NCBI GenBank assembly: GCA_024274695.1
Contig: JAJSAI010000019.1
Location: 29,346 to 93,345 of the forward strand
From: an archaeon
GTDB lineage: Archaea; B1Sed10-29; JAJSAI01
Direction: 5' to 3'
Length of the DNA stretch: 64,000 bases
Shown here: piece after piece, positions 1-64,000 of the stretch
Numbering within the stretch: position 1 is the stretch's first letter
How the letters are laid out: the number at the start of each line of letters is the position of its first letter
The notes under the pieces: generated by a model
Databases searched by the model: none
What the model was told of the DNA's origin: nothing
Seen by the model: only the letters and a program-made list of their open reading frames with translations
Made by a program: the position numbers and the translations under genes

Positions 1-929
1 ATCGCCCTCTCTTTCTCCAGCACGTCCCTCCTGTCCTTGGTTCTCGGGGTCTTCCAGAACCTTGACTTGAATGGATCGTCGTCCGCGAGCAGGATCCTTC
101 TTGGTATTTCCTCTTTTAGCCAGAGGACGTTGTGCCTGTATATCCTGCTCGCCTTTTTCACCATCCCGTCCGCGTAACCGTGCTCGTTGGAAAGGAATCC
201 TGACCTGACGTAGTTGTCTATGATCATCATGACCTCCTGTCCTCTTCCCACCCCGAAAACGGGGATGAGCACTTTCCCAGGAGTGCTCCTGATTATTTCG
301 GCCAGTTCCCTTGAAACTGTTTTCAGGCTCGGCAGGAGATCGTCAGGACCAGAATAGGTTGACTCTGTTATAAGATAGTCTGTCCTGGGGATCTTTTTCT
401 CCGCCCCGTACAAGAGGTTGGTTTCCCTCGTGTTCATGTCCCCAGTGTAGTACAGGCTCTTCCGACCCTTTTTCACCCTGAACCCTGCGGCCCCGAGTAT
501 GTGTCCTGCGTTGTAAGCGGTGACCTCGAACCCTGCCACCCTGACAGGCTTCTTGTACTCCAGGAAAGAGAACCTGGACAGGATCTTTTTGACATCGTTC
601 CTGCTGAAGTTAATGTCCTTTTTCGCCACGCCCAGCCTGTAGTAGTCTGCCAGCAGGACCTGGACGAGGTCAAAGGTCGGCTTGGTGCTGTACACTTTCC
701 CCCTGAACCCGAGCCTTTCCAGGTCAGGCAGGAACCCTGAGTGGTCAAGGTGGGCGTGGGTCACGAAAACGGCCTTAAGCGACCTCGCAATCCTCTCGTC
801 CAGCAGGGGATACTCTTTAGGGTCTCCTAGTTTGACCCCGCAGTCCAAGAGAATCCTTTTCCCCTTGTCCTCCAGCATTACCGCCGATCTTCCGACTTCT
901 CCGCAGGCTCCCAGAAAACAGACCTTCAT
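1..929 (-). CDS. aCPSF2-like beta-CASP ribonuclease, 3' end cut by window
   Basis: This is a metallo-beta-lactamase/beta-CASP ribonuclease of the archaeal aCPSF2 / RNase J group, expected to process RNA in the cytoplasm. About 309 residues are visible and the C-terminus lies outside the window. The protein opens directly with MKVCFLGACGEVGRSA, so it lacks the N-terminal KH domains found in the aCPSF1 gene at 27680-29572. The zinc-binding motif HAHLDH is at residues 58-63, and later motifs include NAGHILG and YTGDMN. The ATG is about 29 bases from a TATA box shared with the divergent gene at 986, suggesting a leaderless transcript. The family is clear. The choice between aCPSF2 and RNase J is less sure without the C-terminus. 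Confidence 0.85.
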   Translation of the reverse strand, partial: MKVCFLGACGEVGRSAVMLEDKGKRILLDCGVKLGDPKEYPLLDERIARSLKAVFVTHAHLDHSGFLPDLERLGFRGKVYSTKPTFDLVQVLLADYYRLGVAKKDINFSRNDVKKILSRFSFLEYKKPVRVAGFEVTAYNAGHILGAAGFRVKKGRKSLYYTGDMNTRETNLLYGAEKKIPRTDYLITESTYSGPDDLLPSLKTVSRELAEIIRSTPGKVLIPVFGVGRGQEVMMIIDNYVRSGFLSNEHGYADGMVKKASRIYRHNVLWLKEEIPRRILLADDDPFKSRFWKTPRTKDRRDVLEKERA

Positions 930-953
930 CAGAACTTAAGTAGGGGGCCAGTG

Positions 954-962
954 TTTTTAAAC
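954..962. promoter_or_regulatory. shared TATA box for the divergent pair 929/986
   Basis: The sequence tttttaaac sits midway between two divergent start codons. Its centre is about 29 bases from the minus-strand ATG at 929 and about 28 bases from the plus-strand ATG at 986. No second TATA-like element is visible in the 56-base gap, so one box may serve both leaderless genes. Confidence 0.5.
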
Positions 963-985
963 TCTCCAGGCTTATTTAGCCTTTA

Positions 986-2371
986 ATGGATCCGTTTGTA
1001 GTACTCGGGCTTGCCGCGCTGGCGGCCTTGGGAGCGTTCGTGGCCGCGATAGTTTACAAGGCGAGGAAGACCTCAGGGCCTACTGTTAAGGAGATAGAGT
1101 CCTTGTACGCCGAGTTCGACAGGCTGATAAAAAGAAAGGCGAAGTACCTGTCAATGCTCGAGGTTCTTGATGACGCGAAGAAGTACGGGAGGATCTCCAC
1201 GTCCCAGTACGCCGAGCAAGCGGGCAGGATAAAAAAGAAGGTTCAAGAGACAGACAAGAAAATTGATGAAGTGATCAGCAGGCTGGCGCTACCATACTAC
1301 AAGAAGATACTGAAGCAAGAGACTGCTGTTGAAGGAAAGAAACTGAACTATCTGCTCGTGCTGCAGGAGGACAAGAAAAAACTGCAGCAGAAAGTGCTTG
1401 AACTAGAAAAGACCCTTGACGCCCTCAGGCGGAAGCTCAAGATAACAGAAGAAGCTAGGGACGAGCTTGAAGAAGAGGTTAGGTCCCTGGAGGAAAAGCA
1501 CAAGAACAGCATGCTCGAGATGGAGTCCAGGCTTGATGCGGCAAGCAAGAAGATAGCTGCACTGCAGAACGAGCTTGAGGCCCTGCGCAAGGAAAAGGAA
1601 GAGATTGAAAGGAAACTGGTTGAAGTGTCGGAAAAAGAGAAGGAGTACAAGAAGAGAGCGTGGGCCGCTGAAAAACAGCTTGAGGCAAGGGGGGCTAAAG
1701 AGGAGGAAGTTAGCAGGGTTGTTGAAAAGTACAGCGCGGAGGAAGAGGAGCTGAAGAAGAGTCTTGAGAAGGCCAAGAAGAGGATGGAGGAGTACTATCA
1801 CAAGATCCTGTTGTTGCAGACCATAATAGACAGGTACGCTGACAAGATAGAAACAGAAGAGGCCAGGACCATTCAGCAGGTGAAGGAGAGCGTGCAGCCG
1901 AAGAACAAGAAAGTGCTTGAAGTGTGCGAGATAATAACGTCAGAAATCCCCGAGTACGATCCCAAGAGAGATCTTTTGAAAGCCTGCCAGCTCGCGTACG
2001 AGAGGGTTTCGGAAAGAATAGCGTCCGTGAAGGGCCCGGGTATAACGTTCTGGATGACAATAGACGAGATCCTTGACAAGAGGATCGCGGACTACGAGGA
2101 CAAGGCGATCCTCTTGTGCTCTGTCCTGAGGGCCTTAGGGGCCGACGCGAGCGTTCTCATACTCCAGATGTCGGACGGGGCCAACTTTCCGGTGGTAGAA
2201 CTCAGGCACGGGGAAAAAGTTTACTGGCTTGACCCCAACCACCCGCACGAGTTCAACAAGTACTCTGCAGGTTCCCGGGAAGAGGTAATGAAAGAGTTCT
2301 CGGCAGAAGGAGCAAAGCCCGTGAGCGTGTTGTACGAGTTCAACGATCAGGAGTACAAGCAGAAGGAGTGA
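986..2371 (+). CDS. membrane-anchored coiled-coil protein with inactive transglutaminase-like domain
   Basis: Unnamed 461-residue protein. Residues 3-24 form one membrane anchor, and residues 30-310 are highly charged and heptad-like, so a long coiled coil. The last 130 residues resemble a transglutaminase-like fold: YEDKAILL at 370 matches the usual C-x-D-x-A helix, and VYWLDPN matches the acidic end of the catalytic triad. The expected catalytic cysteine is a tyrosine (Tyr370), and the usual histidine position falls in FPVVEL, so it is probably not an active enzyme. The chain lies in the cytoplasm if the anchor is N-out. It may be a structural or envelope-associated scaffold. It ends 7 bases before the transporter gene, so the two may be co-transcribed. 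Confidence 0.6.
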   Translation: MDPFVVLGLAALAALGAFVAAIVYKARKTSGPTVKEIESLYAEFDRLIKRKAKYLSMLEVLDDAKKYGRISTSQYAEQAGRIKKKVQETDKKIDEVISRLALPYYKKILKQETAVEGKKLNYLLVLQEDKKKLQQKVLELEKTLDALRRKLKITEEARDELEEEVRSLEEKHKNSMLEMESRLDAASKKIAALQNELEALRKEKEEIERKLVEVSEKEKEYKKRAWAAEKQLEARGAKEEEVSRVVEKYSAEEEELKKSLEKAKKRMEEYYHKILLLQTIIDRYADKIETEEARTIQQVKESVQPKNKKVLEVCEIITSEIPEYDPKRDLLKACQLAYERVSERIASVKGPGITFWMTIDEILDKRIADYEDKAILLCSVLRALGADASVLILQMSDGANFPVVELRHGEKVYWLDPNHPHEFNKYSAGSREEVMKEFSAEGAKPVSVLYEFNDQEYKQKE

Positions 2372-2377
2372 CCTCTG

Positions 2378-3061
2378 TTGCTGCAGGTGCTGCTCGCCAC
2401 CCTGGCCGACAGTGTCATTGCACTTGTAGGAGTAGCAGCCCTCAAGGCCAAGAATCTTGAAAAAACATCCTCTCTTCTGGCTGCTTTTGCCGCAGGCACC
2501 CTGCTCGTCGGAGGCCTTGCCCACCTGTTCGCAGAATCTCTTGATGGGATAGGCGCGGACGCCGCAGTGCTCTTCTTTTTGATAGGGTTCTCCTTCTTCC
2601 TGTTGTTAGAGTTCTTCCTGAAATGGCACAAGTGCGGGTGCAAGGCAGAGCCCTTCACTTACATGATACTCTTGGCCGACGGGGTGCACAACTTTTTTGA
2701 CGGCGTTATAATCGGGGCCAGCTTTCTGGTGAACCCCTTGTTCGGCTGGATCACCACCGGGCTCATAATACTGCACGAGGTGCCCCAGGAACTGGGAGAC
2801 TTTGGGATCCTTGTCCAAGGAGGGCTCGGGCCGGCCAAGGCCCTGGCATACAATCTCGCTTCCCAGCTCTCGTGCGTTCTCGGAGGGGTCCTGGGATGGT
2901 TTGCTGTTGTTGGGGTGGTCCCGCATGCCCTTGCGTTCTCTGCAGGCGGGTTCGTGTACATAAGCGCGGCTGACCTCGTGCCCAGGATGAGGGACAATGC
3001 AGCTGTGATCGCCTTCTTTTCTGGCCTGATCCTGTTAGAAGCGCTCAAGATAGTTTTATAA
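2378..3061 (+). CDS. ZIP-family metal transporter
   Basis: A 227-residue polytopic membrane protein of the ZIP (zinc/iron permease, GufA-like) family, expected to import divalent metal such as zinc. The diagnostic transmembrane pairs are visible: LLADGVHNFFDG and ILHEVPQELGDFGILV, which carry the conserved His, Asn, Glu and Pro residues of the metal path. A cysteine-containing loop (KWHKCGCKAE) joins the third and fourth helices. The start is TTG, with AGGAG about nine bases upstream inside the stop region of the preceding gene. The regulator at 3086 follows closely and may control it. Confidence 0.85.
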   Translation: MLQVLLATLADSVIALVGVAALKAKNLEKTSSLLAAFAAGTLLVGGLAHLFAESLDGIGADAAVLFFLIGFSFFLLLEFFLKWHKCGCKAEPFTYMILLADGVHNFFDGVIIGASFLVNPLFGWITTGLIILHEVPQELGDFGILVQGGLGPAKALAYNLASQLSCVLGGVLGWFAVVGVVPHALAFSAGGFVYISAADLVPRMRDNAAVIAFFSGLILLEALKIVL

Positions 3062-3085
3062 ATTAATAAAATTATAAAATTTGTG

Positions 3086-3490
3086 ATGGATGTTCTCGCC
3101 AATTTTGAGGTCTTGTTCAAAGCAAGGGGCCTCTCAGCGGTCCACGGCAGAGTGTTCGGCACCCTGCTCTTGTCAGGAGCGCAGATGACGCAAAAGCAGA
3201 TAGCCAGAGAATCAGGGTATTCCGTCCCAGCGGTGAGCATTGCCCTTGACGAGCTCGTCAAGCTTGGGCTGGTAAAAAAGAGGAAAAAACAGAGGACCTT
3301 CTACTACTCTGCCGACGCGGACCTCCCTAAAATAATGCACGACTTCCTTAAAACAATAAAAAAGGACTACGTGGAGCCCTTCCTCCGGGAGATAAAAGAG
3401 TACCCGAGGACGGAGCCCGTGAAAAAGTTTGAGAAGAGCATGAAAAACCTTGACAATTACCTGTCAAGATTACTGGAGGTGCGAGTATGA
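3086..3490 (+). CDS. MarR/GbsR-like winged-helix regulator
   Basis: A 134-residue DNA-binding protein. Residues 20-85 form a winged helix: the helix-turn-helix is around MTQKQIARESGYSVPAVSIA, followed by a basic wing (KKRKKQRTFYY). The C-terminal half is helical and probably dimerises. A TATA-like element at 3054-3063 is about 25 bases upstream, consistent with a leaderless start at ATG 3086 (a GTG directly precedes it). The stop overlaps the ferredoxin start in an ATGA arrangement. It sits between a metal transporter and a redox pair, so it could respond to metal or redox state. That is inference from position only. Confidence 0.7.
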   Translation: MDVLANFEVLFKARGLSAVHGRVFGTLLLSGAQMTQKQIARESGYSVPAVSIALDELVKLGLVKKRKKQRTFYYSADADLPKIMHDFLKTIKKDYVEPFLREIKEYPRTEPVKKFEKSMKNLDNYLSRLLEVRV

Positions 3491-3672
3491 CCAAAGGAGT
3501 TTTTATTGACAAGACCAAGTGCATGTACTGCGGAGGGTGCACAGCAGTATGTCCTGTCAACGCCCTCGAACTTAAGGAGACGTACATAGAGTGGGATCCT
3601 GAAAAGTGCATATACTGCGGGGCGTGCGAGAGGTTCTGCCCCGCTGGAGCAATAAAGGTGGTGAGAGAATGA
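3487..3672 (+). CDS. 2x[4Fe-4S] ferredoxin
   Basis: A 61-residue bacterial-type ferredoxin with two full cluster motifs, CMYCGGCTAVCP and CIYCGACERFCP. It overlaps the upstream regulator (ATGA) and the downstream geranylgeranyl reductase (ATGA), so the three are translationally coupled. Its natural partner is very likely that reductase, because archaeal geranylgeranyl reductases use reduced ferredoxin to saturate lipid double bonds. The hydrogenase operon at 21.6-25.6 kb could use the same electron carrier. Confidence 0.92.
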   Translation: MTKGVFIDKTKCMYCGGCTAVCPVNALELKETYIEWDPEKCIYCGACERFCPAGAIKVVRE

Positions 3673-4877
3673 GACAATGGCTTCAGGAAGAGTATGATGT
3701 CATAGTCGTCGGGGCCGGGCCCGCTGGAAGCACTGCCGCGAGAGAGTGCGCTAAACGGGGCCTGAAAACCCTGGTCCTTGAAAAAAGACAGGAGGTAGGA
3801 GTCCCGAAAAGGTGCGGGGAAGGACTAGGAGAAGGCTGGTGCAGGATAGCAGGAATAACCCCTGACCCGAAGTGGGCGAGGTACGAAATGCACGGGGCAG
3901 TGCTCTGGTCCCCCTCCGGCAAAAAAGTGGTGATACCCACGCCCACGAAAGGCTGGATAATAGAAAGAAGAGTCTTCGACAAGTGGCTGGCCGAGAAAGC
4001 GGTCATGGCAGGAGCGAGGATGATAACCAAGGCAAGAGTCATAGGAGTCATAAAAGAAGAAGACACAGTAAAGGGTGTGATCGTGGAAACCCCTGACGGG
4101 GACTTCGAAGTCATGGCAAAGATAGTGATAGCCGCTGACGGGGTTGACAGCAAGACCGCAAAGTATGCTGGGCTTAACACAGTAAACCCCGCCACCGAAA
4201 TAGACTCAGGGTACCAGTACGAGATGGTCGGTCTCAAGATCCCAGAGCCCACGGACATGATACACCTGTACTTCGGGTGGGACGTTGCCCCCAGGGGATA
4301 CGTCTGGATATTCCCGAAAGGACCTGACCACGCGAACGTGGGAATAGGGATAGGCGGGCACATTGACAAGGGAACCGCAAAAGAATACCTTGACAGGTTC
4401 ATAGAGTCCCATCCCGAAATCTTTGAGAACGCTGGGATAGTAGAAGTGAACGCGGGAGGAATCCCTGTAGGCGCTCCCCTGAAAAAACCGTACGCGAACG
4501 GCCTGCTCGTGATAGGAGACGCCGCGCACATGGTCAACCCCATACACGGCGGAGGAATAGGCACTGGCATGGAAGCAGGAATACTCGCGGCAGAGATAGC
4601 TGAAAAAGCAGTGAGGTCCGGCAATGTTTCAGAAGACGTCCTGAAAGAGTTCGCGGAAAAGTGGTACGAGAAGAGAGGAAACCAGTTGCTCCAGGTGCTC
4701 AAGGTCAGGAAGTTCTTCGAAGACCTCACGGACCAGGACATGGAAAAACTAGCGGACATACTGGACGACAAACAGCTCCTGCTGGACTTCGCGGACGGCA
4801 GGAGGACAGCCGCGTTCCTGAAGTTCCTGGCCAAAGCGCCCAGGATCGCGCTGAAGGCGGCAAAGCACCTCAAGTGA
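3669..4877 (+). CDS. geranylgeranyl reductase family flavoprotein
   Basis: A 402-residue FAD enzyme that saturates the isoprenoid chains of archaeal membrane lipids. The N-terminus has the dinucleotide-binding motif GAGPAGSTAA at about residues 17-26, followed by VPKRCGEGLGEG. The second FAD motif is GLLVIGDAAHMVNPIHGGGIGTGMEAG (given here in two parts: GLLVIGDAAHM and HGGGIGTGMEAG). I chose ATG 3669 because it overlaps the ferredoxin stop and places the Rossmann strand at the usual position; a longer upstream frame would overlap the whole ferredoxin. It acts at the membrane surface and is probably fed electrons by the coupled ferredoxin. Confidence 0.92.
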   Translation: MRQWLQEEYDVIVVGAGPAGSTAARECAKRGLKTLVLEKRQEVGVPKRCGEGLGEGWCRIAGITPDPKWARYEMHGAVLWSPSGKKVVIPTPTKGWIIERRVFDKWLAEKAVMAGARMITKARVIGVIKEEDTVKGVIVETPDGDFEVMAKIVIAADGVDSKTAKYAGLNTVNPATEIDSGYQYEMVGLKIPEPTDMIHLYFGWDVAPRGYVWIFPKGPDHANVGIGIGGHIDKGTAKEYLDRFIESHPEIFENAGIVEVNAGGIPVGAPLKKPYANGLLVIGDAAHMVNPIHGGGIGTGMEAGILAAEIAEKAVRSGNVSEDVLKEFAEKWYEKRGNQLLQVLKVRKFFEDLTDQDMEKLADILDDKQLLLDFADGRRTAAFLKFLAKAPRIALKAAKHLK

Positions 4878-4925
4878 AACCCAAAAACCCTCCTTTTATA
4901 ATCTTCTCCTGAGTCTATTACCAGG

Positions 4926-5855
4926 ATGAAGACAAGACCTGTCCTAACGATAGCACTGATCCTTCTCACGCTGGGCACCTACTTCGCCTTCAGTAACGCG
5001 TACCTGTACATCCGCCAAGACAGGCTGCTTGCTCTGGCGTTCTCCTGGCACAACGTCTTCCCTGGAATAATCACGTACATGTTCGCTCACATAGGACTAA
5101 AGCACCTGTTCGGCAACATGCTCCTCCTCCTTCTGGTAGGAGCAATCTGCGAGGAAAAACTCAGGAAAAAAGACTATCTTGCGATATACTTTGCCTCGGG
5201 GGCGGCGGGAGCTGTGCTGTTCTCGGCAATAAACCCTAACGTCGCGCTGGCAGGAGCCAGCGCATGCATCGCGGGCCTTATGGTTCCTGCAATGATAATA
5301 AACACGCGGCGGTTCGTGCTGGGAATGATCCTGGTTGCGGTTTTCTCCACGACAGTCATGATGCCGGTCCTGACAGTATTCTCAGAATCCTTGCACCAGA
5401 AGACGGTTAAGGAATACACTGTCCTGAAACAGGAGTACGAGAACGTAACAAAAGAAAAGCAAGAGCTTCAGACAATAATACTGGAGCTGAACAAGACCGA
5501 AGAAAAGGTTAGGGAAAAGCTTGAGAAGGGAGAGATAACGGAAAGAGAGTATATGATTATAATCCAGAACGTGAGCTTGCAAAGGAACGCCACGCTGGCC
5601 AAGCTCGCTGAAAAAGAACAGGAAGAGAAAAAGGTCAGTGAAGGGGTGAACAAGACCCTTGAGCTCAAGGAAAACCTTGAGCAGGGGATAGAAAGAGAAA
5701 AAAGGATGGTCACCAGCGTGCTGGTGCACGCTCTCGGGTCGGTGGTTGGTGCAACATACCTGCTGTTGTTCAGGAGGGACATCCTGTACGACGCTGTCTT
5801 CGAATGGAAGAACGCTGCATGGAGGTTGAAAAAACGCTTAGCACGATCTTCTTGA
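4926..5855 (+). CDS. rhomboid-like intramembrane protease with coiled-coil loop insertion
   Basis: A 309-residue membrane protein with rhomboid signatures: HLFGN at residues 60-64, the nucleophile Ser112 in GASACIAG, and His268 in VHALGSVVG as likely catalytic partner. The loop between TM5 and TM6, normally short, is replaced by about 110 charged, heptad-like residues (152-262). Five N-glycosylation sequons lie there (NVT, NKT, NVS, NAT, NKT), which fits the outside location of this loop in known rhomboids. A second odd point is Ala instead of Gly after the nucleophile (GASA rather than GASG). The gene overlaps the NFACT gene by 37 bases. Confidence 0.78.
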   Translation: MKTRPVLTIALILLTLGTYFAFSNAYLYIRQDRLLALAFSWHNVFPGIITYMFAHIGLKHLFGNMLLLLLVGAICEEKLRKKDYLAIYFASGAAGAVLFSAINPNVALAGASACIAGLMVPAMIINTRRFVLGMILVAVFSTTVMMPVLTVFSESLHQKTVKEYTVLKQEYENVTKEKQELQTIILELNKTEEKVREKLEKGEITEREYMIIIQNVSLQRNATLAKLAEKEQEEKKVSEGVNKTLELKENLEQGIEREKRMVTSVLVHALGSVVGATYLLLFRRDILYDAVFEWKNAAWRLKKRLARSS

Positions 5856-6823
5856 GGCACCTGGCAAGAGAACTGGACTCTGAGCTATCAGGAGGGTTCT
5901 TCGATAAAGCGCAGCAGATAGGGCCCGCGGAGTTCAAGCTCTCATTCCGCACGAAGGCAGGGAAGAAGGATGTTATTGTAAGGCTCCCTGGGCTCGTGAA
6001 CATCACCTCATACAAGATCCCTGCCCCGAGAAAGCCGAGCAACTTCGCCATGAAGCTGAGGAAGGAGATCTCAGGCAAGAAAGTTCTGGCAGTGAAGCAG
6101 CACGACTTCGACAGGGTCATCGTGCTCGACTTCGGCGAAAAAAAGCTCGTGATAGAGCTCTTCTCAAAAGGGAACCTGGTCCTGACAAAGGACGGCAGGA
6201 TACTCGCCGTTTTCAGGTCAGAAGAGTGGAGGGACAGAAAACTACGGTTCGGGGAAGAGTATGTCTTCCCGAAGAAAAAAGCAGACCCAGAGTCAGAAGA
6301 CTTCCGGGAAATGCTCTGCAGAGAAGGAGAAAGGGCCCTCGCCCTTGCTGTGGGCAAGGAGAACGCGAGGCTCCTGCTGAAATCGCTTGGCATCCCGCAA
6401 GGTCAGAAGGAGTACTCTGAAGAACAGGCCGGCAGAATACTCTCCCGGCTGGAAGAGATTCTAAACTCTGACACCAAGCCAGTGGTGCAAGAGGGCATAC
6501 TGCTGCCGGTCCCCATCCTGTCCTCAGAGCCGGAGAAGGAGTACAGGACAGCGAGCCAGGCAGTGGACGAAGAGCACCCTCCTGAACTGAGAAGAGAGGA
6601 AGGGAAAGAGTCCAAGCTTCAGAGGATGCTGGAAATGCAGAAGAAGACCCTGCAAGAGTACCAGAAGAAAGCAGAGGAAGAAAAGCAGATAGGTGACCTG
6701 ATAATGCAGAACGCTCACGTGATAGCAGAGGCCATAAGGCTATTCAAAGAAAAGGACGTTAAGGGCCTGGAAAGGCTGGGGGCGAGGATAACCAAGGACG
6801 GAAAAATAGAGATAGACCTCTGA
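5819..6823 (+). CDS. short NFACT-N domain protein (Rqc2/RqcH/Tae2 N-terminal half)
   Basis: A 334-residue protein matching the N-terminal half of the archaeal RqcH/Tae2 ribosome-quality-control factor. It has an NFACT-N domain (SELSGGFFDKAQQIG near the start, then FAMKLRK and FDRVIVLDFG), a central helical region, and a first coiled-coil arm (about 250-310). It stops at DGKIEIDL, just where full-length members (about 650 residues) enter the second arm and the NFACT-R domain. No NFACT-R remnant is visible in the following 300 bases in any frame. The ATG at 5819 is preferred; another in-frame ATG at 5804 adds five residues. Both lie inside the rhomboid gene. Confidence 0.8.
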   Translation: MEVEKTLSTIFLRHLARELDSELSGGFFDKAQQIGPAEFKLSFRTKAGKKDVIVRLPGLVNITSYKIPAPRKPSNFAMKLRKEISGKKVLAVKQHDFDRVIVLDFGEKKLVIELFSKGNLVLTKDGRILAVFRSEEWRDRKLRFGEEYVFPKKKADPESEDFREMLCREGERALALAVGKENARLLLKSLGIPQGQKEYSEEQAGRILSRLEEILNSDTKPVVQEGILLPVPILSSEPEKEYRTASQAVDEEHPPELRREEGKESKLQRMLEMQKKTLQEYQKKAEEEKQIGDLIMQNAHVIAEAIRLFKEKDVKGLERLGARITKDGKIEIDL

Positions 6824-6868
6824 CCTGCTGACGAAGATTCTGAGAAACGGTTCGGCTGGACGAAAAAA

Positions 6869-7129
6869 TCAGGAGATCAGGCTCTCGTCAACCACTATAA
6901 CGTCACTGACGGCGAAAACAGACTTGTAAGGAACGTGCCCGAGTTTTCCCACTTTCTGGAGTCTGCTGGCAGTCCTTGAGTCGCTGTTCACCTCTATGAG
7001 CAGGCCTTCTATCCTCCCTGTCTCCTCGTCTATGGTCAGGTCCGCGAGCCTGCCCAGTTCCTCACCAGAGTTTGTGATCACCCGTTTTCCCCCGAGCTGC
7101 CTGGCTATCACGAACTTCTTTGAAGCCAT
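6869..7129 (-). CDS. PRC-barrel domain protein
   Basis: An 86-residue single PRC-barrel protein: MASKKFVIARQLGGKRV, then GEELGRLADLTIDEETGRIEG, and a C-terminal strand pair ending VDESLIS. Small PRC-barrel proteins occur in RNA processing, and in archaea some (CdpB) bind the cell-division protein SepF, which is encoded here at 36954. The ATG at 7129 follows AAGGTGGT by five to six bases, which decides the start over a longer in-frame extension. It lies alone between the NFACT gene (convergent) and HMG-CoA synthase (divergent). Confidence 0.82.
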   Translation of the reverse strand: MASKKFVIARQLGGKRVITNSGEELGRLADLTIDEETGRIEGLLIEVNSDSRTASRLQKVGKLGHVPYKSVFAVSDVIVVDESLIS

Positions 7130-7225
7130 TAAACACCACCTTCTGGAATAAAATGCCTGCACTGTATTTAAACATTTCCCCCAAAAAACCATGTTACGTC
7201 AAAAGACGAACCCGAATCCGTTAGT

Positions 7226-7233
7226 TATTTAAA
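7226..7233 (+). promoter_or_regulatory. TATA box of the HMG-CoA synthase operon
   Basis: The element tatttaaa lies about 28 bases before GTG 7258 and 22 before TTG 7252. That spacing favours a leaderless transcript beginning at or near the GTG. Confidence 0.5.
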
Positions 7234-7257
7234 CTTGTTCTTGTCTTATGCTTGCTC

Positions 7258-8295
7258 GTGGCAGGCATTGTTGGTTACGGAGCGTACGTGCCCAGGTACC
7301 GGATAAAGGTTGAAGAGATCGCGAGAGTGTGGAACAAGGACCCTGAGGCGATCAAAAAGGGATTGAACCTTCTAGAGAAAAGTGTTCCCGGTCTGGACGA
7401 GGATTCCGTGACAATCGCTGTTGAAGCGAGCAGGAACGCGCTTTCCCGCGCTGGAATAAGCCCTGAAAAAATAGGGGCTGTTTTCGTCGGTTCAGAGTCT
7501 CCTCCTTATGCTGTCAAGCCCTCTGCCACCATAGTAGCTGAAGCAATAGGCTCTGTCCCAGTGATGATGGCTGCTGACCTGGAGTTCGCGTGCAAGGCCG
7601 GGACCCAGGCGGTTCTGAACTGTATCGGGCTCGTGGACTCAGGGATGATAGATTACGGACTGGGAGTAGGATCTGACACGAGCCAGGGCAGGCCTGGAGA
7701 CGCGCTTGAGTACTCTGCTTCAGCCGGAGGGGCGGCGTTCATCATAGGGAAGAAGGACGCGCTCGCGGAAGTGGAAGAATTCTACTCCTACACCACGGAC
7801 ACTCCCGACTTCTGGAGGAAAGAAGGTCAGGAGTACCCGCGGCACGGGGCAAGGTTCACGGGAAGGCCCGCGTACTTCAAGCACGTGCTCAGCGCGAGCA
7901 AGGGGGTCATGGAAAAAGGAGGATACTCTCCCAGCGATTTTGACTACGCTGTCTTCCACCAGCCCAACGGAAAATTTCCCCTGCTCGCGGCAAAACAGTT
8001 GGGCATACCAAAAGAAAAAGTCCTGCCAGGCCTCCTGAGCCCGGTGATAGGGAACACGTACTCAGGAGCGACCCTGTTGGGTCTCGCGGCAGTCCTTGAC
8101 AGGGCAGGTCCCGGGGACTTGATCCTCGCAACCTCTTACGGTTCTGGCGCGGGATCAGACGCGATGGTTATCAGGGTCACTGACAGGATAGAAGAAAAAA
8201 GGGACAAGGCACCCAAGGTTGAGGAGTACGTCTCACGCAAGAAGCACGTGACGTACGGGGAGTACGTGAAGCTCAGACGCAAGCTCAAGGTGTGA
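7258..8295 (+). CDS. hydroxymethylglutaryl-CoA synthase
   Basis: A 345-residue archaeal HMG-CoA synthase, condensing acetyl-CoA with acetoacetyl-CoA as the first committed step of the mevalonate pathway. The thiolase fold carries the family's catalytic residues: Glu80 in GSESPPYAV, Cys112 in [10 protein letters not shown] and His234 in [10 protein letters not shown]. The C-terminus ends in the basic segment [16 protein letters not shown], typical of archaeal members. GTG 7258 is chosen from TATA spacing; TTG 7252 would add two residues. Thiolase and DUF35 genes follow directly. The three proteins are known to form one complex in methanogens, channelling acetoacetyl-CoA. Confidence 0.95.
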
Positions 8296-8300
8296 TGATC

Positions 8301-9479
8301 ATGAGAAGAGTCGCGGTCATAGGCGCTGGCATGACCCGGTTCGGGGAAAGATGGGAAGAGGGAATGAGAGAGCTAGCAGTAGAAGCGGGAGTAAGAGCAC
8401 TAGAGAGTGCTGGGGTGAGAGGAAGCCAGATACAAGCCCTGTACGTGGGGAACATGAGCGGAGGCAGGTTCATTGGACAAGAGCACATAGGAGCCCTCGC
8501 GGCAGACTACCTCGGGCTGAACCCCATCCCGAGCACAAGAATTGAGGCTGCTTGCGCGAGCGGCGGCCTGGCTTTCAGGCAAGCCTACCTCAGCATCGCG
8601 GGCGGAGAGTTCGACCTGGTGGTCGCGGGAGGAATAGAAAAAATGACGGACGTTCTCACAGGACAGGCCACAACAACCCTGGGAGGCGCTGCTGACCAGG
8701 AGTGGGAGACCTTCTTCGGGGCAACCTTTCCCAGCATATACGCGCTCATGGCAAGAAGGCACATGCACGAGTACGGGACTACAGAAGAACAGCTTGCCAT
8801 GGTAGCGGTCAAGAACCATGACAATGGTCTGAAAAACCCCTACGCCCAGTTCAGGAAAAAGATTACTGTCGAGGACGTGCTAAACTCTTCTCCGGTGGCC
8901 ACTCCCCTCAAGCTGCTTGACTGTTCTCCCATCACTGACGGGGCCGCGGCAGTCGTACTCGCGAGTGAGGAAATGGCCAGGAAGATCACGGATGACCCCG
9001 TGTGGATTAACGCTTCAGCCCAAGCGAGTGACACTCTAGCCCTTCATTCCAGGAGCTCGTTTACTTCAATTCCTGCCACGCGCCTGGCAGCAGAAAAAGC
9101 GTACCAGAAAGCAGGAATAAAACCGAAAGACGTTGACGTTGCCGAGGTGCACGACTGCTTCACCATCGCAGAGATAATGGCTGTTGAAGACCTTGGGTTC
9201 GTGCCAAAAGGAGAAGGGGGGAAAGCGTACGAAGAAGGGATGTTCGAGCTGGGGTCTGACATTTCAGTGAACACGTCAGGAGGACTCAAGGCCTGCGGGC
9301 ACCCTGTTGGGGCCACGGGAATAAAACAGGTCGCGGAAGTGTTCTGGCAGCTCAGGGGAGAAGCAGGCGAGCGGCAGATTCCTGACGCAGAGATAGGGCT
9401 CACGCACAACGTCGGAGGGTCTGGAGCCACAGTAGTCGTGCACGTGCTCTCAAGATATCCTGACCTCAGGCAGAGGTGA
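8301..9479 (+). CDS. acetoacetyl-CoA thiolase (acetyl-CoA C-acetyltransferase)
   Basis: A 392-residue archaeal thiolase that joins two acetyl-CoA for HMG-CoA synthase. The nucleophilic cysteine is in EAACASGG, the active-site histidine pair is in VAEVHDCFTIAE and KACGHPVGATG, and the C-terminus has HNVGGSGATVV. ATG 8301 is preferred: AAGGTG lies eight bases upstream, and MRRVAVIGAGMTRFGE matches the normal family N-terminus. ATG 8295 overlaps the HMG-CoA synthase stop and would add two residues. It is the middle gene of the three-gene operon. Confidence 0.93.
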   Translation: MRRVAVIGAGMTRFGERWEEGMRELAVEAGVRALESAGVRGSQIQALYVGNMSGGRFIGQEHIGALAADYLGLNPIPSTRIEAACASGGLAFRQAYLSIAGGEFDLVVAGGIEKMTDVLTGQATTTLGGAADQEWETFFGATFPSIYALMARRHMHEYGTTEEQLAMVAVKNHDNGLKNPYAQFRKKITVEDVLNSSPVATPLKLLDCSPITDGAAAVVLASEEMARKITDDPVWINASAQASDTLALHSRSSFTSIPATRLAAEKAYQKAGIKPKDVDVAEVHDCFTIAEIMAVEDLGFVPKGEGGKAYEEGMFELGSDISVNTSGGLKACGHPVGATGIKQVAEVFWQLRGEAGERQIPDAEIGLTHNVGGSGATVVVHVLSRYPDLRQR

Positions 9480-9484
9480 AAAGC

Positions 9485-9898
9485 ATGGCAGAACAGGGGA
9501 GCATTCCACTCATTTGGAGGAGGTATCCTCAGAGGTACAGGCTGGAAGGGAACAAGTGCGAGAACTGCGGGACCTACTTTTTCCCTCCCAGGCTCGTGTG
9601 CCCGAATTGCAGGAGGAGAGGAAGCCTTACCAAGCACGTTTTCTCAGGGAAGGGAGTTGTGGAATCCTACACGGTGGTCCACGTTCCTCCTGACGAGATG
9701 GCGGGCCAGGAGCCCTACGTGCTCGCACTAGTGAGACTGGAAGAAGGTCCTGTAGTTACAGCAGTAGTAACAGACGTTGACCCAGAAGACGTGAAAATCG
9801 GGACAAGGGTCAGGCTCGCGTTCAGGAGAATATCAGAACAAGGAGAGAGCGGTCTGGTGTGCTACGGGTACAAGTTCGCGCCCGAGAAAGGATTTTAA
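9485..9898 (+). CDS. DUF35 OB-fold scaffold of the thiolase/HMGCS complex
   Basis: A 137-residue protein with a rubredoxin-like zinc ribbon (CENCGTYFFPPRLVCPNC, residues 24-41) followed by an OB fold (VESYTVVHVPP, then LALVRLEEGPVVTAVV). DUF35 proteins bridge acetoacetyl-CoA thiolase and HMG-CoA synthase in the archaeal complex and help pass the intermediate between them. ATG 9485 lies five bases after the thiolase stop. The position directly after those two genes supports the same role here. Confidence 0.93.
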   Translation: MAEQGSIPLIWRRYPQRYRLEGNKCENCGTYFFPPRLVCPNCRRRGSLTKHVFSGKGVVESYTVVHVPPDEMAGQEPYVLALVRLEEGPVVTAVVTDVDPEDVKIGTRVRLAFRRISEQGESGLVCYGYKFAPEKGF

Positions 9899-9924
9899 AA
9901 GAGGCCTGCTGAACACCAGAACGC

Positions 9925-10869
9925 ATGGACAACAAGACCTATCTTGAGGCTCTCAGGAAACAGCACTACGCGATATTCGGGAAGAGAGAGCATTCTGCAG
10001 CAAAACTGTGCACCTGGACCAAAAAAAGCCTGAGGGGAGAGGGGGTCTGCTACAAGCAGCTCTTTTACGGGGTGCAGTCCCACAGGTGCCTGCAGATGAC
10101 CCCTAACATTTACTGCAACCAGAGGTGCGTGTTCTGCTGGAGGTCCTGGGAGCACGCTCCAACGGTATTCCAGCCGACGGAATGGGACGATCCCGCGGAG
10201 ATTGTTGAAGAATCAATACGCGCCCAAAGGAAACTGCTGTCAGGGTACGGGGGCCTGCCTGGGCTTGACCAGAAAAAGTACCACGAGGCCCTGAACCCGA
10301 ACCAGGTCGCGATCTCCCTGGCCGGAGAGCCCACGATATACCCGAGGATCTGGGATCTGGTGCACGAGTACAAGAAAAGGGGTTTCACGACCTTCCTCGT
10401 GTCCAACGGGATGCTGCCAGAACGGTTTGAGAACATGACCGAGAAGCCCACCCAGTGGTACCTTTCCCTGGACGCGCCTGACGAGCAGACTCACAAGAAA
10501 GTGAACGTTCCAATGCTGCCGGACTCCTGGCAGAGGCTCAACCGGAGCCTGGAGATAATGAGCACCCTGCCCGACGTCAGGCGGGTAATAAGAATAACAG
10601 TGGTCAAGGGATTGAACGACAGGGATCCTGAAGGATATGCCAGGCTCGTGGAAAAGTCAGGAGCTGATTTTCTGGAGGTCAAAGCGTACATGTTCGTGGG
10701 AGGGAGCAGGCAAAGGCTGTCAATAGCCAACATGCCAAGCCACGATTACGTGAAAGAGTTCGCGGGCAAGATAAACGAGGTTCTCGGCTGGGAGTACGGG
10801 GGAGAACAGCCGGCCAGCAGGGTTGTGGTTTACTCCAGGGGAAGCAAAAAGCTTAGAATAAGAGGATGA
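9925..10869 (+). CDS. taw1: tRNA 4-demethylwyosine synthase (TYW1/Taw1), radical SAM
   Basis: A 314-residue radical SAM enzyme that builds 4-demethylwyosine on G37 of tRNA-Phe from N1-methylguanosine and pyruvate. The SAM cluster motif is CNQRCVFC (Cys64, 68, 71). The second [4Fe-4S] site of this family is represented by Cys29, Cys42 and Cys55. Other typical pieces are NQVAISLAGEPTIYP, WYLSLDAPD and LEVKAYMFVGGSR. It follows the DUF35 gene by 26 bases in the same direction. The flavodoxin domain of eukaryotic TYW1 is absent, as in other archaea. Confidence 0.95.
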   Translation: MDNKTYLEALRKQHYAIFGKREHSAAKLCTWTKKSLRGEGVCYKQLFYGVQSHRCLQMTPNIYCNQRCVFCWRSWEHAPTVFQPTEWDDPAEIVEESIRAQRKLLSGYGGLPGLDQKKYHEALNPNQVAISLAGEPTIYPRIWDLVHEYKKRGFTTFLVSNGMLPERFENMTEKPTQWYLSLDAPDEQTHKKVNVPMLPDSWQRLNRSLEIMSTLPDVRRVIRITVVKGLNDRDPEGYARLVEKSGADFLEVKAYMFVGGSRQRLSIANMPSHDYVKEFAGKINEVLGWEYGGEQPASRVVVYSRGSKKLRIRG

Positions 10870-10911
10870 TACCAAGCGGTTTATATTCTCCTGGGCCCCT
10901 ATTTCTTGGTG

Positions 10912-11412
10912 ATGGTCAGGAAGACAAGGCGGCGGGACCTTGCGGAAGAAATGATGAGAGAGATAAAAAGAAGGCTCTCTTCAAGGGGTTACTCTCCGAG
11001 CGTTGAGGAACTGAAGCAGCGTTTTCCCGGAGTGTCCAAGGGAGAGCTTTACATCGTTTTCAGGAAACTGGTTGAGGAGGGCAGGCTCCCTGAGGCCGTG
11101 ATCGGGAAAACTCTTGAGAAGAGAGAAGTCCCTCTCAGTATTAATGATCTTGCTCTTCTCACAGCAGCCCAAGAGTTCAGGGCAAAGTACGGCAGGAAGC
11201 CCACGATAGAAGAAGCGGCCGAAATGGTGGAGCTCCACACCAAAAGAAGCCTGAAAAGGTACAGGCGCGTTCTGGAGGAAAAGCTTGGTAAGGAGACGTT
11301 CAGCCAAATCTTTTCCCTTCAGAAGAAGGGCCGTGTGCCTCCTAAGACAAGGCTTGCTGCCCGGGACGAGGAGCACGAGAAAGAGCTTTTCGAAGAATTA
11401 TACCGGGACTGA
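10912..11412 (+). CDS. basic protein with two helix-turn-helix-like segments
   Basis: An unrecognised, strongly basic 166-residue protein. Residues 5-65 look like a winged helix (EEMMREIKRRLSSRGYSP, then LYIVFRKLVEEGRLP). Residues 85-130 hold a second helix-turn-helix-like unit (RKPTIEEAAEMVELHTKRSL). It has no membrane segment and no cysteines. The charge pattern suggests nucleic-acid binding, but the target is unknown. A TATA-like tttatatt at about 10880-10887 is some 28 bases before ATG 10912, pointing to a leaderless transcript separate from taw1. Confidence 0.6.
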   Translation: MVRKTRRRDLAEEMMREIKRRLSSRGYSPSVEELKQRFPGVSKGELYIVFRKLVEEGRLPEAVIGKTLEKREVPLSINDLALLTAAQEFRAKYGRKPTIEEAAEMVELHTKRSLKRYRRVLEEKLGKETFSQIFSLQKKGRVPPKTRLAARDEEHEKELFEELYRD

Positions 11413-11424
11413 GGCGTGCTGTCC

Positions 11425-11621
11425 ATGAAACTGTTCGGATTCCTCAAGGGAGGTAAAGAAAAAGTCCTGTCAGAAGAAAAGCAGGAAGAGCCTGTTCCAA
11501 AGTACGCGGACAAGGAATGCGCGTTATGCGGCAAGCCAGAGGCGGACAAGAAGTGAGGAGGCAGTACTGGCACAAGAAGTGTCTCAGGAAAGCCAGGAAA
11601 ATGGCCAAGAACGCGTTCTGA
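11425..11621 (+). pseudogene. small C2HC zinc protein split by a frameshift
   Basis: From ATG 11425 one frame reads MKLFGFLKGGKEKV and, after a charged linker, reaches CALCGKPEADKK before stopping at 11554-11556. The -1 frame then continues without a start codon as QYWHKKCLRKARKMAKNAF and stops at 11619-11621. Joined, the two pieces form a plausible metal site, C-x2-C then H-x2-C, in a protein of about 65 residues. Either a one-base error or mutation split the gene, or the upstream 43-residue piece is real and the second is not used. No classical slippery heptamer is visible at the junction. Confidence 0.5.
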
Positions 11622-11668
11622 ACCAGGGCACCAAAAAAATTATATTCGGGCAGTGTTTTAGTGTGCTG

Positions 11669-13009
11669 ATGCCCGTAGTAAAACTGTTTTCTGTGACCGG
11701 GCGCGAAGGCCCTGGCCCGGAAGAAACCTCCGCCTTCGGGGCCCTCGGCTGCTTTGAACAAGACGACTCGTTCTCGTTGTACCAGAAGCTAGCAGGGGAC
11801 CAGAAGAAGGTAAAAGGGGTGCTCAAGAATTCTGCGGGCAGGGGCCACGGGTCGGTACAGGACCAGAACCTGTTCATATTCAGCATCCGGGATCTGTCCA
11901 GGGCGGCGACACTGCAGTTGTGCCTGCCCCAGTACCTGATGCACCTGCAACAATCCCTCAGGAGGGCCAACGCGGACAGAGGCTTCCACGTCCCAGAAGG
12001 CATGAGCAGGGAGTCCACAGAACTCATGTCAGACGCCTTCAGGCTCTACGAGAAAATGAAGGAAGAAGGGATCCCGGGAGAAGACGCGAGGTACATACTC
12101 CCTTTGTACACTAAGACGAACATCCAGACCGCGGGTAACGCCAGAGAACTTTCCCACCTGTTCTGGATGACAGAACACTCTGACGCGCCCTCTGAAGTAA
12201 AAGCAGTCGTGAGGAGCATGCGCACGTTAGCTGAAGAGATCGCGCCGAACCTTTTCAGGGACTGGGGGTACAACTACGAGGCCCTCGCGTGGTACCCTTC
12301 AGCACAGCTCTACTCAGACAATCCAGTCATGGACGAGATCGTGCGCAGAAAAGGAGCAGGGGGAGTAAGGCTCGTGGAGTACGATATTCCCGAGGAGCAG
12401 GTGAGCAGGGCAGTGCTGGAAAGGGACGAGGCAATACTCTCTGTCTTAAAGCACTCTCACAACGGGGGCAGCGTGCAAGGGTTTCTGGCCAGGATGTCCC
12501 TGGCCGCGTTCCACCAGGCGATAAGACAGAGGACCTGGGACCAGGCCGTTGAATCGGTCTTCTCTGCAGCAGAGAGAGGAGAGCTGATCATACCCAGGAC
12601 AGTCCGGGCGAGAGGCTTTGAGAGGGAGTTCACTGAGCTTGCCAGGAGCATGCTGATAGCATACCGTGAGGAAAAGGAAAGAATAGGAAGGCATGACGCG
12701 ATAGGAGTGGTGCCGCACGCGCTCGCCCTGTACGACCTGATACACGTTAACGGATGGAACGCGATACACTCCATAGGAAAGAGAACGTGCATGGAAGCCC
12801 AGTGGGAGATAAGAGAAATCGCGGCAGGGATTTCCAGGATCATAAAAGAAAAGAACCCTGCGATAGGCAGGTGGTCAGAGCCCCAGGGGGTGGTCTACGG
12901 GTACTGCCCTGAAAGAAACCCCTGCGGCTACTGCGAGAAAGTGTTGGACAACAGGGGAAAAAAGAGAGGTGGAGGGGAAGAGAGTGAGCCTGAAGGAATT
13001 AGACCCTGA
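11669..13009 (+). CDS. tandem ThyX-like protein (divergent flavin-dependent thymidylate synthase)
   Basis: A 446-residue protein made of two ThyX-like halves; normal ThyX is about 220-250 residues and works as a tetramer. The first half has GHGSVQDQ and [10 protein letters not shown], but the RHR-x7-S signature is replaced by LPQ. The second half has [11 protein letters not shown] in the same place and keeps [15 protein letters not shown], close to the conserved AQ-x-EIR helix. The C-terminus adds a cysteine cluster, [12 protein letters not shown]. It overlaps glyA, whose product makes the methylene-tetrahydrofolate ThyX uses, so a folate/dTMP role is attractive. The eroded motifs leave activity uncertain. 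TATA at about 11636-11646 suggests a leaderless start. Confidence 0.75.
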
Positions 13010-14231
13010 ACTCGCAGGAGTGCTTCAAAAAGAGCTCGAGAGGCAGAGGAACACCGTGGAGCTAATAGCATCTGAAAACTTTGTCCCTGAAGAGATCCTA
13101 CTCGTGATGGGCTCGGTCCCGACAAACAAGTACGCGGAAGGATACCCCGGCAGAAGATACTACGGGGGAAACCAGTACATTGACGAGATAGAGCGGCTCG
13201 CGATAGAACGGGCGAAACAGTTGTTCGGGGCAGAGCACGCTAACGTGCAGCCCCTCTCAGGATGCCCGGCAAACCTGGCCGCGTACGCTGCTTTCCTGGA
13301 GCCGGGAGACAAGATACTTGGAATGAGCCTCGCGTCAGGAGGTCACCTGAGCCACGGCTACAAGATGAGCATCACCGGAAAATACTACAGGGGGATCGCG
13401 TACGACGTTGATCCTGAAACAGAAACTCTTGACTATGACGCAATACTAGAACAGGCCAGGAGAGAAAAGCCGAGGATGATAGTGTGCGGGGCCAGCGCTT
13501 ATCCCAGGATAATAGACTTCAAGGCATTCAAGGAAATCGCTGATGACGTGGGCGCGTACCTGATGGCTGACATCGCGCACATCGCTGGCCTTGTAGCCGC
13601 AGGCTTGCACCCCAGCCCGGTCCCCTACTGTGACGTGGTCACCACGACCACTCACAAGACTCTCAAGGGCCCGAGAAGCGGTCTTATAATGTGCAAGCAA
13701 GAGCACGCCAAGAAAATAGACAGGGCCGTTTTCCCAATGCTGCAAGGAGGACCTCACGAGCACACGATAGCCGCGAAAGCCCTTTGCTTCAAGCTCGCCA
13801 TGCGGCCGGAGTTCAAAGAATACCAAGCACAGGTTGTGAAGAATGCTAAGGCGATGGCAGAAGTGTTCCTGGACCACGGTTACCGGCTGGTCACAGGAGG
13901 CACGGACAACCACCTGCTGCTCGTGGACGTGGCCCAAAAAGGAATAGGGGGAAAACAAGCGCAGGACGCTCTTGAAGAGGTTGGAATAACAGTGAACAAG
14001 AACATGATCCCCTTTGACAAGCGAAAACCAGTGGACCCGAGTGGGATAAGAATCGGGACGCCCGCGATAACAACAAGAGGCATGAAAGAAGACGCGGCAG
14101 CCAGGATTGCAGAACTGGTGGTAAAGGTCTTGGAGAACGTTGATGACGCGAGCGTGAAAGAAAGGGTCGCGGGGGAAGTTAGAGAACTGCTAGAGGAATA
14201 CCCCCTGTACCCTGGCTTGTCCTACGCGTGA
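12984..14231 (+). CDS. glyA: serine hydroxymethyltransferase
   Basis: A 415-residue PLP enzyme interconverting serine and glycine while charging tetrahydropterin with a one-carbon unit. The PLP lysine is in [14 protein letters not shown]. Other family blocks are [21 protein letters not shown], and [16 protein letters not shown] 12984 is preferred because GGAGG lies about eight bases upstream and SLKELDPEL is a usual N-terminus; GTG 12969 is an alternative. It overlaps the ThyX-like gene by 26 bases, so the two are probably translated together and linked in one-carbon metabolism. Confidence 0.96.
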
Positions 14232-14243
14232 ACAGCGGAAGCA

Positions 14244-15479
14244 CTATTCCCAGAACCCCTTCACTTTTTCCAGAACCTCCTGCTCGTCCACTCCAAGAAC
14301 CCTCTCACCATCGTACGCTATTCTCCCGTTGACCATGGTCATGACAACGTCAGACCCTGACCCAGAGTACACGAGGTTCGAGAGCGCATCGTGCACCGGC
14401 TGCATGTGCGGTTTCTTCAAACTAACCAGAACAAGGTCGGCCAGAGCCCCTTCAAAAATTCCTGCATCCAGGCCCAGGGTCCTGTACGCGTTCTCAGTAG
14501 CCATCTTGAAAACCTGCTCTGCCTTAAGGCAGGAGGGGTCCTTGTGAAGCGCCTTTTGCAGGAAAAGGGCTGTTCTCATCTCCTGCACCATGTCAAGGTT
14601 ATTGTTGCTGGCGCACCCGTCAGTCCCGAGGGTCACGTTCACTCCTTCCCTCAGGTACTCCACCACGGGCGCGACCCCGCTCCCGAGCTTGGCATTGCTC
14701 TCGGGATTGTGCGAGACACTAGCCCCAGCCTCTTTCAATAGCCCGATCTCCTGGTCAGTCACCCAGACCCCGTGGGCGATCATGGTCCTGTTGTCCAGGA
14801 CTCCTATCGCGTGCAGGTACTCCACGGGCCTCATGCCCGTCTTCTCCATGAACTCCTTGACCTCTGTCATGTTCTCCGCCGCGTGTATCTGCAGGAGAAG
14901 ACCGCGCTCCTCAGCAAACTCCTTCGCTCTAACGAGTTCTTCTTCGCTACACCCGTAAACCGAGTGAGGCGTGACGATCACCCTCGCGAGTTCCGTAGCG
15001 TTATCCAGGAGGCTCTTCACCCTGTCAAGAGTCCTGTCCACAGGCTCCATGACCCCAAGGATCCCTTCTCCTGCCCATACCCTGATCCCTGTTTTTTCGC
15101 TGGCCTGCATGACCTTATCCTCATGAAAGTACATGTCAACAAATCCAGTGGTCCCGCTCCTGAGCATTTCAACGCAGGCGAGCAGGGTGTTCCAGTAAAC
15201 GAATTCAGGATTAACCTTTTCTTTTTCAGCGGGCCATATGTGGCCTTCAAGCCACTCCTGCAGGGGCAGGTCGTCGGCTATTCCCCTGAACCCTGTCATG
15301 GCCGCGTGAGTGTGAGTGTTCACGAGCCCTGGGATGAGCAGGCAGCCTCTCCCGTCAACCACGTGCTCGTGTTCTCCGCTTATCCTCCTGCCGATCTCAG
15401 CAATCCTGTTCCCTATCACGCTCACGTCCGCCTTTTCTCCCCACGGGAGCGCAACATCCTTTATGAGAACGCTCGTCAT
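14244..15479 (-). CDS. mtaD: 5-methylthioadenosine/S-adenosylhomocysteine deaminase
   Basis: A 411-residue amidohydrolase that deaminates S-adenosylhomocysteine, methylthioadenosine and related adenosines, the usual archaeal route for recycling SAM products. Metal ligands are visible in NTHTHAAMTG, HAAENMTEV, AHGVWV and GTDGCASNNN. The full TIM-barrel plus small beta domain is present. The gene stops with TAG, showing that TAG is a normal terminator here. Its start overlaps the AMMECR1 stop by four bases (ATGA), so the two form an operon. Confidence 0.9.
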   Translation of the reverse strand: MTSVLIKDVALPWGEKADVSVIGNRIAEIGRRISGEHEHVVDGRGCLLIPGLVNTHTHAAMTGFRGIADDLPLQEWLEGHIWPAEKEKVNPEFVYWNTLLACVEMLRSGTTGFVDMYFHEDKVMQASEKTGIRVWAGEGILGVMEPVDRTLDRVKSLLDNATELARVIVTPHSVYGCSEEELVRAKEFAEERGLLLQIHAAENMTEVKEFMEKTGMRPVEYLHAIGVLDNRTMIAHGVWVTDQEIGLLKEAGASVSHNPESNAKLGSGVAPVVEYLREGVNVTLGTDGCASNNNLDMVQEMRTALFLQKALHKDPSCLKAEQVFKMATENAYRTLGLDAGIFEGALADLVLVSLKKPHMQPVHDALSNLVYSGSGSDVVMTMVNGRIAYDGERVLGVDEQEVLEKVKGFWE

Positions 15480-16054
15480 CCTACCTCCTCCTCAACTACT
15501 TTCCCCCCAGGCTCCTCTTCTGAGAACACCTGGGCAGTGAAAAGGTAGACCATCGTGTCAAAGTCCTTCCACGCGCTCGCCTCAATCCCTGCCTTCAGGC
15601 ATGCGTCCGACAAGAACTCCTCAGGACCGAGATCGTACTCCACCGCTACTTGGGGGAGGAGCAGTCCAGAATATTGGCCCTTCCTGATTATTATCCCATG
15701 CTTTCCTATGACAACATGCTCCGGCCTTTCCTCTGGCCTGCAGTCAAGCCGCTTTGGTTCTGAGAGCACGCTTACTTCTACCACTATCTTGTCCAGCTCG
15801 TCAGGGGATACTGGGAAGAACCGGGGGTCTTCAAAAGCCGCTGCCCGCGCGGCCTCTCTGACCGCTTCCCCCAAGGGCTTCACAGGGTAAGGGAATCCTA
15901 TGCACCCCCTCAGGGTTTTGTCAGGGAAAGAGTAGAGTGTCACGAACACCCCCTTCTTCTCCTTCAAGAACTCGTCACGATGTTCTCTTTCTTCTCCTTT
16001 TATGGCTTCTCTGGCCATTCTGACCAGCAGAGCTCCCTGCTCCAGTGACAGCAT
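15476..16054 (-). CDS. AMMECR1-domain protein
   Basis: A 192-residue member of the universally conserved but poorly understood AMMECR1 family. The signature LRGCIG is at about residues 48-53, followed by AAFEDPRFFPVSPDEL and the strand VVEVSVLSEP. The C-terminus is slightly longer and acidic (EEEPGGKVVEEEVG). It is the first gene of the operon with mtaD. A TATA-like ccttttaaaac on this strand is about 26 bases before the ATG. The biochemical role of the family is not settled, and I do not assign one. Confidence 0.92.
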   Translation of the reverse strand: MLSLEQGALLVRMAREAIKGEEREHRDEFLKEKKGVFVTLYSFPDKTLRGCIGFPYPVKPLGEAVREAARAAAFEDPRFFPVSPDELDKIVVEVSVLSEPKRLDCRPEERPEHVVIGKHGIIIRKGQYSGLLLPQVAVEYDLGPEEFLSDACLKAGIEASAWKDFDTMVYLFTAQVFSEEEPGGKVVEEEVG

Positions 16055-16149
16055 GAATACACTACCCCCGACTGTTTTAAAAGGTTAACCAGGTCAAACC
16101 CTCACCGTTTTGCGAAAGATTATATCAGCACCAGGCAAGACAGGGTATC

Positions 16150-18435
16150 ATGAGCGCTCTCGCCTACACGGTCCTCGCGCTACTGGCTGTTAACAGCCTG
16201 TTCTCTGTTTCGGACTACTACGCGCGGGTCACGACCCTGAAGACTCCTGAAAACATTCCTGCTGCTGTCATGCAGTACTCCATGCCCGGGAAAGAGTACT
16301 ACCTCTCCTCCCTTAGGACCGCGTGGGAGAAGGCAGCTGACGCCAAGAGAGAAGCGGGAAACATGTTAGAAGTGTACATAAAGGAATCTCTTTCTAACCT
16401 CGCCTTTTCCAGCTACTGCCGGTCCAAGCTCTCCGAGGTATACGGTTATGCCGGGTCAGCGTTCTACGCGACGGTCTCGCTCTTGGAAAGGGACGCCGCG
16501 GTCCTGAGGGACGCGGGCGTGGAAAACCCCAAGTACTCGGGCAGGGCCAGGCCAGTGTATCTCAGCCTGCTCCAGGCGGTCAGCGCGGTAGAGCATCCTG
16601 ACAACCTCTCCTCGTCAGAATCGTCCCGCAGGATAAGGGAAGGGCTGAAGGCAGGAAACTCAGACTACTTCAACGCGCTCGTAGGATACCCTGACGGTCT
16701 CTTCAGGGTAATGCTTGACGAGCACAGGATGTTCCTGCTGGCCCTTGACTACCTTGACGCTGAGTACAAACAAGCGCTAGCAGAAGTGGAGTACAGGAAC
16801 AGGCTACTGTCCTACAGGGCGAGAGAGTACGAGGCCAACAGGCTGGACGAGGTGGCGTGGAACAGGATCAGGCTAAGGGGAGGGATACTGTCCGGGGAAA
16901 GCTCTCCGGAGAACCCTGCCAGAGCATACCAGACCGCTAGGGAGTGGTCCCTGAAAACAACCGCTGTCACTGGCTCTGCTAGGGCGCTGTACTCAGCCGG
17001 AAGAAAGGCTGACGCCATAGTCCTGCTGCACGATCACTGCCTGGAAACAGAAAAGGTGATACGCGCTCTTGAGGGCGCGGTGGAAGCGGCCCGCGCGGTT
17101 GAAGAACAACTGCACCGCAGAGCGGTTAAGGCGTTTTCAAGCGCTTCAAGAGAGAGCGCGGGGTACTCGCTGGCGGAAAAAGCCTGTTCAGAGCAGAGTC
17201 CTCTTCTGGGAGAAAGCATCCTCCTCTTACAGAAGTGCATCCGCTTGTCCGAGAAGACAAGAGAACCTGACCCTTCCTCGCTTGAGGGGGAAGAACTGGC
17301 GGATAACCTTTCAAGACTTGCCTGGGACAAGTACTACCAGCTGGAACAGTACCTTGACGATCCTGTCTTCCTGGACAGGATCAGGACAAGCCTTCAGCTG
17401 TTGGACGCGTCGTCGGACGATCCGCTGCAGGCCGCTGCAGGATACCAGAAGCTCGTGCTGGAAATGGATGAGAAGCGCGCGGGGCTTGAGTCAGAGTATT
17501 CCGTGGTGCTGGAGAGCAGGGTGCTGGATTGCGGGAAGGAACAGGAAGTGAACGCCACAGTGTACTTCTCAGGCCCGCGCACCAGCGTTTACAGGGCAAG
17601 GGTCTTTCTCCCTGAACGAGTAGCGTTCCCTGACGGGTCAAAAAGCAAGATACTGTCTTCAGAAAACCAGTCCCTGAAGATCCCTGTGCACGTGTCCCCT
17701 GAATGCGTCAAGGTTTCTGAAGAACAGGTGAAGGCTGACGATACAAGGGTGTACTACGAGGAAGAGTGGAAGGTGAGATCCCCTCTGCCCGTGAGGCTTG
17801 CTGACGGGACGGTGACAGCGTCCCTCGCGAAGGTGCTCGTGTCACGCCCCTCGTGGCTGGTGGTGGGCAGGAAAGAACAGGGCAGCATGCTCGTGCTCAC
17901 AGTCTTCAACCCAGGAGACACTCTGAAGAACGTGGTCCTGTCAGCAGACACTACCCGGGAAGTGGAGGAGTGCAGCTCCTGCATACTCAGGCAGGGGAAA
18001 GTTCTTTTCTTCATTCCATTAGTCCGCGGAGGAGAGAAAAAAGTGCTGGAGGCCAGGCTCTCGGGGAACAGGACAAACGCCCTTTCCGAAAGTGTTCCCG
18101 AAGAACAGGAGGACTACAAGAACACTCTGCTGCTAGGACCCTTGAACACGAGCGGTTACAACGCCTTCATAGAGTCACGCGTGTTCGCTCCAGCGGCAGA
18201 CGCTGGGAGCGAGGGCACGAACATCACTCTACAGGGTGAGGGCAAGAAAGACATTGTCCAGAGAAGAAACGTGTTGAAACCAGTCTCCCTGGAGGCACGT
18301 GAGGCCAGAGAACCTGACGAGCGTTCTAGCGGCAACTCCTACAAGTACTACGTGATACCCCTTGGTTTTGCTGTGCTTTCGTTCATGCTCCTGAAGAGGA
18401 AGCCCGCGAGGAAGAAGATTGGGAGGGTCATATGA
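16150..18435 (+). CDS. large surface protein with N-terminal signal and C-terminal membrane anchor
   Basis: Unrecognised 761-residue protein. Residues 1-20 are a signal or signal-anchor. Residues 35-440 are almost all helical and charged, with few sequence repeats. Residues 455-680 look like beta-rich, extracellular domains (VNATVYFSGPRTSVYRARVF, then LVLTVFNPGD). The end has one transmembrane helix (YYVIPLGFAVLSFMLL) followed by a basic tail, so most of the protein sits outside the cell. Paired cysteines (SSYC, CSEQ, CSSC) could form disulphides. It is coupled to the tiny gene at 18432 by an ATGA overlap. It is probably envelope-associated; I cannot name a family. Confidence 0.7.
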   Translation: MSALAYTVLALLAVNSLFSVSDYYARVTTLKTPENIPAAVMQYSMPGKEYYLSSLRTAWEKAADAKREAGNMLEVYIKESLSNLAFSSYCRSKLSEVYGYAGSAFYATVSLLERDAAVLRDAGVENPKYSGRARPVYLSLLQAVSAVEHPDNLSSSESSRRIREGLKAGNSDYFNALVGYPDGLFRVMLDEHRMFLLALDYLDAEYKQALAEVEYRNRLLSYRAREYEANRLDEVAWNRIRLRGGILSGESSPENPARAYQTAREWSLKTTAVTGSARALYSAGRKADAIVLLHDHCLETEKVIRALEGAVEAARAVEEQLHRRAVKAFSSASRESAGYSLAEKACSEQSPLLGESILLLQKCIRLSEKTREPDPSSLEGEELADNLSRLAWDKYYQLEQYLDDPVFLDRIRTSLQLLDASSDDPLQAAAGYQKLVLEMDEKRAGLESEYSVVLESRVLDCGKEQEVNATVYFSGPRTSVYRARVFLPERVAFPDGSKSKILSSENQSLKIPVHVSPECVKVSEEQVKADDTRVYYEEEWKVRSPLPVRLADGTVTASLAKVLVSRPSWLVVGRKEQGSMLVLTVFNPGDTLKNVVLSADTTREVEECSSCILRQGKVLFFIPLVRGGEKKVLEARLSGNRTNALSESVPEEQEDYKNTLLLGPLNTSGYNAFIESRVFAPAADAGSEGTNITLQGEGKKDIVQRRNVLKPVSLEAREAREPDERSSGNSYKYYVIPLGFAVLSFMLLKRKPARKKIGRVI

Positions 18436-18635
18436 ACACCATAGTGCAAGTGCTCGGGGAGAACGTGCTGACTGTTCTCTGGGACGAGGAAAGAAAAGAG
18501 TACGCCCCTATTTCTAACGGCAGGAGAAGAGTTTTTATGGACAAGCAGGAGCTCCAGAGAACGCTTGCAGAGTCATGTGGTGAGGAGGCGGCGGAGATTG
18601 TTTTACATTATCTTGAAGACAGTGGTGTACTTTAG
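18432..18635 (+). CDS. small cytoplasmic protein of unknown function
   Basis: A 67-residue acidic protein (MNTIVQVLGENVLTVLWDEE at the N-terminus, LEDSGVL at the end). It has no signal peptide, membrane helix or cysteine pair beyond a single Cys. The start overlaps the stop of the surface protein (ATGA), so it is translated with it. The pattern of alternating hydrophobic residues followed by helices suggests a compact fold. It stops with TAG. Function unknown. Confidence 0.6.
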   Translation: MNTIVQVLGENVLTVLWDEERKEYAPISNGRRRVFMDKQELQRTLAESCGEEAAEIVLHYLEDSGVL

Positions 18636-18709
18636 GGTGATGGGCCTCAGTCCTCCTGTCAGGCTGGTGAGAATTAATCTCTTAAACCTGCCTCTCCTTT
18701 AGAGTAGAT

Positions 18710-19087
18710 ATGAAAGGTCTTACTCCCGTGGTCTCGGTTGTTCTCATAATAGGGATGATGGTCGTCGCCTCCGTGGCGTTCTACTACTGGATAATGCCGT
18801 ACACCGGAAAAAAGGCGACCCCTGAAACAACGTACTACTCCATGCATGTTGAATCGTGCAACCGGAGCCACATAACAGTCCGGAACACAGGGCTCCCGAG
18901 GTTCCATGACGCGAACGTTTCAGTCTATGATTCAACAGGGTCCAAGGTCGCCTGGTTTTATATTGACAGCCTGAACACGAGCGAGTCAAAATCCTTCCAG
19001 CTGAACCAGTCGCTCGAGCTCGGGCAAGAGTACACCCTCAGGTACGAGAAGATCCCGGGAGTCACGTTCGTGTGCAACGAGTACTAG
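18710..19087 (+). CDS. archaeal type IV pilin-like protein
   Basis: A 125-residue protein with the archaeal pilin N-terminal pattern: MKGLTPVVSVVLIIGMMVV, that is, a short basic leader followed by a hydrophobic helix. Cleavage by a prepilin peptidase would fall after Lys2-Gly3 or nearby. The rest is a beta-rich domain with several N-glycosylation sequons (NRS, NVS, NTS, NQS) and two cysteines. It may build an adhesion pilus or sit singly in the envelope. No pilus assembly ATPase is present in this window. The 3' end overlaps the adenylate kinase gene on the other strand by four bases. Confidence 0.8.
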   Translation: MKGLTPVVSVVLIIGMMVVASVAFYYWIMPYTGKKATPETTYYSMHVESCNRSHITVRNTGLPRFHDANVSVYDSTGSKVAWFYIDSLNTSESKSFQLNQSLELGQEYTLRYEKIPGVTFVCNEY

Positions 19088-19608
19088 GCTCTTTCAAGAA
19101 TCCAGTCAGAAAAATCAACACGCTCTTTCTTCCTTTTCTTCCCTTCTGCTATTCTGGCGCATTCCTCCACCACTTCCTCCACTGTTTTTCCTGTGGTGTC
19201 CACCTGGAAGACCCTCTTGCTCCCGTACTCCTCAATCGCTCTGATGGTGCAGTAGTCCAGGGCTTCTGCCTCCGCGTTCTCAAGAACCTTTTTCTTGCTG
19301 TACCCTCTTCCAGAAATCCTCTTCATGAGCTCCTCAGGATGGGCTCTCAGCACGATAACGATAGAATCAGGCAGTCTCACCTCGCACGCTATGTGCCCTT
19401 CTATTATCACGTCCTCCTCTTTTGACAGTTCTTTCCTAAGCCTTTTCAGGTCTACCACGAGCTCTCCTTCATGCGTTCCTGTGTAAAGCTTTTTTTTCTT
19501 GATGTACTCTGTAAGGTGGATTACTGGTTTTTTCAGACGCTTCCCAAGCTCTTCAGCGACAGTCGTTTTCCCGGTCCCAGGGGATCCTGTGATCACAAGC
19601 CTTTTCAT
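19084..19608 (-). CDS. AK6/Fap7-type adenylate kinase-like NTPase
   Basis: A 174-residue P-loop protein of the AK6/Fap7 family, which in archaea and eukaryotes combines weak adenylate kinase activity with small-subunit ribosome maturation. The Walker A motif is GSPGTGKTT near the N-terminus. EGHIACEVRLPDSIVIVLRA is the core strand region, and the C-terminus has the family-like DFSDWILER. A TATA-like tttaaata at about 19634-19641 on this strand is some 30 bases before the ATG, so the transcript is probably leaderless. It stops with TAG. Confidence 0.9.
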   Translation of the reverse strand: MKRLVITGSPGTGKTTVAEELGKRLKKPVIHLTEYIKKKKLYTGTHEGELVVDLKRLRKELSKEEDVIIEGHIACEVRLPDSIVIVLRAHPEELMKRISGRGYSKKKVLENAEAEALDYCTIRAIEEYGSKRVFQVDTTGKTVEEVVEECARIAEGKKRKKERVDFSDWILERA

Positions 19609-19662
19609 CCAGTATGCTACTCTCTTCTCATTATTTAAAACGGTTCCCAGGAGAATCAGGTT

Positions 19663-19722
19663 TTGGGAGGATCCTTCTTGTGAAAGGATCCTCCAGGGTT
19701 AGGTGAGCCTCTCCTCTTTTTT
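19663..19722 (+). ncRNA. candidate small RNA with perfect hairpin
   Basis: The longest gap in the window (19609-19846) has no open frame. It holds a perfect 11-bp inverted repeat: left arm 19666-19676 (ggaggatcctt), seven-base loop, right arm 19684-19694. On the plus strand a TATA-like tatttaaaa lies at 19632-19640, about 28 bases before the hairpin, and six Ts end at 19722 after a pyrimidine-rich stretch. This is what a short RNA of about 58 bases with a terminator would look like. The rest of the gap (19723-19846) is AT-rich with no further structure seen. No RNA family is recognised. Confidence 0.35.
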
Positions 19723-19846
19723 GGCAGCATATACTGACGCTGATCTGGTATAAAAATTTTACTATCCACAAAACACGATAATGAAAAAATGTTTACTTTT
19801 TGACGCTTAATTTTTAATCCTGTTCATTTTGAGGGTGTTTTTTTGT

Positions 19847-20584
19847 TCAAAAGTATTTTTCGAGTTTCGCCTGTTTCTGGCGGGAGTTGGCGACCTTGGT
19901 GGTACTGCCCACCTCGTACTCTATCTTCTTGTACTCCATGCCTTCCTTTTCCAGGAACCTTTTCGCGTGGGCTGTAATGTCAGGAGCGCACAGGATACCC
20001 CTTACCCTGGAGCCCTTTCTCTTCCTGACCTCTTCCACGTACCTCTTCAGTTGTGAGACCGCGTTAAGCCCTGCCTTTCTTCTCTTGACCTCTATCAGCA
20101 CGGTGTTGCCCTGCGCGTCCTCCGCCCAAATATCCACCATGCCCTTCGGGAGGATCCCCTCTCTTTTTACTGGCCTGAGCCCCTCTTCTATCACGCTCAG
20201 GTCCTGGGCGAGGGCGTCAGAAAGATGGGACTCTACCCCCACGACACAGGACCTCTGACGGTCCCTCAGGTCAAGAACGTGTAGTGCTATTATCCTGGAA
20301 AATGATACTGAGAGGACCTCCCCCTTGTTCCTCCCTGTTATTGTGATCTTCTCCCCGTCATAGTCCGTTGTGAACACTGTCCCTGTCTTCTGATAATTCA
20401 CTGGAGGGGTCTTGAACGGCTGATGCACCAGGAACGTCCCGTCAGGCTTTATTATCACGATCCTCTCTCCAGGACCGAGCTTTGAAGCAGCCCTCCCGGC
20501 GTACGAGACCGTGCACTCTCCCACTATTATTATCGTCTTCTTCTGCTCCAGCCCCCTGTCTATGTCCCTCTTGCTTGAAAGCAT
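19847..20584 (-). CDS. nucS: endonuclease NucS/EndoMS
   Basis: A 245-residue mismatch-specific endonuclease that cuts both strands near base mismatches and replaces MutS/MutL in many archaea. The N-terminal dimerisation and DNA-binding half is followed by a RecB-like nuclease domain, with catalytic residues in GMVDIWAEDAQGNTVLIEVK and QLKRYVEEVRKRKG. The last residues, KQAKLEKYF, form a PCNA-interacting peptide, so the enzyme is expected to work on the sliding clamp. It is transcribed alone, divergent from the gene at 20674. Confidence 0.94.
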   Translation of the reverse strand: MLSSKRDIDRGLEQKKTIIIVGECTVSYAGRAASKLGPGERIVIIKPDGTFLVHQPFKTPPVNYQKTGTVFTTDYDGEKITITGRNKGEVLSVSFSRIIALHVLDLRDRQRSCVVGVESHLSDALAQDLSVIEEGLRPVKREGILPKGMVDIWAEDAQGNTVLIEVKRRKAGLNAVSQLKRYVEEVRKRKGSRVRGILCAPDITAHAKRFLEKEGMEYKKIEYEVGSTTKVANSRQKQAKLEKYF

Positions 20585-20673
20585 TAGACTCTTCTTCCTC
20601 TCGGGTGGTATAAAAAAGCAGGGGCGAAAAGGTTAAAAAACACCCGGCCGGAATTCTTCAAGGGTGTTGTTTT

Positions 20674-21144
20674 TTGTTCAAGAAGAGCATGTCCTTTCCG
20701 GAGAAAGAGCTTTTCATCCGAATGTGTCTGCCCGCGTATTCTCTCACCGAGGACGTCAGGGGAAGGCTCCTCTACTACCTGAAGAAAAGAAGCGTCCCGG
20801 ACAATCTCCTGCGCGAGGCGTTCCCTGAGGACTATGACAGGATAATGTCGACAGTGATGCTGGAGAAGGGCTTCTTTTCCCTTAAGCCAAGGCTTGACCT
20901 GGTGATCAAGTACTTTCTGGAATACCACAACAGGGAAACGCCTTGCAAGGTTGAGGAAGGAAGGGTTGTTGGGTTCAGAGCGGAAAGAAAGGGAGGAGAG
21001 AACACCCTCATCGCAAGAGTCGCCCTTAAGTCAGGTCGCACGGTTAACGCGTCAACCAAGCTGGCTCCCGGGCTTGTTGTTAGAATAAACTTGAACGACA
21101 GGGTTTTCGTGCATAACAAGAAGGTCTGCCACGTGTTAGAATGA
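20674..21144 (+). CDS. unknown protein coupled to hydrogenase maturation protease
   Basis: An unrecognised 156-residue protein. The first 85 residues are helical (RMCLPAYSLTEDVRGRLLYYL). The last 65 look like a small beta barrel (VVGFRAERKGG, LIARVALKSGRTVNAS, LVVRINLNDRVFVHNKK). TTG 20674 has GGGTG about nine bases upstream; ATG 20689 would give 151 residues and is the alternative start. The gene end overlaps the hydrogenase maturation protease start (ATGA). Translational coupling suggests a link to hydrogenase assembly, but this is only context. Confidence 0.6.
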   Translation: MFKKSMSFPEKELFIRMCLPAYSLTEDVRGRLLYYLKKRSVPDNLLREAFPEDYDRIMSTVMLEKGFFSLKPRLDLVIKYFLEYHNRETPCKVEEGRVVGFRAERKGGENTLIARVALKSGRTVNASTKLAPGLVVRINLNDRVFVHNKKVCHVLE

Positions 21145-21572
21145 ACAGGATAGCCGTCGCGTCCCTCGGCAACCCCCTGAGAAGGGATGATGGGATTACA
21201 GAGGTTGCCTGCAGGATGATGGAAGAGAGAAACCGTTTTAAGGCAGACTACTACTACGGGGATCCCTTGAACTACCTGGGCAGGCTCGTTTCTTACGATC
21301 TCGTGTTCCTTGTGGACGCCGTGCTCTCAGAGGACCCTCCTGGGAGGGTCAAGCTCCTGGACATTGACTCTGTTTCAGGCCCTGGCCTTTCAACACACTC
21401 AGCGTCACTGGACCTCGTTAGAAGAATGCTTTCGGGAAAAAAAGTTTTCCTGATAGGCGTGACAGTCAGGGACACGGGATACGGGACCGGCCTGAGCCCG
21501 GGTGTGGATCCTCAGAGGATCGCTGAAGAAATAGAGAGGATCATACTCGCCCGCGCTTCCGTCAGGCATTGA
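21141..21572 (+). CDS. [NiFe]-hydrogenase maturation protease (HycI/HypD-type endopeptidase family)
   Basis: A 143-residue protease of the HybD/HycI family that trims the C-terminal extension of the [NiFe] hydrogenase large subunit after nickel insertion. Conserved nickel-sensing and core motifs are visible: GNPLRRDDG near residue 10, FLVDAVLSEDPPG, and STHSASLDLV with the conserved histidine. It converges with the hydrogenase operon ending at 21583, whose large subunit (22751-23908) carries a matching removable tail. This makes the substrate assignment strong. Confidence 0.92.
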   Translation: MNRIAVASLGNPLRRDDGITEVACRMMEERNRFKADYYYGDPLNYLGRLVSYDLVFLVDAVLSEDPPGRVKLLDIDSVSGPGLSTHSASLDLVRRMLSGKKVFLIGVTVRDTGYGTGLSPGVDPQRIAEEIERIILARASVRH

Positions 21573-21582
21573 TCTCATTTCT

Positions 21583-21915
21583 TCATTTTACCAGGTTCTT
21601 CAAATCCTCTTTCCTGGTGCTGGAGTAGTCGTACTCTGTGGAGAACGCTATCGCCTTAGGTCTCGCGGGGCACACGTCCCGGCACAGCCCGCACAGTATG
21701 CACTTTCCCATGTCAAAGTCTATCCTCCCCTTCTCGTGGAAGACTATCGCGTTAACAGGACAGTTCCTCTCGCACAGCCTGCATCCTATGCACCGTTTGG
21801 AATAGTATACTATTCTTCCCCTAAACCTCTGGTAGGGTTTCTTCTTCTGCTCGGGATAGTTCTCTGTCACCGGCCTCCTGAAAAGCCACGCGAGCACCTC
21901 TGTTTTCAAGCCCAT
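21583..21915 (-). CDS. hydrogenase ferredoxin-like subunit (EchF/NuoI type)
   Basis: A 110-residue protein with two [4Fe-4S] motifs, CIGCRLCERNCP and CILCGLCRDVCP. It matches the EchF/NuoI subunit that accepts electrons from soluble ferredoxin and passes them to the small subunit. The basic N-terminus (WLFRRPVTENYPEQKKKPYQ) probably lies on the membrane arm. ATG 21915 is chosen because it gives the short overlap (10 bases) with the upstream membrane subunit that is typical of this operon; a longer in-frame extension would run deep into that gene. It is the last gene of the operon. Confidence 0.9.
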   Translation of the reverse strand: MGLKTEVLAWLFRRPVTENYPEQKKKPYQRFRGRIVYYSKRCIGCRLCERNCPVNAIVFHEKGRIDFDMGKCILCGLCRDVCPARPKAIAFSTEYDYSSTRKEDLKNLVK

Positions 21916-22763
21916 GAGCCCACCCACAGTACCCTCATCAAGTCTATTACCGCGACAAAGAACGCTGCCAGCACGTACCACACGGTGGTGTGCAGCGTAA
22001 ACCTTGGAGTGGTCGCGTCTGAATACGCCATCGCCATGAACAGGATCACGAAACTCACTATCCAGAAGAGCAAGTTTCCTCCTGCGAACAGGCTTGACAG
22101 CAGGCTTATGAAAAAGAACCTTTTCAGCATCTCCCCGAGGTCCAGGAAGAACAGGGACCTTCCGGAGTACTCCGTGCTAACCCCTGGAAGGATCTCGCTT
22201 TCCGCGGCCCCGGTGTCGAACTGGGTTACCTTGCTTTCCACGAGGGCCACGGCTATCAGGGCAACGGCTGACGGGACCAGTCCCAGAATGCTCAGGTCCT
22301 TTATTCCTGCAAGCGTGATCGTGCTAGAGTACACGACGAACGAGATGATCGCGGCGGCGAGGGCCGTCTCGTATATTATCATGAGCCTCATTTCCCTCAT
22401 GCTGGCGAGCATGCCGTAGGGGGAGTCAGAGCTTATTCCCGCGAGCACGTAAAAAGCGCTTGAGAGCACGGTCACGTACAATAGGAAAATGAAGTCGTAC
22501 GGGAAAGAAATCACCTGGAACGGGACCAGCATCAGTCCCACGAAAAGGGTGGTGCAGTACATGAATGGCGAGATCATGAAGAACCAGTCGTTCTTGGTCG
22601 GGATCCTCTTCTTTGCCCAGAGTTTCCTGAGATCGTAAAAAGGTTGTACTACGGGAGGGCCTCTCCTGCTCTGCATTCTCGCGATCACCTTGCGGTACAC
22701 CCCGTCAGCGAGGACCGCGAGGAAAGGGGATGCAACCCAGAGCACCAGGTTCAGCCAGGGCAC
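21906..22763 (-). CDS. hydrogenase membrane subunit (EchB/NuoH type)
   Basis: A 285-residue polytopic membrane protein homologous to NuoH/EchB, which links the hydrogenase module to ion pumping. It begins with a transmembrane helix and the loop ARMQSRRGPPVVQPFYDL, a family hallmark. The acidic loop QFDTGAAESEILPGVSTEYS corresponds to the conserved quinone/energy-coupling loop of NuoH. It overlaps the large-subunit gene by 13 bases and the ferredoxin subunit by 10. Confidence 0.92.
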   Translation of the reverse strand: MPWLNLVLWVASPFLAVLADGVYRKVIARMQSRRGPPVVQPFYDLRKLWAKKRIPTKNDWFFMISPFMYCTTLFVGLMLVPFQVISFPYDFIFLLYVTVLSSAFYVLAGISSDSPYGMLASMREMRLMIIYETALAAAIISFVVYSSTITLAGIKDLSILGLVPSAVALIAVALVESKVTQFDTGAAESEILPGVSTEYSGRSLFFLDLGEMLKRFFFISLLSSLFAGGNLLFWIVSFVILFMAMAYSDATTPRFTLHTTVWYVLAAFFVAVIDLMRVLWVGSWA

Positions 22764-23908
22764 GAGTACTTCCTCCTGAACTCTTTTTCCCTGAGCTCTT
22801 CAACCCTGCCGTTCTTTTCTACAAGGACTCTTTCAAGGCAGGAGAAGCAGGGGTCAAGGGACGCTACTATGACGGGCACGTCTCCTACGACCATGCCTGG
22901 AAGCAGTTCTTCAAGGATCTTCATGTAAGAAAAGCTGGGTGTTCTTATCTTCGCTCTCTCCACCCTGTTGTTCTTGAACCTTAGGTAGTAGAAGAGCTCT
23001 CCTCTCGGCGCTTCCACCCGGGCGTGACCCTCTCCCTCAACCCTGGAAAGAGAGTGGGGAGGGATCTTCTCGTCCGGGAGTCCTGAGAGCACGCGTTCTA
23101 CTATCCTCGCGGATTCCATGACCTCCGTGAGCCTGACCTTCAGCCTTTCCAGCGCGTCCCCCCTCTTCCCGGCCGCCATTTCAAAGTCTATCCTGGAGTA
23201 CCAGTCGTACGGGTCTATCTTACGGGTGTCTATCCTCACTCCTGACGCCCGGGCTATGGGGCCTGTCAGCCCCCATTCCAAGGCCATGCTCTTCGGGATC
23301 GTTCCAACGTTCTTGAGCCTTGACACGACAACTTCTTCCTTCATGCAGTCGTTGTAGTAATCTCTGGTTTTCCTTGCCACGCTCCGAACCTGCTGTAGTA
23401 TGAACTCGGGATCCTCTTCTTCCATGTCGTACCGCAGTGTTCTTATCTTGTTAATGTTATGATGGACCCTGCCCCCGGTTATTTTTTCAAAGCAGTCAAG
23501 CACCTTTTCTCTTTCCCTCCAGAAGTAGTTGAAAAGGGTTTCAAGGCCTATCTCGTGCATCATGAACCCTGCCCAGAGAAGGTGGCTCTGCATCCTCTCA
23601 AGCTCGAACAGCACTGTCCGGATGGCCTTCACTCTTTCAGGAGCATCGTACCCGAGAATGTTTTCCACCGTGCGCACGTACGCCCTCTCGTGAGTAATAC
23701 TGCATATACCGCATACCCTTGAAGCAACGTACAGGGCCTGGTCAGGGTTTTTCCCCTCCAGCAGGTACTCTATCCCCCTGTGAGTGTACCCCGTTACCAT
23801 CCTGACCTTCTGGACCTCCTCTCCCTCAAGGCAGACCTTGAGGAGTATGGGCTCTTTTATCGCAGGGCTCTGTGGCCCGACGGGCATTACGAAGTCATGC
23901 ACTCTCAT
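22751..23908 (-). CDS. [NiFe]-hydrogenase large subunit (EchE/NuoD type)
   Basis: A 385-residue catalytic subunit. Both nickel-binding cysteine pairs are present: RVCGICSITHE near the N-terminus and DPCFSC near the C-terminus, so this is a true hydrogenase and not a NuoD lacking the metal. After the last ligand come 28 more residues ending KYSCPG, of which about 25 would be removed by the maturation protease encoded at 21141-21572. The family (group 4) normally couples ferredoxin oxidation to H2 formation and ion export. Overlaps with both neighbours are 13-14 bases. Confidence 0.95.
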   Translation of the reverse strand: MRVHDFVMPVGPQSPAIKEPILLKVCLEGEEVQKVRMVTGYTHRGIEYLLEGKNPDQALYVASRVCGICSITHERAYVRTVENILGYDAPERVKAIRTVLFELERMQSHLLWAGFMMHEIGLETLFNYFWREREKVLDCFEKITGGRVHHNINKIRTLRYDMEEEDPEFILQQVRSVARKTRDYYNDCMKEEVVVSRLKNVGTIPKSMALEWGLTGPIARASGVRIDTRKIDPYDWYSRIDFEMAAGKRGDALERLKVRLTEVMESARIVERVLSGLPDEKIPPHSLSRVEGEGHARVEAPRGELFYYLRFKNNRVERAKIRTPSFSYMKILEELLPGMVVGDVPVIVASLDPCFSCLERVLVEKNGRVEELREKEFRRKYSCPG

Positions 23909-24212
23909 CCCTCCTCATGGGCGGCTTGCCCTTCCAGTCCTCGGGCAGGAAGAGTTTCAGGTGCAGGTTCTTGTTGCCCTCGAACTCAACCCCGTAAAAG
24001 TCGTGGATCTCCCTCTCATAGAAGTCCGCGGGAGGAAACTCTTCCGCCAGGCTTTCCACGACCGGGGACTCTTTAGGCACCCTCAGTTCCTTGAAGAAAA
24101 TGTTGTGATCCTTCCCGTCAAAGTAGTACCTCAGCCTGAACTCCTCCCCCATGTCGTCGCACACTATCGCGATAAGCCTGTTATCCTTTAGAAGCTCTTT
24201 CAAGAACCTCAA
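23895..24212 (-). CDS. hydrogenase NuoC-like subunit (EchD type)
   Basis: A 105-residue short version of the NuoC 30-kDa subunit. The signature FYEREIHDFYGVEFEGN is complete and is followed by the usual KLFLPEDWKGKPPMRRD. It links the large and small subunits of the hydrogenase. The gene overlaps the small-subunit gene by 32 bases and the large-subunit gene by 14. Confidence 0.9.
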   Translation of the reverse strand: MRFLKELLKDNRLIAIVCDDMGEEFRLRYYFDGKDHNIFFKELRVPKESPVVESLAEEFPPADFYEREIHDFYGVEFEGNKNLHLKLFLPEDWKGKPPMRRDESA

Positions 24213-24597
24213 CCCCCTTTAGTATGCCGTCTATTACAGCTTCCGGTCGCGGCGGGCATCCTGGGACGTACACGTCCACGGGTATTATCCTGTCCAATGG
24301 CCCCGCGTGATTGTACGATTCCGCGAAAGGCCCGCCTGACACCGCGCACGCTCCCACAGCCACCACCACCTTCGGGCTTGCCATCTGGTCGTACACCGTT
24401 CTTATCCTGTCAGCGTTTTTCTTGTTTACCATCCCCTCCACCACGAGGATGTCAGCATTCCTCGGGCTGTGCTTTATCACTATCCCGAGCCTTTCCACGT
24501 CGTACCTGGGCGTGGCCACGGCGAGCACTTCAAGATTGCACCCGTTACAGCCAGCCCCGTGGAACACGAACACCCACGGAGATTTTTTGAAAGTCAT
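24181..24597 (-). CDS. [NiFe]-hydrogenase small subunit (EchC/NuoB type)
   Basis: A 138-residue subunit carrying the proximal [4Fe-4S] cluster. Cysteine ligands are visible in HGAGCNGCNLE, VAVGACAVSGG and VPGCPPRPE. It lies between the ferredoxin-like subunit and the nickel site in the electron path. ATG 24597 is chosen from the ATGA overlap with the small membrane protein upstream. Confidence 0.93.
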   Translation of the reverse strand: MTFKKSPWVFVFHGAGCNGCNLEVLAVATPRYDVERLGIVIKHSPRNADILVVEGMVNKKNADRIRTVYDQMASPKVVVAVGACAVSGGPFAESYNHAGPLDRIIPVDVYVPGCPPRPEAVIDGILKGVEVLERASKG

Positions 24598-24749
24598 ACG
24601 AGCATCACCGAGATGGAGAGTACTGCCAGCGAGATGAGCACTGCCGCGAGCTCCCATGGCTCGAAGAACGCTTCATAGCTCTCCGGAAGCACTCTGCCAA
24701 CATCCCTCTCCCCTCCGAGGTATACTGTGACCTTCTCTTTTCCGTTCAT
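24594..24749 (-). CDS. tiny membrane subunit in hydrogenase operon
   Basis: A 51-residue protein, VTVYLGGERDV in the N-terminal part, then one transmembrane helix (AAVLISLAVLSISVMLV). It starts in an ATGA overlap with the antiporter-like gene and ends in another with the small-subunit gene. The VYLGG segment followed by a helix resembles the C-terminal end of antiporter-like subunits of group 4 hydrogenases. One reading is that the large pump subunit has been split, leaving this as its tail. Identity as a real gene is supported mainly by the two precise overlaps. Confidence 0.65.
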   Translation of the reverse strand: MNGKEKVTVYLGGERDVGRVLPESYEAFFEPWELAAVLISLAVLSISVMLV

Positions 24750-25612
24750 GTCATCAGCCCCAGGATGGTCTCCTGCAGCCAGGGGAACACGCCTAAGAGT
24801 ATGACTGCTGCCGCCAGCGCGCCCGCGAACGCGAGGCGCGCTCTGTCTTCCTTTTTCCGTCTCCCCGGGCCTGCCAGCAGGTAGTACGCCACCTTGTAGT
24901 ACATTATGAACAGCATCATGGCAAGGAATATTCCAAGAAGTGTTATAAGCGGGTCCATCGCGAACCCTTTCGTGAAAAGAATCCACTCAGAGACGAAGAT
25001 GTTGAACCCGGGAAGTCCTGCCAGGGAAAGGCAGGCTATTACAGTGAACAGGTCCGCCCACCTGCTCACGAACCAGCTTCCCATAAGGTCGCTCAGCCTC
25101 TCCTTCCTACGCGCGACCATTCCAATTCCCAGGAACAAGAGGGATCCTGCGATCGTGTAGTCGAACACTTGTATCGTCTTCAAGAGGCCAGGGTCTGCTG
25201 ACGCGAACGCAACACTCAGATCAAGGGCCACGAAACCTATCTGCGCGAGGCTGCTTGCCGCCAGGAACCTGTACATCCGCGGCTCAAGGATACCGTACAC
25301 CGCAAGCCCTCCTATGCCGAGAGCGAACAGTATCGCGAGCTGCTTTGACCCTGGGAGCAGCCCGTGCTCGTAGTACCAGAGGAGAGAGCTTGACACCAGT
25401 ACAGCGGAGAGCATGTTAGCGTGCGCGAAAACAGAATAAGATCTTATTCTCGGGGACGCTATCACGATCCCCAGCGCCAGGACTCCTGCAGGAGAGTCCA
25501 TCAGGAGCAGGGCCGCAGCAGAAGAGGCGAGTATCACTACTGCCTCCTTTTTCCCGCGCGCCAGCAGGAGGCTTGCGACCGTGACCAGTCCTGTGAGGAA
25601 CGTCCAGAGCAT
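24746..25612 (-). CDS. short antiporter-like hydrogenase membrane subunit (EchA/NuoL-M-N type, divergent)
   Basis: A 288-residue multi-spanning protein, first gene of the hydrogenase operon. SLAQIGFVALDLS and GLPGFNIFVSEWILF mark it as a member of the NuoL/M/N/MrpD antiporter-like family. The usual size is 450-600 residues, so about a third is missing. Two normally charged ion-path positions look changed: the helix DYTIAGSLLFLGIGMV lacks the family lysine, and SEW stands where SKW is usual. It may be a reduced pump that still couples ion movement, or only an anchor. Confidence 0.8.
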   Translation of the reverse strand: MLWTFLTGLVTVASLLLARGKKEAVVILASSAAALLLMDSPAGVLALGIVIASPRIRSYSVFAHANMLSAVLVSSSLLWYYEHGLLPGSKQLAILFALGIGGLAVYGILEPRMYRFLAASSLAQIGFVALDLSVAFASADPGLLKTIQVFDYTIAGSLLFLGIGMVARRKERLSDLMGSWFVSRWADLFTVIACLSLAGLPGFNIFVSEWILFTKGFAMDPLITLLGIFLAMMLFIMYYKVAYYLLAGPGRRKKEDRARLAFAGALAAAVILLGVFPWLQETILGLMT

Positions 25613-25664
25613 GCTATAAGAGGAAGGGCAGGCTGGTTAATAATGCTTTAGGGTTTTTCTGGTC

Positions 25665-26948
25665 TCACGGGTAGTACCTGTTCACGGTCCTTGGGAAGGG
25701 CACTACGTCACGAATGTGGGGCAGGTCCAGAATCCACTTCAGTGTTCTCTCGGTCCCTAGCCCGAAGCCAGAGTGGGGCACTGACCCGTACCTCCTGAGG
25801 TCAACGTACCACTCGTACGCTTTCGGGTCAAGCCCGAACTCTTTTATCTTTTTCTCCAAAAGGTCCTTATCCCATATCCTCTCACTGCCTCCTATTATCT
25901 CCCCGTGCCCCTTCGGGGCCAGCATGTCCGCTGCCTTTACCTTGCCAGGATTCTTCTCGTCAGGCTGCATGTAGAATGCCTTCATGTCCTCTGGGAACGA
26001 GTGAATGAACAGGGGCTTGTCCAGGTCTTTGGTCAAGGCTTCTTCGTGTGGTGCTCCGGGGTCGTCCCCGTACTCTATGTCAAACCCTTTCTTCTGAAGC
26101 TCTTCTATGGCCTCGTCGTAGGACATTCTCGGGAAGGGAGGCTCGACCTTCTTTAGATCAGCAGGATCCCTGCCGAAGTACTCGAGCAGCGCTTTCTCGT
26201 TCTCCGCCATCTTCTGGCAAACGTAGGAGATCATTCTCTCCTGGAAGTCCATGTTCTTCTCCTGGTCCCACCACGCCATTTCAGCCTCAAGATGCCAGTA
26301 CTCTGTCAGGTGTTTGGAAGTGTGGCTCTTTTCTGCCCTGAAGCTGGGCGTCAGGGAGTACACTTTTTCCAGGGAGAATATGAGCGCTTCCAGGTAAAGC
26401 TGGGCGCTCTGTGACAAGTAAACCTTTTTCCCGAAGTAGGGGACTTCGAAAAGGGTAGCACCTCCTTCCGCTCCCGCGACAGTGAATATGGGTGGGAACA
26501 CCTCATGGAACCCTTCCTTTTCGAAGAACTCCCTGAAGTACTTCATCATCTTCTCCCTGGCTATCATCGCCCTTGTGATCTTCTGGGCCCTCACGCTCAA
26601 GTGCCGCACGTCCATCAAGAACTCGGTGGACTGGTCCTTTGTTATCACGAAAGGCTCTCTGTTGCACACTACCTCAAGCTTCTCTGCTTTCAGCTCCGCG
26701 CCCCCAGGAGCCCTCTCGTCAGGCCTGACCTCTCCTTCTATTATCACGCTCGATTCTATGTACAGGTCAGACGCCTTCTGGAAGTCCGGGTTATCAGGCT
26801 TGAAAACGCACTGTATCACTCCTGTGGAGTCCCTTAGCAGCACGAACACCGCGTTCTTGGTGACCCTGTGCCTGTACACCCATCCCCTTAGCCTGAACCC
26901 GCCCTGCTTTTTTTCAAGGGCCTCCTGGACGCTGGCGAAGGATTCCAT
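25665..26948 (-). CDS. asnS: asparaginyl-tRNA synthetase
   Basis: A 427-residue class II aminoacyl-tRNA synthetase. The N-terminal OB-fold anticodon-binding domain (about 1-105) includes FRLRGWVYRHRVTKNAVFVL. The catalytic domain has motif 2 at FRAEKSHTSKHLTEYWHLE and motif 3 at GFGLGTERTLKWILD. EIIGGSERIWD and WYVDLRRYGSVPHSG favour AsnRS over the closely related AspRS. It charges tRNA-Asn directly, so the cell would not depend on the transamidation route for asparagine. Confidence 0.88.
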   Translation of the reverse strand: MESFASVQEALEKKQGGFRLRGWVYRHRVTKNAVFVLLRDSTGVIQCVFKPDNPDFQKASDLYIESSVIIEGEVRPDERAPGGAELKAEKLEVVCNREPFVITKDQSTEFLMDVRHLSVRAQKITRAMIAREKMMKYFREFFEKEGFHEVFPPIFTVAGAEGGATLFEVPYFGKKVYLSQSAQLYLEALIFSLEKVYSLTPSFRAEKSHTSKHLTEYWHLEAEMAWWDQEKNMDFQERMISYVCQKMAENEKALLEYFGRDPADLKKVEPPFPRMSYDEAIEELQKKGFDIEYGDDPGAPHEEALTKDLDKPLFIHSFPEDMKAFYMQPDEKNPGKVKAADMLAPKGHGEIIGGSERIWDKDLLEKKIKEFGLDPKAYEWYVDLRRYGSVPHSGFGLGTERTLKWILDLPHIRDVVPFPRTVNRYYP

Positions 26949-26990
26949 GGATCATTATACCCTGTCACGTTTTAAAACACTTGCCTGTTC

Positions 26991-27272
26991 CTACCACACC
27001 TGCGCGCTCGGGGGGAACACGAGGCCAGCCAGAACGCTCGCCAGCACAATAACCCTGAGAACCAGCCTAAGCTTTTTACCTATTCTCGCAGGACTCTCTT
27101 GGGTTCTTGCGCTCAAGAGTTCGTCGAACTCTATGACTGCTATCATGACCGGGTACACTATCCTCTGGAACCCGAGAATCCAGTCCCCCACGGTCCTCGT
27201 CCCGAGCAGCATGCTCCCGAGGATAACGCTTGGGATGACTGAGAACAGGAGAACAAGCACCCCGGTTACCAC
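26991..27272 (-). CDS. small membrane protein of unknown function
   Basis: A 93-residue hydrophobic protein with two or three transmembrane segments (LVLLFSVIPSVILGSMLLG, VYPVMIAVIEF, VLRVIVLASVLAGLVF) and a basic loop between the last two (RTQESPARIGKKLR). It overlaps the 135-residue membrane protein upstream by seven bases, so the two are probably made together. No family recognised. The neighbouring genes are AsnRS and aCPSF1, which give no hint. Confidence 0.55.
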   Translation of the reverse strand: MVTGVLVLLFSVIPSVILGSMLLGTRTVGDWILGFQRIVYPVMIAVIEFDELLSARTQESPARIGKKLRLVLRVIVLASVLAGLVFPPSAQVW

Positions 27273-27673
27273 CAGGCTCTTAAGGTCCCTCGCCAGGGTT
27301 TCACGTTCTTCTCGGCCAGCACGCTGGCCTGGTCCACAGCCAGGTACACGATCCCCAGGGAAGTGCCGATGCTAAACCCCAGCGTTCTCGGGACGAAGGT
27401 AAAGAAAAGCTCGGGCCCGAAGAGGAAAAGGGTGAACACCGTGTTAAGGTAGGAGAAGATCTTCAAAAGGCCCGCTGGATCAGGCCTGCTGCCGTTAGCG
27501 TACCAGTCCAGGGCCTTCAGCCCTGCCGCGATAACACCGCAAGCCATGAGGCCCGTGTAGTAGAATCCTGTGATCCAGTAGACGCGCGATGAATGCTTTA
27601 CTAGTTCGGCCAGCCCGACGAGAAGGGTGTTCCAAGCCAGTAACAGCAGAACCCTTTCAGCCCTCGTGTTCAT
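27266..27673 (-). CDS. membrane protein of unknown function
   Basis: A 135-residue protein with about four transmembrane segments (LLLLAWNTLLVGLAELV, TGFYYTGLMACGVIAAGL, IFSYLNTVFTLFLFGPELFF, GTSLGIVYLAVDQA). It lies six bases after the aCPSF1 stop on the same strand and overlaps the next small membrane gene. No family recognised. The two may form one membrane complex. Confidence 0.6.
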   Translation of the reverse strand: MNTRAERVLLLLAWNTLLVGLAELVKHSSRVYWITGFYYTGLMACGVIAAGLKALDWYANGSRPDPAGLLKIFSYLNTVFTLFLFGPELFFTFVPRTLGFSIGTSLGIVYLAVDQASVLAEKNVKPWRGTLRAWW

Positions 27674-27679
27674 CCAGCA

Positions 27680-29572
27680 TTACCTTAGCCTGATGCTGTC
27701 AAGGTTCCTCGGGCTCATGGTTTCTACCCTGAACTTGTACCCGATGCTCCTCGCGAGGTTAAGGCACTTTGATTCTTCCCCGTGGACGGTCAGGACCCTT
27801 TCAGGCTTGGGGGTGAGTTTCTTGTAGAACCCGAGCAGCTGGTTATAGTCCGCGTGGCCTGAGAGCCCGTCTATTGTTTCTATCCTCATGTTTATCTTGT
27901 ACTGTTTCAGCCTGCCGTTGTCCTCCAGCGCGACTTCTCTCGCTCCCCTTTGGATTTTCCTTCCAAGGCTTCCTTCCGCCTGGTATCCTGCGAACATGAG
28001 CGTGTTCCTCTCGTCCTCGGCAAGGTGCTTGAAGTATTCTATCACCGGGCCTCCTGACATCATTCCAGCAGGAGAGAGTATGATCGCTCTTCCCTCGTCT
28101 ATTATGCTCTGTCTCTTCTTGGGGTCAACGTTCTGGAATACCGGAGAATCGAAAGGAGAGTCATCGTGCAGTATCCTCCTCTTGACGCTCTTTTTCAGGT
28201 ACTCCGGGTACGCTGAGTGTATGGCGCTGGCTTCTTTTATCATCCCGTCAAGGTATACTGGGATGTCCCAGTCGTTCTCCCGGGATGCCTTTTCTATTAT
28301 CAGCATTATCTCCTGCGCTCTTTCCACGGCAAAGCTGGGTATGAGGACGATGCCGTTCTTTTCTATTGTTTCCTTTACTATGTCAAGCATTTTCTTTTCT
28401 GCCACGTACCTTGGAGGGTGAACGTCCTTGTTACCCCCTCCGTACGTTGATTCTATTATCAGGGTTTCTATCCTCGGGTAGCTTACGTCAGCAGGGTCAA
28501 GGAGTTCGGTGTACCCGAACTTCATGTCACCAGTGTACACGAGGTTGTGTGCGCCTTCTCCGACGTGCAGGTGGATTATGCTTGACCCGAGTATGTGTCC
28601 TGCGTTGTGCAGGGTGAGCCTTATGTCAGGGGCGATGTCCGTGACCTCCCCGTACTCTCTCGGGATGCAGTATTTTATCTCTTTTTTTATCTCCTTCTGC
28701 GAGTACGGAGCCTCTTCAGCGTTCCGGTACGCTATGTTAACGTAGTCTTTCTGGAGCAGGGCCATCACGTCCCTAGTTGCTGGAGTGCAGTACACTGGTC
28801 CCTTGTACCCGTACTGGAACAAGTAGGGCAGGAACCCTGAGTGGTCAAGGTGGCCGTGAGAGATTATCACGGCGTCAAGCTCGTCCAGGGAAAAGTCTAC
28901 GGAGCTCATGTAAGGGAATGCTCTCTTGGGGTCGCTGGTGGCCACGTTCACGCCGCAGTCCAGCAGGACCTTGCTCTCAGGAGTTTCCAGCAAGAAGCAG
29001 CTTCTCCCAACTTCTCTTGCTCCTCCCAGTGCCGTGAGCCTTATCCACTCTGTCTTCTTCCCCTCGCGGTAGATGTTCTTCCCAACATTCTTCAGGAACT
29101 TTTTGATGTCCTTGCTCTCCTTGATGAGCGTGTTCCTTATTCCTTCCATCATGTCTGACTTTGCGGTGGGCACTCTCCAGAGTCTCGGGCTCCAGCCTGT
29201 TTCCTTTGTTATCTGCTTGAGCGTGGACCCTCTGGGGCCTATAACGAGCCCAAGCTTTTTGGCTTCTATCACGACCTCGTGGAACTCTGGCCTGAAGCTG
29301 ATCCTGGTTATCTCTGCTTCGGGGGGAACGATTTCTCTTATCTTCTTTTCAGCCTTTTCAGGGTCTGCCAGAAGGCCTGCTGACGCCCTTAGTATAAAGT
29401 GCTTTTTGAGCTTGCTCGCAAGGCCCCTTATTATGCTCTCGTCGTTCATGAACTCTTCTATCTTGCTCGTATAGAGCACTATCTCCGGGCCTTCCACTTC
29501 TACCTTGTCCACCAGGCTCTTGTCAGGCAGACTTTCAAGTACCCTTTTCTCTATTTCCTTCGCAAAATCCAC
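27680..29572 (-). CDS. aCPSF1 (FttA) transcription termination ribonuclease
   Basis: A 630-residue archaeal CPSF1, the ribonuclease that ends transcription by cutting nascent RNA, also called FttA. Residues 1-145 hold the two KH-type domains, with the RNA loop GPRGSTLKQI at 112-121. The metallo-beta-lactamase core has SHGHLDHSG (His239, His241, Asp243, His244). The beta-CASP part has STYGGG, VLIPSFAVERAQEIM, and LSPAGMMSGG. The C-terminus has the family's SGHADYNQLLGF and VHGEESKC. Length and domain order match complete members. The proteasome beta gene lies directly upstream on the same strand. Confidence 0.97.
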   Translation of the reverse strand: MDFAKEIEKRVLESLPDKSLVDKVEVEGPEIVLYTSKIEEFMNDESIIRGLASKLKKHFILRASAGLLADPEKAEKKIREIVPPEAEITRISFRPEFHEVVIEAKKLGLVIGPRGSTLKQITKETGWSPRLWRVPTAKSDMMEGIRNTLIKESKDIKKFLKNVGKNIYREGKKTEWIRLTALGGAREVGRSCFLLETPESKVLLDCGVNVATSDPKRAFPYMSSVDFSLDELDAVIISHGHLDHSGFLPYLFQYGYKGPVYCTPATRDVMALLQKDYVNIAYRNAEEAPYSQKEIKKEIKYCIPREYGEVTDIAPDIRLTLHNAGHILGSSIIHLHVGEGAHNLVYTGDMKFGYTELLDPADVSYPRIETLIIESTYGGGNKDVHPPRYVAEKKMLDIVKETIEKNGIVLIPSFAVERAQEIMLIIEKASRENDWDIPVYLDGMIKEASAIHSAYPEYLKKSVKRRILHDDSPFDSPVFQNVDPKKRQSIIDEGRAIILSPAGMMSGGPVIEYFKHLAEDERNTLMFAGYQAEGSLGRKIQRGAREVALEDNGRLKQYKINMRIETIDGLSGHADYNQLLGFYKKLTPKPERVLTVHGEESKCLNLARSIGYKFRVETMSPRNLDSIRLR

Positions 29573-29582
29573 GGTTTCCTCC

Positions 29583-30203
29583 TCACAAGAGTTTTTCTAT
29601 CTCGTGCTTTGTGAGCTTCCTGAACCCTTTCTCGTCTATCACGGCAATGTTTATTCCTTCTCCTGAAGCTGAGTCCCTTTGCATGGCAGCCCAGACAGCC
29701 TTGGCTGCTACTGGAAGAGCTTCCTTCACGGTGTACGTTTTCTTGTCCCTCAGCTTTTCTTCCAGCACACCGTAGGCCACAGGAGAACCTGAGCCGGTGC
29801 TCATGAAGCCTGCGGACATTTTCCCGCCCGCAGCATCAATCTCGTACAAGGCGGGCCCGTTGTCATCATATCCGCCCATTAGTATCTCTACCCAGTAAGG
29901 GAAGTACTTTGACTCCTGCAGTATGTTCGCGAGAAGCGTTGACGCTGCCTCCACGGAGATCCTTTTTCTCTTCTGCTTCTCGTAGAGAGAGCAGTTAACT
30001 GACATTATCCTTGCGAGACTCTGGTTGTCTCCCACAAGCCCTGCTGTTGTTATCGCGATGTGGGGCTGGATGGGCAGGATCTTTTCAACTTCCTTGTTTG
30101 CTATGAAGTGTCCCATGGTTGCTCTCATGTCAGCGGCGAGTATAACCCCGTCACTGCACTTTATTCCAACTGTAGTAGTACCAGTCTTGATTGAATCGCG
30201 CAT
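29583..30203 (-). CDS. psmB: proteasome beta subunit
   Basis: A 206-residue proteasome beta subunit. The short propeptide MRDSIKTG is followed by TTTVG, where self-cleavage exposes the catalytic threonine. DGVILAADMRATMG and the GSGSPVAYGVLE block carry the other active-site residues. ATG 30203 is chosen because AGGTGG lies about six bases upstream; an in-frame GTG at 30212 falls inside that ribosome-binding site. A TATA-like tttaaata at about 30270 implies a leader of about 45 bases, so this gene is not leaderless. Confidence 0.95.
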   Translation of the reverse strand: MRDSIKTGTTTVGIKCSDGVILAADMRATMGHFIANKEVEKILPIQPHIAITTAGLVGDNQSLARIMSVNCSLYEKQKRKRISVEAASTLLANILQESKYFPYWVEILMGGYDDNGPALYEIDAAGGKMSAGFMSTGSGSPVAYGVLEEKLRDKKTYTVKEALPVAAKAVWAAMQRDSASGEGINIAVIDEKGFRKLTKHEIEKLL

Positions 30204-30328
30204 GAAATCCACCTAAAAATTTGGTGTTGTCTCTTGGGTGAGCTCTAACAGTTTTCCTGCAGTGAGTATTTAAAGGTTATGGTTTTGAGGGGTTTACGGT
30301 TATTGCCGTGGTCCTGTTCCCGCGCGCT

Positions 30329-30976
30329 TTAGTACTCTTCCACTATCCTGACCTTCTTTTTCTTCAAGTGCTTTTTGACGAGCTCCGCGAACAGCGCCTT
30401 TCTCACGTCAAGACTTCCAAGCTTTCTTGCTTCTTCTGGAAGGGTTATCTCCAGCACATCTCCCTCAATCTTCCAGCTTGGCTTGACTCCCGGAAACGCG
30501 AGCTCTGCCATTATCTTGACCTTATCGTCGTCGGTCTCAGCCTTTTCAACCACCTTGACCCAGTACTCAACCTCTTTTCCAGCCAGCTCGTGGTTGAAGT
30601 CTATCTGGACCCTACCGCTTGACACGCTGAGCACTCTCGCCCTTCTTCCCTCTACTTCCACAGGCATTCCTGGGACGGGAGTGATATTGTTCTTTTTGAA
30701 AACACTCTCCGGCACGACTGTTATCAGGCTAGGATCTCTCTTGCCGAACGCTTTCTCAGGAGGAATCTTAACAGTCTTCTCCTCTCCCTTTTTCATTCCC
30801 TTCAAAGCCTCTTCAAGCCCAGGGATAACCTGCCCGTCGCCGACGATTACAGGGAGAGGCTCGTACTTTATCTTGTCAGAGTAGATGTTCTCCTTTTTCG
30901 CGACCTCTGCTATTGTCGTGTCGAACACTTTTCCATCCGCTTTTGCGGTAAAGTCTATTTTTACAAATTCTGCCAT
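30329..30976 (-). CDS. FKBP-type peptidyl-prolyl isomerase (SlyD-like)
   Basis: A 215-residue prolyl isomerase/chaperone. The FKBP core is split by an inserted-flap (IF) chaperone domain as in SlyD: FTAKADGKVFDTT and GLEEALKGMKKGEEKTV in the core, VPGMPVEVEGRRARVLSVS and DFNHELAGK in the flap and the return to the core. An extra C-terminal domain of about 70 residues (WKIEGDVLEITLP) is common in archaeal long FKBPs. The start has GGAGG 10 bases upstream. It assists folding in the cytoplasm. Confidence 0.92.
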   Translation of the reverse strand: MAEFVKIDFTAKADGKVFDTTIAEVAKKENIYSDKIKYEPLPVIVGDGQVIPGLEEALKGMKKGEEKTVKIPPEKAFGKRDPSLITVVPESVFKKNNITPVPGMPVEVEGRRARVLSVSSGRVQIDFNHELAGKEVEYWVKVVEKAETDDDKVKIMAELAFPGVKPSWKIEGDVLEITLPEEARKLGSLDVRKALFAELVKKHLKKKKVRIVEEY

Positions 30977-31054
30977 GCTTGCAACCTCCGAAACGAATTT
31001 AATAAGCTTTCTTGTATAACCTTCCTATCCTCACGTTTAAAAGGGTGTTGTTTG

Positions 31055-32179
31055 ATGAAGACGGAGACAAAAATTCTGATACTCGCGCTCGTGCTCACCC
31101 TCTCAGCGGGTCCTCTTGCCTGGGTGTTCAGCTCGCCCGCAGTGAAGCAGCTTCCTCCAGTAAGCCCTGAGAAGGAGCACGGGGTGTCCAGTCTTGTGTC
31201 CTCGGTGAGCTTTGTTGTTCCCGCGAACATAACCCGTGCCGGGGACACTCTCGTGGTCTCGGGAAAATCACTGTTCGCCATGAAGGACACGGCAGAAGAG
31301 CTCGCCTGCGGTGTTGCTAAAGAGTACAACATCTCACAGGACAACTGCGAGGTGCTGATGGCCTTGAACCCTGACGGGCCGGGATACGTGTACACGGTCC
31401 AGGTTTCAGGGGTTAATGACAGCATAAGAAAAGAGCTCGGTTTCAGGATAGTTTACAGGCTCAGGAGAGCGGGAGTTTTCGGCTCGGCGGTCGTGCCCCC
31501 CGTGTTCTCGGCGGTAGTCAGCCTGCCTGACACGATAGTCCTTCCTGATAACACCACGCTGAACAACTCAAAGCACATGGCCCTGTCAGGAGTGCCTGTG
31601 GTGTACTCTAGCAGGACCAACGAGACAGTGCTACTGAACTGCACCGCGGCGGTTATAAGGAACAAGATACTCTCCCTCTCCGCGTGCAGGGACGTGAGAG
31701 CAGTTCCGGACGACAGGTTCATGGGACTGTCCCCCTTTGACCTCATGATAACCCCCCTGAAGTACTCTGAAGAGAACATTACCGTCGTGGCACAGAACGA
31801 GACCAGGATCACAGCATCCTTTGACCCGTCACTTAACATAACAGAGGAACAGGTGAAAAGCGCGCTGAACTGGACGAACGTTTACTCCGTGGCTATAGGG
31901 AACGGGTCCATGTCACTGCTCATAGCGCCTCTTGCCAATGTCTCCAGGGCAAGATCATCCCTGCAGGCCCTCGGTGCGTCGGTTGACTCGGTGGAGTGGA
32001 ACACCAAGTTCCTGCTGGACAAGCCCAAGATTACTTTGGACGGGAAGGAGTACCTGCTCCTGATAAACTTTTTCCAGGAATGGGTTAACGAGTCCCTTTC
32101 TCCTGGAACCGTCCTAGAAAAAAGGCTGGAGTTCAGCACCAAGTACGGGGAGATAATAGGCGTTGGGCTCGCTAGCTAA
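31055..32179 (+). CDS. secreted or anchored glycoprotein of unknown function
   Basis: An unrecognised 374-residue protein. Residues 5-25 are a signal peptide or N-terminal anchor. Fourteen N-x-S/T sequons follow (for example NIT, NIS, NTT, NET, NWT, NGS, NVS, NES), far more than expected by chance, so it is probably exported and heavily N-glycosylated. The fold looks beta-alpha-beta with two similar halves around TAEELACGVAKEYNI and TEEQVKSALNWTNVYS, possibly duplicated modules. GGTG lies six to seven bases before the ATG. The 3' end overlaps NAC on the other strand by eight bases. Confidence 0.65.
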   Translation: MKTETKILILALVLTLSAGPLAWVFSSPAVKQLPPVSPEKEHGVSSLVSSVSFVVPANITRAGDTLVVSGKSLFAMKDTAEELACGVAKEYNISQDNCEVLMALNPDGPGYVYTVQVSGVNDSIRKELGFRIVYRLRRAGVFGSAVVPPVFSAVVSLPDTIVLPDNTTLNNSKHMALSGVPVVYSSRTNETVLLNCTAAVIRNKILSLSACRDVRAVPDDRFMGLSPFDLMITPLKYSEENITVVAQNETRITASFDPSLNITEEQVKSALNWTNVYSVAIGNGSMSLLIAPLANVSRARSSLQALGASVDSVEWNTKFLLDKPKITLDGKEYLLLINFFQEWVNESLSPGTVLEKRLEFSTKYGEIIGVGLAS

Positions 32180-32495
32180 GCCGGAGTATCGCCTCTGCAA
32201 TGTCCCCTCCGGTTTCACGCAGCGCTTTTTCAGCCTCTTCTGCTGTTCTCCCTGTCTTTTCTGCCACGAGCTTCACGTCATCCTCAGAGAACGGTTTAAG
32301 CTCCTCCTCAACCGCGTTACCCATAACCTGCCAGGTCTTCTGGCCCTGCGCCTCGATAAGAAGCACCTGAGGATTCGTTATCCTGATTATCTTGTCTGAT
32401 GACTTGATTATCACCTCGTCCGCCGGGACGGGAGACTGTTTTATTCCAAGCTGCTTCATCATCTTTTCCATCATCTTCGGATTCATTCCCATCAT
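32172..32495 (-). CDS. nac: nascent polypeptide-associated complex protein (archaeal NAC)
   Basis: A 107-residue homologue of NAC-alpha, the ribosome-bound chaperone that meets new chains. The N-terminus is methionine-rich (MMGMNPKMMEKMMKQLG), the NAC barrel includes DKIIRITNPQVLLIE and KTWQVMG, and the C-terminus is a UBA domain (EKTGRTAEEAEKALRETGGD). Archaeal NAC forms homodimers. A TATA-like gctttaaaac lies about 25 bases upstream on this strand. The divergent neighbour at 32570 has its own TATA. Confidence 0.94.
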   Translation of the reverse strand: MMGMNPKMMEKMMKQLGIKQSPVPADEVIIKSSDKIIRITNPQVLLIEAQGQKTWQVMGNAVEEELKPFSEDDVKLVAEKTGRTAEEAEKALRETGGDIAEAILRLS

Positions 32496-32569
32496 GAACC
32501 TTCTTCTAAACGTTCTGTTTTAAAGCACTTGTCGTTACTTTTTTAACCGCCTGCTGCCTAACCTTCCAC

Positions 32570-33199
32570 ATGATAGTTATCGGTAACCTGAAGGCTTACG
32601 AGAAGGTGTTTCAAGGGACTGACGTTGACAGCGCTGTGCTTGAGGCAATAAGGGAATACGTTTCCTCAGGAGGTGTGATCAAGCTTGAGAGTGTTACCCC
32701 CATGAAAATCGCGTACCCCAGCAGGAACAGGCTCAAGGCCCAGCTTGACGAGGTCAGGGCAAAAAAGAGGAAGATCACAGAGGAAATGAGGAACCTGCGC
32801 AGAAAACAGGAGAAAGGAAAGAAAGCCCTCCGGAAAATAAAGGTTATCGCAGACCCCTTGTATTGGAAGCACAGGATAAAACTGCTCGCCGATCCAGGAT
32901 ACCGGAAAGCGTACGAGACCGTTGAAATGCCGGTAGCGGCCATGACAGACCCTAAGCACAGGAAAATGGTGGAGATGTTTGTCACGAACCCAGAGTACCG
33001 CGAGAGGCTGGTGGAGGCCAGGACATCTGTCATAGGAAGGTCCAGGGGTTCCATAAGAGAGAGTGTGGAAAAGTCGGACAAGTTCAAGGAAGAAGTGATA
33101 AGCGAGAGGCTCGGCAAGCTAGAGAAGGAACTTGAAAAGTACGAGCGGAGGGAGAAGGCCCTCAACACACTGCTACAGTTTTCAAGCAAGGTTTTCTAA
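32570..33199 (+). CDS. basic coiled-coil protein with repeated DP motifs
   Basis: An unrecognised 209-residue, very basic protein. The middle has a coiled coil (RAKKRKITEEMRNLRRKQEK). It is followed by four copies of a short helical unit beginning with an acidic-or-amide residue and proline: ADPLYWKHRIKLL, ADPGYRKAYETV, TDPKHRKMVEMF, TNPEYRERLVEA. The C-terminus is a second coiled coil. Such DP/NP units resemble the STI1-type repeats of chaperone adaptors. It is divergent from the NAC gene, which makes a ribosome or chaperone connection possible but unproven. Leaderless start suggested by TATA at about 32540-32548. Confidence 0.6.
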   Translation: MIVIGNLKAYEKVFQGTDVDSAVLEAIREYVSSGGVIKLESVTPMKIAYPSRNRLKAQLDEVRAKKRKITEEMRNLRRKQEKGKKALRKIKVIADPLYWKHRIKLLADPGYRKAYETVEMPVAAMTDPKHRKMVEMFVTNPEYRERLVEARTSVIGRSRGSIRESVEKSDKFKEEVISERLGKLEKELEKYERREKALNTLLQFSSKVF

Positions 33200-33378
33200 A
33201 ACCAGAGTGGTCTTCCTTTTGCGATGAATGCGATTACTTCCAGGATCGTGGGAAGCGCGAACAGTATCACGGCTCCCTTTGCCTGATTCTTTTCCAGCAC
33301 GTTTCCCCTGTCAGCAGCGCCCACGAGCACCGCGAGCAAGAGCATGCTAAAGAGCCAGCTGAACACCCACTCTATCAT
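33196..33378 (-). CDS. small two-helix membrane protein
   Basis: A 60-residue protein with two transmembrane helices (FSWLFSMLLLAVLVGA and GAVILFALPTILEVIAFIA) joined by a short charged turn (ADRGNVLEKNQAK). Its ATG is exactly 27 bases from a TATA box that also faces hel308. The end overlaps the neighbour at 33199 by four bases. Reality is supported by the promoter and by a complete membrane-hairpin design. No family is recognised. Confidence 0.6.
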   Translation of the reverse strand: MIEWVFSWLFSMLLLAVLVGAADRGNVLEKNQAKGAVILFALPTILEVIAFIAKGRPLWF

Positions 33379-33400
33379 AGGATACGAAAGGAAGCGATCG

Positions 33401-33408
33401 TTTTTATT
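33401..33408. promoter_or_regulatory. shared TATA box for 33378/33432
   Basis: The element tttttatt is centred 27 bases from the minus-strand ATG at 33378 and 27 bases from the hel308 GTG at 33432. The gap is only 53 bases and has no other TATA-like stretch. Confidence 0.5.
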
Positions 33409-33431
33409 GTTTTCCAGCGGAGAATACTCTC

Positions 33432-35504
33432 GTGGACAAGGAGGAGATAATAAGAAGAGTGCTGGAAGCGCACGGGATACAAAGGCTGAACCCTGTCCAG
33501 GAAGAGGCCGTGACCAAGGGCCTTTTCAAGCACAGGAACATGGTCATCTCAGCCCCGACAGGATCAGGGAAAACGCTGTGCGCTGAAATGGCTGCCCTGC
33601 ACACAGCCTACTCAGGAGGGAAAACGGTCATCCTTTCTCCCCTTCGCGCTCTTGCTTCAGAGCACTACGAGACATTTTCAGAAATCCACCCCAGCACAGC
33701 CCTCAGCATAGGAGACTATGACAGCCAGGACGCCTACCTGAAAAAGTACGACATCATCAGCTGCTCGTACGAAAAGTTCGACTCTCTCCTCAGGCACAGG
33801 AGCCCGTGGATAAGGGACGTGAGGCTTCTTGTTGTCGACGAGGTCCACGAGATAGACTCTGACAGGGGGCCGGTGCTCGAGACTGTCATGTCAAGAATAA
33901 TGCACATGGTTCCCGAAGCGAGGATACTCGCGCTCAGCGCCACGATCCCTAACGCGTTCGAGATCGCGGAATGGCTTGACGCCGCGCTAGTGATATCTGA
34001 GTACAGGGCAGTGCCCCTGAAGGAGGGAGTTTACTTTGAGAGGGTGATAGACTACGGTGACCACGCAGAGAAAGTGGAGTCAAGCAGGTCCGAGGACATC
34101 CTCTCGATCCTGGAGCACGCGGTGCGCAAGGGACAGCAGGCCCTCGTGTTCGCCAACACCCGGAGGAACGCAGAATCCCTCGCCAAAAAGGCAGCGGCCA
34201 TAACAGCCGGGCACGCTCCTCCTGAGGCCGGCGAGGCCGCAGAAAAGGTTCTGAGCGTGCTCGATCCGCCCACAGAACAGTGCGCTAAGCTCGCAGGCCT
34301 TGTGAAAAAGGGTGTGGCGTTCCACCACGCAGGGCTCGTGCAGAAGCAGAGGAAGATAATAGAGGACGCCTTCAGGGAAGGTGTGATAAGAGTGCTCTGC
34401 TCAACTCCCACCGTGGCCGCGGGCGTGAACCTTCCAGCGCACTACGTGATAATCCCCTCCGTGCACGTTTACAGGGACGGCCCCACCCTCATGAGCGTGA
34501 GGGAATACAAGCAAAAGGTGGGAAGGGCTGGGCGCATAAAGTACGATTCTCTTGGAGAAGCGATAACAATAGCCAGGTCAGAACCCGAAAAAAAGATGAT
34601 CTTCGACAAGTACATCAACGGGGTGCCCGAGAGAGTGGACTCCAGGCTCGGGAGCCAGTCTGTTCTGAGAACGCACGCTCTCGCGTGCGCGTGCAGCATG
34701 ATAACCACACTGGACGGGCTCGTGGAGTTCTTCTCCAGGACATTCTACGCGTACCAGAACGGCCCCACGGTCCTAAGACCACTGCTGGAAAACATTGTTG
34801 AAGAACTCGCGTCCTACGGTTTTCTTGACAAGAAAGAAGAACACTACCTGCCGACCAGGATAGGGTTCAGGGTAAACGAATTGTACATAGACCCGCTGTC
34901 CGCGAAGAGCATGTTGGACTGTCTGCTCTCGGAAAAGCACGCCAGCGACCTTGGCTACCTGCTCATGATCGCGGACACGACCGAGATGAGCCCCTGGCTT
35001 TCTGTTTCCAGAAAAGACGAGCCTGTCCTGTTCGAGAGGGCAGCGGCAGAATCCCAGGGTCTTTTCAAGACAGTGGACGGGTTCCATTTTGACTACTTTT
35101 ACCTGAACAAGTTCAAGCTCGCGCTAATGCTGCACGACTGGATTAGCGAGAGGACTGAGCAGGAAATCCTAAGAGAATATAATATCCCTCCAGGGATATT
35201 GTACTCTTTCTTGTCCAACGCGGACTGGCTGCTGTACTCAGCGGCAGAGCTCGCCCGGATATCAGGAAGAAAAGACCGGGCCAAGGGCCTTTCACTGCTC
35301 AGGGAGAGGGTCAAGCACGGGGTCAGAAAAGAGCTCCTTCCGCTCGTCATGCTCAAACACGTCGGGAGGGTCAGGGCCAGGATCTTGTGGAACGCGGGCG
35401 TCAGAAAACCCTCTGACCTGAAAAAGATTCCAGTACCAGAACTTGAAAGACTGCTCGGGAAAAAGACCGCGCGCAAGGTGCTCGAGCAAGTGGGTGAAGC
35501 ATGA
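33432..35504 (+). CDS. hel308: Hel308 DNA helicase
   Basis: A 690-residue Ski2-like superfamily 2 DNA helicase that unwinds lagging-strand forks during repair of stalled replication. Motifs in order: Q motif LNPVQEEAV, Walker A APTGSGKT (about 39-46), DEVH, SAT, FANTRR, STPTVAAGVNLPAH, and motif VI QKVGRAGRIKYD. The ratchet and helix-hairpin-helix domains follow, the latter ending in KHVGRVRARILWNAGVRKP. The start is GTG. It belongs to the replication/repair block with cdc6 and polD. Confidence 0.95.
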   Translation: MDKEEIIRRVLEAHGIQRLNPVQEEAVTKGLFKHRNMVISAPTGSGKTLCAEMAALHTAYSGGKTVILSPLRALASEHYETFSEIHPSTALSIGDYDSQDAYLKKYDIISCSYEKFDSLLRHRSPWIRDVRLLVVDEVHEIDSDRGPVLETVMSRIMHMVPEARILALSATIPNAFEIAEWLDAALVISEYRAVPLKEGVYFERVIDYGDHAEKVESSRSEDILSILEHAVRKGQQALVFANTRRNAESLAKKAAAITAGHAPPEAGEAAEKVLSVLDPPTEQCAKLAGLVKKGVAFHHAGLVQKQRKIIEDAFREGVIRVLCSTPTVAAGVNLPAHYVIIPSVHVYRDGPTLMSVREYKQKVGRAGRIKYDSLGEAITIARSEPEKKMIFDKYINGVPERVDSRLGSQSVLRTHALACACSMITTLDGLVEFFSRTFYAYQNGPTVLRPLLENIVEELASYGFLDKKEEHYLPTRIGFRVNELYIDPLSAKSMLDCLLSEKHASDLGYLLMIADTTEMSPWLSVSRKDEPVLFERAAAESQGLFKTVDGFHFDYFYLNKFKLALMLHDWISERTEQEILREYNIPPGILYSFLSNADWLLYSAAELARISGRKDRAKGLSLLRERVKHGVRKELLPLVMLKHVGRVRARILWNAGVRKPSDLKKIPVPELERLLGKKTARKVLEQVGEA

Positions 35505-35511
35505 TGGCAGA

Positions 35512-35593
35512 CGCCCTCAGGAAGAGCGGGTTTCCTCACTCACGCGCTCCCGTGGGGGCGCGGGTTGGGTGACCCTCTTATCTTCATAGGGCG
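35512..35593. repeat. nested inverted repeats between hel308 and cdc6
   Basis: The 98-base gap between the convergent genes folds in nested steps: cgccct at 35512-35517 with agggcg at 35588-35593, gggt at 35528-35531 with accc at 35572-35575, and a GC-rich stem 35543-35550 with 35555-35562 and a four-base loop. A 23-codon frame from ATG 35501 overlaps the hel308 stop but looks like chance. This may be a two-way terminator or a structured RNA; it has no T-arm, so it is not a tRNA. Confidence 0.4.
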
Positions 35594-35602
35594 AGCGTGA
35601 AA

Positions 35603-36814
35603 CTATTCCCCGAACTGTTTTTTCATGAGGTCAATAATGTTCTGGGCAGGGTACGCGAGTCTTATGAGGGTAGTGTTCCCCCTGACTCCTTTTCCTGAGA
35701 GGGTTGTGGTGATGAGCCCGAGCATTTCCAGTTCGTTCATGTACTCCTTGCACCATCTTGCGGTCCTAGGCTCTCTTCCCAGCACCCTGCATATCCTGTT
35801 GTACCTGTCGTATACTTCTCCTGTGAACAGCACGTTCTCGGCCACTGTTCCATCAAGCCTCGCGTAGTGCCCTCCTTCTTTCGAGAGCTGGGCTATCGCG
35901 TACAAGAGGATCTTCTGGTGCTCTGGCAGGGTCTTTATCACGTTGTACACGATCTCGTTCTCGACCCCTTTCCTGGCGAGGTTCACGTGCTTGTCCGTGA
36001 CCTTCTGGTCTCCCATCTCGTCAGCTATTTCCCCTGCTTTGAACAACAGCCGGAGCGCGTACCTCGCATCTCCTGACTCGTTCGCGGCCAGGGCGCTGGC
36101 GAGGTTTATCGCGCTCTCGTCAACAGCCCCTGGCTTGAACCCAAGCTTTACCCTCTGTTCCAGGATATCTTTTAGTTCCTCAGCATTGTAGGGAGGGAAC
36201 ACGAGCTCGTCCTCGAACAACGCGCTCTTGCTCCTTGGGTCGAGGGAGTCCTTGAAGTTTATGTTGTTGGAAATGCCGATCATGCTTATCCTTCCGGCGG
36301 CCAGCTCGTCGTTCGCCCTGGTTATGGTGTAAATAAGATCGTCCAGGTTCTTGACCTTATCAACCTCGTCCAGCACGAGTATCATGCTCAGGTTGTTGGA
36401 CTGCACGTAGTCCACGACCTTCTGGAACAAGTGCGAGAAGGGAAACCCTAGGAAAGACTCTTCAGGGTAGCAGTACTCCGCGACCTTTAGCATGACCTGG
36501 TACTTCGTGTTTAGTATCCTGCAGTTAGTGTAAACACATTCAACGCTCGCCCCGTACTTTTTCTTGACCGCCATGAGTTTGTCAATAACATGCTTGGTTG
36601 ACACCGTTTTTCCCGTGCCAGTCTTCCCGTACAAGAACATGTTGTTTATTGTTTTTCCGGACAGGGAAGGAGCGAGCTTTTGCATGAGCGCCTGGATTTG
36701 AGCCTCCCTGTGGGGAAGTGTTTCCGGGACAAAATGAGGGCTGAGCACGTTCCTGTCAACAAAAACAGTTGACTTCCTGAGCTCTTTTTCGAAGATATCA
36801 TCCATCATCATCAC
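35603..36814 (-). CDS. cdc6: Orc1/Cdc6 replication initiator (first copy)
   Basis: A 403-residue archaeal Orc1/Cdc6 AAA+ protein that binds replication origins and loads MCM. Walker A is LYGKTGTGKTVSTK, Walker B is ILVLDEVDKV, sensor 1 is IGISNNINF, and the arginine-rich ISM/sensor 2 region includes SGDARYALRLL. The C-terminal winged helix is complete (YDRYNRICRVLG, KGVRGNTTLIRL). The N-terminus is methionine-rich (MMMMDD), so the exact start is uncertain by three codons. It is closer to canonical Orc1-1 than the second copy at 57185. Confidence 0.94.
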   Translation of the reverse strand: MMMMDDIFEKELRKSTVFVDRNVLSPHFVPETLPHREAQIQALMQKLAPSLSGKTINNMFLYGKTGTGKTVSTKHVIDKLMAVKKKYGASVECVYTNCRILNTKYQVMLKVAEYCYPEESFLGFPFSHLFQKVVDYVQSNNLSMILVLDEVDKVKNLDDLIYTITRANDELAAGRISMIGISNNINFKDSLDPRSKSALFEDELVFPPYNAEELKDILEQRVKLGFKPGAVDESAINLASALAANESGDARYALRLLFKAGEIADEMGDQKVTDKHVNLARKGVENEIVYNVIKTLPEHQKILLYAIAQLSKEGGHYARLDGTVAENVLFTGEVYDRYNRICRVLGREPRTARWCKEYMNELEMLGLITTTLSGKGVRGNTTLIRLAYPAQNIIDLMKKQFGE

Positions 36815-36875
36815 TGTCCCCCGGACCGCGAGCGCCTCCTAGAAAGGGGTTACTTGAATTATGAGACTACCAGTA

Positions 36876-36889
36876 TAAAAACGTTTTTA
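36876..36889. promoter_or_regulatory. 14-base palindrome in the cdc6/sepF intergenic region
   Basis: The 139-base gap between cdc6 and sepF contains the perfect palindrome taaaaacgttttta, overlapping a TATA-like sequence for cdc6 on the minus strand. A second TATA-like ttttaaac at about 36898-36905 faces sepF. The palindrome could be an operator for a dimeric protein or simply a symmetric promoter. I see no origin recognition box (the conserved TTCCAGTGGAAAC type) in the gap. Confidence 0.35.
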
Positions 36890-36953
36890 GGGTAAGTGTT
36901 TTAAACAACGTGAGCCAAAATACTAACAAAAACAAAAGACTGGAGGTAGTATC

Positions 36954-37304
36954 ATGCCTGCGCTGTTGGGAAAACTGAAGACGTCAAAAAATGTTGACAT
37001 CGAAGAGTACCTGGACAATCTTGCTCTTGAGGAAGAGGATCTTCTGGAAGAACATGCTGACATGTGGGTCAAGCCTCTTTCCCTGGAGTCTGTCGGGGAT
37101 GTTGAGGACGTTGTTTCAGAGTTGAGGAAGGGGAACATAATCCTGTTGAACATTTCTCCGCTGTACAAGAAAAACACCATAAAACTGAAGCAGGCCATCT
37201 CAGAACTGAAGGGACAGGTTTCAGAGCTTGACGGCGACATCGCCAGGATAACCGAGGAGAAAGTGCTGGTGACTCCTAGCAGGGTGAAAATAGCCAAAAA
37301 GTGA
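36954..37304 (+). CDS. sepF: SepF cell-division protein
   Basis: A 116-residue SepF, the membrane anchor of the FtsZ ring in archaea. The N-terminal tail is acidic (EEYLDNLALEEEDLLEEHAD). The SepF core has VKPLSLESVGDVEDVVSELR, GNIILLNISPL and the strand ELDGDIARITEEKVLVTP. The first residues (MPALLGKLKTSK) could act as the membrane-targeting helix. GGAGGTAG lies seven bases before ATG, a clear ribosome-binding site. The tail-anchored protein at 37311 is in the same operon, a candidate division partner. Confidence 0.93.
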   Translation: MPALLGKLKTSKNVDIEEYLDNLALEEEDLLEEHADMWVKPLSLESVGDVEDVVSELRKGNIILLNISPLYKKNTIKLKQAISELKGQVSELDGDIARITEEKVLVTPSRVKIAKK

Positions 37305-37310
37305 GACGGT

Positions 37311-38057
37311 TTGATCCTGGACAAGCCGGCCCTGGTGCTCAGGTACACTGTCGACGACGTGGTCGAGGCAGTTGACAGGAGTCTGAGGCGCAGGGGCTGG
37401 AAAGAGTTTGAGATAAGCAGTCTCAAACTCTACTACCTTCCCTTCTACATTTTCAATTACGATGTCCTGGTGGAACAGAGCGTCCAGGGACAGACTTTTT
37501 CTCAAGGGTTCTCGGGGACAATGGCCATGGACGCGGTCTCGGGAAAACTGCAGCCCCTGATAACCGAGCTACTGGACAGCCAGCCCGTTTCCTTTGAAAA
37601 GAAGGTCTCGCACGACATACAGTTCACTCCCGTGACCCCTGCTCTGAAGCCGGATGAGGCGAAAAGGACTGCCGCCAGGCAACTCGCGGGAAAGTTCGGG
37701 ATAGGCGCGGAGTCAGTGGAAACGGCGGGGTTCAGGATAATATACTGGCCCGTGTGGAGGGTTTTCGTTTCCATGCCCGCCGGGTTCTACAAGCTTGATG
37801 TTGACGGGTTCAGTGGGGTTATCCTGAACGAAGGAGAGATTCCGGTGAGGGAGAAAACGTGGAAGGACGTGATGGCGGAGACCATTGACCTGATGAAGAC
37901 CCCGAAGGGCTGGGCAGTCCTCCTGAAGAAAACCTTCAGCGTGATCAGCAAAACAGGAAAAGGAGGAAGCGTGTTCTCAAAGCCCTGGTTCAAGTGGGCT
38001 GTCACGTTCTTACTGCTTGTCGTGCTCTTGTACCTACTCTTCAGCGGCGGGTTCTGA
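37311..38057 (+). CDS. tail-anchored membrane protein in the sepF operon
   Basis: An unrecognised 248-residue protein with one C-terminal transmembrane helix (WAVTFLLLVVLLYLLF) and no signal peptide, so the bulk is cytoplasmic. Two similar beta modules are visible: YLPFYIFNYDV followed by GFSGTMAMDAVSGKL, and IYWPVWRVFV followed by VDGFSGVIL. This suggests an internal duplication. It begins with TTG six bases after the sepF stop. Direct coupling to sepF suggests a role in division or envelope attachment. That is inference; no known division family was recognised. Confidence 0.65.
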   Translation: MILDKPALVLRYTVDDVVEAVDRSLRRRGWKEFEISSLKLYYLPFYIFNYDVLVEQSVQGQTFSQGFSGTMAMDAVSGKLQPLITELLDSQPVSFEKKVSHDIQFTPVTPALKPDEAKRTAARQLAGKFGIGAESVETAGFRIIYWPVWRVFVSMPAGFYKLDVDGFSGVILNEGEIPVREKTWKDVMAETIDLMKTPKGWAVLLKKTFSVISKTGKGGSVFSKPWFKWAVTFLLLVVLLYLLFSGGF

Positions 38058-38066
38058 AACTTCTTC

Positions 38067-41000
38067 TTAAACAAAGTCTGCAAGGCTCTTCTGCTTCTGT
38101 GCTTCCGCCCTCTTCTCCATTTCCTCGAGCTCGAAGAAGCTTTTCACGTCATTCTCTATCAGAATGAGCCTTTGCTTCAGGTACTCTGAGAGGTGATACT
38201 TGTTCGCGATGTTCTTTGACACGTCAAGGTACTTTACTATGCCTCCCTTGCTCACGGTCAGCACGAGCTTGCCCCCGCATTTGTAACACTTGCCGGACAA
38301 GGGCGCTCTCCTGTAGACCGTGTTGCAGTCAACGCACCTGAGGCCCTGCTGTCCAAAGGCCCTAAGGTTTCCCATCATGTCCCGCATGAAATGGAAGTTT
38401 ATTACCCTGCTCGCAAGGTCCCTTTCGTCCACCGCGAGAATCTTTTCCCCGAGGTCAAGCTGTTTTTCAACTTTTTCCGCCATTGTCTTGAGGGTTGTGT
38501 ACGCTGACCTCACGGGCCCCTCGTCTATCCTGTGGGTCTCGTGAGTGTACCCGAACCCGTGATACTGTTCCGGCGTTTCAAGCCTGTCCTTTACGGTTTC
38601 TATTTTCACGTCCGACGGGTTCAGGTTGTTGCACGCTGCCTCGTAGTACTCCAGGGGGTATTCTGAGACCACGTCCATCTCGTGGACCTGGTCGTCCACT
38701 TCCCGAGGGTCTATTTTTGTTGTGAGCACCATGGCCGCGTCCATGGTGCCCCCTCTCGAGCTCGGGAGGTACTTCTTGCTGAAGTTCAGCAGTGCATCCA
38801 GCAAGAGCATGAACGCGTCCTCGTCGCCGTCACAGTCCCTCCTGCACGCGGCGTGCATGTACGGGTGCGCGTAGGTTCCCCTGGCCCTGTGGAACCCGAT
38901 GATCCTGCCGAGAACTCCAACAGAAATGTGCGGCGCGAGGCAGATGACCAGATGTCCCACGAGATCTTCTGGTTTTTCCGCGTTGTAGTATCTTGGCAGT
39001 CCGTAGAATTTTTCCAGCAGATCGTCAATGAACTTTGCTGTGGCCAGCACGTACTCTGCCGAGTCTTCTGGTATTACAATGTCCTGTACGAACAGCTCGC
39101 ACACCTGTTCCGGGTCTGTGAGTGGGTTGCCGTCTTTGTCGTACAAGTACCCGAGCTCTCTTGCTTTTTCAACACTCAATCCTATCTCTCTTGGCTTGAA
39201 GTGGGTTAACGGCAGGTTCGTCGCGTCGAACCGTACCGTCCCGTCCCTGAACACGGTGACTCCGTGCTTTGCTCTAAGCATTCCCTTTTCCACGGGCTCG
39301 AAGAACTTGCCAGAGTTTATCAGGCCTTCTACGGCCTTTGTTTTTTCAGGGGTTTTCTCGCCAAGCGTTTCCTCCGCTTTCTTGAGAAGGGTTTTCAGGT
39401 CTAGCGCTATGTGGGCGTAGGGCAGCGCTCTTCCTCCGCAGTGCTTGCACACCTCTGTTTTTCCTTTTTTTCCGCACTTGGTGCACGTGTAAACCACTTC
39501 TGTGCGTGCCCCGCAGTCGTGGCAGTAGTAGCTTAGCGTTTCCTTGTCGCACTTGGGGCACTTGAGCCGCACGGCTTCCACTGATACGACTCCCTTTTCA
39601 GCGGCCTTTTTCAGGAGCCTTGTTTTTCCTCCGCTGTACTTTATTGGGAACAGCAGGTGTGGCGGCGGGCTCATTTTCCTGGGTTTTGCTTTTTCAGGCC
39701 TGCCCATCCTGGCTCCGACGAACGTTCCTCCTTTGTCCATGACCCTGAAACCGCACGCCTTGCTGATGGCTTCCAGGACATCATCTTCTTCCTCAAGAGC
39801 CCTTTCAAGGTCTTCCACGTGCTCAAGGCACAGTGTTTCTATCAGAGGGCCTGCTTCTTCTATTATTACCTTCCCTTCCCTGAGCTTGTGAGGAACCCCT
39901 ATCCTTTCAAGGATCCTTTTTTCTTCTGAGACCCTCACCTCGAGCACCCTGCTATCTTCTCCTGCTATTCCTTTCACCGTGCTAGTGCTTCCGGTGGCAA
40001 GCCATCTCGCGAGCTTCGCGAGCTCCTGTTTTTCAAGCAGGTTATAGTAGTACAAGTACCTGGGATGCATTGGAAGCCCTTTCCACGCGAGCTCTACTGC
40101 CTGTTCAGAGCTCACGTTCCACGGGTCCATCCTCGCTCCATTTTCCTCGCATATCTTCTGCCACCATTCCTCACAGAATCCTGGCTTCACGAGAGGGTGG
40201 TTAGCTTTCAGGAAGTCCCCGTGGCTCACGAGAAGATCGCCCAAGAAGAGTATTTCAACTATGTCGTCCTTTACCTCCATCGCCCTCGGCACGCTGTCAA
40301 CTCTTATGACGTCACCGTTCCTCAGGAGGACGGTCGGCCCTTCTATGGTGCTGACCGGGACCGTCACGCACCCTTTCCCAGGCCTTTCGAGCTTGAGCTG
40401 GGTTCCTATGGCCATGAACTCGTTCACGAGGTACATGGTCGCAGGGTCCACTCCCTTCGCGTTCAGGCCCGTGTTCCTGCTCCTGCCGTACCTTAGTCTG
40501 AACCCTCCTGGCCTGCTCGGGTAAGCGAATATGGGCCTGCCGCCCACTATGTCCGAGAGGTACTTGGTCACGGGCTTTATTTCCTTTTTCTCTCCTGTTT
40601 TTTTGGTTATCCTGACTATAGCCTCTATCCAGTCCCACCCGAGGTCATGTTTCTTGGAGTACTTCAAGAGCTTGGCCGCTTTCTGGGCTATCCCCTATGC
40701 GATGACGAGAGCCATCCCTCCCCTGATCCGGTTCGTTTCTATCCTCGGAAGGTTCTTGTATATGCTGACCTCCAGTTCTGAGGTGGGAGTGCCGCTCACG
40801 CACACCGGACAGTTCCTCACGATGTGCCTGACATCATCCTCTGGGGGATGGTACTGCAGTCTAGAAACGAGGTTGTGGTATATTTCTATCTCTTCAACGT
40901 ACCTTTCAACCTCTTCTTTTGAGGGCCTGTACTCCTGCAGCCCCATCTTCTTCCTCGTGTAGTCGGCCAGGATGACCGAGAGCGCGGCGGCTGTTCCTCC

Positions 41001-41447
41001 AGCGGACCGGATCGGTCCCGCGTAGTACACTTCCAGGCACTGGGTCCCGTCAGGATTGTCCAGGATCCTTGTTCCCGCGATCCCTTCTGTTGCGGCGGCT
41101 GGGACAGCTTCAGTGATTATCGCCACCCCTGTTCTTATGCACTGTTCTGCCAGCTCCTCCCTGGAGCTGAACTCTCCGAACTTCCCCTCAACTATCTCTT
41201 CTATTATCTTGAACGTCATCTTTTCTCTGTCCATTTCCTTGAGGAGTTCTCTTATCCTCTCTGCAACTCCCTTTGGCCCCACCAGCCCTTCCACTCTTGC
41301 GGCGAGGTCCGCGGCGGGAGGGATCTCAACCTCTGTTGTCACGTCCTTCCCTTTGGACCTGGCTAGCTTTGCCAGAGAGTAGCATTCTTCTGTCCTTTCA
41401 CGCATGTGCTGCCAGTACCACTCTGTTCTCTCGCGCTTTAGGCTCAT
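38067..41447 (-). CDS. polC: DNA polymerase D large subunit DP2, with an in-frame TAG
   Basis: The 1126-codon frame encodes the catalytic subunit of the archaeal replicative polymerase D but is broken by TAG at 40695-40697. Upstream it reads NRIRGGMALVIA, downstream GIAQKAAKLLKYSKK; the family has a glutamate (GAG) at the stop position. Both sides are otherwise intact. The catalytic centre is in CRRDCDGDEDAFMLLLDALL, several C-x2-C zinc pairs follow SVEAVRLKCPKCDK, and the C-terminus QKSLADFV looks like a PCNA-binding peptide. No intein is present. DP2 starts directly after the DP1 stop (TGA-ATG). If the stop is real, translation would need readthrough or a restart at TTG 40667. Confidence 0.92.
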
Positions 41448-42917
41448 TCAACTCCCCTTGTCAAAGCGGACTACTTTTATGTTCATCCTGTTCAGGTCTA
41501 TCACGGGAAGCTGGCAGGGGGTTGGCTTGTGCCCTTGTTTCTGCTGGTATGGTGTTATCTGCTGCCACGTGCCCCCGTTCACTGACACGACACCGTTCTG
41601 GTTTAGGTACGCGTTCTTGTGAATGTGCCCTGTCAGGATCATGTCCGGAAGCTCGTCTATCGTCATTGGGTCATCTTCTGTTGGTATGAGCGGCTTCCCG
41701 CCGTAGAACGGGTGCAGGTGTCTTGTCATGAGCACCTTCCTCAGGATCTTCTCAGGCTCGTTGTACGTGACAGTGTTCACGTTTGCCACGATGTCGTCAA
41801 AGCTGGTTCCGTGGTACAAGAGCGTTTTTATACCGTGGACATTCCACCAGCTCGGGCTGGTCCCGAAGTGAACGTTCCCGAGTCCCTTCAGTTCTGGCAC
41901 GAGCTCTGGAGGGATGCTGGGCTGAGGGTCAGCGGTCCTGACCCCGTCATGGTTTCCTGGTATTATTATCACGTGTACGTACTCTGGGATCTGGAGTATG
42001 TACTCCGAAAACTTCTTGTACTGTTCGAACAGGTCCTCGTACTCGAGTTCTTCCTCTTGTCCGGGGTATATCCCGATACCGTCTACAAGGTCGCCGGTTA
42101 TTATCACGTACTTTACTTTTTCCGCGATCCGCAGGTACTTTTCGTTGTCCGTGTCCCCGTTGAGCCAGGCGATCATCTTCTCAAAGTTTTTCTTCATGAA
42201 AAGCTTGCTTCCAACGTGAGGGTCGGAGATGACTGCTGCCATCACCTCTTCTCCTGCCGATGCAGGGTCCTTCTTAGGCACTCCCGGTTCTATTATTGAC
42301 TTTGCTATGAGCAGGCTCCCGTTGCCTTTACGCACGTCCACGGCGACGACCGTGTCGAGCAGAAGATCTTCTGCCAGCGCCATGAGCTGGTTATCGCTTT
42401 TCGGCACGAGCACGTTCGCCCGCCCGGTATCGTCCTCTAGGGTTATCATCAGGTGCCCGTTCTTCGTTCTCCTCTTCTCGTAGACGAGTCCTGCTATTCT
42501 GAGTTCTCTTTCTTTTCTTTTCCTCACATCGGTTATTTTCGTGATGCTCCCTCTTCTCCTGAGGATCTTGACCGTTTTCTCGTACCTGCTCCTGAAGTAC
42601 GCCACGAAGTCTTCAACATTCCCTCTGCTCAGGACTTCAGCGTCCCTTATCTTTTCCACCCTCGCCTCAACTTCTCTGGCGAGTGGCCTGAAAGAAGAAG
42701 GTCTTCTGACAACCACCTTCTTTTCTTCTTGGACGATCTTGGTCTTCTCCTTTTCCTGCAGGTCCTCGGGGGTCACGAAAAGTTTTCCGGAGCACTTCTC
42801 GGTTATCCTGTTGACGAGTTCTTCGGGGTTTTCAGATGATAGAACGAGCTTGACTGTTTCAGGAGCGAGGAGGAATCCTTTTTCTTCCAGGATCCTTATT
42901 GCCTCGCTTCCGTCCAT
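41448..42917 (-). CDS. polB: DNA polymerase D small subunit DP1
   Basis: A 489-residue DP1, the proofreading exonuclease and scaffold of polymerase D. The N-terminal helical domain is followed by an OB fold (ELRIAGLVYEKRRTKNGHLM) and an Mre11-like phosphoesterase with all metal motifs: SDPHVGSKLF, GDLVDGIG, PGNHDGVR, LYHGTSFD and LTGHIHKN. ATG 42917 is preferred, giving MDGSEAIRILEEKG; an open frame continues upstream to 43025 but would run through a GC-rich hairpin. It is immediately followed by DP2, the standard operon pair. Confidence 0.95.
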   Translation of the reverse strand: MDGSEAIRILEEKGFLLAPETVKLVLSSENPEELVNRITEKCSGKLFVTPEDLQEKEKTKIVQEEKKVVVRRPSSFRPLAREVEARVEKIRDAEVLSRGNVEDFVAYFRSRYEKTVKILRRRGSITKITDVRKRKERELRIAGLVYEKRRTKNGHLMITLEDDTGRANVLVPKSDNQLMALAEDLLLDTVVAVDVRKGNGSLLIAKSIIEPGVPKKDPASAGEEVMAAVISDPHVGSKLFMKKNFEKMIAWLNGDTDNEKYLRIAEKVKYVIITGDLVDGIGIYPGQEEELEYEDLFEQYKKFSEYILQIPEYVHVIIIPGNHDGVRTADPQPSIPPELVPELKGLGNVHFGTSPSWWNVHGIKTLLYHGTSFDDIVANVNTVTYNEPEKILRKVLMTRHLHPFYGGKPLIPTEDDPMTIDELPDMILTGHIHKNAYLNQNGVVSVNGGTWQQITPYQQKQGHKPTPCQLPVIDLNRMNIKVVRFDKGS

Positions 42918-42948
42918 ACTACACACTGTCCAATGTCTTTTTGGGATA

Positions 42949-42978
42949 GGGCCCGGGAGGAGAGGGGCTCCCAGGCCC
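42949..42978 (-). promoter_or_regulatory. GC-rich hairpin in the DP1 leader
   Basis: Arms 42949-42959 and 42968-42978 form an 11-bp stem with one C-A mismatch and an eight-base loop. The 155-base gap (42918-43072) also has a TATA-like sequence at about 43028-43036 on the minus strand, which would give DP1 a leader of about 85 bases containing this hairpin. It could instead help end the tyrS transcript, but no T-run follows it. Confidence 0.4.
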
Positions 42979-43072
42979 AAAATCAGCTGGAACTGGGTGT
43001 AACCTCTGAACAAAAAGTTTCTCACAGGTTGTATATTAACTTTTCCTCCGCGCCGGGCCTCTTGTCCTGTTT

Positions 43073-44206
43073 TTACCTGGTCGTCTTGAGCTCCATGAGC
43101 TCTTCCAGCATCTTCCTGGGTCCTGGCTTTTCAAAGTGTTTCCTGACCGGCTCGAGCATTTTTATTATCTCCCTGGCGACAGCGCTCTTCAGGTCAGCTG
43201 GGTGGAGCTCTTTCTTGGCGAACGCCTGCTCCAGCTCTTGGAACGTTTCAAAGGTAACATCCCCTCCGAACTTGGCCGGCCTCTCGACGTGCAGCGCGAA
43301 CCCTGGCCTGGAGAAGAGTATTTTTTCAGCCCAGTCCAGCACCGGGTTAAAGTCTGTTTCTCCCGGCAGGCAGAATGCCTTGTTTATCTTCCTCTCTATT
43401 TCCTCCGGAGGATCGTGCACGAACACGCACGTGTCTGGTTTGCTCTTGCTCATTTTCATGGCCGCGATCACTTCTTTGAGGTTCTCCTGGCTCACTGGCC
43501 ATACTGGTGGTTTCCCGAGCCCCAGGAGGAGGGGGTGGTGTACTGCGACAGGCTTTATCCTTTCTCCTTTAGCGTTCTTGAGCGTGCTGAACCTCAGCTT
43601 TAGCCCAACGTCCCTTGCTATCACGTGCGCTTTCCTCTGGTCAGCCCCGGAGTGTGATATGTTCACGCCCTGAACGAAAATGTCTGCCACCTGCATCGCG
43701 GGGTATATTAGTTTCGCGAAGTCAACCTCTTCCCCTTCTTTTCTCCCTAGTATCGTTATGCTCCGCCTCATTCTCCCGAGGGTGGTGTGCTTGCTCACGT
43801 CTATTACAGTCCTCCAGTACTCGTCGTTATTGTGGTACAGGTCACTTCCGAGCACGAACTTTACCTTGTCAGGGTCTCCCCCAACAGCCTTCAGGCTTGC
43901 TTTCAGGCCCTCCTTGAAGTATCCTCCGGCCACCCTCTTTATCGTCTCAAGGTCTCCTCCAAGCTTGTCGTTGATCCAGCTGTGCCAGTCCGCGAGGAAT
44001 ATTGAACAGTCCACTCCAGCCTGCTGGAAGTCCCTGACCTTGCCCATGCACATTATTCCCGTCCCGAGGTGGATCATTCCAGAAATCTCAAACCCTATGT
44101 AGTGCTTTAGAGGGGTGCCTGTTTCTATCAGGCTCATGAGGTCCTCTGGAGTGAGCACTTCTTCAGTGTTCCTGGTTATCAGTTCAAACCTCTCTTGAGC
44201 GTCCAT
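43073..44206 (-). CDS. tyrS: tyrosyl-tRNA synthetase
   Basis: A 377-residue class I aminoacyl-tRNA synthetase of the archaeal/eukaryotic TyrRS type. The HIGH-like motif is IHLGTG, the KMSKS loop is KMSKSKP, and substrate-pocket segments HYIGFEISG and QVADIFVQGVNISHSGADQR are present. The C-terminal helical domain ends ELMELKTTR. It starts directly at the base next to the AbrB-like gene stop, so the two form an operon. Confidence 0.95.
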   Translation of the reverse strand: MDAQERFELITRNTEEVLTPEDLMSLIETGTPLKHYIGFEISGMIHLGTGIMCMGKVRDFQQAGVDCSIFLADWHSWINDKLGGDLETIKRVAGGYFKEGLKASLKAVGGDPDKVKFVLGSDLYHNNDEYWRTVIDVSKHTTLGRMRRSITILGRKEGEEVDFAKLIYPAMQVADIFVQGVNISHSGADQRKAHVIARDVGLKLRFSTLKNAKGERIKPVAVHHPLLLGLGKPPVWPVSQENLKEVIAAMKMSKSKPDTCVFVHDPPEEIERKINKAFCLPGETDFNPVLDWAEKILFSRPGFALHVERPAKFGGDVTFETFQELEQAFAKKELHPADLKSAVAREIIKMLEPVRKHFEKPGPRKMLEELMELKTTR

Positions 44207-44401
44207 TCAATCATCCTCCTCAAAAACGTTCCTGGATACGGGCCGCAGGACCTTATCCTGCGCACTCTTTGTTAGCACGATATGGTTTTTATTATCTTGC
44301 ACTATCAGAAGGTCTCCGGGAGAAACGCCAACGCTTCTCCGAACCTTTTCCGGGATCACGATTCTTCCTCTTTCGTCCCTCCTGACTATAAAGACGTTCA
44401 C
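44207..44401 (-). CDS. AbrB/SpoVT-like DNA-binding protein
   Basis: A 64-residue swapped-hairpin AbrB-type transcription factor: MNVFIVRRDERGRIVIPEKV, then GVSPGDLLIVQ and a short acidic tail (NVFEEDD). Such proteins act as dimers, often as local regulators or antitoxins. The start is GTG with a purine-rich GAGAGAGGA upstream. There is no toxin gene next to it. It directly precedes tyrS, so regulation of that operon is possible. The 167-base gap upstream (44402-44568) has a TATA-like tttttatac at about 44535-44545 and nothing else visible. Confidence 0.85.
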   Translation of the reverse strand: MNVFIVRRDERGRIVIPEKVRRSVGVSPGDLLIVQDNKNHIVLTKSAQDKVLRPVSRNVFEEDD

Positions 44402-44568
44402 CCATCCTCTCTCACTCTCCTGAGTTCTGCCGGAGGCGTTCAGAGAAAAAGCTGGGGAAAACGTTTACCCTGTTTTCAGGAATAAAGGCACTCGCCCCTC
44501 ATCAAATGCACCTGGTTTTTACTAAGTCTTTTTCCCCGTATAAAAAGGTAGGGGGTTTTCACGGTTTC

Positions 44569-44850
44569 TTATTTCAGTTCTTCTTTGAGCTTTTCCAGTT
44601 CAGAGATTATGTTCCATATCTCCGTCCTTGTGTGGAAGGGCATGTTGATGTCGTTGGAGATCTCCTCGAGCGCGTATATCGCGCTCGCGATCCTCATCTC
44701 TATCTCTTCTTTCCCCTTCTCGCACGCCTTGATCAGGTTTTCTTTGTTCTCCCTGACCACGTTTTTTATGTTCCTCGGGACTTCGTTGTCCTCCAGTATT
44801 GGATCCATGATGAGTACAATTTGGTCTATTCTTCCTTTCACGTCCTCCAT
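44569..44850 (-). CDS. UPF0147 family protein
   Basis: A 93-residue all-helical protein of the archaeal UPF0147 family. The diagnostic stretch is DNEVPRNIKNVVRENKE, followed by RIASAIYALEEISNDINMP and TEIWNIISELEKL. The function of the family is unknown. ATG 44850 has GAGGTG eight bases upstream, which decides the start. A transcription unit with NOG1 upstream on the same strand is possible; the gap is 81 bases. Confidence 0.85.
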   Translation of the reverse strand: MEDVKGRIDQIVLIMDPILEDNEVPRNIKNVVRENKENLIKACEKGKEEIEMRIASAIYALEEISNDINMPFHTRTEIWNIISELEKLKEELK

Positions 44851-44931
44851 TCTCAACACCTCTTTTCTTTAGAAGAAGGTTTTTTCCTCTCTTCCTTCTG
44901 CCCGCTGGTTAAGAGAATAAGAGCAGGTCAT

Positions 44932-45849
44932 TTAAAAGTTTTGCCCAAAAAACTCTCTCACTATCTTTTCGGCGGTTTCTTTTACCTGTTTTTCGTCCCT
45001 AGCGTCTATTATTGTCATGGCATCCTCGGGCTTTTCTTTTGTGACGTCACCGTGGGTCGCCAGTATTATCATTTTACAGGGTTTCATTTCCTCTTTTATC
45101 TTCTTCGCAAGGGAGAGCTGTCTTTCAAGGCTCATGCCGCAGTATTCGCTGGGGTCTACTAGGAACAGGATGTTTTTTGACACGTGCTTCAACGCGGCGA
45201 CCGCCCTCTTTTCTATCTTGTTCCTTTTCTCAGCAGGCCTGTCAAGAAGCCCGGGAGTGTCAATCCACTGCACCGTCAGCAGGCCGTGCTTGGACGTGCC
45301 TATGAGGATGTTCTTGGTCGTGAACGGGTATGGCCTGACCTCTACCTTTCTTCCTGAAACGTTCTTCAAGAACTCTGATTTTCCCACGTTCGGCGGGCCC
45401 GCTATTATCACGGTAGGCCTTTCTTTCACCTTAGGGATCTTGGGCAGCACCGCGTGAAACTTTTCCATCTCCCTGAAGTCCAGCTTCTTCACCACGCTCT
45501 TTACCCTGCCGTAGTACTCCCTGCGGTAGTCCCCAGACTCCCTGTAGTTCCTTGAGTACTTCACCTTCAGCTTGTACTCGTCCCTCAGCCTCCTTATTAT
45601 CTTCATGGACTCTTTTGTCTGCCTCCTGTCGTTCCTCAGTTTCCTGAGGTCAACGAACGTTGACATGATCTCCTTTTCAAAGGGAGAAAGGCTTGTTCTG
45701 CTGTTCTTCAGAAGCCGGTTCAGCTTGTCGAGTATGACGTTCGTGAAGACAGTAACCCTTACCACATCTGCTTTTACCTTGTCCTTTTCTTTTCCCGCCT
45801 CTTTCCTGGCGGAGGCCATCGCCTTTTCCAGGAGCTCTTTTGGGGTCAT
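44932..45849 (-). CDS. NOG1-family GTPase (ribosome assembly)
   Basis: A 305-residue GTPase of the NOG1 branch of the Obg/HflX class, implicated in large-subunit assembly. A positively charged helical domain (about 1-155) with RSGDYRREYYGRVK-like spacing precedes the G domain. G1 is GPPNVGKSEF, G3 is DTPGLLDRP, and the G4 position reads ATHGDV, where NKxD is usual. This substitution could reduce guanine specificity or mark an archaeal variant. The ATG is about 33 bases from a TATA-like palindrome shared with the gene at 45910. Confidence 0.88.
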   Translation of the reverse strand: MTPKELLEKAMASARKEAGKEKDKVKADVVRVTVFTNVILDKLNRLLKNSRTSLSPFEKEIMSTFVDLRKLRNDRRQTKESMKIIRRLRDEYKLKVKYSRNYRESGDYRREYYGRVKSVVKKLDFREMEKFHAVLPKIPKVKERPTVIIAGPPNVGKSEFLKNVSGRKVEVRPYPFTTKNILIGTSKHGLLTVQWIDTPGLLDRPAEKRNKIEKRAVAALKHVSKNILFLVDPSEYCGMSLERQLSLAKKIKEEMKPCKMIILATHGDVTKEKPEDAMTIIDARDEKQVKETAEKIVREFFGQNF

Positions 45850-45873
45850 CCGAATCAGGTATATTGGGGCTGG

Positions 45874-45890
45874 GAAGTAATAAATACTTC
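45874..45890. promoter_or_regulatory. palindromic shared TATA box for 45849/45910
   Basis: The sequence gaagtaataaatacttc has self-complementary arms around a TATA-like centre. The centre is about 28 bases from ATG 45910 and 33 from the NOG1 ATG at 45849, in a 60-base gap. Confidence 0.45.
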
Positions 45891-45909
45891 TTCTTCCTCT
45901 CCTTCAAGC

Positions 45910-46656
45910 ATGAGAGCCTTCCTGTTGGTCCTGCTGCTGACCGTCACAGCAGGCCTTGCACAGTGCTCGGACTATTCTCAGAAGGCAGATTCTCTCGCCA
46001 GCTCGTGCGACTTTCACAGCATCCTTTCAGGACAGCCTAACGTATACCACTGTTTTGAGGCTGGAAAGAGTTACATTGACGCTGCAGAATGCGTTTCCTT
46101 GTACGGAGGAGACCCTTCACAGTACTACGAGAAAGCGTTGTACTATCTTGAAAACTCTATCCCGAAACTTTCCGAGGAAGGAGACCATCCTGCTAAAGCA
46201 AGGGCTTACGAGAACATCGCGAGAGTGTACGCGGATAAGGGAGACCTTTCCTCTGCAGAGGAGAACTACCAGCTGGCGGTCAGGGAGTACTCCCTTGCCA
46301 GAGAATACTCTGAAGCGGACAGGGTGAGGCAGCTGATAGCATCTCTTGGCCTGGAGCAGGAGAGCCCTGAAGAACAGGGGGTTGTGAACCCCGAGCTGGG
46401 CGAGAGCATGCTCTCGTACTACTTCATGATAGCGGTCAGCGCCACGGTTCTCGCACTCTTTTTCCTGATAGCGTTCAGGGTGAAGAGGAGAAGGAAGTCT
46501 CCTGAGCTAGTGGTCAGACACGCTTCCTCCGCAAGGCGGGAGGAAAAGCCCTCAGAACCGGAAAAAACGGTTGAAGAAGAGAAGGAGGCCCGGGCCAAGA
46601 GCGCGAAGGAGAGGGTGAAAGAAAAGCTCAGGAGAAAGTACGCTCCCAGAAAGTGA
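45910..46656 (+). CDS. membrane protein with extracellular TPR-like helices
   Basis: A 248-residue type I membrane protein. Residues 1-19 are a signal peptide (FLLVLLLTVTAGLAQC). The outside part has TPR-like helical pairs (ARAYENIARVYADKGDLSSA, then EENYQLAVREYSLAREYSEA) and three or four cysteines. One transmembrane helix (FMIAVSATVLALFFLIAF) is followed by a very basic, charged cytoplasmic tail (KRRRKS, KERVKEKLRRKYAPRK). No family recognised. A role in assembling envelope complexes would fit the TPR units but is unproven. Confidence 0.68.
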   Translation: MRAFLLVLLLTVTAGLAQCSDYSQKADSLASSCDFHSILSGQPNVYHCFEAGKSYIDAAECVSLYGGDPSQYYEKALYYLENSIPKLSEEGDHPAKARAYENIARVYADKGDLSSAEENYQLAVREYSLAREYSEADRVRQLIASLGLEQESPEEQGVVNPELGESMLSYYFMIAVSATVLALFFLIAFRVKRRRKSPELVVRHASSARREEKPSEPEKTVEEEKEARAKSAKERVKEKLRRKYAPRK

Positions 46657-46692
46657 TACATTTTTTTATGCTGTTTCCCTATGTATGCGGGC

Positions 46693-48396
46693 ATGTTCGA
46701 ACTGAAAGACAGGGACCTGGGAGCGAGAATCGGTGTTCTGAGCACTAGCCATGGGAAGATAACCACTCCTGCAGTGCTCCCAGTAATAAACCCCGTTTCC
46801 CAGGCTGTTCCAGCAGAAGAGCTTTCTGAGATGGGTGCCCAGGCTGTTATCACAAACGCGTACCTCATCTGGAAAAATAAAAGAGAGGAAGCGCTTTCTC
46901 AAGGGGTCCATGGCCTGATCGGATTCCACGGGCCCGTGATGACAGACTCTGGGGCGTACCAGATGATGGAGTACGGGGAAGTCTCCGTGTCAAACCAGGA
47001 CATCATAGACTTCCAGCGTGACATCGGCGTGGACATCGGAGTGATCCTGGACCACCCCACCGCGAGCAGGGACAGGAAGGATGTGGAACAAGCGGTTGAA
47101 GACACTCTCCTCGCGGCAGAAGAAGCCGTCCTTCCGGAAGGAGTGCTCTGGGCAGGGCCAGTGCAGGGGACGGGCTTCCCTGACCTGCAGCAGGAGTGCG
47201 CTAGAAGACTTTCCGAAATGCCCTTCGCAGTCCACCCCGTAGGATCCATAGTTCCCCGGATGATAGAGTACGACTTCAAGACGGTCGTGGAGGCAGTGGT
47301 CACCGTAAGGGAGAATGTTCCTGCTGACAGGCCCGTGCATGCCTTCGGAGCAGGCCATCCCATGTTTTTTGCTCTTCTCGTGGCAGCGGGAGCAGATCTT
47401 TTCGACTCCGCCGCCTACGCGCTGTACGCTAAGGACAAGAGATACCTGACGGAGCACGGCACGCTGAGAGCAGACGAGCTCTCTGAGCTACCCTGCTCCT
47501 GCCCGGTTTGCTCCTCGTTCACGCCAAAAGAAATCGCGGAGGACGAGGGACTGCTCTCCAGGCACAACCTCTACGTTACCTTTGAAGAAATGAGGAGGAT
47601 AAGGCAGGCCATCCGGGACAAGACTCTTTTCGAGCTACTTGAAGAAAGGGTAAGAGCCCATCCCAAGCTCGTGCCCGCCTTCAGGCAGCTGCTCAGGCAC
47701 AAGAAGTACCTGGAAGAACTTGACTGGTTCCCTAAAAAGAGGGTGATGGAACTAAGCGAGCTGACCAAGAGCAGGCCTGACGTGAGAAGAGCGAAGAGCA
47801 TGGTGGAAAGGACGAGGAAGCTGCTGAAGCAGAGGACAGTTGAGCTCCCGTTGTACGGGCAGGTCCCCTACCCCGTCCTGGACTGCTATCCCTTTTCTCA
47901 GACGGTGTTCCAGAAAGACCTTGAACTGTCATGCCCCGAATGGGTTGGAATGGAGGAAAAGGTGCGGGCTGCGAGCGTGTACTGGTTCGGGTTGGACATT
48001 TTCCCGCGGGACATCAGAGTAGACTATTCTCCCAAGACGAGAAGGGTGAGGGCCGTGTACCATAACCGAGAACTCCTTGCAACGTTCAGGGCAAGCGACT
48101 TTTACATAATCCTTCACGGGGGAGCGCGTTTCTTGCACGGGAAAACAAGGCCTCCTGCTTTTAGAGTGGTGGTGTCAGATCCTGAAGCGGTCAAGTACGC
48201 AAGAGAAGGGAGGACTGTCTTTGCCAAGTTCGTGGCCGACGCGGACCCCGGAATAGTACCGGGACAGCAGGTCCTGGTGACAGACCCTGAGGACAACCTT
48301 CTGGGAGCGGGAACAGCCCTGTTGAACGCGAGGGAAATGAAGGAGTTCTCAAGGGGGCCTGCTGTGATCACGCGCTGGAGCGTTTCAAGATCCTGA
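46693..48396 (+). CDS. tgtA: archaeosine tRNA-guanine transglycosylase
   Basis: A 567-residue archaeal TGT, which exchanges G15 of tRNA for preQ0 on the way to archaeosine. The catalytic TIM barrel has TDSGAYQ with the active-site aspartate and a second aspartate in ILDHPTASR. Zinc ligands are in CSCPVCSSF and the later SRHNLY. The C2/C3 domains and a C-terminal PUA domain (FVADADPGIVPGQQVLV) complete the archaeal form. MFELKDRDLGARIG is the usual N-terminus, and ATG 46693 is 27 bases from a TATA-like centre; ATG 46681 would add four residues. Confidence 0.95.
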   Translation: MFELKDRDLGARIGVLSTSHGKITTPAVLPVINPVSQAVPAEELSEMGAQAVITNAYLIWKNKREEALSQGVHGLIGFHGPVMTDSGAYQMMEYGEVSVSNQDIIDFQRDIGVDIGVILDHPTASRDRKDVEQAVEDTLLAAEEAVLPEGVLWAGPVQGTGFPDLQQECARRLSEMPFAVHPVGSIVPRMIEYDFKTVVEAVVTVRENVPADRPVHAFGAGHPMFFALLVAAGADLFDSAAYALYAKDKRYLTEHGTLRADELSELPCSCPVCSSFTPKEIAEDEGLLSRHNLYVTFEEMRRIRQAIRDKTLFELLEERVRAHPKLVPAFRQLLRHKKYLEELDWFPKKRVMELSELTKSRPDVRRAKSMVERTRKLLKQRTVELPLYGQVPYPVLDCYPFSQTVFQKDLELSCPEWVGMEEKVRAASVYWFGLDIFPRDIRVDYSPKTRRVRAVYHNRELLATFRASDFYIILHGGARFLHGKTRPPAFRVVVSDPEAVKYAREGRTVFAKFVADADPGIVPGQQVLVTDPEDNLLGAGTALLNAREMKEFSRGPAVITRWSVSRS

Positions 48397-49087
48397 AACC
48401 CTCTGCCTTTCTTCCCCACACGAAAAACCCTGGGAATCCCAGGCTCTCTGGTTCTATGCCTACTTTTTTCTTGAGCCTAAGCTTCTGGTGGTCCAGGACT
48501 ATCCCCTGAACGTTGATGAAACCTTCTTCTTCCATGATCTTGTGAACGTTCTCGTTCACCACTGGCGAAAAGTATCCGAGAAGCCCCCCGTTCTTCAAGC
48601 ACTTCTTAACATGAGGGATAACCCTTTCAGGCTCTCCGAGGTCCAGGAAGACCGCGTCGTACGCTTCTTCTTCGCTGCATTCGGTCACGTCCGTGTTCAC
48701 GAGCCTGACGCTGGTCCCGGAGAGGTTTTCTTTGGCTATCTCGTAGAACCTTTTTTCTTTCTCGTAGGAGACCACGTCAGCACCCCAGTTCCAGGCAAGG
48801 AAAGCGACTGCTCCTGACCCTGTTCCCGCGTCAAGAAGCCTTGTCCCTCTTCTGACCCCGAGCATGGCGAGCATTATCCCTGCGTCATAAGGGTAGACGG
48901 GCCTTCCTCCCATCCTGAACATTTCAACATCTTCCTGCAGGCTGGCCCTGCAGGCGAAGAACGTCTTCCCGTCACAGGTTATGATCCCTTCCCTGTCAAC
49001 TTTCACCTTGCCGAACCTTGTTTTCGCGGTCCCGTTCTTGACAGGATACTTCCTGCCCCTCTGATCGTACACTACCAGGCCCATCAT
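48368..49087 (-). CDS. trmI: tRNA (adenine-N1)-methyltransferase TrmI
   Basis: A 239-residue SAM-dependent methyltransferase of the TrmI family, making m1A at positions 57/58 of archaeal tRNA. The N-terminal beta domain (RFGKVKVDREGIITCDGKTF) precedes the Rossmann domain with LLDAGTGSGAVAFLAWN, EKEKRFYEIAKENL and DAVFLDLGEPE. GGAGGAGGT directly precedes the ATG, unlike most genes here. It overlaps the end of tgtA on the opposite strand by 29 bases, a convergent pair of tRNA modification genes. Confidence 0.93.
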   Translation of the reverse strand: MMGLVVYDQRGRKYPVKNGTAKTRFGKVKVDREGIITCDGKTFFACRASLQEDVEMFRMGGRPVYPYDAGIMLAMLGVRRGTRLLDAGTGSGAVAFLAWNWGADVVSYEKEKRFYEIAKENLSGTSVRLVNTDVTECSEEEAYDAVFLDLGEPERVIPHVKKCLKNGGLLGYFSPVVNENVHKIMEEEGFINVQGIVLDHQKLRLKKKVGIEPESLGFPGFFVWGRKAEGFRILKRSSA

Positions 49088-49108
49088 TTACCTCCTCCCA
49101 AACAAAAC

Positions 49109-49116
49109 TTATTTAA
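49109..49116. promoter_or_regulatory. shared TATA box for 49087/49136
   Basis: The element ttatttaa is centred about 25 bases from the trmI ATG and 24 bases from the secF TTG. A second TATA-like tttttata at about 49125-49131 could serve trmI on its own, so sharing is less certain here than at the other divergent pairs. Confidence 0.4.
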
Positions 49117-49135
49117 CACTACTCTTTTTATATTG

Positions 49136-50164
49136 TTGGAGCATAGTACCCAGAAGAATAGCGGGCGAGAGGCGTTTGACTTGGACCTGACGGTAATGTA
49201 TTCTGGAAACAACTACAAGAAGCTTCTTGTGATACCCCTCGTGCTTGCCGTGGTGTTCGCGTACTTCGCCATGCACGTCAAGCCGGGGATAGAGTTCGCT
49301 GGAGGCACGATGATCTCTTTTCCCACGAACTCGAGCCCTGAAGAGATTGAAAAGGGCTTGGCATCACACTTTTCTTTAGAGGAGCTTAAAGTGAGAAGAG
49401 CCTCTGGCGCCATTTCAGGAGTCATAGTAGAATTCAAGGGAGAATCTTCCCTTGAAAAAGCCCGGGAAGCCTACGCCTCAGGTGACTACGAGGAAGTGTT
49501 CAAGGCCCTCGGAGAACCTGTTCCCGCGGACGGGAACATCACAGACCAGGCGTTTAAACTGTACAATTCCAGGAAGACCGAGTTCACGTCAAAACTATCC
49601 CAGTTCATCTCTTCAGAATACGGTGTGAACCCGAAGGACATCTCAGTAAGAGAGGTGGGCCCTTCCCTGGGAACCGTTTTCCTGTCCCAGATGGAGAGCG
49701 CGCTGGCGTTCGCCTTCGTGCTCATGAGCATGCTCGTGTTCTTCTTCTTCCGGAAGGTCCTTGTCTCGCTTGCGGTCATACAAGCGGCCTTGTTTGACGT
49801 GCTCGTGGGCCTCGGATTCATAGGTTTGGCGGGAATACCCCTGAGCCTGGCGAGCGTGGCCCCCCTGCTAATGCTCATAGGGTATTCTGTGGACACTGAC
49901 ATAATGCTGAGCGATAGGGTGCTAGGAAGAAAGGAGGGCACTCCCGAACAGAGACTATTCTCTGCCATGAAGACAGGATTGACCATGACAGGAACAACCA
50001 TCGCCGCTCTCGCGGCCCTTTACGTTGTGGCTGCAATAGGAGGGGTGGAAACACTTTCCATGATAGCCCTCATCCTACTGGTGGGCTTGTTAGGAGACCT
50101 GGTCTCCACGTGGTGCACTAACGCTTCAATACTACTCTGGATAAGCAGGAGGAGTAAAAAGTGA
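49136..50164 (+). CDS. secF: protein-export membrane protein SecF
   Basis: A 342-residue SecF, an accessory subunit of the Sec translocon that drives late steps of export by the proton gradient. TM1 is followed by KPGIEFAGGTMISF, the family hallmark. The outer domain (about 55-180) precedes five helices with GPSLGTVFLSQ, GYSVDTDIMLSDR and GLLGDLVSTW. Start is uncertain: TTG 49136 fits the TATA distance; TTG 49133 is adjacent. Its end overlaps secD by four bases (GTGA). Confidence 0.93.
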   Translation: MEHSTQKNSGREAFDLDLTVMYSGNNYKKLLVIPLVLAVVFAYFAMHVKPGIEFAGGTMISFPTNSSPEEIEKGLASHFSLEELKVRRASGAISGVIVEFKGESSLEKAREAYASGDYEEVFKALGEPVPADGNITDQAFKLYNSRKTEFTSKLSQFISSEYGVNPKDISVREVGPSLGTVFLSQMESALAFAFVLMSMLVFFFFRKVLVSLAVIQAALFDVLVGLGFIGLAGIPLSLASVAPLLMLIGYSVDTDIMLSDRVLGRKEGTPEQRLFSAMKTGLTMTGTTIAALAALYVVAAIGGVETLSMIALILLVGLLGDLVSTWCTNASILLWISRRSKK

Positions 50165-51705
50165 AGAACGCTAGGCTAAAGCTTTACGTGATATCATTCA
50201 TTGTCATAGGGCTGGTCCCATTCGCATTCAAGCCCCTTCAGTTCGGCATGGACTTCACGGGCGGGACCATAATAAACATCCAGTTGTCCGAGCCCGTGGA
50301 AGGTCCTGAAAAAGAGGCTCTCGTGAGAGTGCTCCAGGACAGGCTTAACAAGTACGGGCTGAAGGACATGAAGGTCAGGCCAGGGGGCCCTGACTTTGTG
50401 ATGGTTGAAGTGGCTGAAACAGACCCTAAGACCATAGCATCAATACAAGAGATCATAAGCGAGCAGGGAAGATTCGAGGCCATGTTCGAGGGCAAGCCGA
50501 TCCTGGAATCGGACGACATTGTTGGAGTGGTCTCCGACCCTGCCCAGGGGTACAAGGTATACCGCACGGGAAACGGGTACGGCTGGAGCGTGCCCTTCCT
50601 CGTCAGCCCAGAGGGTGCGGAAAAGTTTTTCAGCGCGGTGGCCGGAAGGTGCACTCTGGATCCTAAGGACCCGAGCGGGCAGCAGTGTCTTGAAAAAGTT
50701 TACATGTTCATAGACAGGCCGCAGAACGCGGTCCTCCTCATGACCCCTGAAGAGTACGCGAAAGAAAAGAGCATACCCGAGCAGTTCGACCAGCCGAGGG
50801 AAGGGCCTAGTGTCAGCACTGTCCCGCTGGACGAGCTCTTGAGCCAGTCAGGAATAGGTCTGATCGTCACAGACTCTGTTGACAGCACGGTCCTGGAAAA
50901 GGTGGCGAACAAGACTGTGATAATCCAGAAGGGAAGCCCTCTTGAGAAGTACACCGACTACCTTAACAAAACAGCCGCGAGGGTGGTGGTGAAGGCAAAA
51001 CCCGAGGGCGTTAAGTACTTTGTCCCGTACGCTATTAACCTGCAGAGCATTGTGAGGCTAACGGAGGGCGTGACAGTAAGGGAGATATACAACCCGTCCA
51101 TCACAGGATACGCTCCCACGCTTGAGGACGCCATTGCGCAGAGGGACAGGATCAGGATAATCCTGGAGTCAGGCAAGCTCCCTGTGACAGTACAAGTTTC
51201 AGGAGTGTCCACGATATCCGCGTCCCTCGGCAGACAGTTCCTATACTACTCGGGCGTGGCGGGACTGTTCGCGATACTCACAGTATCCGGAGTAGTGTTC
51301 TTGAGGTACAGGAAGCCAAAGCTCTCCGCGGCCATGGTGATGATAAGCATGACTGAAGCGATCATGATCCTTGGGATGGCTGCGTGGATAGGCTGGCAGC
51401 TTGACCTTCCAGCGGTGGCAGGAGTGATCGCGGCAGTGGGTACTGGAGTGGACCACCTCATAATAATCACTGACGAGGCCATGAGAGGAGTTTCAGAAAA
51501 GAGGGTGGGTCTGGCGGCGAAAATACGCAGGGCAGTGAACATAATAATGATGGCTGCTTTCACGACGATAATAGCCATGTTCCCCCTGTTCACCCTCGGG
51601 CTTGGCGCGCTGAAAGGATTCGCTCTCACGACCATACTCGGTTCTCTCATGGGAGTCTTTATAGCCAGGCCCGCTTACGCCGAGCTTGTAGGGAGGCTGG
51701 TTTGA
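50161..51705 (+). CDS. secD: protein-export membrane protein SecD
   Basis: A 514-residue SecD, the partner of SecF. TM1 is followed by QFGMDFTGGTIINIQL, the outer P1 domain spans about 40-330 and includes GYGWSVPFLVSPEGAEKFF, and the C-terminal helices have GVIAAVGTGVDHLIIITDE with the conserved acidic residue. The outer region is longer than the minimal archaeal form by some inserted sequence with sequons (NKT twice). It starts with GTG overlapping secF. The order secF then secD is typical for archaea. Confidence 0.94.
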   Translation: MKNARLKLYVISFIVIGLVPFAFKPLQFGMDFTGGTIINIQLSEPVEGPEKEALVRVLQDRLNKYGLKDMKVRPGGPDFVMVEVAETDPKTIASIQEIISEQGRFEAMFEGKPILESDDIVGVVSDPAQGYKVYRTGNGYGWSVPFLVSPEGAEKFFSAVAGRCTLDPKDPSGQQCLEKVYMFIDRPQNAVLLMTPEEYAKEKSIPEQFDQPREGPSVSTVPLDELLSQSGIGLIVTDSVDSTVLEKVANKTVIIQKGSPLEKYTDYLNKTAARVVVKAKPEGVKYFVPYAINLQSIVRLTEGVTVREIYNPSITGYAPTLEDAIAQRDRIRIILESGKLPVTVQVSGVSTISASLGRQFLYYSGVAGLFAILTVSGVVFLRYRKPKLSAAMVMISMTEAIMILGMAAWIGWQLDLPAVAGVIAAVGTGVDHLIIITDEAMRGVSEKRVGLAAKIRRAVNIIMMAAFTTIIAMFPLFTLGLGALKGFALTTILGSLMGVFIARPAYAELVGRLV

Positions 51706-52398
51706 TTGGAGAGGATCCCCACAGGCATAAGCGGTCTTGACGAGTTCATAGGAGGAGGCCTGATAAGGGGCAGCACTAACCTGCTGAAAGGCCCTTCAGG
51801 AGTGGGGAAGAGCGTGATGGGCCTCCAGTTCTTGTACGCGGGCGCGGTAGACTACGGGGAAAACGGACTGATGATCCAGGTTCACGGTTACCCTACTGAC
51901 ATAGAATGGTACCAGTCAGCATTTGGGTGGGACTTTTCAAAACTCTCGGAAGAAGGCAAGGTTATCTTCACCGCGTTCTCTCCCTCTGACCTCTCAAAAT
52001 TTGAGCTCAGGACCCTCCACTCTGACGTGATCCTGCAGCTCTACAAGATAATAGGTGAAGTGAAGGCGAAGAGAATAGTCTTTGACTCTATAACCCCTGT
52101 CGGGTTCAGTTTTTCTGAGAGAAGAGAATACCGGAACGTGATCTACCTTCTCTCTAAGGCCCTGAAAGAAAAGGGGTGCACGAGCATATTCATATCAGAA
52201 TGCGATCCTGACGGGAAGTCCTTCTTCCCTGAAGAGGACTTCGTGTTTGACAGCGTGTTCCGGCTTTCCAGGACCCGGGAAAAAGGCCAGGTCATAACAC
52301 AGCTTCACGTTGACAAGATGGTGGCCTCCGATCCTGTGAAACAACCTCTCCCAGTAGACATCACCGATTCCGGGATGATAGTCATACCTCCGTTCTGA
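51706..52398 (+). CDS. KaiC/Rad55-like RecA-superfamily ATPase
   Basis: A 230-residue single-domain KaiC-like ATPase. The N-terminus has ERIPTGISGLDEFIGGGL, then Walker A GPSGVGKSVMGLQFLYAG and Walker B RIVFDSITPVG. Family members act as regulators or signalling ATPases; the target here is unknown. TTG follows the secD stop directly. A link to protein export is only positional. The next gene is an exported small protein, which might be an unrelated neighbour. Confidence 0.85.
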   Translation: MERIPTGISGLDEFIGGGLIRGSTNLLKGPSGVGKSVMGLQFLYAGAVDYGENGLMIQVHGYPTDIEWYQSAFGWDFSKLSEEGKVIFTAFSPSDLSKFELRTLHSDVILQLYKIIGEVKAKRIVFDSITPVGFSFSERREYRNVIYLLSKALKEKGCTSIFISECDPDGKSFFPEEDFVFDSVFRLSRTREKGQVITQLHVDKMVASDPVKQPLPVDITDSGMIVIPPF

Positions 52399-52433
52399 AA
52401 CTTTTTTATACCCCCGCAATCCTTTTCATTCTC

Positions 52434-52844
52434 ATGAAGTTTGTGATAGTGGTCACGCTTTTGGTCGTGCTGTTCATAGCCAGCATGCTCTTGTTCCCGT
52501 ACGCTGGAGAAATAGCATCCTCCCTTACCCCCAAGCCAACACCGAAGCTGAAGGTCTGGGTGGATAAAGAACCAGCGCCAGTGTACGATCCTGAAAACTG
52601 CACGATACAAGCCCAGTGGACGATAGCCAATGACGGGGATCCTGCCTCCGACATTCTGGTAGAGCTGGCGGTCCTTGACAAAAGCACGGGAGAAACCGTG
52701 GCAAAGAAAATAGAAACGGTGGGCAGGATAGAAAAAGGACAGGAAAACAGCAGGCTCGTGAAGATGGTTGTAGGCTGCGTTAACGTGAGCCAGGGCAGCG
52801 TGTTGTACGAGGTGACCGCGAGAATAGTCAACTACTCTGTCTGA
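52434..52844 (+). CDS. exported small beta-sandwich protein
   Basis: A 136-residue protein with an N-terminal membrane anchor or signal (VIVVTLLVVLFIASMLLF) and a beta-rich outside domain: LKVWVDKEPAPVYDPENC, then IQAQWTIANDGDPASDILVELAV. The pattern resembles a CARDB-type Ig-like fold. Two cysteines (ENC and VGC) may bond, and there are N-linked sequons (NCT, NVS, NYS). A TATA-like tttttata lies about 25 bases upstream. Function unknown. Confidence 0.62.
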   Translation: MKFVIVVTLLVVLFIASMLLFPYAGEIASSLTPKPTPKLKVWVDKEPAPVYDPENCTIQAQWTIANDGDPASDILVELAVLDKSTGETVAKKIETVGRIEKGQENSRLVKMVVGCVNVSQGSVLYEVTARIVNYSV

Positions 52845-53490
52845 ACACTTCTCCTGAGAACACAGCATGCTCTTCTCCTGGCACAGCATCCTGCACGAAC
52901 CCGAGCCAGTACACTATCCCCCCCGGGCCGAACGCGCGCCTGTACTTTTCCAGCTGGCCTTTCCAGTCCCTCCTCATGTCCTCTGGAGAGCCGAAGTAGT
53001 ACTTGCATTCAAGCCAGTTCAGCACGCTACCGTGAATCCGGACAGGCTCGGGGAACAGGAAATCAGGCCTAAGTTTTCCCTCCAGCTCATCCCCGCGCAG
53101 GAACCTCACCCCCCTGCGCGAAAGCCAGTCCGCCACAGCGTTTTCCACCATCCTGCCGTTTGACCTTGCTCTCCTGACAGCAGAAGAGGAGTAAAACAAG
53201 TCCCTCTCTTCAGCCTCCTGCATTTCTTTTTCCAGCCTTGGGCTTGAGCCTATTTTCTTGCGTATCATTTTGCCCAGGAGAACTGGTGGAATACCATGCC
53301 TCCTGGAAAGCAGGAGAATGCTTTCTCCCGAGAGCCATTCCCTCTCTATCCCCGAGTTCAACACCCTGTGGTAACTCCTCTTAACGTTCCTGACAACCTT
53401 TTTCTCTAGTATGTTCAGGAGCAGAGGATTATTACCAACATTGTCTTCAGAAACCTCTTGGAAGACTTTCCAGTACTCTGATTCTTTCAT
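52828..53490 (-). CDS. TPD-domain protein (CDIN1/C15orf41 homologue)
   Basis: A 220-residue homologue of the CDIN1 (C15orf41) family, a predicted restriction-type nuclease fold. The N-terminal half is helical and includes a helix-turn-helix-like stretch (SILLLSRRHGIPPVLLGKM). The TPD nuclease part has LRPDFLFPEPVRIHGSVLNW, then LECKYYFG (E-x-K active-site pair) and FGPGGIVYWLGF. ATG 53490 is chosen because a TATA-like tttataata sits 28 bases upstream; a longer frame to 53535 would run across it. Substrate unknown. Confidence 0.85.
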   Translation of the reverse strand: MKESEYWKVFQEVSEDNVGNNPLLLNILEKKVVRNVKRSYHRVLNSGIEREWLSGESILLLSRRHGIPPVLLGKMIRKKIGSSPRLEKEMQEAEERDLFYSSSAVRRARSNGRMVENAVADWLSRRGVRFLRGDELEGKLRPDFLFPEPVRIHGSVLNWLECKYYFGSPEDMRRDWKGQLEKYRRAFGPGGIVYWLGFVQDAVPGEEHAVFSGEVFRQSS

Positions 53491-53514
53491 GTTACTACTT
53501 TCAGGAAGAACACT

Positions 53515-53523
53515 TTTATAATA
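53515..53523. promoter_or_regulatory. shared TATA box for 53490/53547
   Basis: The element tttataata is centred 28-29 bases from both start codons of the divergent pair (CDIN1-like and bud32) in a 56-base gap with no second candidate. Confidence 0.5.
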
Positions 53524-53546
53524 CATTACAGCCAAAAGGATTTAAC

Positions 53547-54140
53547 ATGCGGCTCTTGTACAAGGGTGCAGAGGCGGAGCTCTGGCGCACGGAATACCTC
53601 GGCATCCCCGCGGTAATGAAAAAAAGGTTCAGGAAGAAGTTCATCCTCCCTGAACTGGACGAGAGGATAAGGTTCCAGAGGATCAGGAGAGAATGCCTGA
53701 TGCTCTCCCAGGCCAGGCGGGCTGTCAGAACTCCGTTCGTGCTAGCAGTGGACAAAAGAGACTGCTCTTTTCTCATGGAGTTCATCCCAGGAGAGAAGGT
53801 CCGGGACCTGTTTTACAAGGGAGAAAAACTAGGACTGTCAGAGGAGATCGGGAAAAAAATCAGGGGACTGCACGAGCTTGACATAATACACGGCGACCTT
53901 ACGACCTCAAACATGATCCTGGAGGAAAAGGGAGAACTCTGCTTTATAGACTTTGGCCTGGCGTTCAAGAGCGCAAAAGAAGAGGATAAGGCCACTGACC
54001 TGCTCGTCTTCAAGAGAATGATATACTCCACCCACCCTGAGCACGCTGACACCATCTGGTCTGGTGTGTGCAAGGGCTACTCTGACGAGAAAGTCCTCGC
54101 GAAAGTGGAGGAAATAGAGTCACGGGCAAGATACCTGTGA
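53547..54140 (+). CDS. bud32: Bud32 kinase/ATPase of the KEOPS complex
   Basis: A 197-residue small kinase-like ATPase that supports Kae1 in making t6A37 of tRNA. GAEAELWR replaces the usual glycine loop, the lysine is in VMKKRFRKK, the catalytic loop is IHGDLTTSNM and the metal site is IDFGLAFK. The C-terminal tail ends VEEIESRARYL. In many archaea Bud32 is fused to Kae1; here the two genes are 4 kb apart and on opposite strands. It lies just upstream of the S15 gene. Confidence 0.95.
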   Translation: MRLLYKGAEAELWRTEYLGIPAVMKKRFRKKFILPELDERIRFQRIRRECLMLSQARRAVRTPFVLAVDKRDCSFLMEFIPGEKVRDLFYKGEKLGLSEEIGKKIRGLHELDIIHGDLTTSNMILEEKGELCFIDFGLAFKSAKEEDKATDLLVFKRMIYSTHPEHADTIWSGVCKGYSDEKVLAKVEEIESRARYL

Positions 54141-54177
54141 AGGGAAACTTTTTTAAATGCCTTCACAGGAAATTCTT

Positions 54178-54268
54178 GTAGTGTTCGCACTAGTTTGCGA
54201 GCAGGTCCTGCAATCGAGGGCCCCGGATGAACACGGGGGCGCCTGTCGCAGGGCAAGGGTGATGTAAG
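54178..54268 (+). promoter_or_regulatory. structured 5' leader of the S15 gene
   Basis: A TATA-like tttttaaa at about 54150-54157 implies a start near 54178, leaving a leader of about 90 bases, long for this genome. Two helices compete: hairpin A pairs 54185-54189 with 54196-54200, and helix B pairs 54197-54205 (one bulged G at 54201) with 54242-54249. Both need bases 54197-54200. Inside helix B a strong stem 54221-54225/54234-54238 has an eight-base loop. An 11-codon frame runs 54227-54262, and the ribosome-binding GGGTGATG lies just before the S15 ATG. Confidence 0.5.
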
Positions 54269-54730
54269 ATGGCTAGAATGCATGCTAGGAGAAGAGGGAA
54301 GAGCGGGTCAGTGCACCCGCCGATAAAAACCAGCCCCAAGTGGGTTGAGCTGTTCAAGGATGACATTGAGAAGGTCATCTGTGATCTCGCTAAACAGGAC
54401 AAGACCATGAGCGAGATAGGGATGATCCTCAGGGACCAGTACGGCGTGCCCAGTGTGAAGGCGGTTCTCGGAAAATCAATAAAACAGGTGCTGGAGGAGA
54501 ACAAGCTCGCTCCAGAGTATCCTGAGGACCTAATGAACTTGATGAGGAAAGCGGTCAAGCTGAGGAAACACCTCTCGGTCCACAAGAAGGATATTCACAA
54601 CACGCGAGCCCTACAGCTTGTGGAGTCCAAGATAAGAAGGCTCGCAAAGTACTACACGAGAGTAGGCCAGCTCCCGCAGGGCTGGAGGTACACGCCTGAA
54701 AAGGCGGCATTGATAGTCAAGGAAAGGTGA
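54269..54730 (+). CDS. rps15: ribosomal protein S15 (uS15)
   Basis: A 153-residue small-subunit protein of the archaeal/eukaryotic form with an N-terminal extension (MARMHARRRGKSGS) followed by the conserved helical core binding 16S rRNA helix 22. HPPIKTSPKWVE, SEIGMILRDQYGVPSVKAVLG and YYTRVGQLPQGWRYTPEKA are typical. It follows the structured leader and precedes S3Ae by six bases. Confidence 0.97.
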   Translation: MARMHARRRGKSGSVHPPIKTSPKWVELFKDDIEKVICDLAKQDKTMSEIGMILRDQYGVPSVKAVLGKSIKQVLEENKLAPEYPEDLMNLMRKAVKLRKHLSVHKKDIHNTRALQLVESKIRRLAKYYTRVGQLPQGWRYTPEKAALIVKER

Positions 54731-54736
54731 TAAGGA

Positions 54737-55333
54737 ATGGCTGCGCAGAAAAGAGGGGTAAAGAAGGAGAGGAAGGCCACCGACACTTGGAAGAAGAAAG
54801 TGTGGTACACGGTAATCTCTCCCAAGGAGTTCGAGTCCAAGGAAGTCGGCACAACGCCAGCCCTGAAGCCTGAACAGGTTCTGAACAGGATAATAAGAGT
54901 GTCCCTCAGAGACGTTACGGGGAACATCGCTCACCAGGCGTACACCATGCTGTTCAAGGTAAAGGAAGTGAAGGGCACGACCGCGCACACCGAGACAGCA
55001 GGGTTTGAGATGGTCAGAGAACACTTCAGAAGGAATGTGAGAAGAGGAAGGAGCATGATAACAGCAATACACGATCTAAAAACAAAGGACGGGAGAAAAG
55101 CGCAGATGACCCTGCATGTTTTCACACTTGGAAGGATAAACACGGAGAAGAAGGATCAGATACGGAAGATAGCCGTTCAGACCATTGACGAGATAGCTGG
55201 AGAGGAGACCCTGCACGGTCTCGTGAAAAAAGCGCTGTATGGAGAGCTCGGCGCAGAAGTTAAGAAGAGGGCAAAGGCGCTCTGTCCTATAAGGACAGCC
55301 ATAGTGAGCAAGCTAGAAATCCAGGGCGTCTGA
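54737..55333 (+). CDS. rps3ae: ribosomal protein S3Ae (eS1)
   Basis: A 198-residue small-subunit protein unique to archaea and eukaryotes. Typical segments are DTWKKKVWYTVISPKEF, NRIIRVSLRDVTGN and ELGAEVKKRAKALCPIRTA. The N-terminus is basic (MAAQKRGVKKERKA). It forms an operon with S15 upstream and the DUF92 membrane protein two bases after its stop. Confidence 0.96.
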   Translation: MAAQKRGVKKERKATDTWKKKVWYTVISPKEFESKEVGTTPALKPEQVLNRIIRVSLRDVTGNIAHQAYTMLFKVKEVKGTTAHTETAGFEMVREHFRRNVRRGRSMITAIHDLKTKDGRKAQMTLHVFTLGRINTEKKDQIRKIAVQTIDEIAGEETLHGLVKKALYGELGAEVKKRAKALCPIRTAIVSKLEIQGV

Positions 55334-55335
55334 AG

Positions 55336-56004
55336 ATGATTCAGACCATGCTCCTCCCCCTTGCCATAGGCCTGCTGGCCATGGCCGGGGGGACAATAAG
55401 CCTTTCAGGAGGAGTATCAGGAATTCTCCTGGGGTACATTATAGTATTATCCCAGGGGATAGAATGGTTCTACCTCCTTCTACTATTTTTCGTTATAGGA
55501 GAGGCTGCCACAAAGTACAAGCACAGGCTTAAGTGCCTGAAGAAAGTTCACCAGAAGAAGAGAACCTCAAAGCACGTTGTCGCTAACGGCGGTATCGCGG
55601 CCCTAATGTCCATGCTGGGAGGCCCTGCGGGAATGTACGGTTTTCTTGGAGCGCTTTCAGCAGCAGTGAATGACACTGTCTCATCCGAGATAGGCGTGCT
55701 GTCAAAAAGGGATCCTGTCATGATAACGACTTTCGAGAAGGTCCCTCCTGGAACGAATGGGGGAGTAAGTGTTCTCGGGACTGTCATGGGGCTCGCAGCG
55801 TCAGCAGTGTTTGCCGCCGCGGCCTGGGCTCTGCTGGGAGCATCCCCCGCTCCTGTAATCCTGGCAGGAGTTATGGGATGCTTTGCGGACTCTCTGTTCG
55901 GGGCACTGGTTTAAAACCGCGGAATCGTGGGCAACAGTTCTACCAACATAATCGCAACCCTCTCAGGAGCTCTTGGCGGGATGATACTATGCTTGATCCT
56001 CTAG
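55336..56004 (+). CDS. DUF92 (TMEM19/VTE6-type) membrane protein with in-frame TAA
   Basis: A polytopic membrane protein of the DUF92 family, which includes the plant phytyl-phosphate kinase VTE6. NDTVSSEIGVLSKRDPVMI and PGTNGGVSVLGTVMG are the core motifs. A TAA at 55912-55914 ends it after 192 residues (FADSLFGALV), but the same frame continues with NRGIVGNSSTNIIATLSGAL and GGMILCLIL to a TAG at 56002-56004, exactly the normal family C-terminus. Family members usually have Glu at the stop position, one G-to-T change away. Overlap of the extended frame with carS supports the longer gene. A lipid-related function fits its neighbour carS. Confidence 0.82.
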
Positions 56005-56510
56005 GCCTTGACCCGTTGCTGTCAGCCCTGCTCATGTTCTTTCCAGCGTACGTGGCAAACTTCTCTCCCGCGTTCATGTCAGGCCTTCTCAGATGGAAGT
56101 GGCATCCCATCGACAGGGGCAGAAAATGGTCTGACGGCAGGAGAGTTCTTGGGGACGGGAAGACCCTTGAAGGGGTTATACTAGGAATCGTGACAGGAAC
56201 ACTTGCAGGAGCAGCACTGTCTTTATTCTTCGGACAAGACCTCCTGCTTCCAGCATTCCTCGCTTCCGCGGGAGCCATGCTCGGGGATGCTGTCGGCAGT
56301 TTTTTCAAGAGAAGAGCAGGAGTGCCACGGGGAGGAATGTGGTTCCCTGTGGACCAGCTTGATTTCCTCGCGGGGGCCGTGGCCCTCATGAGCCCGGTTT
56401 ACCTGCCTGGAGCGGGCGCGCTTTTGTTCGTCGCGCTCGTGACCATCGCGTTCCACTTGTCACTGAACCTCGCAGGATGGGCTTTGGGGTTAAAGAATGT
56501 TCCGTGGTAA
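55989..56510 (+). CDS. carS: CDP-archaeol synthase CarS
   Basis: A 173-residue membrane enzyme that activates unsaturated archaetidic acid with CTP to give CDP-archaeol, the branch point for archaeal phospholipids. The signature HPIDRGRKWSDGRRVLGDGK with T-L-E-G after it marks the family, followed by GAMLGDAVGSFFKRR and VDQLDFL. ATG 55989 gives a normal N-terminus (MLDPLGLDPLLSAL). It overlaps the full-length DUF92 frame by 16 bases and the archaeosortase-like gene by 14. Confidence 0.93.
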   Translation: MLDPLGLDPLLSALLMFFPAYVANFSPAFMSGLLRWKWHPIDRGRKWSDGRRVLGDGKTLEGVILGIVTGTLAGAALSLFFGQDLLLPAFLASAGAMLGDAVGSFFKRRAGVPRGGMWFPVDQLDFLAGAVALMSPVYLPGAGALLFVALVTIAFHLSLNLAGWALGLKNVPW

Positions 56511-56943
56511 AATCAGAACCGTGCTGTTGTTCGCTGCAGTGTTTTCAGCATCTTTTGCGCTATTCCACGCCCTGCCCCTTGACTGGCTTGAGCACGCGAC
56601 AGCACAAGGATCTGCCGCGGTCCTGCGGGCCGCGGGCATTGATTCTTCAGCTGACGGGAAGACTATCCTCCTGCAGGGCGAGCCGGCCGCTGTGATAATA
56701 CCCTCCTGCACGGGGGTAGACTCGCTCAGCATCCTGTTCGCTCTCGCGGCCGCAGATCCCCTGATGACAAGAAAAAGAAAGGCCGTGATGCTGTGCGCTG
56801 GAGTCCCCTTGCTGCTGTCGTTTAACTTTGTCAGGATAGCCCTCACGGTGATCAGCCCGGAATGGTTTCCCATGCACTTCCTGACCTGGATGGCCAGCGC
56901 GGGGCTGATCTTCGTCTTGTGGACGCTGTTTTCTAAGACTTAG
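56497..56943 (+). CDS. archaeosortase/exosortase-like protein
   Basis: A 148-residue membrane protein with the exosortase/archaeosortase active-site pattern: the cysteine in IIPSCTGVDSL, the arginine in NFVRIALTV and the histidine in FPMHFLTWM. Known archaeosortases are 180-300 residues, so this is a minimal form with four or five helices. Such enzymes cut C-terminal sorting signals of surface proteins and may attach them to lipid. It overlaps carS, making a lipid link plausible. Its substrate is not clear; the surface proteins here lack a PGF-type signal. Confidence 0.78.
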   Translation: MFRGKIRTVLLFAAVFSASFALFHALPLDWLEHATAQGSAAVLRAAGIDSSADGKTILLQGEPAAVIIPSCTGVDSLSILFALAAADPLMTRKRKAVMLCAGVPLLLSFNFVRIALTVISPEWFPMHFLTWMASAGLIFVLWTLFSKT

Positions 56944-57130
56944 GCTTGGCCTCTTTTATTTCCTTCTTAAGCTTTTCTACGGTCACGTCCTCTTCTATTC
57001 CCTCGAGCATTTCCTCTATCTCGTCCTCGTTCATGTCAAGAGCGCTCTTCGTGGCAAGCTTGTCCTCCAGCGCGGCTTCTCCCAGCAGAGGGGATCCAGG
57101 GTGTTTGAACAACGTTTTCTTCTCAGTCAT
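56933..57130 (-). CDS. small acidic protein of unknown function
   Basis: A 65-residue hydrophilic protein: MTEKKTLFKHPGSPLLGEAA, then a strongly acidic helix (NEDEIEEMLEGIEEDVTVEK) and a lysine-rich tail. No cysteines or membrane segments. Its ATG is 27-28 bases from the TATA box it shares with the second Orc1/Cdc6 gene, supporting it as a real leaderless gene. Its end overlaps the archaeosortase gene by 11 bases on the other strand. No family recognised. Confidence 0.6.
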   Translation of the reverse strand: MTEKKTLFKHPGSPLLGEAALEDKLATKSALDMNEDEIEEMLEGIEEDVTVEKLKKEIKEAKPKS

Positions 57131-57152
57131 GAAGATAAGTAAGGTGGTAAGG

Positions 57153-57162
57153 TAATAAATAC
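57153..57162. promoter_or_regulatory. shared TATA box for 57130/57185
   Basis: The element taataaatac is centred 27 bases from both start codons of the divergent pair, in a 54-base gap. The same ten bases occur in the shared box at 45879-45888. Confidence 0.5.
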
Positions 57163-57184
57163 TTTATCTGAGAGAATATTTCAC

Positions 57185-58210
57185 ATGAGCCTGCTGATGC
57201 AGGGAGAAACCCTGTTCTCGTTCATAGACTCTCTTGATCCTGACTTTGTCCCAAGGGTTCTCCCTCACAGGGAGGGCCAGCAGGAGGCCATAGCAGACTG
57301 CATAAGGCCCCTGATAAACGGTTACAGGGGAAGGCATGTTCTGGTTACCGGGAAGGCGGGCATAGGAAAAACCGCGACAGTGCAAAGGATGCTCGCAGAC
57401 CTTAGAGAAGAGTCCGCGGTGGCCAGCGTTTTCGTGAACTGCTGGAAGAAGAACTCCAGTTTCAGGATACTGTCTGAAGCATGCCACCAGTTAGGGTACC
57501 AGTTCACTCACAATCTTGGGACGGATGAGGTGCTGTACAAGATAAAAAAACTGGTTGGAGACAAGGGGATCGTGTTCGCCCTTGACGAGGTTGACAAGGC
57601 CCAGGACGATGACTTCCTGTACTACCTGGCAGAGGAGATCCCCCGGCTCGTGCTCGTGATGATCACCAACGACCGAACCTGGTTCTCAAGAGTGGACCAG
57701 AGGATCAGGTCCAGAATAATCCCTGAAGAGATAGAGTTCCCTCCGTACTCGCTGGAGGAGATGAGGGACATTCTTGCTCTCAGGAGGGATTACGCGTTCT
57801 ACGATGGCACCTGGTCAGAAGACGCGTTCGAGATGGTTGTTAAGAAAGCGCACGCCGCCAAGGACGTTCGGCTTGGCATCCTCCTGCTCAGGGAGAGCGG
57901 TCTTGAGGCAGAAAAAGACGCGAGCAGGAAAGTGCTGCCAGAGCACGTGACCAGGGCCTCCGGCAGGCTACTGGCCCACGCTGAAGCGGGATTGGACGAG
58001 GACGAAAAGCTCATACTCCAGGCAGTGAAAGAACTGGGTCAGGAGGTTTCTGGAAAAGTTTACGAGAAGTACGTTGCCCTCGGGGGGAGGAAGAGCCACA
58101 GGACCTTCGAGAGGAAAGTGAACTCCCTGGAAGAAAAAGGACTTCTTAAGACAAAGAAAACAGGCAAGGGGTTCAGGGGACAGTCCACCGTGATATCCCT
58201 TTCAGGATAA
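57185..58210 (+). CDS. Orc1/Cdc6-family AAA+ protein (second copy)
   Basis: A 341-residue AAA+ protein of the Orc1/Cdc6 family. Walker A is GKAGIGKTATVQ, Walker B is IVFALDEVDKAQ, sensor 1 is MITNDRTW, and the C-terminal winged helix (KSHRTFERKVNSLEEKGLL) is complete. It is about 60 residues shorter than the copy at 35603 and differs throughout, so it may bind another origin or have a regulatory role. It is preceded by a shared TATA box. Confidence 0.9.
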   Translation: MSLLMQGETLFSFIDSLDPDFVPRVLPHREGQQEAIADCIRPLINGYRGRHVLVTGKAGIGKTATVQRMLADLREESAVASVFVNCWKKNSSFRILSEACHQLGYQFTHNLGTDEVLYKIKKLVGDKGIVFALDEVDKAQDDDFLYYLAEEIPRLVLVMITNDRTWFSRVDQRIRSRIIPEEIEFPPYSLEEMRDILALRRDYAFYDGTWSEDAFEMVVKKAHAAKDVRLGILLLRESGLEAEKDASRKVLPEHVTRASGRLLAHAEAGLDEDEKLILQAVKELGQEVSGKVYEKYVALGGRKSHRTFERKVNSLEEKGLLKTKKTGKGFRGQSTVISLSG

Positions 58211-58224
58211 CCCCATTTTTTGGG

Positions 58225-59178
58225 CTACCACCTAACCTCTACGGCGTCAGTCCTCCACCTTGGCCTTATGTCCGCGGCTGCCTCTGCTCCTGACTCATGA
58301 ACCAGTTTGGTGAGCCAGGCTATCATCGCCCCGTTATCCCCACAGTACTGTGCCTCCGGCACGCTGAAAACAGCACCGTGCTCTTCAGCCATACCCCTTA
58401 TTATCTCGGCCAGCCTCTTGTTCGCGGCGACTCCTCCTGTCAGTAGCACCTCCGTTTTCTGAGTGTGGGCCAGAGCCCTTTCAGCAACTTCTGCGAGCAT
58501 TGCGAAGCACGTCTCCTGAAAGGAAAAAGCAATGTCCTCCTTGCTGGCTTCTGCTTTTTTGGCGGCTGTCAGTATTCCTGAGAACGCGAGGTCCATGCCC
58601 TTCACAGTATAAGGGAGAGGGTAATACCTTTTGCCTTGTCTGGCCAGGGCCTCGATTTTAGGCCCTCCTGGCATGCTGAGACCGAGGTGTCTGGCGAGCT
58701 TGTCTATCGCATTACCCAGCCCGATGTCCAGGGTTTCTCCGAAAACCCTGTACCTTCCCTTGCTCAACGCGATTATTTGGGTGTTCCCTCCTGAAACGTA
58801 CACGGTCAGCGGGTCCCTGAACCCGGAAGCTTTCTTTCCTATCTCTATGTGGGCTATGCAGTGGTTGACCCCCAGGACTGGTCTGCGGCCCGCGATCTCT
58901 TCAGCGATTTTTTTTCCTTGCACGAGGCAGGGCGGGAGCCCTGGCCCTGCAGCGTATCCTATGACATCAACATCTTCTTCCGTCAGCCCCGCGGCCTCCA
59001 GGGCCCTGTTTACTATATCTCTGCCAACTTTCCTGTGGTGCTCTGCTGCTTCCGCTGGGACTATTCCTCCCTCCGGCGGCTTGTAGGAGTCCTTCTCGTT
59101 AGCTATTATTTTTTCCCCGTCCACTATCCCCGCTCCGAGGGTGTGGGCAGTGGACTCTATTCCAAGGTATATCATCAT
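58225..59178 (-). CDS. kae1: tRNA N6-threonylcarbamoyladenosine protein Kae1
   Basis: A 317-residue catalytic subunit of KEOPS, which transfers threonylcarbamoyl to A37 of tRNA. The metal motif is NHCIAHIEIG, and ASKHA-fold segments include YLGIESTAHTLG, VSGGNTQIIAL and LLTGGVAANKRL. It ends with TAG and starts in an ATGA overlap with the CPBP gene. Bud32 (53547) is separate. Confidence 0.97.
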   Translation of the reverse strand: MMIYLGIESTAHTLGAGIVDGEKIIANEKDSYKPPEGGIVPAEAAEHHRKVGRDIVNRALEAAGLTEEDVDVIGYAAGPGLPPCLVQGKKIAEEIAGRRPVLGVNHCIAHIEIGKKASGFRDPLTVYVSGGNTQIIALSKGRYRVFGETLDIGLGNAIDKLARHLGLSMPGGPKIEALARQGKRYYPLPYTVKGMDLAFSGILTAAKKAEASKEDIAFSFQETCFAMLAEVAERALAHTQKTEVLLTGGVAANKRLAEIIRGMAEEHGAVFSVPEAQYCGDNGAMIAWLTKLVHESGAEAAADIRPRWRTDAVEVRW

Positions 59179-59690
59179 GATGGCGCGAGACTCAGCCCGA
59201 CCACTATAAAGTTGTACAAGTAGTGCGCAAGGGTTGGCACGTACAGGTTCTTGCTCTTATTGAAAGCAATCCCGAGCAGTGCTCCTAAGACGAAGGCGCC
59301 CACGAGCTCTGAGAGTGAACCGTACACTATGTGGAAGTAGGAGAAAGCCGCGGATGCGACCAGGAGGTTTGTTCGTTTTTGCAGGTATCCTCTGAAGAAG
59401 ATTTCTTCAACCACGGGAGCGATAACAAGGATGGTCAGCAGTTGTTCTACGGGGGTCGCTTGCGCTGCCTCTTTCACTTTTTCAGCGTCTTCAGCCATCC
59501 CTATGGCGTGAAAGAAGAGGGTTATCGTGAAGCTCGTCACGAGCATCAGGAGCAGGAGGCCGAGTGCGAAGAGAGTATCCTCTTTAAGCCTTGTTTTCCT
59601 GAACCCGGCCTTCTTGAGGAAGTTCCTGCTGCCGATGCTATAGTACGCTAGTAGTAGGAGTATCGCGTACAGTAGCAGGTTCGCCCACAT
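59175..59690 (-). CDS. CPBP-family intramembrane metalloprotease
   Basis: A 171-residue membrane protein of the CPBP (CAAX protease and bacteriocin-processing) family. Motif 1 is EEIFFRGYLQ, motif 2 FSYFHIVYG and motif 3 LAHYLYNF, giving the Glu-Glu-Arg and His active site. It sits between S27Ae and Kae1, which are normally adjacent in archaea, and is joined to both by tight overlaps (adjacent TAA-ATG and ATGA). This looks like an insertion into a conserved cluster. Its target is unknown. Confidence 0.88.
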   Translation of the reverse strand: MWANLLLYAILLLLAYYSIGSRNFLKKAGFRKTRLKEDTLFALGLLLLMLVTSFTITLFFHAIGMAEDAEKVKEAAQATPVEQLLTILVIAPVVEEIFFRGYLQKRTNLLVASAAFSYFHIVYGSLSELVGAFVLGALLGIAFNKSKNLYVPTLAHYLYNFIVVGLSLAPS

Positions 59691-59843
59691 TTACTTTTTC
59701 CACCTTGTGTACCCGCATTTTCCGCAGTGGTACCTGTCCTTGTGCTCTGCCAGGAAGACTCCCTGCCCGCACTTGGGGCATGACAGCTTCTTTCTCTCCA
59801 GTTTTCCTCCGGACACGTTATAAGCTTCACTCTTTAGCTTCAT
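59691..59843 (-). CDS. rps27ae: ribosomal protein S27Ae (eS31)
   Basis: A 50-residue zinc-ribbon ribosomal protein. It begins [19 protein letters not shown], has two zinc pairs SCPKC and HCGKC, and ends GYTRWKK. ATG 59843 overlaps S24e by 17 bases, and the stop touches the CPBP start. Gene order S24e-S27Ae-(Kae1) is standard in archaea, which supports this short gene. Confidence 0.94.
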
Positions 59844-60108
59844 TCTCTTTTCCCTCCTCTTCTTTTATGGGCTCGTACTTCATCCTGGATTCAAGGTCCT
59901 CGTAGACGTTCACTTCTATTATCGCCTTAGCGGACCCGTAAACTGGGCTTATCTTTTTCACTGAGATCAGTTTCTTGTCCTTTCCTGTGAGCGCGGCTAT
60001 CTTCTCCAGGACTTCAGACCGCTTCGGTGTGGGGCCTTCGGCCTCGTAGAACACCTTCTTGCGGTTAAGGAGCTTGTTTTCTTCCTCTCTAAGCAGTTTC
60101 AGGTCCAT
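59827..60108 (-). CDS. rps24e: ribosomal protein S24e (eS24)
   Basis: A 93-residue small-subunit protein. [20 protein letters not shown] opens the beta core, [19 protein letters not shown] is the hallmark stretch, and the C-terminus is acidic. ATG 60108 is preferred over an in-frame start nine bases earlier. It lies 13 bases after spt4. Confidence 0.93.
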
Positions 60109-60121
60109 TCCTATCACCCCT

Positions 60122-60316
60122 TCATTTTCCGATTCTTATCGCGTATTTTCCAGGAGCGCTTATCCCAAGCTTCTGGGCTAGTCTTGATTTTTCAGGGTTT
60201 ATGACTATCATGAATCCCTTCCAGTGAGGCGTTAGTTCAGAGTCCTTGCACACAGGGCAGATGTTGCCCTCAATGATCCTCCTGCAGTTCTTGCATGCCT
60301 TGAGCTTCTCAACCAT
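60122..60316 (-). CDS. spt4: transcription elongation factor Spt4 (RpoE2)
   Basis: A 64-residue zinc protein that joins Spt5 to keep RNA polymerase processive. The zinc pairs are KACKNC and CPVC; TPHWKGFMIVINPEKSRLA is typical. ATG 60316 matches the usual short N-terminus; GTG 60325 overlaps the Rpo7 stop and would add three residues. The order rpo7-spt4-S24e is conserved in archaea. Confidence 0.94.
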   Translation of the reverse strand: MVEKLKACKNCRRIIEGNICPVCKDSELTPHWKGFMIVINPEKSRLAQKLGISAPGKYAIRIGK

Positions 60317-60321
60317 GGTCC

Positions 60322-60876
60322 TCACTTCTTAGCCTTTTTCTTTTGTTTTTTCCACCATTCTGTCTTGCCGAGCCCCGGTTGCCTCATGGTCAGGTTTATC
60401 TTGGTCTCCGTGACGTTGTCCCTGTAGGATATGGATGTTATCTTGGCGTACACGGTGTCCTCTTTTTTCAGGGTCCTTTTGGTCTGTTTTCCCGTAAGGC
60501 TCCCTGTTTTCTCGTTTATTGAAACGAAGTCGTCTGTAACCTGGCTCGCGTGAACAAGCCCGTCGAACGGGCCGAACCTGACGAATGCTCCGAACTCCGC
60601 GATGTCCACCACGATGCCTCTTACCACCTCATGGTTCCTGGGCTCGAACATGAGAGCGTCAAAGGTCACCTCGTGATACGCTGCACCGTCTCCGGGTATT
60701 ATTCTCCCTTCGCTGATGTCCCGTGCGTTTGTAATGCTTATGACCACGCCCATTTCAGGGTCTATCTTGCCCTCGTAGTTTTCTCTGAGTATCCCTGTGA
60801 CTGCCTTTTCAAGGTCCTCTGAGAACATGCTTGGAGGGACCCTGACAACATCCCTTATCGTGACAAGCTTGTACAC
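60322..60876 (-). CDS. rpoE: RNA polymerase subunit Rpo7 (RpoE1)
   Basis: A 184-residue stalk subunit of archaeal RNA polymerase. The N-terminal tip domain starts MYKLVTIRDVVRVPPSMF, and the C-terminal S1 domain has GIVVDIAEFGAFVRFGPFDG and HASQVTDDFVS. The C-terminal tail is basic (KKQKKKAKK). It binds nascent RNA near the exit channel. The pyrophosphatase gene lies seven bases upstream. Confidence 0.96.
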   Translation of the reverse strand: MYKLVTIRDVVRVPPSMFSEDLEKAVTGILRENYEGKIDPEMGVVISITNARDISEGRIIPGDGAAYHEVTFDALMFEPRNHEVVRGIVVDIAEFGAFVRFGPFDGLVHASQVTDDFVSINEKTGSLTGKQTKRTLKKEDTVYAKITSISYRDNVTETKINLTMRQPGLGKTEWWKKQKKKAKK

Positions 60877-60883
60877 CCTATTT

Positions 60884-61408
60884 TCACCCCTCGTACCTTT
60901 TTATGGCGTCCATTATTATTTCTTCAGCCTTCTTTTTATTACCCCATCCTCTGGTTTTAACCCATTTTCCTGTTTCCAGCTTCTTGTAGTCCTGCATGAA
61001 GAACTCTATTTCTTCGAGCTCGTGCTGTGACAGGTCCGTGTACTCTTTCACGTCAGCGTACCTCGGTTCGATATCAGCGCAGGGAACTGCCAGTATCTTT
61101 TCATCAATTCCTTTTTCGTCCTCCATTTCCAGCACTCCTATTGGTCTGGCCTTGACAACGCATCCTGGGAAAGTGCTCCTGCTCATCAGGAGTATGACGT
61201 CAAGAGAGTCCCCGTCCTTTGATCTTGTCCTGGGGATGAACCCGTACTCGAACTCGTACACTACTGGAGTGTGAAGGGTTCTGTCGAGCCTGAAGTACCC
61301 TCTCTCGTCGTACTCGTACTTGTTCCTTTCCCCCTGCGGTATTTCCACCACAACGTTTATTCTTTCAGGAGGTTTTTCTCCTGGTTCCAGGTCCTTGTAC
61401 AAGTTCAT
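60884..61408 (-). CDS. ppa: inorganic pyrophosphatase
   Basis: A 174-residue family I soluble pyrophosphatase. Active-site segments are NKYEYDERGYFRLDR, GDSLDVILLMS and PIGVLEMEDEKGIDEKILAV. It removes pyrophosphate from nucleic-acid and aminoacyl-tRNA synthesis. Its ATG shares a base with the stop of the PIN gene, so translation is coupled. Confidence 0.96.
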   Translation of the reverse strand: MNLYKDLEPGEKPPERINVVVEIPQGERNKYEYDERGYFRLDRTLHTPVVYEFEYGFIPRTRSKDGDSLDVILLMSRSTFPGCVVKARPIGVLEMEDEKGIDEKILAVPCADIEPRYADVKEYTDLSQHELEEIEFFMQDYKKLETGKWVKTRGWGNKKKAEEIIMDAIKRYEG

Positions 61409-61755
61409 CAGACCACCAGTTCAATCCTGTTCTTCCCTCTTATGAATATGACCGGCACACCCTCTTCAAGGCATCTTTTCTTGAGCTCTGCGTCATTGGT
61501 CGCCACTATCCCTTTTTCCCTTTCAGCGGCTTCCAGCAGCGCATCGTCCGCAAAGCCTTCCGCGCCCACTGTTCCCACGCTTTCCCTGTCGAGCAGTTGA
61601 AGGCCTGCTTTTCCTCCCGGGAGCCTGGCAAGCTCTTTTTTTACTTGCGGTACCGTCGCGAGCTTTTTCCCAGGGAATTTCGTCCTGAGTTCGTGGAACA
61701 CGTCAACGCCCAGGTTGAATGGTGCTAGGATGAAGTTCGTGTCCAGCAGGATCAT
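61408..61755 (-). CDS. PIN-domain nuclease (Fcf1/VapC9-like)
   Basis: A 115-residue single PIN domain. Acidic residues are in LLDTNFILAPF, DDALLEAA and VATNDAELKKR. Proteins of this type placed after aIF2-gamma in archaea resemble the rRNA-processing endonuclease Fcf1/Utp24 rather than toxin VapC, and there is no antitoxin gene. ATG 61755 overlaps the aIF2-gamma stop by four bases. Confidence 0.88.
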   Translation of the reverse strand: MILLDTNFILAPFNLGVDVFHELRTKFPGKKLATVPQVKKELARLPGGKAGLQLLDRESVGTVGAEGFADDALLEAAEREKGIVATNDAELKKRCLEEGVPVIFIRGKNRIELVV

Positions 61756-62942
61756 TTTACGATCCCGTACCCAATCAGGCTCCACCGTCCTCCCACCTTC
61801 CTGGAGATTGCTACCTTGTCACCGTCGCTGACGCACAGGGGTCTCCTGAGCTTTAGCTCGCACTTGTCACCAGACGCTTTCGTGACCTGCCCAAGGGAGG
61901 TCATGGTCATAGCGTTCAGCACGAGCATCTCTCCCTGTTTTATTTTTTCAGGAAGCCCTCCTATTGCCCTGTCAATAAGCACATAGTCCAGGCTTATCTC
62001 GTACCTGATGGGAGGCAGTTCTCCGGGACGTGTTATGACGTTCCCAGTCATCCTGTCGCTCTTGGTCAGGGCAGGGTCAAGCTCGGTCTGCAGGGCCACT
62101 AGCCCCCCAGGGCCCGCTTCCTTCAGGGGACCGTCTGACACGGATATTGACCTGACCTTTGTTCTGAGGGGAGTGTACACCCCCTTGTGCTCCACCCCAG
62201 GGGCAATCTCAATTTCTTCTCCTTCTTTTATCCTCCCCTGGAGTATTGATCCTCCCACTACCCCTCCTTTAAGGTCCTTTATGCTGGTCCCGGGCTTGTT
62301 TATGTCAAAGGATCTTGCCACGACCATCTTGAATGGCTTGTTAGGATCCCTTTTAGGCGTGGGTATTGTTTCTTCTATGGCCTGCACCAGCTTGTCAACG
62401 TTCACCCCGTGGTTTGCGGCCATGGGGATTATTGGCGCTCCTTCAGCATTAGTTCCCTTAACGAAGTCAAGTATCTGCTGGTAGTGTTTTTTGGCCTGCT
62501 CTGGGGTGACCAGGTCCACCTTGTTCTGGACTATCACTATGTTCTTGACCCCGTTTATCTCAAGCGCGGCGAGGTGTTCCTGTGTTTGCGGTTGAGGGCA
62601 GGGCTCGTTGGCTGCTATCACGAGAAGAGCCCCATCCACCAGGCTCACCCCGCTTATCATTACTGTCATGAGTGCCTCGTGCCCGGGAGAGTCCACGAAC
62701 GAGACCCTCCTGAGGAACTCTGGGTTCTCACACTCGTCAGGGTTGACAGTGTACTTGTCCCCGCACTTGTAGAAGTCAGCGTCAGCGTACCCTAATCGTA
62801 TCGTGATACCTCTCTTTATCTCTTCACTGTGCCGGTCTACCCATTCTCCCGTCAGGGCCTTGACTATGGTTGTTTTCCCGTGGTCCACGTGGCCCGCTGT
62901 TCCTATGTTCACTTCAGCTTGAACTACCTTCTTCCGCTTCAT
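61752..62942 (-). CDS. eif2g: translation initiation factor aIF2 gamma
   Basis: A 396-residue GTPase that carries initiator tRNA to the ribosome. GTPase motifs are GHVDHGKTT, DSPGHEALM and NKVDLV, followed by two beta barrels. The zinc knuckle, normally four cysteines, is reduced to two (YKCGDKY and DECENPEF). It overlaps S6e by 29 bases and the PIN gene by four. The gene order is standard. Confidence 0.96.
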   Translation of the reverse strand: MKRKKVVQAEVNIGTAGHVDHGKTTIVKALTGEWVDRHSEEIKRGITIRLGYADADFYKCGDKYTVNPDECENPEFLRRVSFVDSPGHEALMTVMISGVSLVDGALLVIAANEPCPQPQTQEHLAALEINGVKNIVIVQNKVDLVTPEQAKKHYQQILDFVKGTNAEGAPIIPMAANHGVNVDKLVQAIEETIPTPKRDPNKPFKMVVARSFDINKPGTSIKDLKGGVVGGSILQGRIKEGEEIEIAPGVEHKGVYTPLRTKVRSISVSDGPLKEAGPGGLVALQTELDPALTKSDRMTGNVITRPGELPPIRYEISLDYVLIDRAIGGLPEKIKQGEMLVLNAMTMTSLGQVTKASGDKCELKLRRPLCVSDGDKVAISRKVGGRWSLIGYGIVK

Positions 62943-63321
62943 TTTCCTTCTTCCCCATCAAGTTTTCTATGTCAACGTCTCCGTGTTTTACTATCTTGAG
63001 GTTAAGCTGCGCTATGTCCTCTGCGACCGTGTTCCCTCTTACTGTTTTCCTTCTCCTGTACCCTTTCTCAGGAACCTTGCGTATGCCTACTGACCTTCCT
63101 GCCAGGATCTGTCTCCTCTCTGTCCCCGGGAGGTCAGGCCTCATGGGGAACCCGTCCTTGTCTGTTCCTCCTGTTATCTTGAGCTTGTATCCTGACAGTT
63201 GCAGGAGGCTTCCGTCTATGATGTCCCCTATCTTCTTGCCGTACAACACGGTCTCAACGTCTTCTGGTATTTCCTTCTGGTAGCTTTTTCCCGTTTTTGG
63301 GTTGTTTATGACAATCTTCAT
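62914..63321 (-). CDS. rps6e: ribosomal protein S6e (eS6)
   Basis: A 135-residue small-subunit protein. MKIVINNPKTGKSYQKEI opens it, and GGTDKDGFPMRPDLPGT with RRQILAGRSVG is the family signature. The C-terminus is acidic. ATG 63321 has GGGTG seven to eight bases upstream, better than a GTG nine bases earlier. It starts six bases after the aIF5B stop. Confidence 0.95.
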   Translation of the reverse strand: MKIVINNPKTGKSYQKEIPEDVETVLYGKKIGDIIDGSLLQLSGYKLKITGGTDKDGFPMRPDLPGTERRQILAGRSVGIRKVPEKGYRRRKTVRGNTVAEDIAQLNLKIVKHGDVDIENLMGKKENEAEEGSSS

Positions 63322-63326
63322 GTTTT

Positions 63327-64000
63327 TCACCCTCTGATGCGCATGATCTCTTTAAGCAGTCCTTTTTCAGGAACCTTGTCCATCATCTCGTAAGCCTGAT
63401 CCTCTGGCACGGCTGTGTAGAGTACGTCCCTCTCGTTTATCTGCCTTCCAACCGTGCAGTCCTCAATGGAGATGGCTACTTTCTCTCCTTTCTTGGCGTA
63501 CTCCCTGTTTTTTCCTTCCTCTTGGATGCTTTTAACCCTTCCGATGACCTTGCCGTCGGTCCTCATGAGCGGGACGTCCGGCCTGAGCATACCTTCCAGC
63601 ACTTCTACTCCCACGACCGCGGGCTTGCTCTTTCTGAACACGCACCCTTCAAGTATCTTTATCTTGGCCGGGTAAACGTATTTCTTGAGTTTTTCCAGTT
63701 CTTTTTCTTTTTTCTTTTCCTGCCTCCACTTCAGGTAGTCTTCCTCGAGCTGGTATATCACGCTTGACTCGAATATCTTTATGTCCCTCTTTCTCGCCTC
63801 TTCTTTTATCATTTCTGGCACTGGCTGGTTGAAAGAGAATATGACCCTGTACTCCCAGTCTTCTCCTCTCATGCTGTCTGCCTCGGTAAGGTCAACCTTG
63901 TTGACAGTGCCGACCTCTGCTTTTCTGACGGTGATCCCGTGTTTTGAGAACAGGTTGCATATCGCCTCCAGAGAACCGAGAGTGTCTGCCTTTACTATGA
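63327..64000 (-). CDS. infB: translation initiation factor aIF5B, N-terminal part beyond window
   Basis: The C-terminal 224 residues of aIF5B, the GTPase joining ribosomal subunits. The visible part begins in domain III (IVKADTLGSLEAICNLF, then VGTVNKVDLTEAD), followed by the long connecting helix (KWRQEKKKEKELEKLKKYV) and domain IV (AKIKILEGCVFRKSKPAVVG). The end is LLKEIMRIRG. The start is outside the window, so the GTPase domain is not seen. Confidence 0.95.
   Translation of the reverse strand, partial: IVKADTLGSLEAICNLFSKHGITVRKAEVGTVNKVDLTEADSMRGEDWEYRVIFSFNQPVPEMIKEEARKRDIKIFESSVIYQLEEDYLKWRQEKKKEKELEKLKKYVYPAKIKILEGCVFRKSKPAVVGVEVLEGMLRPDVPLMRTDGKVIGRVKSIQEEGKNREYAKKGEKVAISIEDCTVGRQINERDVLYTAVPEDQAYEMMDKVPEKGLLKEIMRIRG

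Follow-up and report, generated by a model that had tools for sequence, protein, structure and literature searches.

The gene for DP2 (polC), the large catalytic subunit of DNA polymerase D (PolD), is interrupted by an in-frame TAG at codon 251 in the window analyzed here, a 64,000-nucleotide stretch of a draft archaeal genome. This stop probably reflects an error in the sequencing or the consensus, or else a non-functional allele that is recent or carried by a minority, rather than a working recoding or gene-splitting device. Under this explanation, a single base would have been substituted in the consensus, with GAG changed to TAG as the simplest case, either through such an error or because a metagenome-style assembly picked up a nonsense allele that is recent or present in a minority. 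The functioning population would then most likely keep a glutamate codon and make DP2 as a single 1126-residue chain. Apart from the TAG, both gene and genome look normal.

An in-frame TAG within a single-copy DP2 gene

A sequence-only reading of the window had placed a TAG inside DP2, with 250 codons before it and 875 after, and inspection of the open reading frames (ORFs) confirmed this arrangement (Table 1). That reading had named an error, a nonsense allele, readthrough, and a split as possible causes, with no choice among them; the present analysis favors the first two. The upstream ORF on the minus strand ends at the TAG, and the same frame then continues to the stop at 38067; the codons around the interruption read CTC GTC ATC GCA TAG GGG ATA GCC CAG AAA. 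Two profiles match above their cut-offs, PF03833 in the N-terminal region (E = 5e-109) and PF24844 in the central region (E = 5.3e-134), and the PDB matches are 6hms_B, 6t8h_B, 5ijl_A, and 3o59_X. Because the PF03833 match spans the TAG and the whole frame is 46–58% identical to its relatives, the frame is not a chance alignment of ORFs. DP2 is recognized, inteins aside, as one uninterrupted reading frame, and here that frame is broken at codon 251; the break is a property of this copy, and the homology is not in doubt.

The genome searched comprises 825 kb on 32 contigs and is 91% complete. Within it PF03833 and PF24844 each match at one place, indicating that DP2 is single copy, and no second DP2 gene was found with either profile. 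The adjoining ORF, read by eye rather than through a family search, looks like DP1.

Table 1. Features of the DP2 locus (positions are those of the window).
Feature	Position	Strand	Remarks
DP2 (polC), large catalytic subunit of DNA polymerase D	38067..41447	-	1126 codons including the TAG
DP2 upstream open part	40695..41447	-	250 codons; includes the KH-like motif PIRSAGG
In-frame TAG at DP2 codon 251, replacing an invariant glutamate	40695..40697	-	ORF reading and alignment
TTG at codon 261, first conventional start 3' of the TAG	40665..40667	-	the 18 nt upstream lack a Shine-Dalgarno-like sequence
DP2 downstream open part	38067..40694	-	875 codons; CDGDEDA motif and zinc-finger cysteines
DP1-like ORF (small PolD subunit, exonuclease), intact, adjoins DP2	41448..43025	-	sequence read by eye

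Conservation of the interrupted gene

The alignment of related DP2 proteins for which the sequence-only reading had called shows every relative intact at the TAG site. In this alignment of 30 sequences, including the DP2 studied here, residue 251 is Glu in all 29 relatives, as had been claimed from the sequence, and the same residue is Glu in the DP2 of Pyrococcus abyssi (6hms_B; PMC6355029). The further claim that GAG became TAG by one change holds as a single-base step, while the ancestral GAG codon itself is something that we infer, since the compared genomes include none of the same genus or family. The nearest relatives belong to the same order, and their DP2 proteins are 52–58% identical to this one.

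A search of 101 genomes gave matches in 98, including this genome. Among the matches listed in the other 97 there was no internal stop in DP2, the one internal stop encountered lying in a spurious 18.6-bit match elsewhere, and the N-terminal region of DP2 contained no stop in any of the 10 genomes of a second set. Aside from the TAG, 138 columns are invariant in the other sequences, and the present DP2 departs at only one of them, compared with 0 to 16 departures for each of the other 29. Neither side of the stop thus shows pseudogene-like decay. Together, the invariant glutamate, the single undecayed copy, and the absence of internal stops from the relatives listed favor an artefact or a non-functional allele. 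The same explanation is favored by a study of prokaryotic in-frame stops, many of which are short-lived and probably deleterious (Belinky et al., 2021; PMC7918605).

Quality of the assembly

Assembly quality was judged from a sample of 318,836 bases that includes the window and makes up 39% of the genome. The sample contains 40 same-frame junctions of coding-like ORFs, counting that of DP2, and the 20 inspected were mostly picked for coding signal past the stop. In almost every case a start codon occurs no more than a few codons away, and the junction resembles an ordinary gene boundary; one (C14, minus strand, 24728) looks antisense. The DP2 TAG was the only mid-domain stop found in the sample, which again favors an artefact or non-functional allele, and a simple coding-potential scan of the same bases revealed no frameshift-like junctions.

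A random base change in this genome produces a stop in about 4.3% of cases, and the expected number of nonsense errors in the sampled coding codons is therefore about 1.1 at a consensus error rate of 1e-4 and 0.11 at 1e-5. With about one such error expected near 1e-4, an isolated nonsense base is compatible with consensus error, and it is equally compatible with a minority or recent allele. Two considerations weigh against pure error. First, the error rate of a short-read consensus with good coverage may lie far below 1e-4, which would make such an error less expected. Second, it is a coincidence that a single error should strike so important a gene, although noticing the stop is what led to the choice of this gene. 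A literature search on premature stops arising from consensus errors in metagenome-assembled genomes found no report.

Readthrough of the UAG

If the UAG were real and fixed, a near-cognate tRNA could decode it often enough to yield full-length DP2, possibly limiting the amount of polymerase. The fully preserved downstream frame and the freedom of the sampled assembly from frameshifts or other damage are consistent with such decoding, and apparent readthrough at in-frame stops has been reported across prokaryotes (PMC7918605), but several observations make it unlikely. First, programmed readthrough would be expected to leave the stop conserved across relatives, and the stop occurs in none of the relatives listed, the nearest being at order level (52–58% identity). 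Second, none of the 45 tRNA-like matches at E ≤ 10 (39 at E ≤ 0.001) in the 91%-complete genome carries a CUA anticodon, as read with ARAGORN and, for intron-bearing and weak matches, by eye, a procedure by which disrupted tRNA genes can be missed. Third, the release factor aRF1 is intact, with its NIKS and GGQ motifs, and TAG terminates 28 of the 235 coding-like ORFs of at least 150 codons in the 319-kb sample; it is thus an ordinary terminator and not a general sense codon, in agreement with the sequence-only reading. Finally, the 100 nt 3' of the stop form no stable RNA structure and fold no better than shuffled sequences (z = +1.39).

It is very unlikely that the UAG is fixed in the lineage, that the replicase is made only through near-cognate readthrough, and that the stop codon sets the replicase dose. 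A literature search on stop codon readthrough in DPANN found no report. Should the base prove real and fixed, this archaeon could make its replicase only by reading through a stop codon, a dependence of which we know no description.

Split gene, inactivation, and recoding

A genuine division of DP2 into residues 1–250 and a second chain, restarted at the TTG or further down, is highly improbable. A TTG does lie 10 codons past the stop, but a chain beginning at codon 261 would lack E251 (Glu in the 29 relatives) and K256 (invariant in the 30-sequence alignment), as well as the near-invariant G252, Q255, A257, and K259. Moreover, the TTG has no Shine-Dalgarno-like sequence, the first in-frame ATG downstream of the TAG is codon 338, and the relatives from the 101-genome search show no DP2 division in this region. 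The restart at TTG that had been suggested from the sequence is thus disfavored by the invariant residues it would drop and by the lack of a visible ribosome-binding site.

Real inactivation, with DP2 a fresh pseudogene and the genome replicated by PolB, is also hard to credit. Some other archaea use PolB as their main replicase, and the presence of a complete-looking PolB in this genome (a 783-codon open frame on contig C9) leaves some room for a loss of PolD. Against this stand the intact DP1-like ORF next door and the lack of decay in the remainder of DP2, and both PolD genes look maintained. In Thermococcus kodakarensis, furthermore, PolD is reported to be essential and PolB dispensable (PMC13136892), which argues against inactivation and favors an artefact or non-functional allele.

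The searches for pylS, a UAG-reading tRNA, and a second polC that the sequence-only reading had proposed were carried out, and none of the three was found. The PylS N-terminal domain is absent from the 91%-complete genome, and the C-terminal model gives only sub-threshold matches, at 40 and 22 bits where the cut-off is 178. E. coli and most control genomes give weak matches of this kind as well; we take those seen here to be class II synthetases such as PheRS. A reassigned UAG would be expected to recur in conserved genes and to be rare as a terminator, and the 319-kb sample holds a single in-gene TAG. Pyrrolysine insertion or other systematic recoding, to which only the UAG within an intact frame points, has a negligible probability given the missing PylS domain, the absence of a CUA tRNA from the matches, and the lack of any other in-gene TAG in the sample.

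Unusual tRNA genes in the same genome

Several tRNA genes of this genome appear interrupted or rearranged. On contig C26 (about 47144–46995, minus strand; 17144–16995 in locus L085), a tRNA-Ser(CGA) gene has its halves in reversed order, the 3' half first and the 5' half following after a few bases. The outer ends of the gene pair over 11 bases, and the joined halves fold into a cloverleaf that ARAGORN calls tRNA-Ser(CGA), suggesting that the gene is likely circularly permuted. Thermofilum pendens is known to have permuted tRNA genes (PMC3218864); the literature matching a search on permuted tRNA in DPANN concerns other RNAs.

Apparently interrupted tRNA genes are present on C22 (26049–26160, plus; about 10440–10207, minus), C21 (about 30087–29970, minus), C19 (about 24756–24900, plus), and C12 (near 21400–21560, minus). 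They appear to bear introns, some of them away from the usual anticodon position, in the D arm of Lys(TTT) and in the T arm or acceptor of the His(GTG)-like gene, and standard programs for tRNA detection overlook or mislabel them. Identities assigned by eye are Leu(TAA) on C19, Arg(CCT) on C12, Arg(GCG) and Lys(TTT) on C22, His(GTG)-like on C21, and Ser(CGA) on C26. Weak or misnamed tRNA matches were considered as candidate CUA tRNAs and rejected by eye as ordinary intron-bearing or permuted tRNAs. Copies of a shared element, GGGACAACCTACGGTTTT, lie next to or within tRNA genes and close to contig ends (L085 at 17494 and 16888, both minus; L077 at 11164, plus; L074 at 13186, minus); the element is possibly a repeat or an integrated-element junction.

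Comparison with known systems

One base of a draft genome can mimic recoding, and the interrupted DP2 resembles known systems in part. As in pyrrolysine-decoding archaea, a UAG lies inside an open frame; unlike in those archaea, neither PylS nor tRNA(CUA) was found here, DP2 is not a known pyrrolysine enzyme, and the site is a conserved glutamate. The cases of Belinky et al. (2021; PMC7918605) are similar in that a single, probably short-lived stop sits in an otherwise conserved frame, but those authors compared orthologues of related species, whereas the present case is one genome without a close relative. Finally, the protein shares with archaeal D-family DP2 (PDB 6hms, 6t8h, 5ijl, and 3o59) full-length homology, the KH-like motif, the catalytic motif, and the zinc-finger cysteines, and differs from it in the in-frame TAG at conserved glutamate 251.
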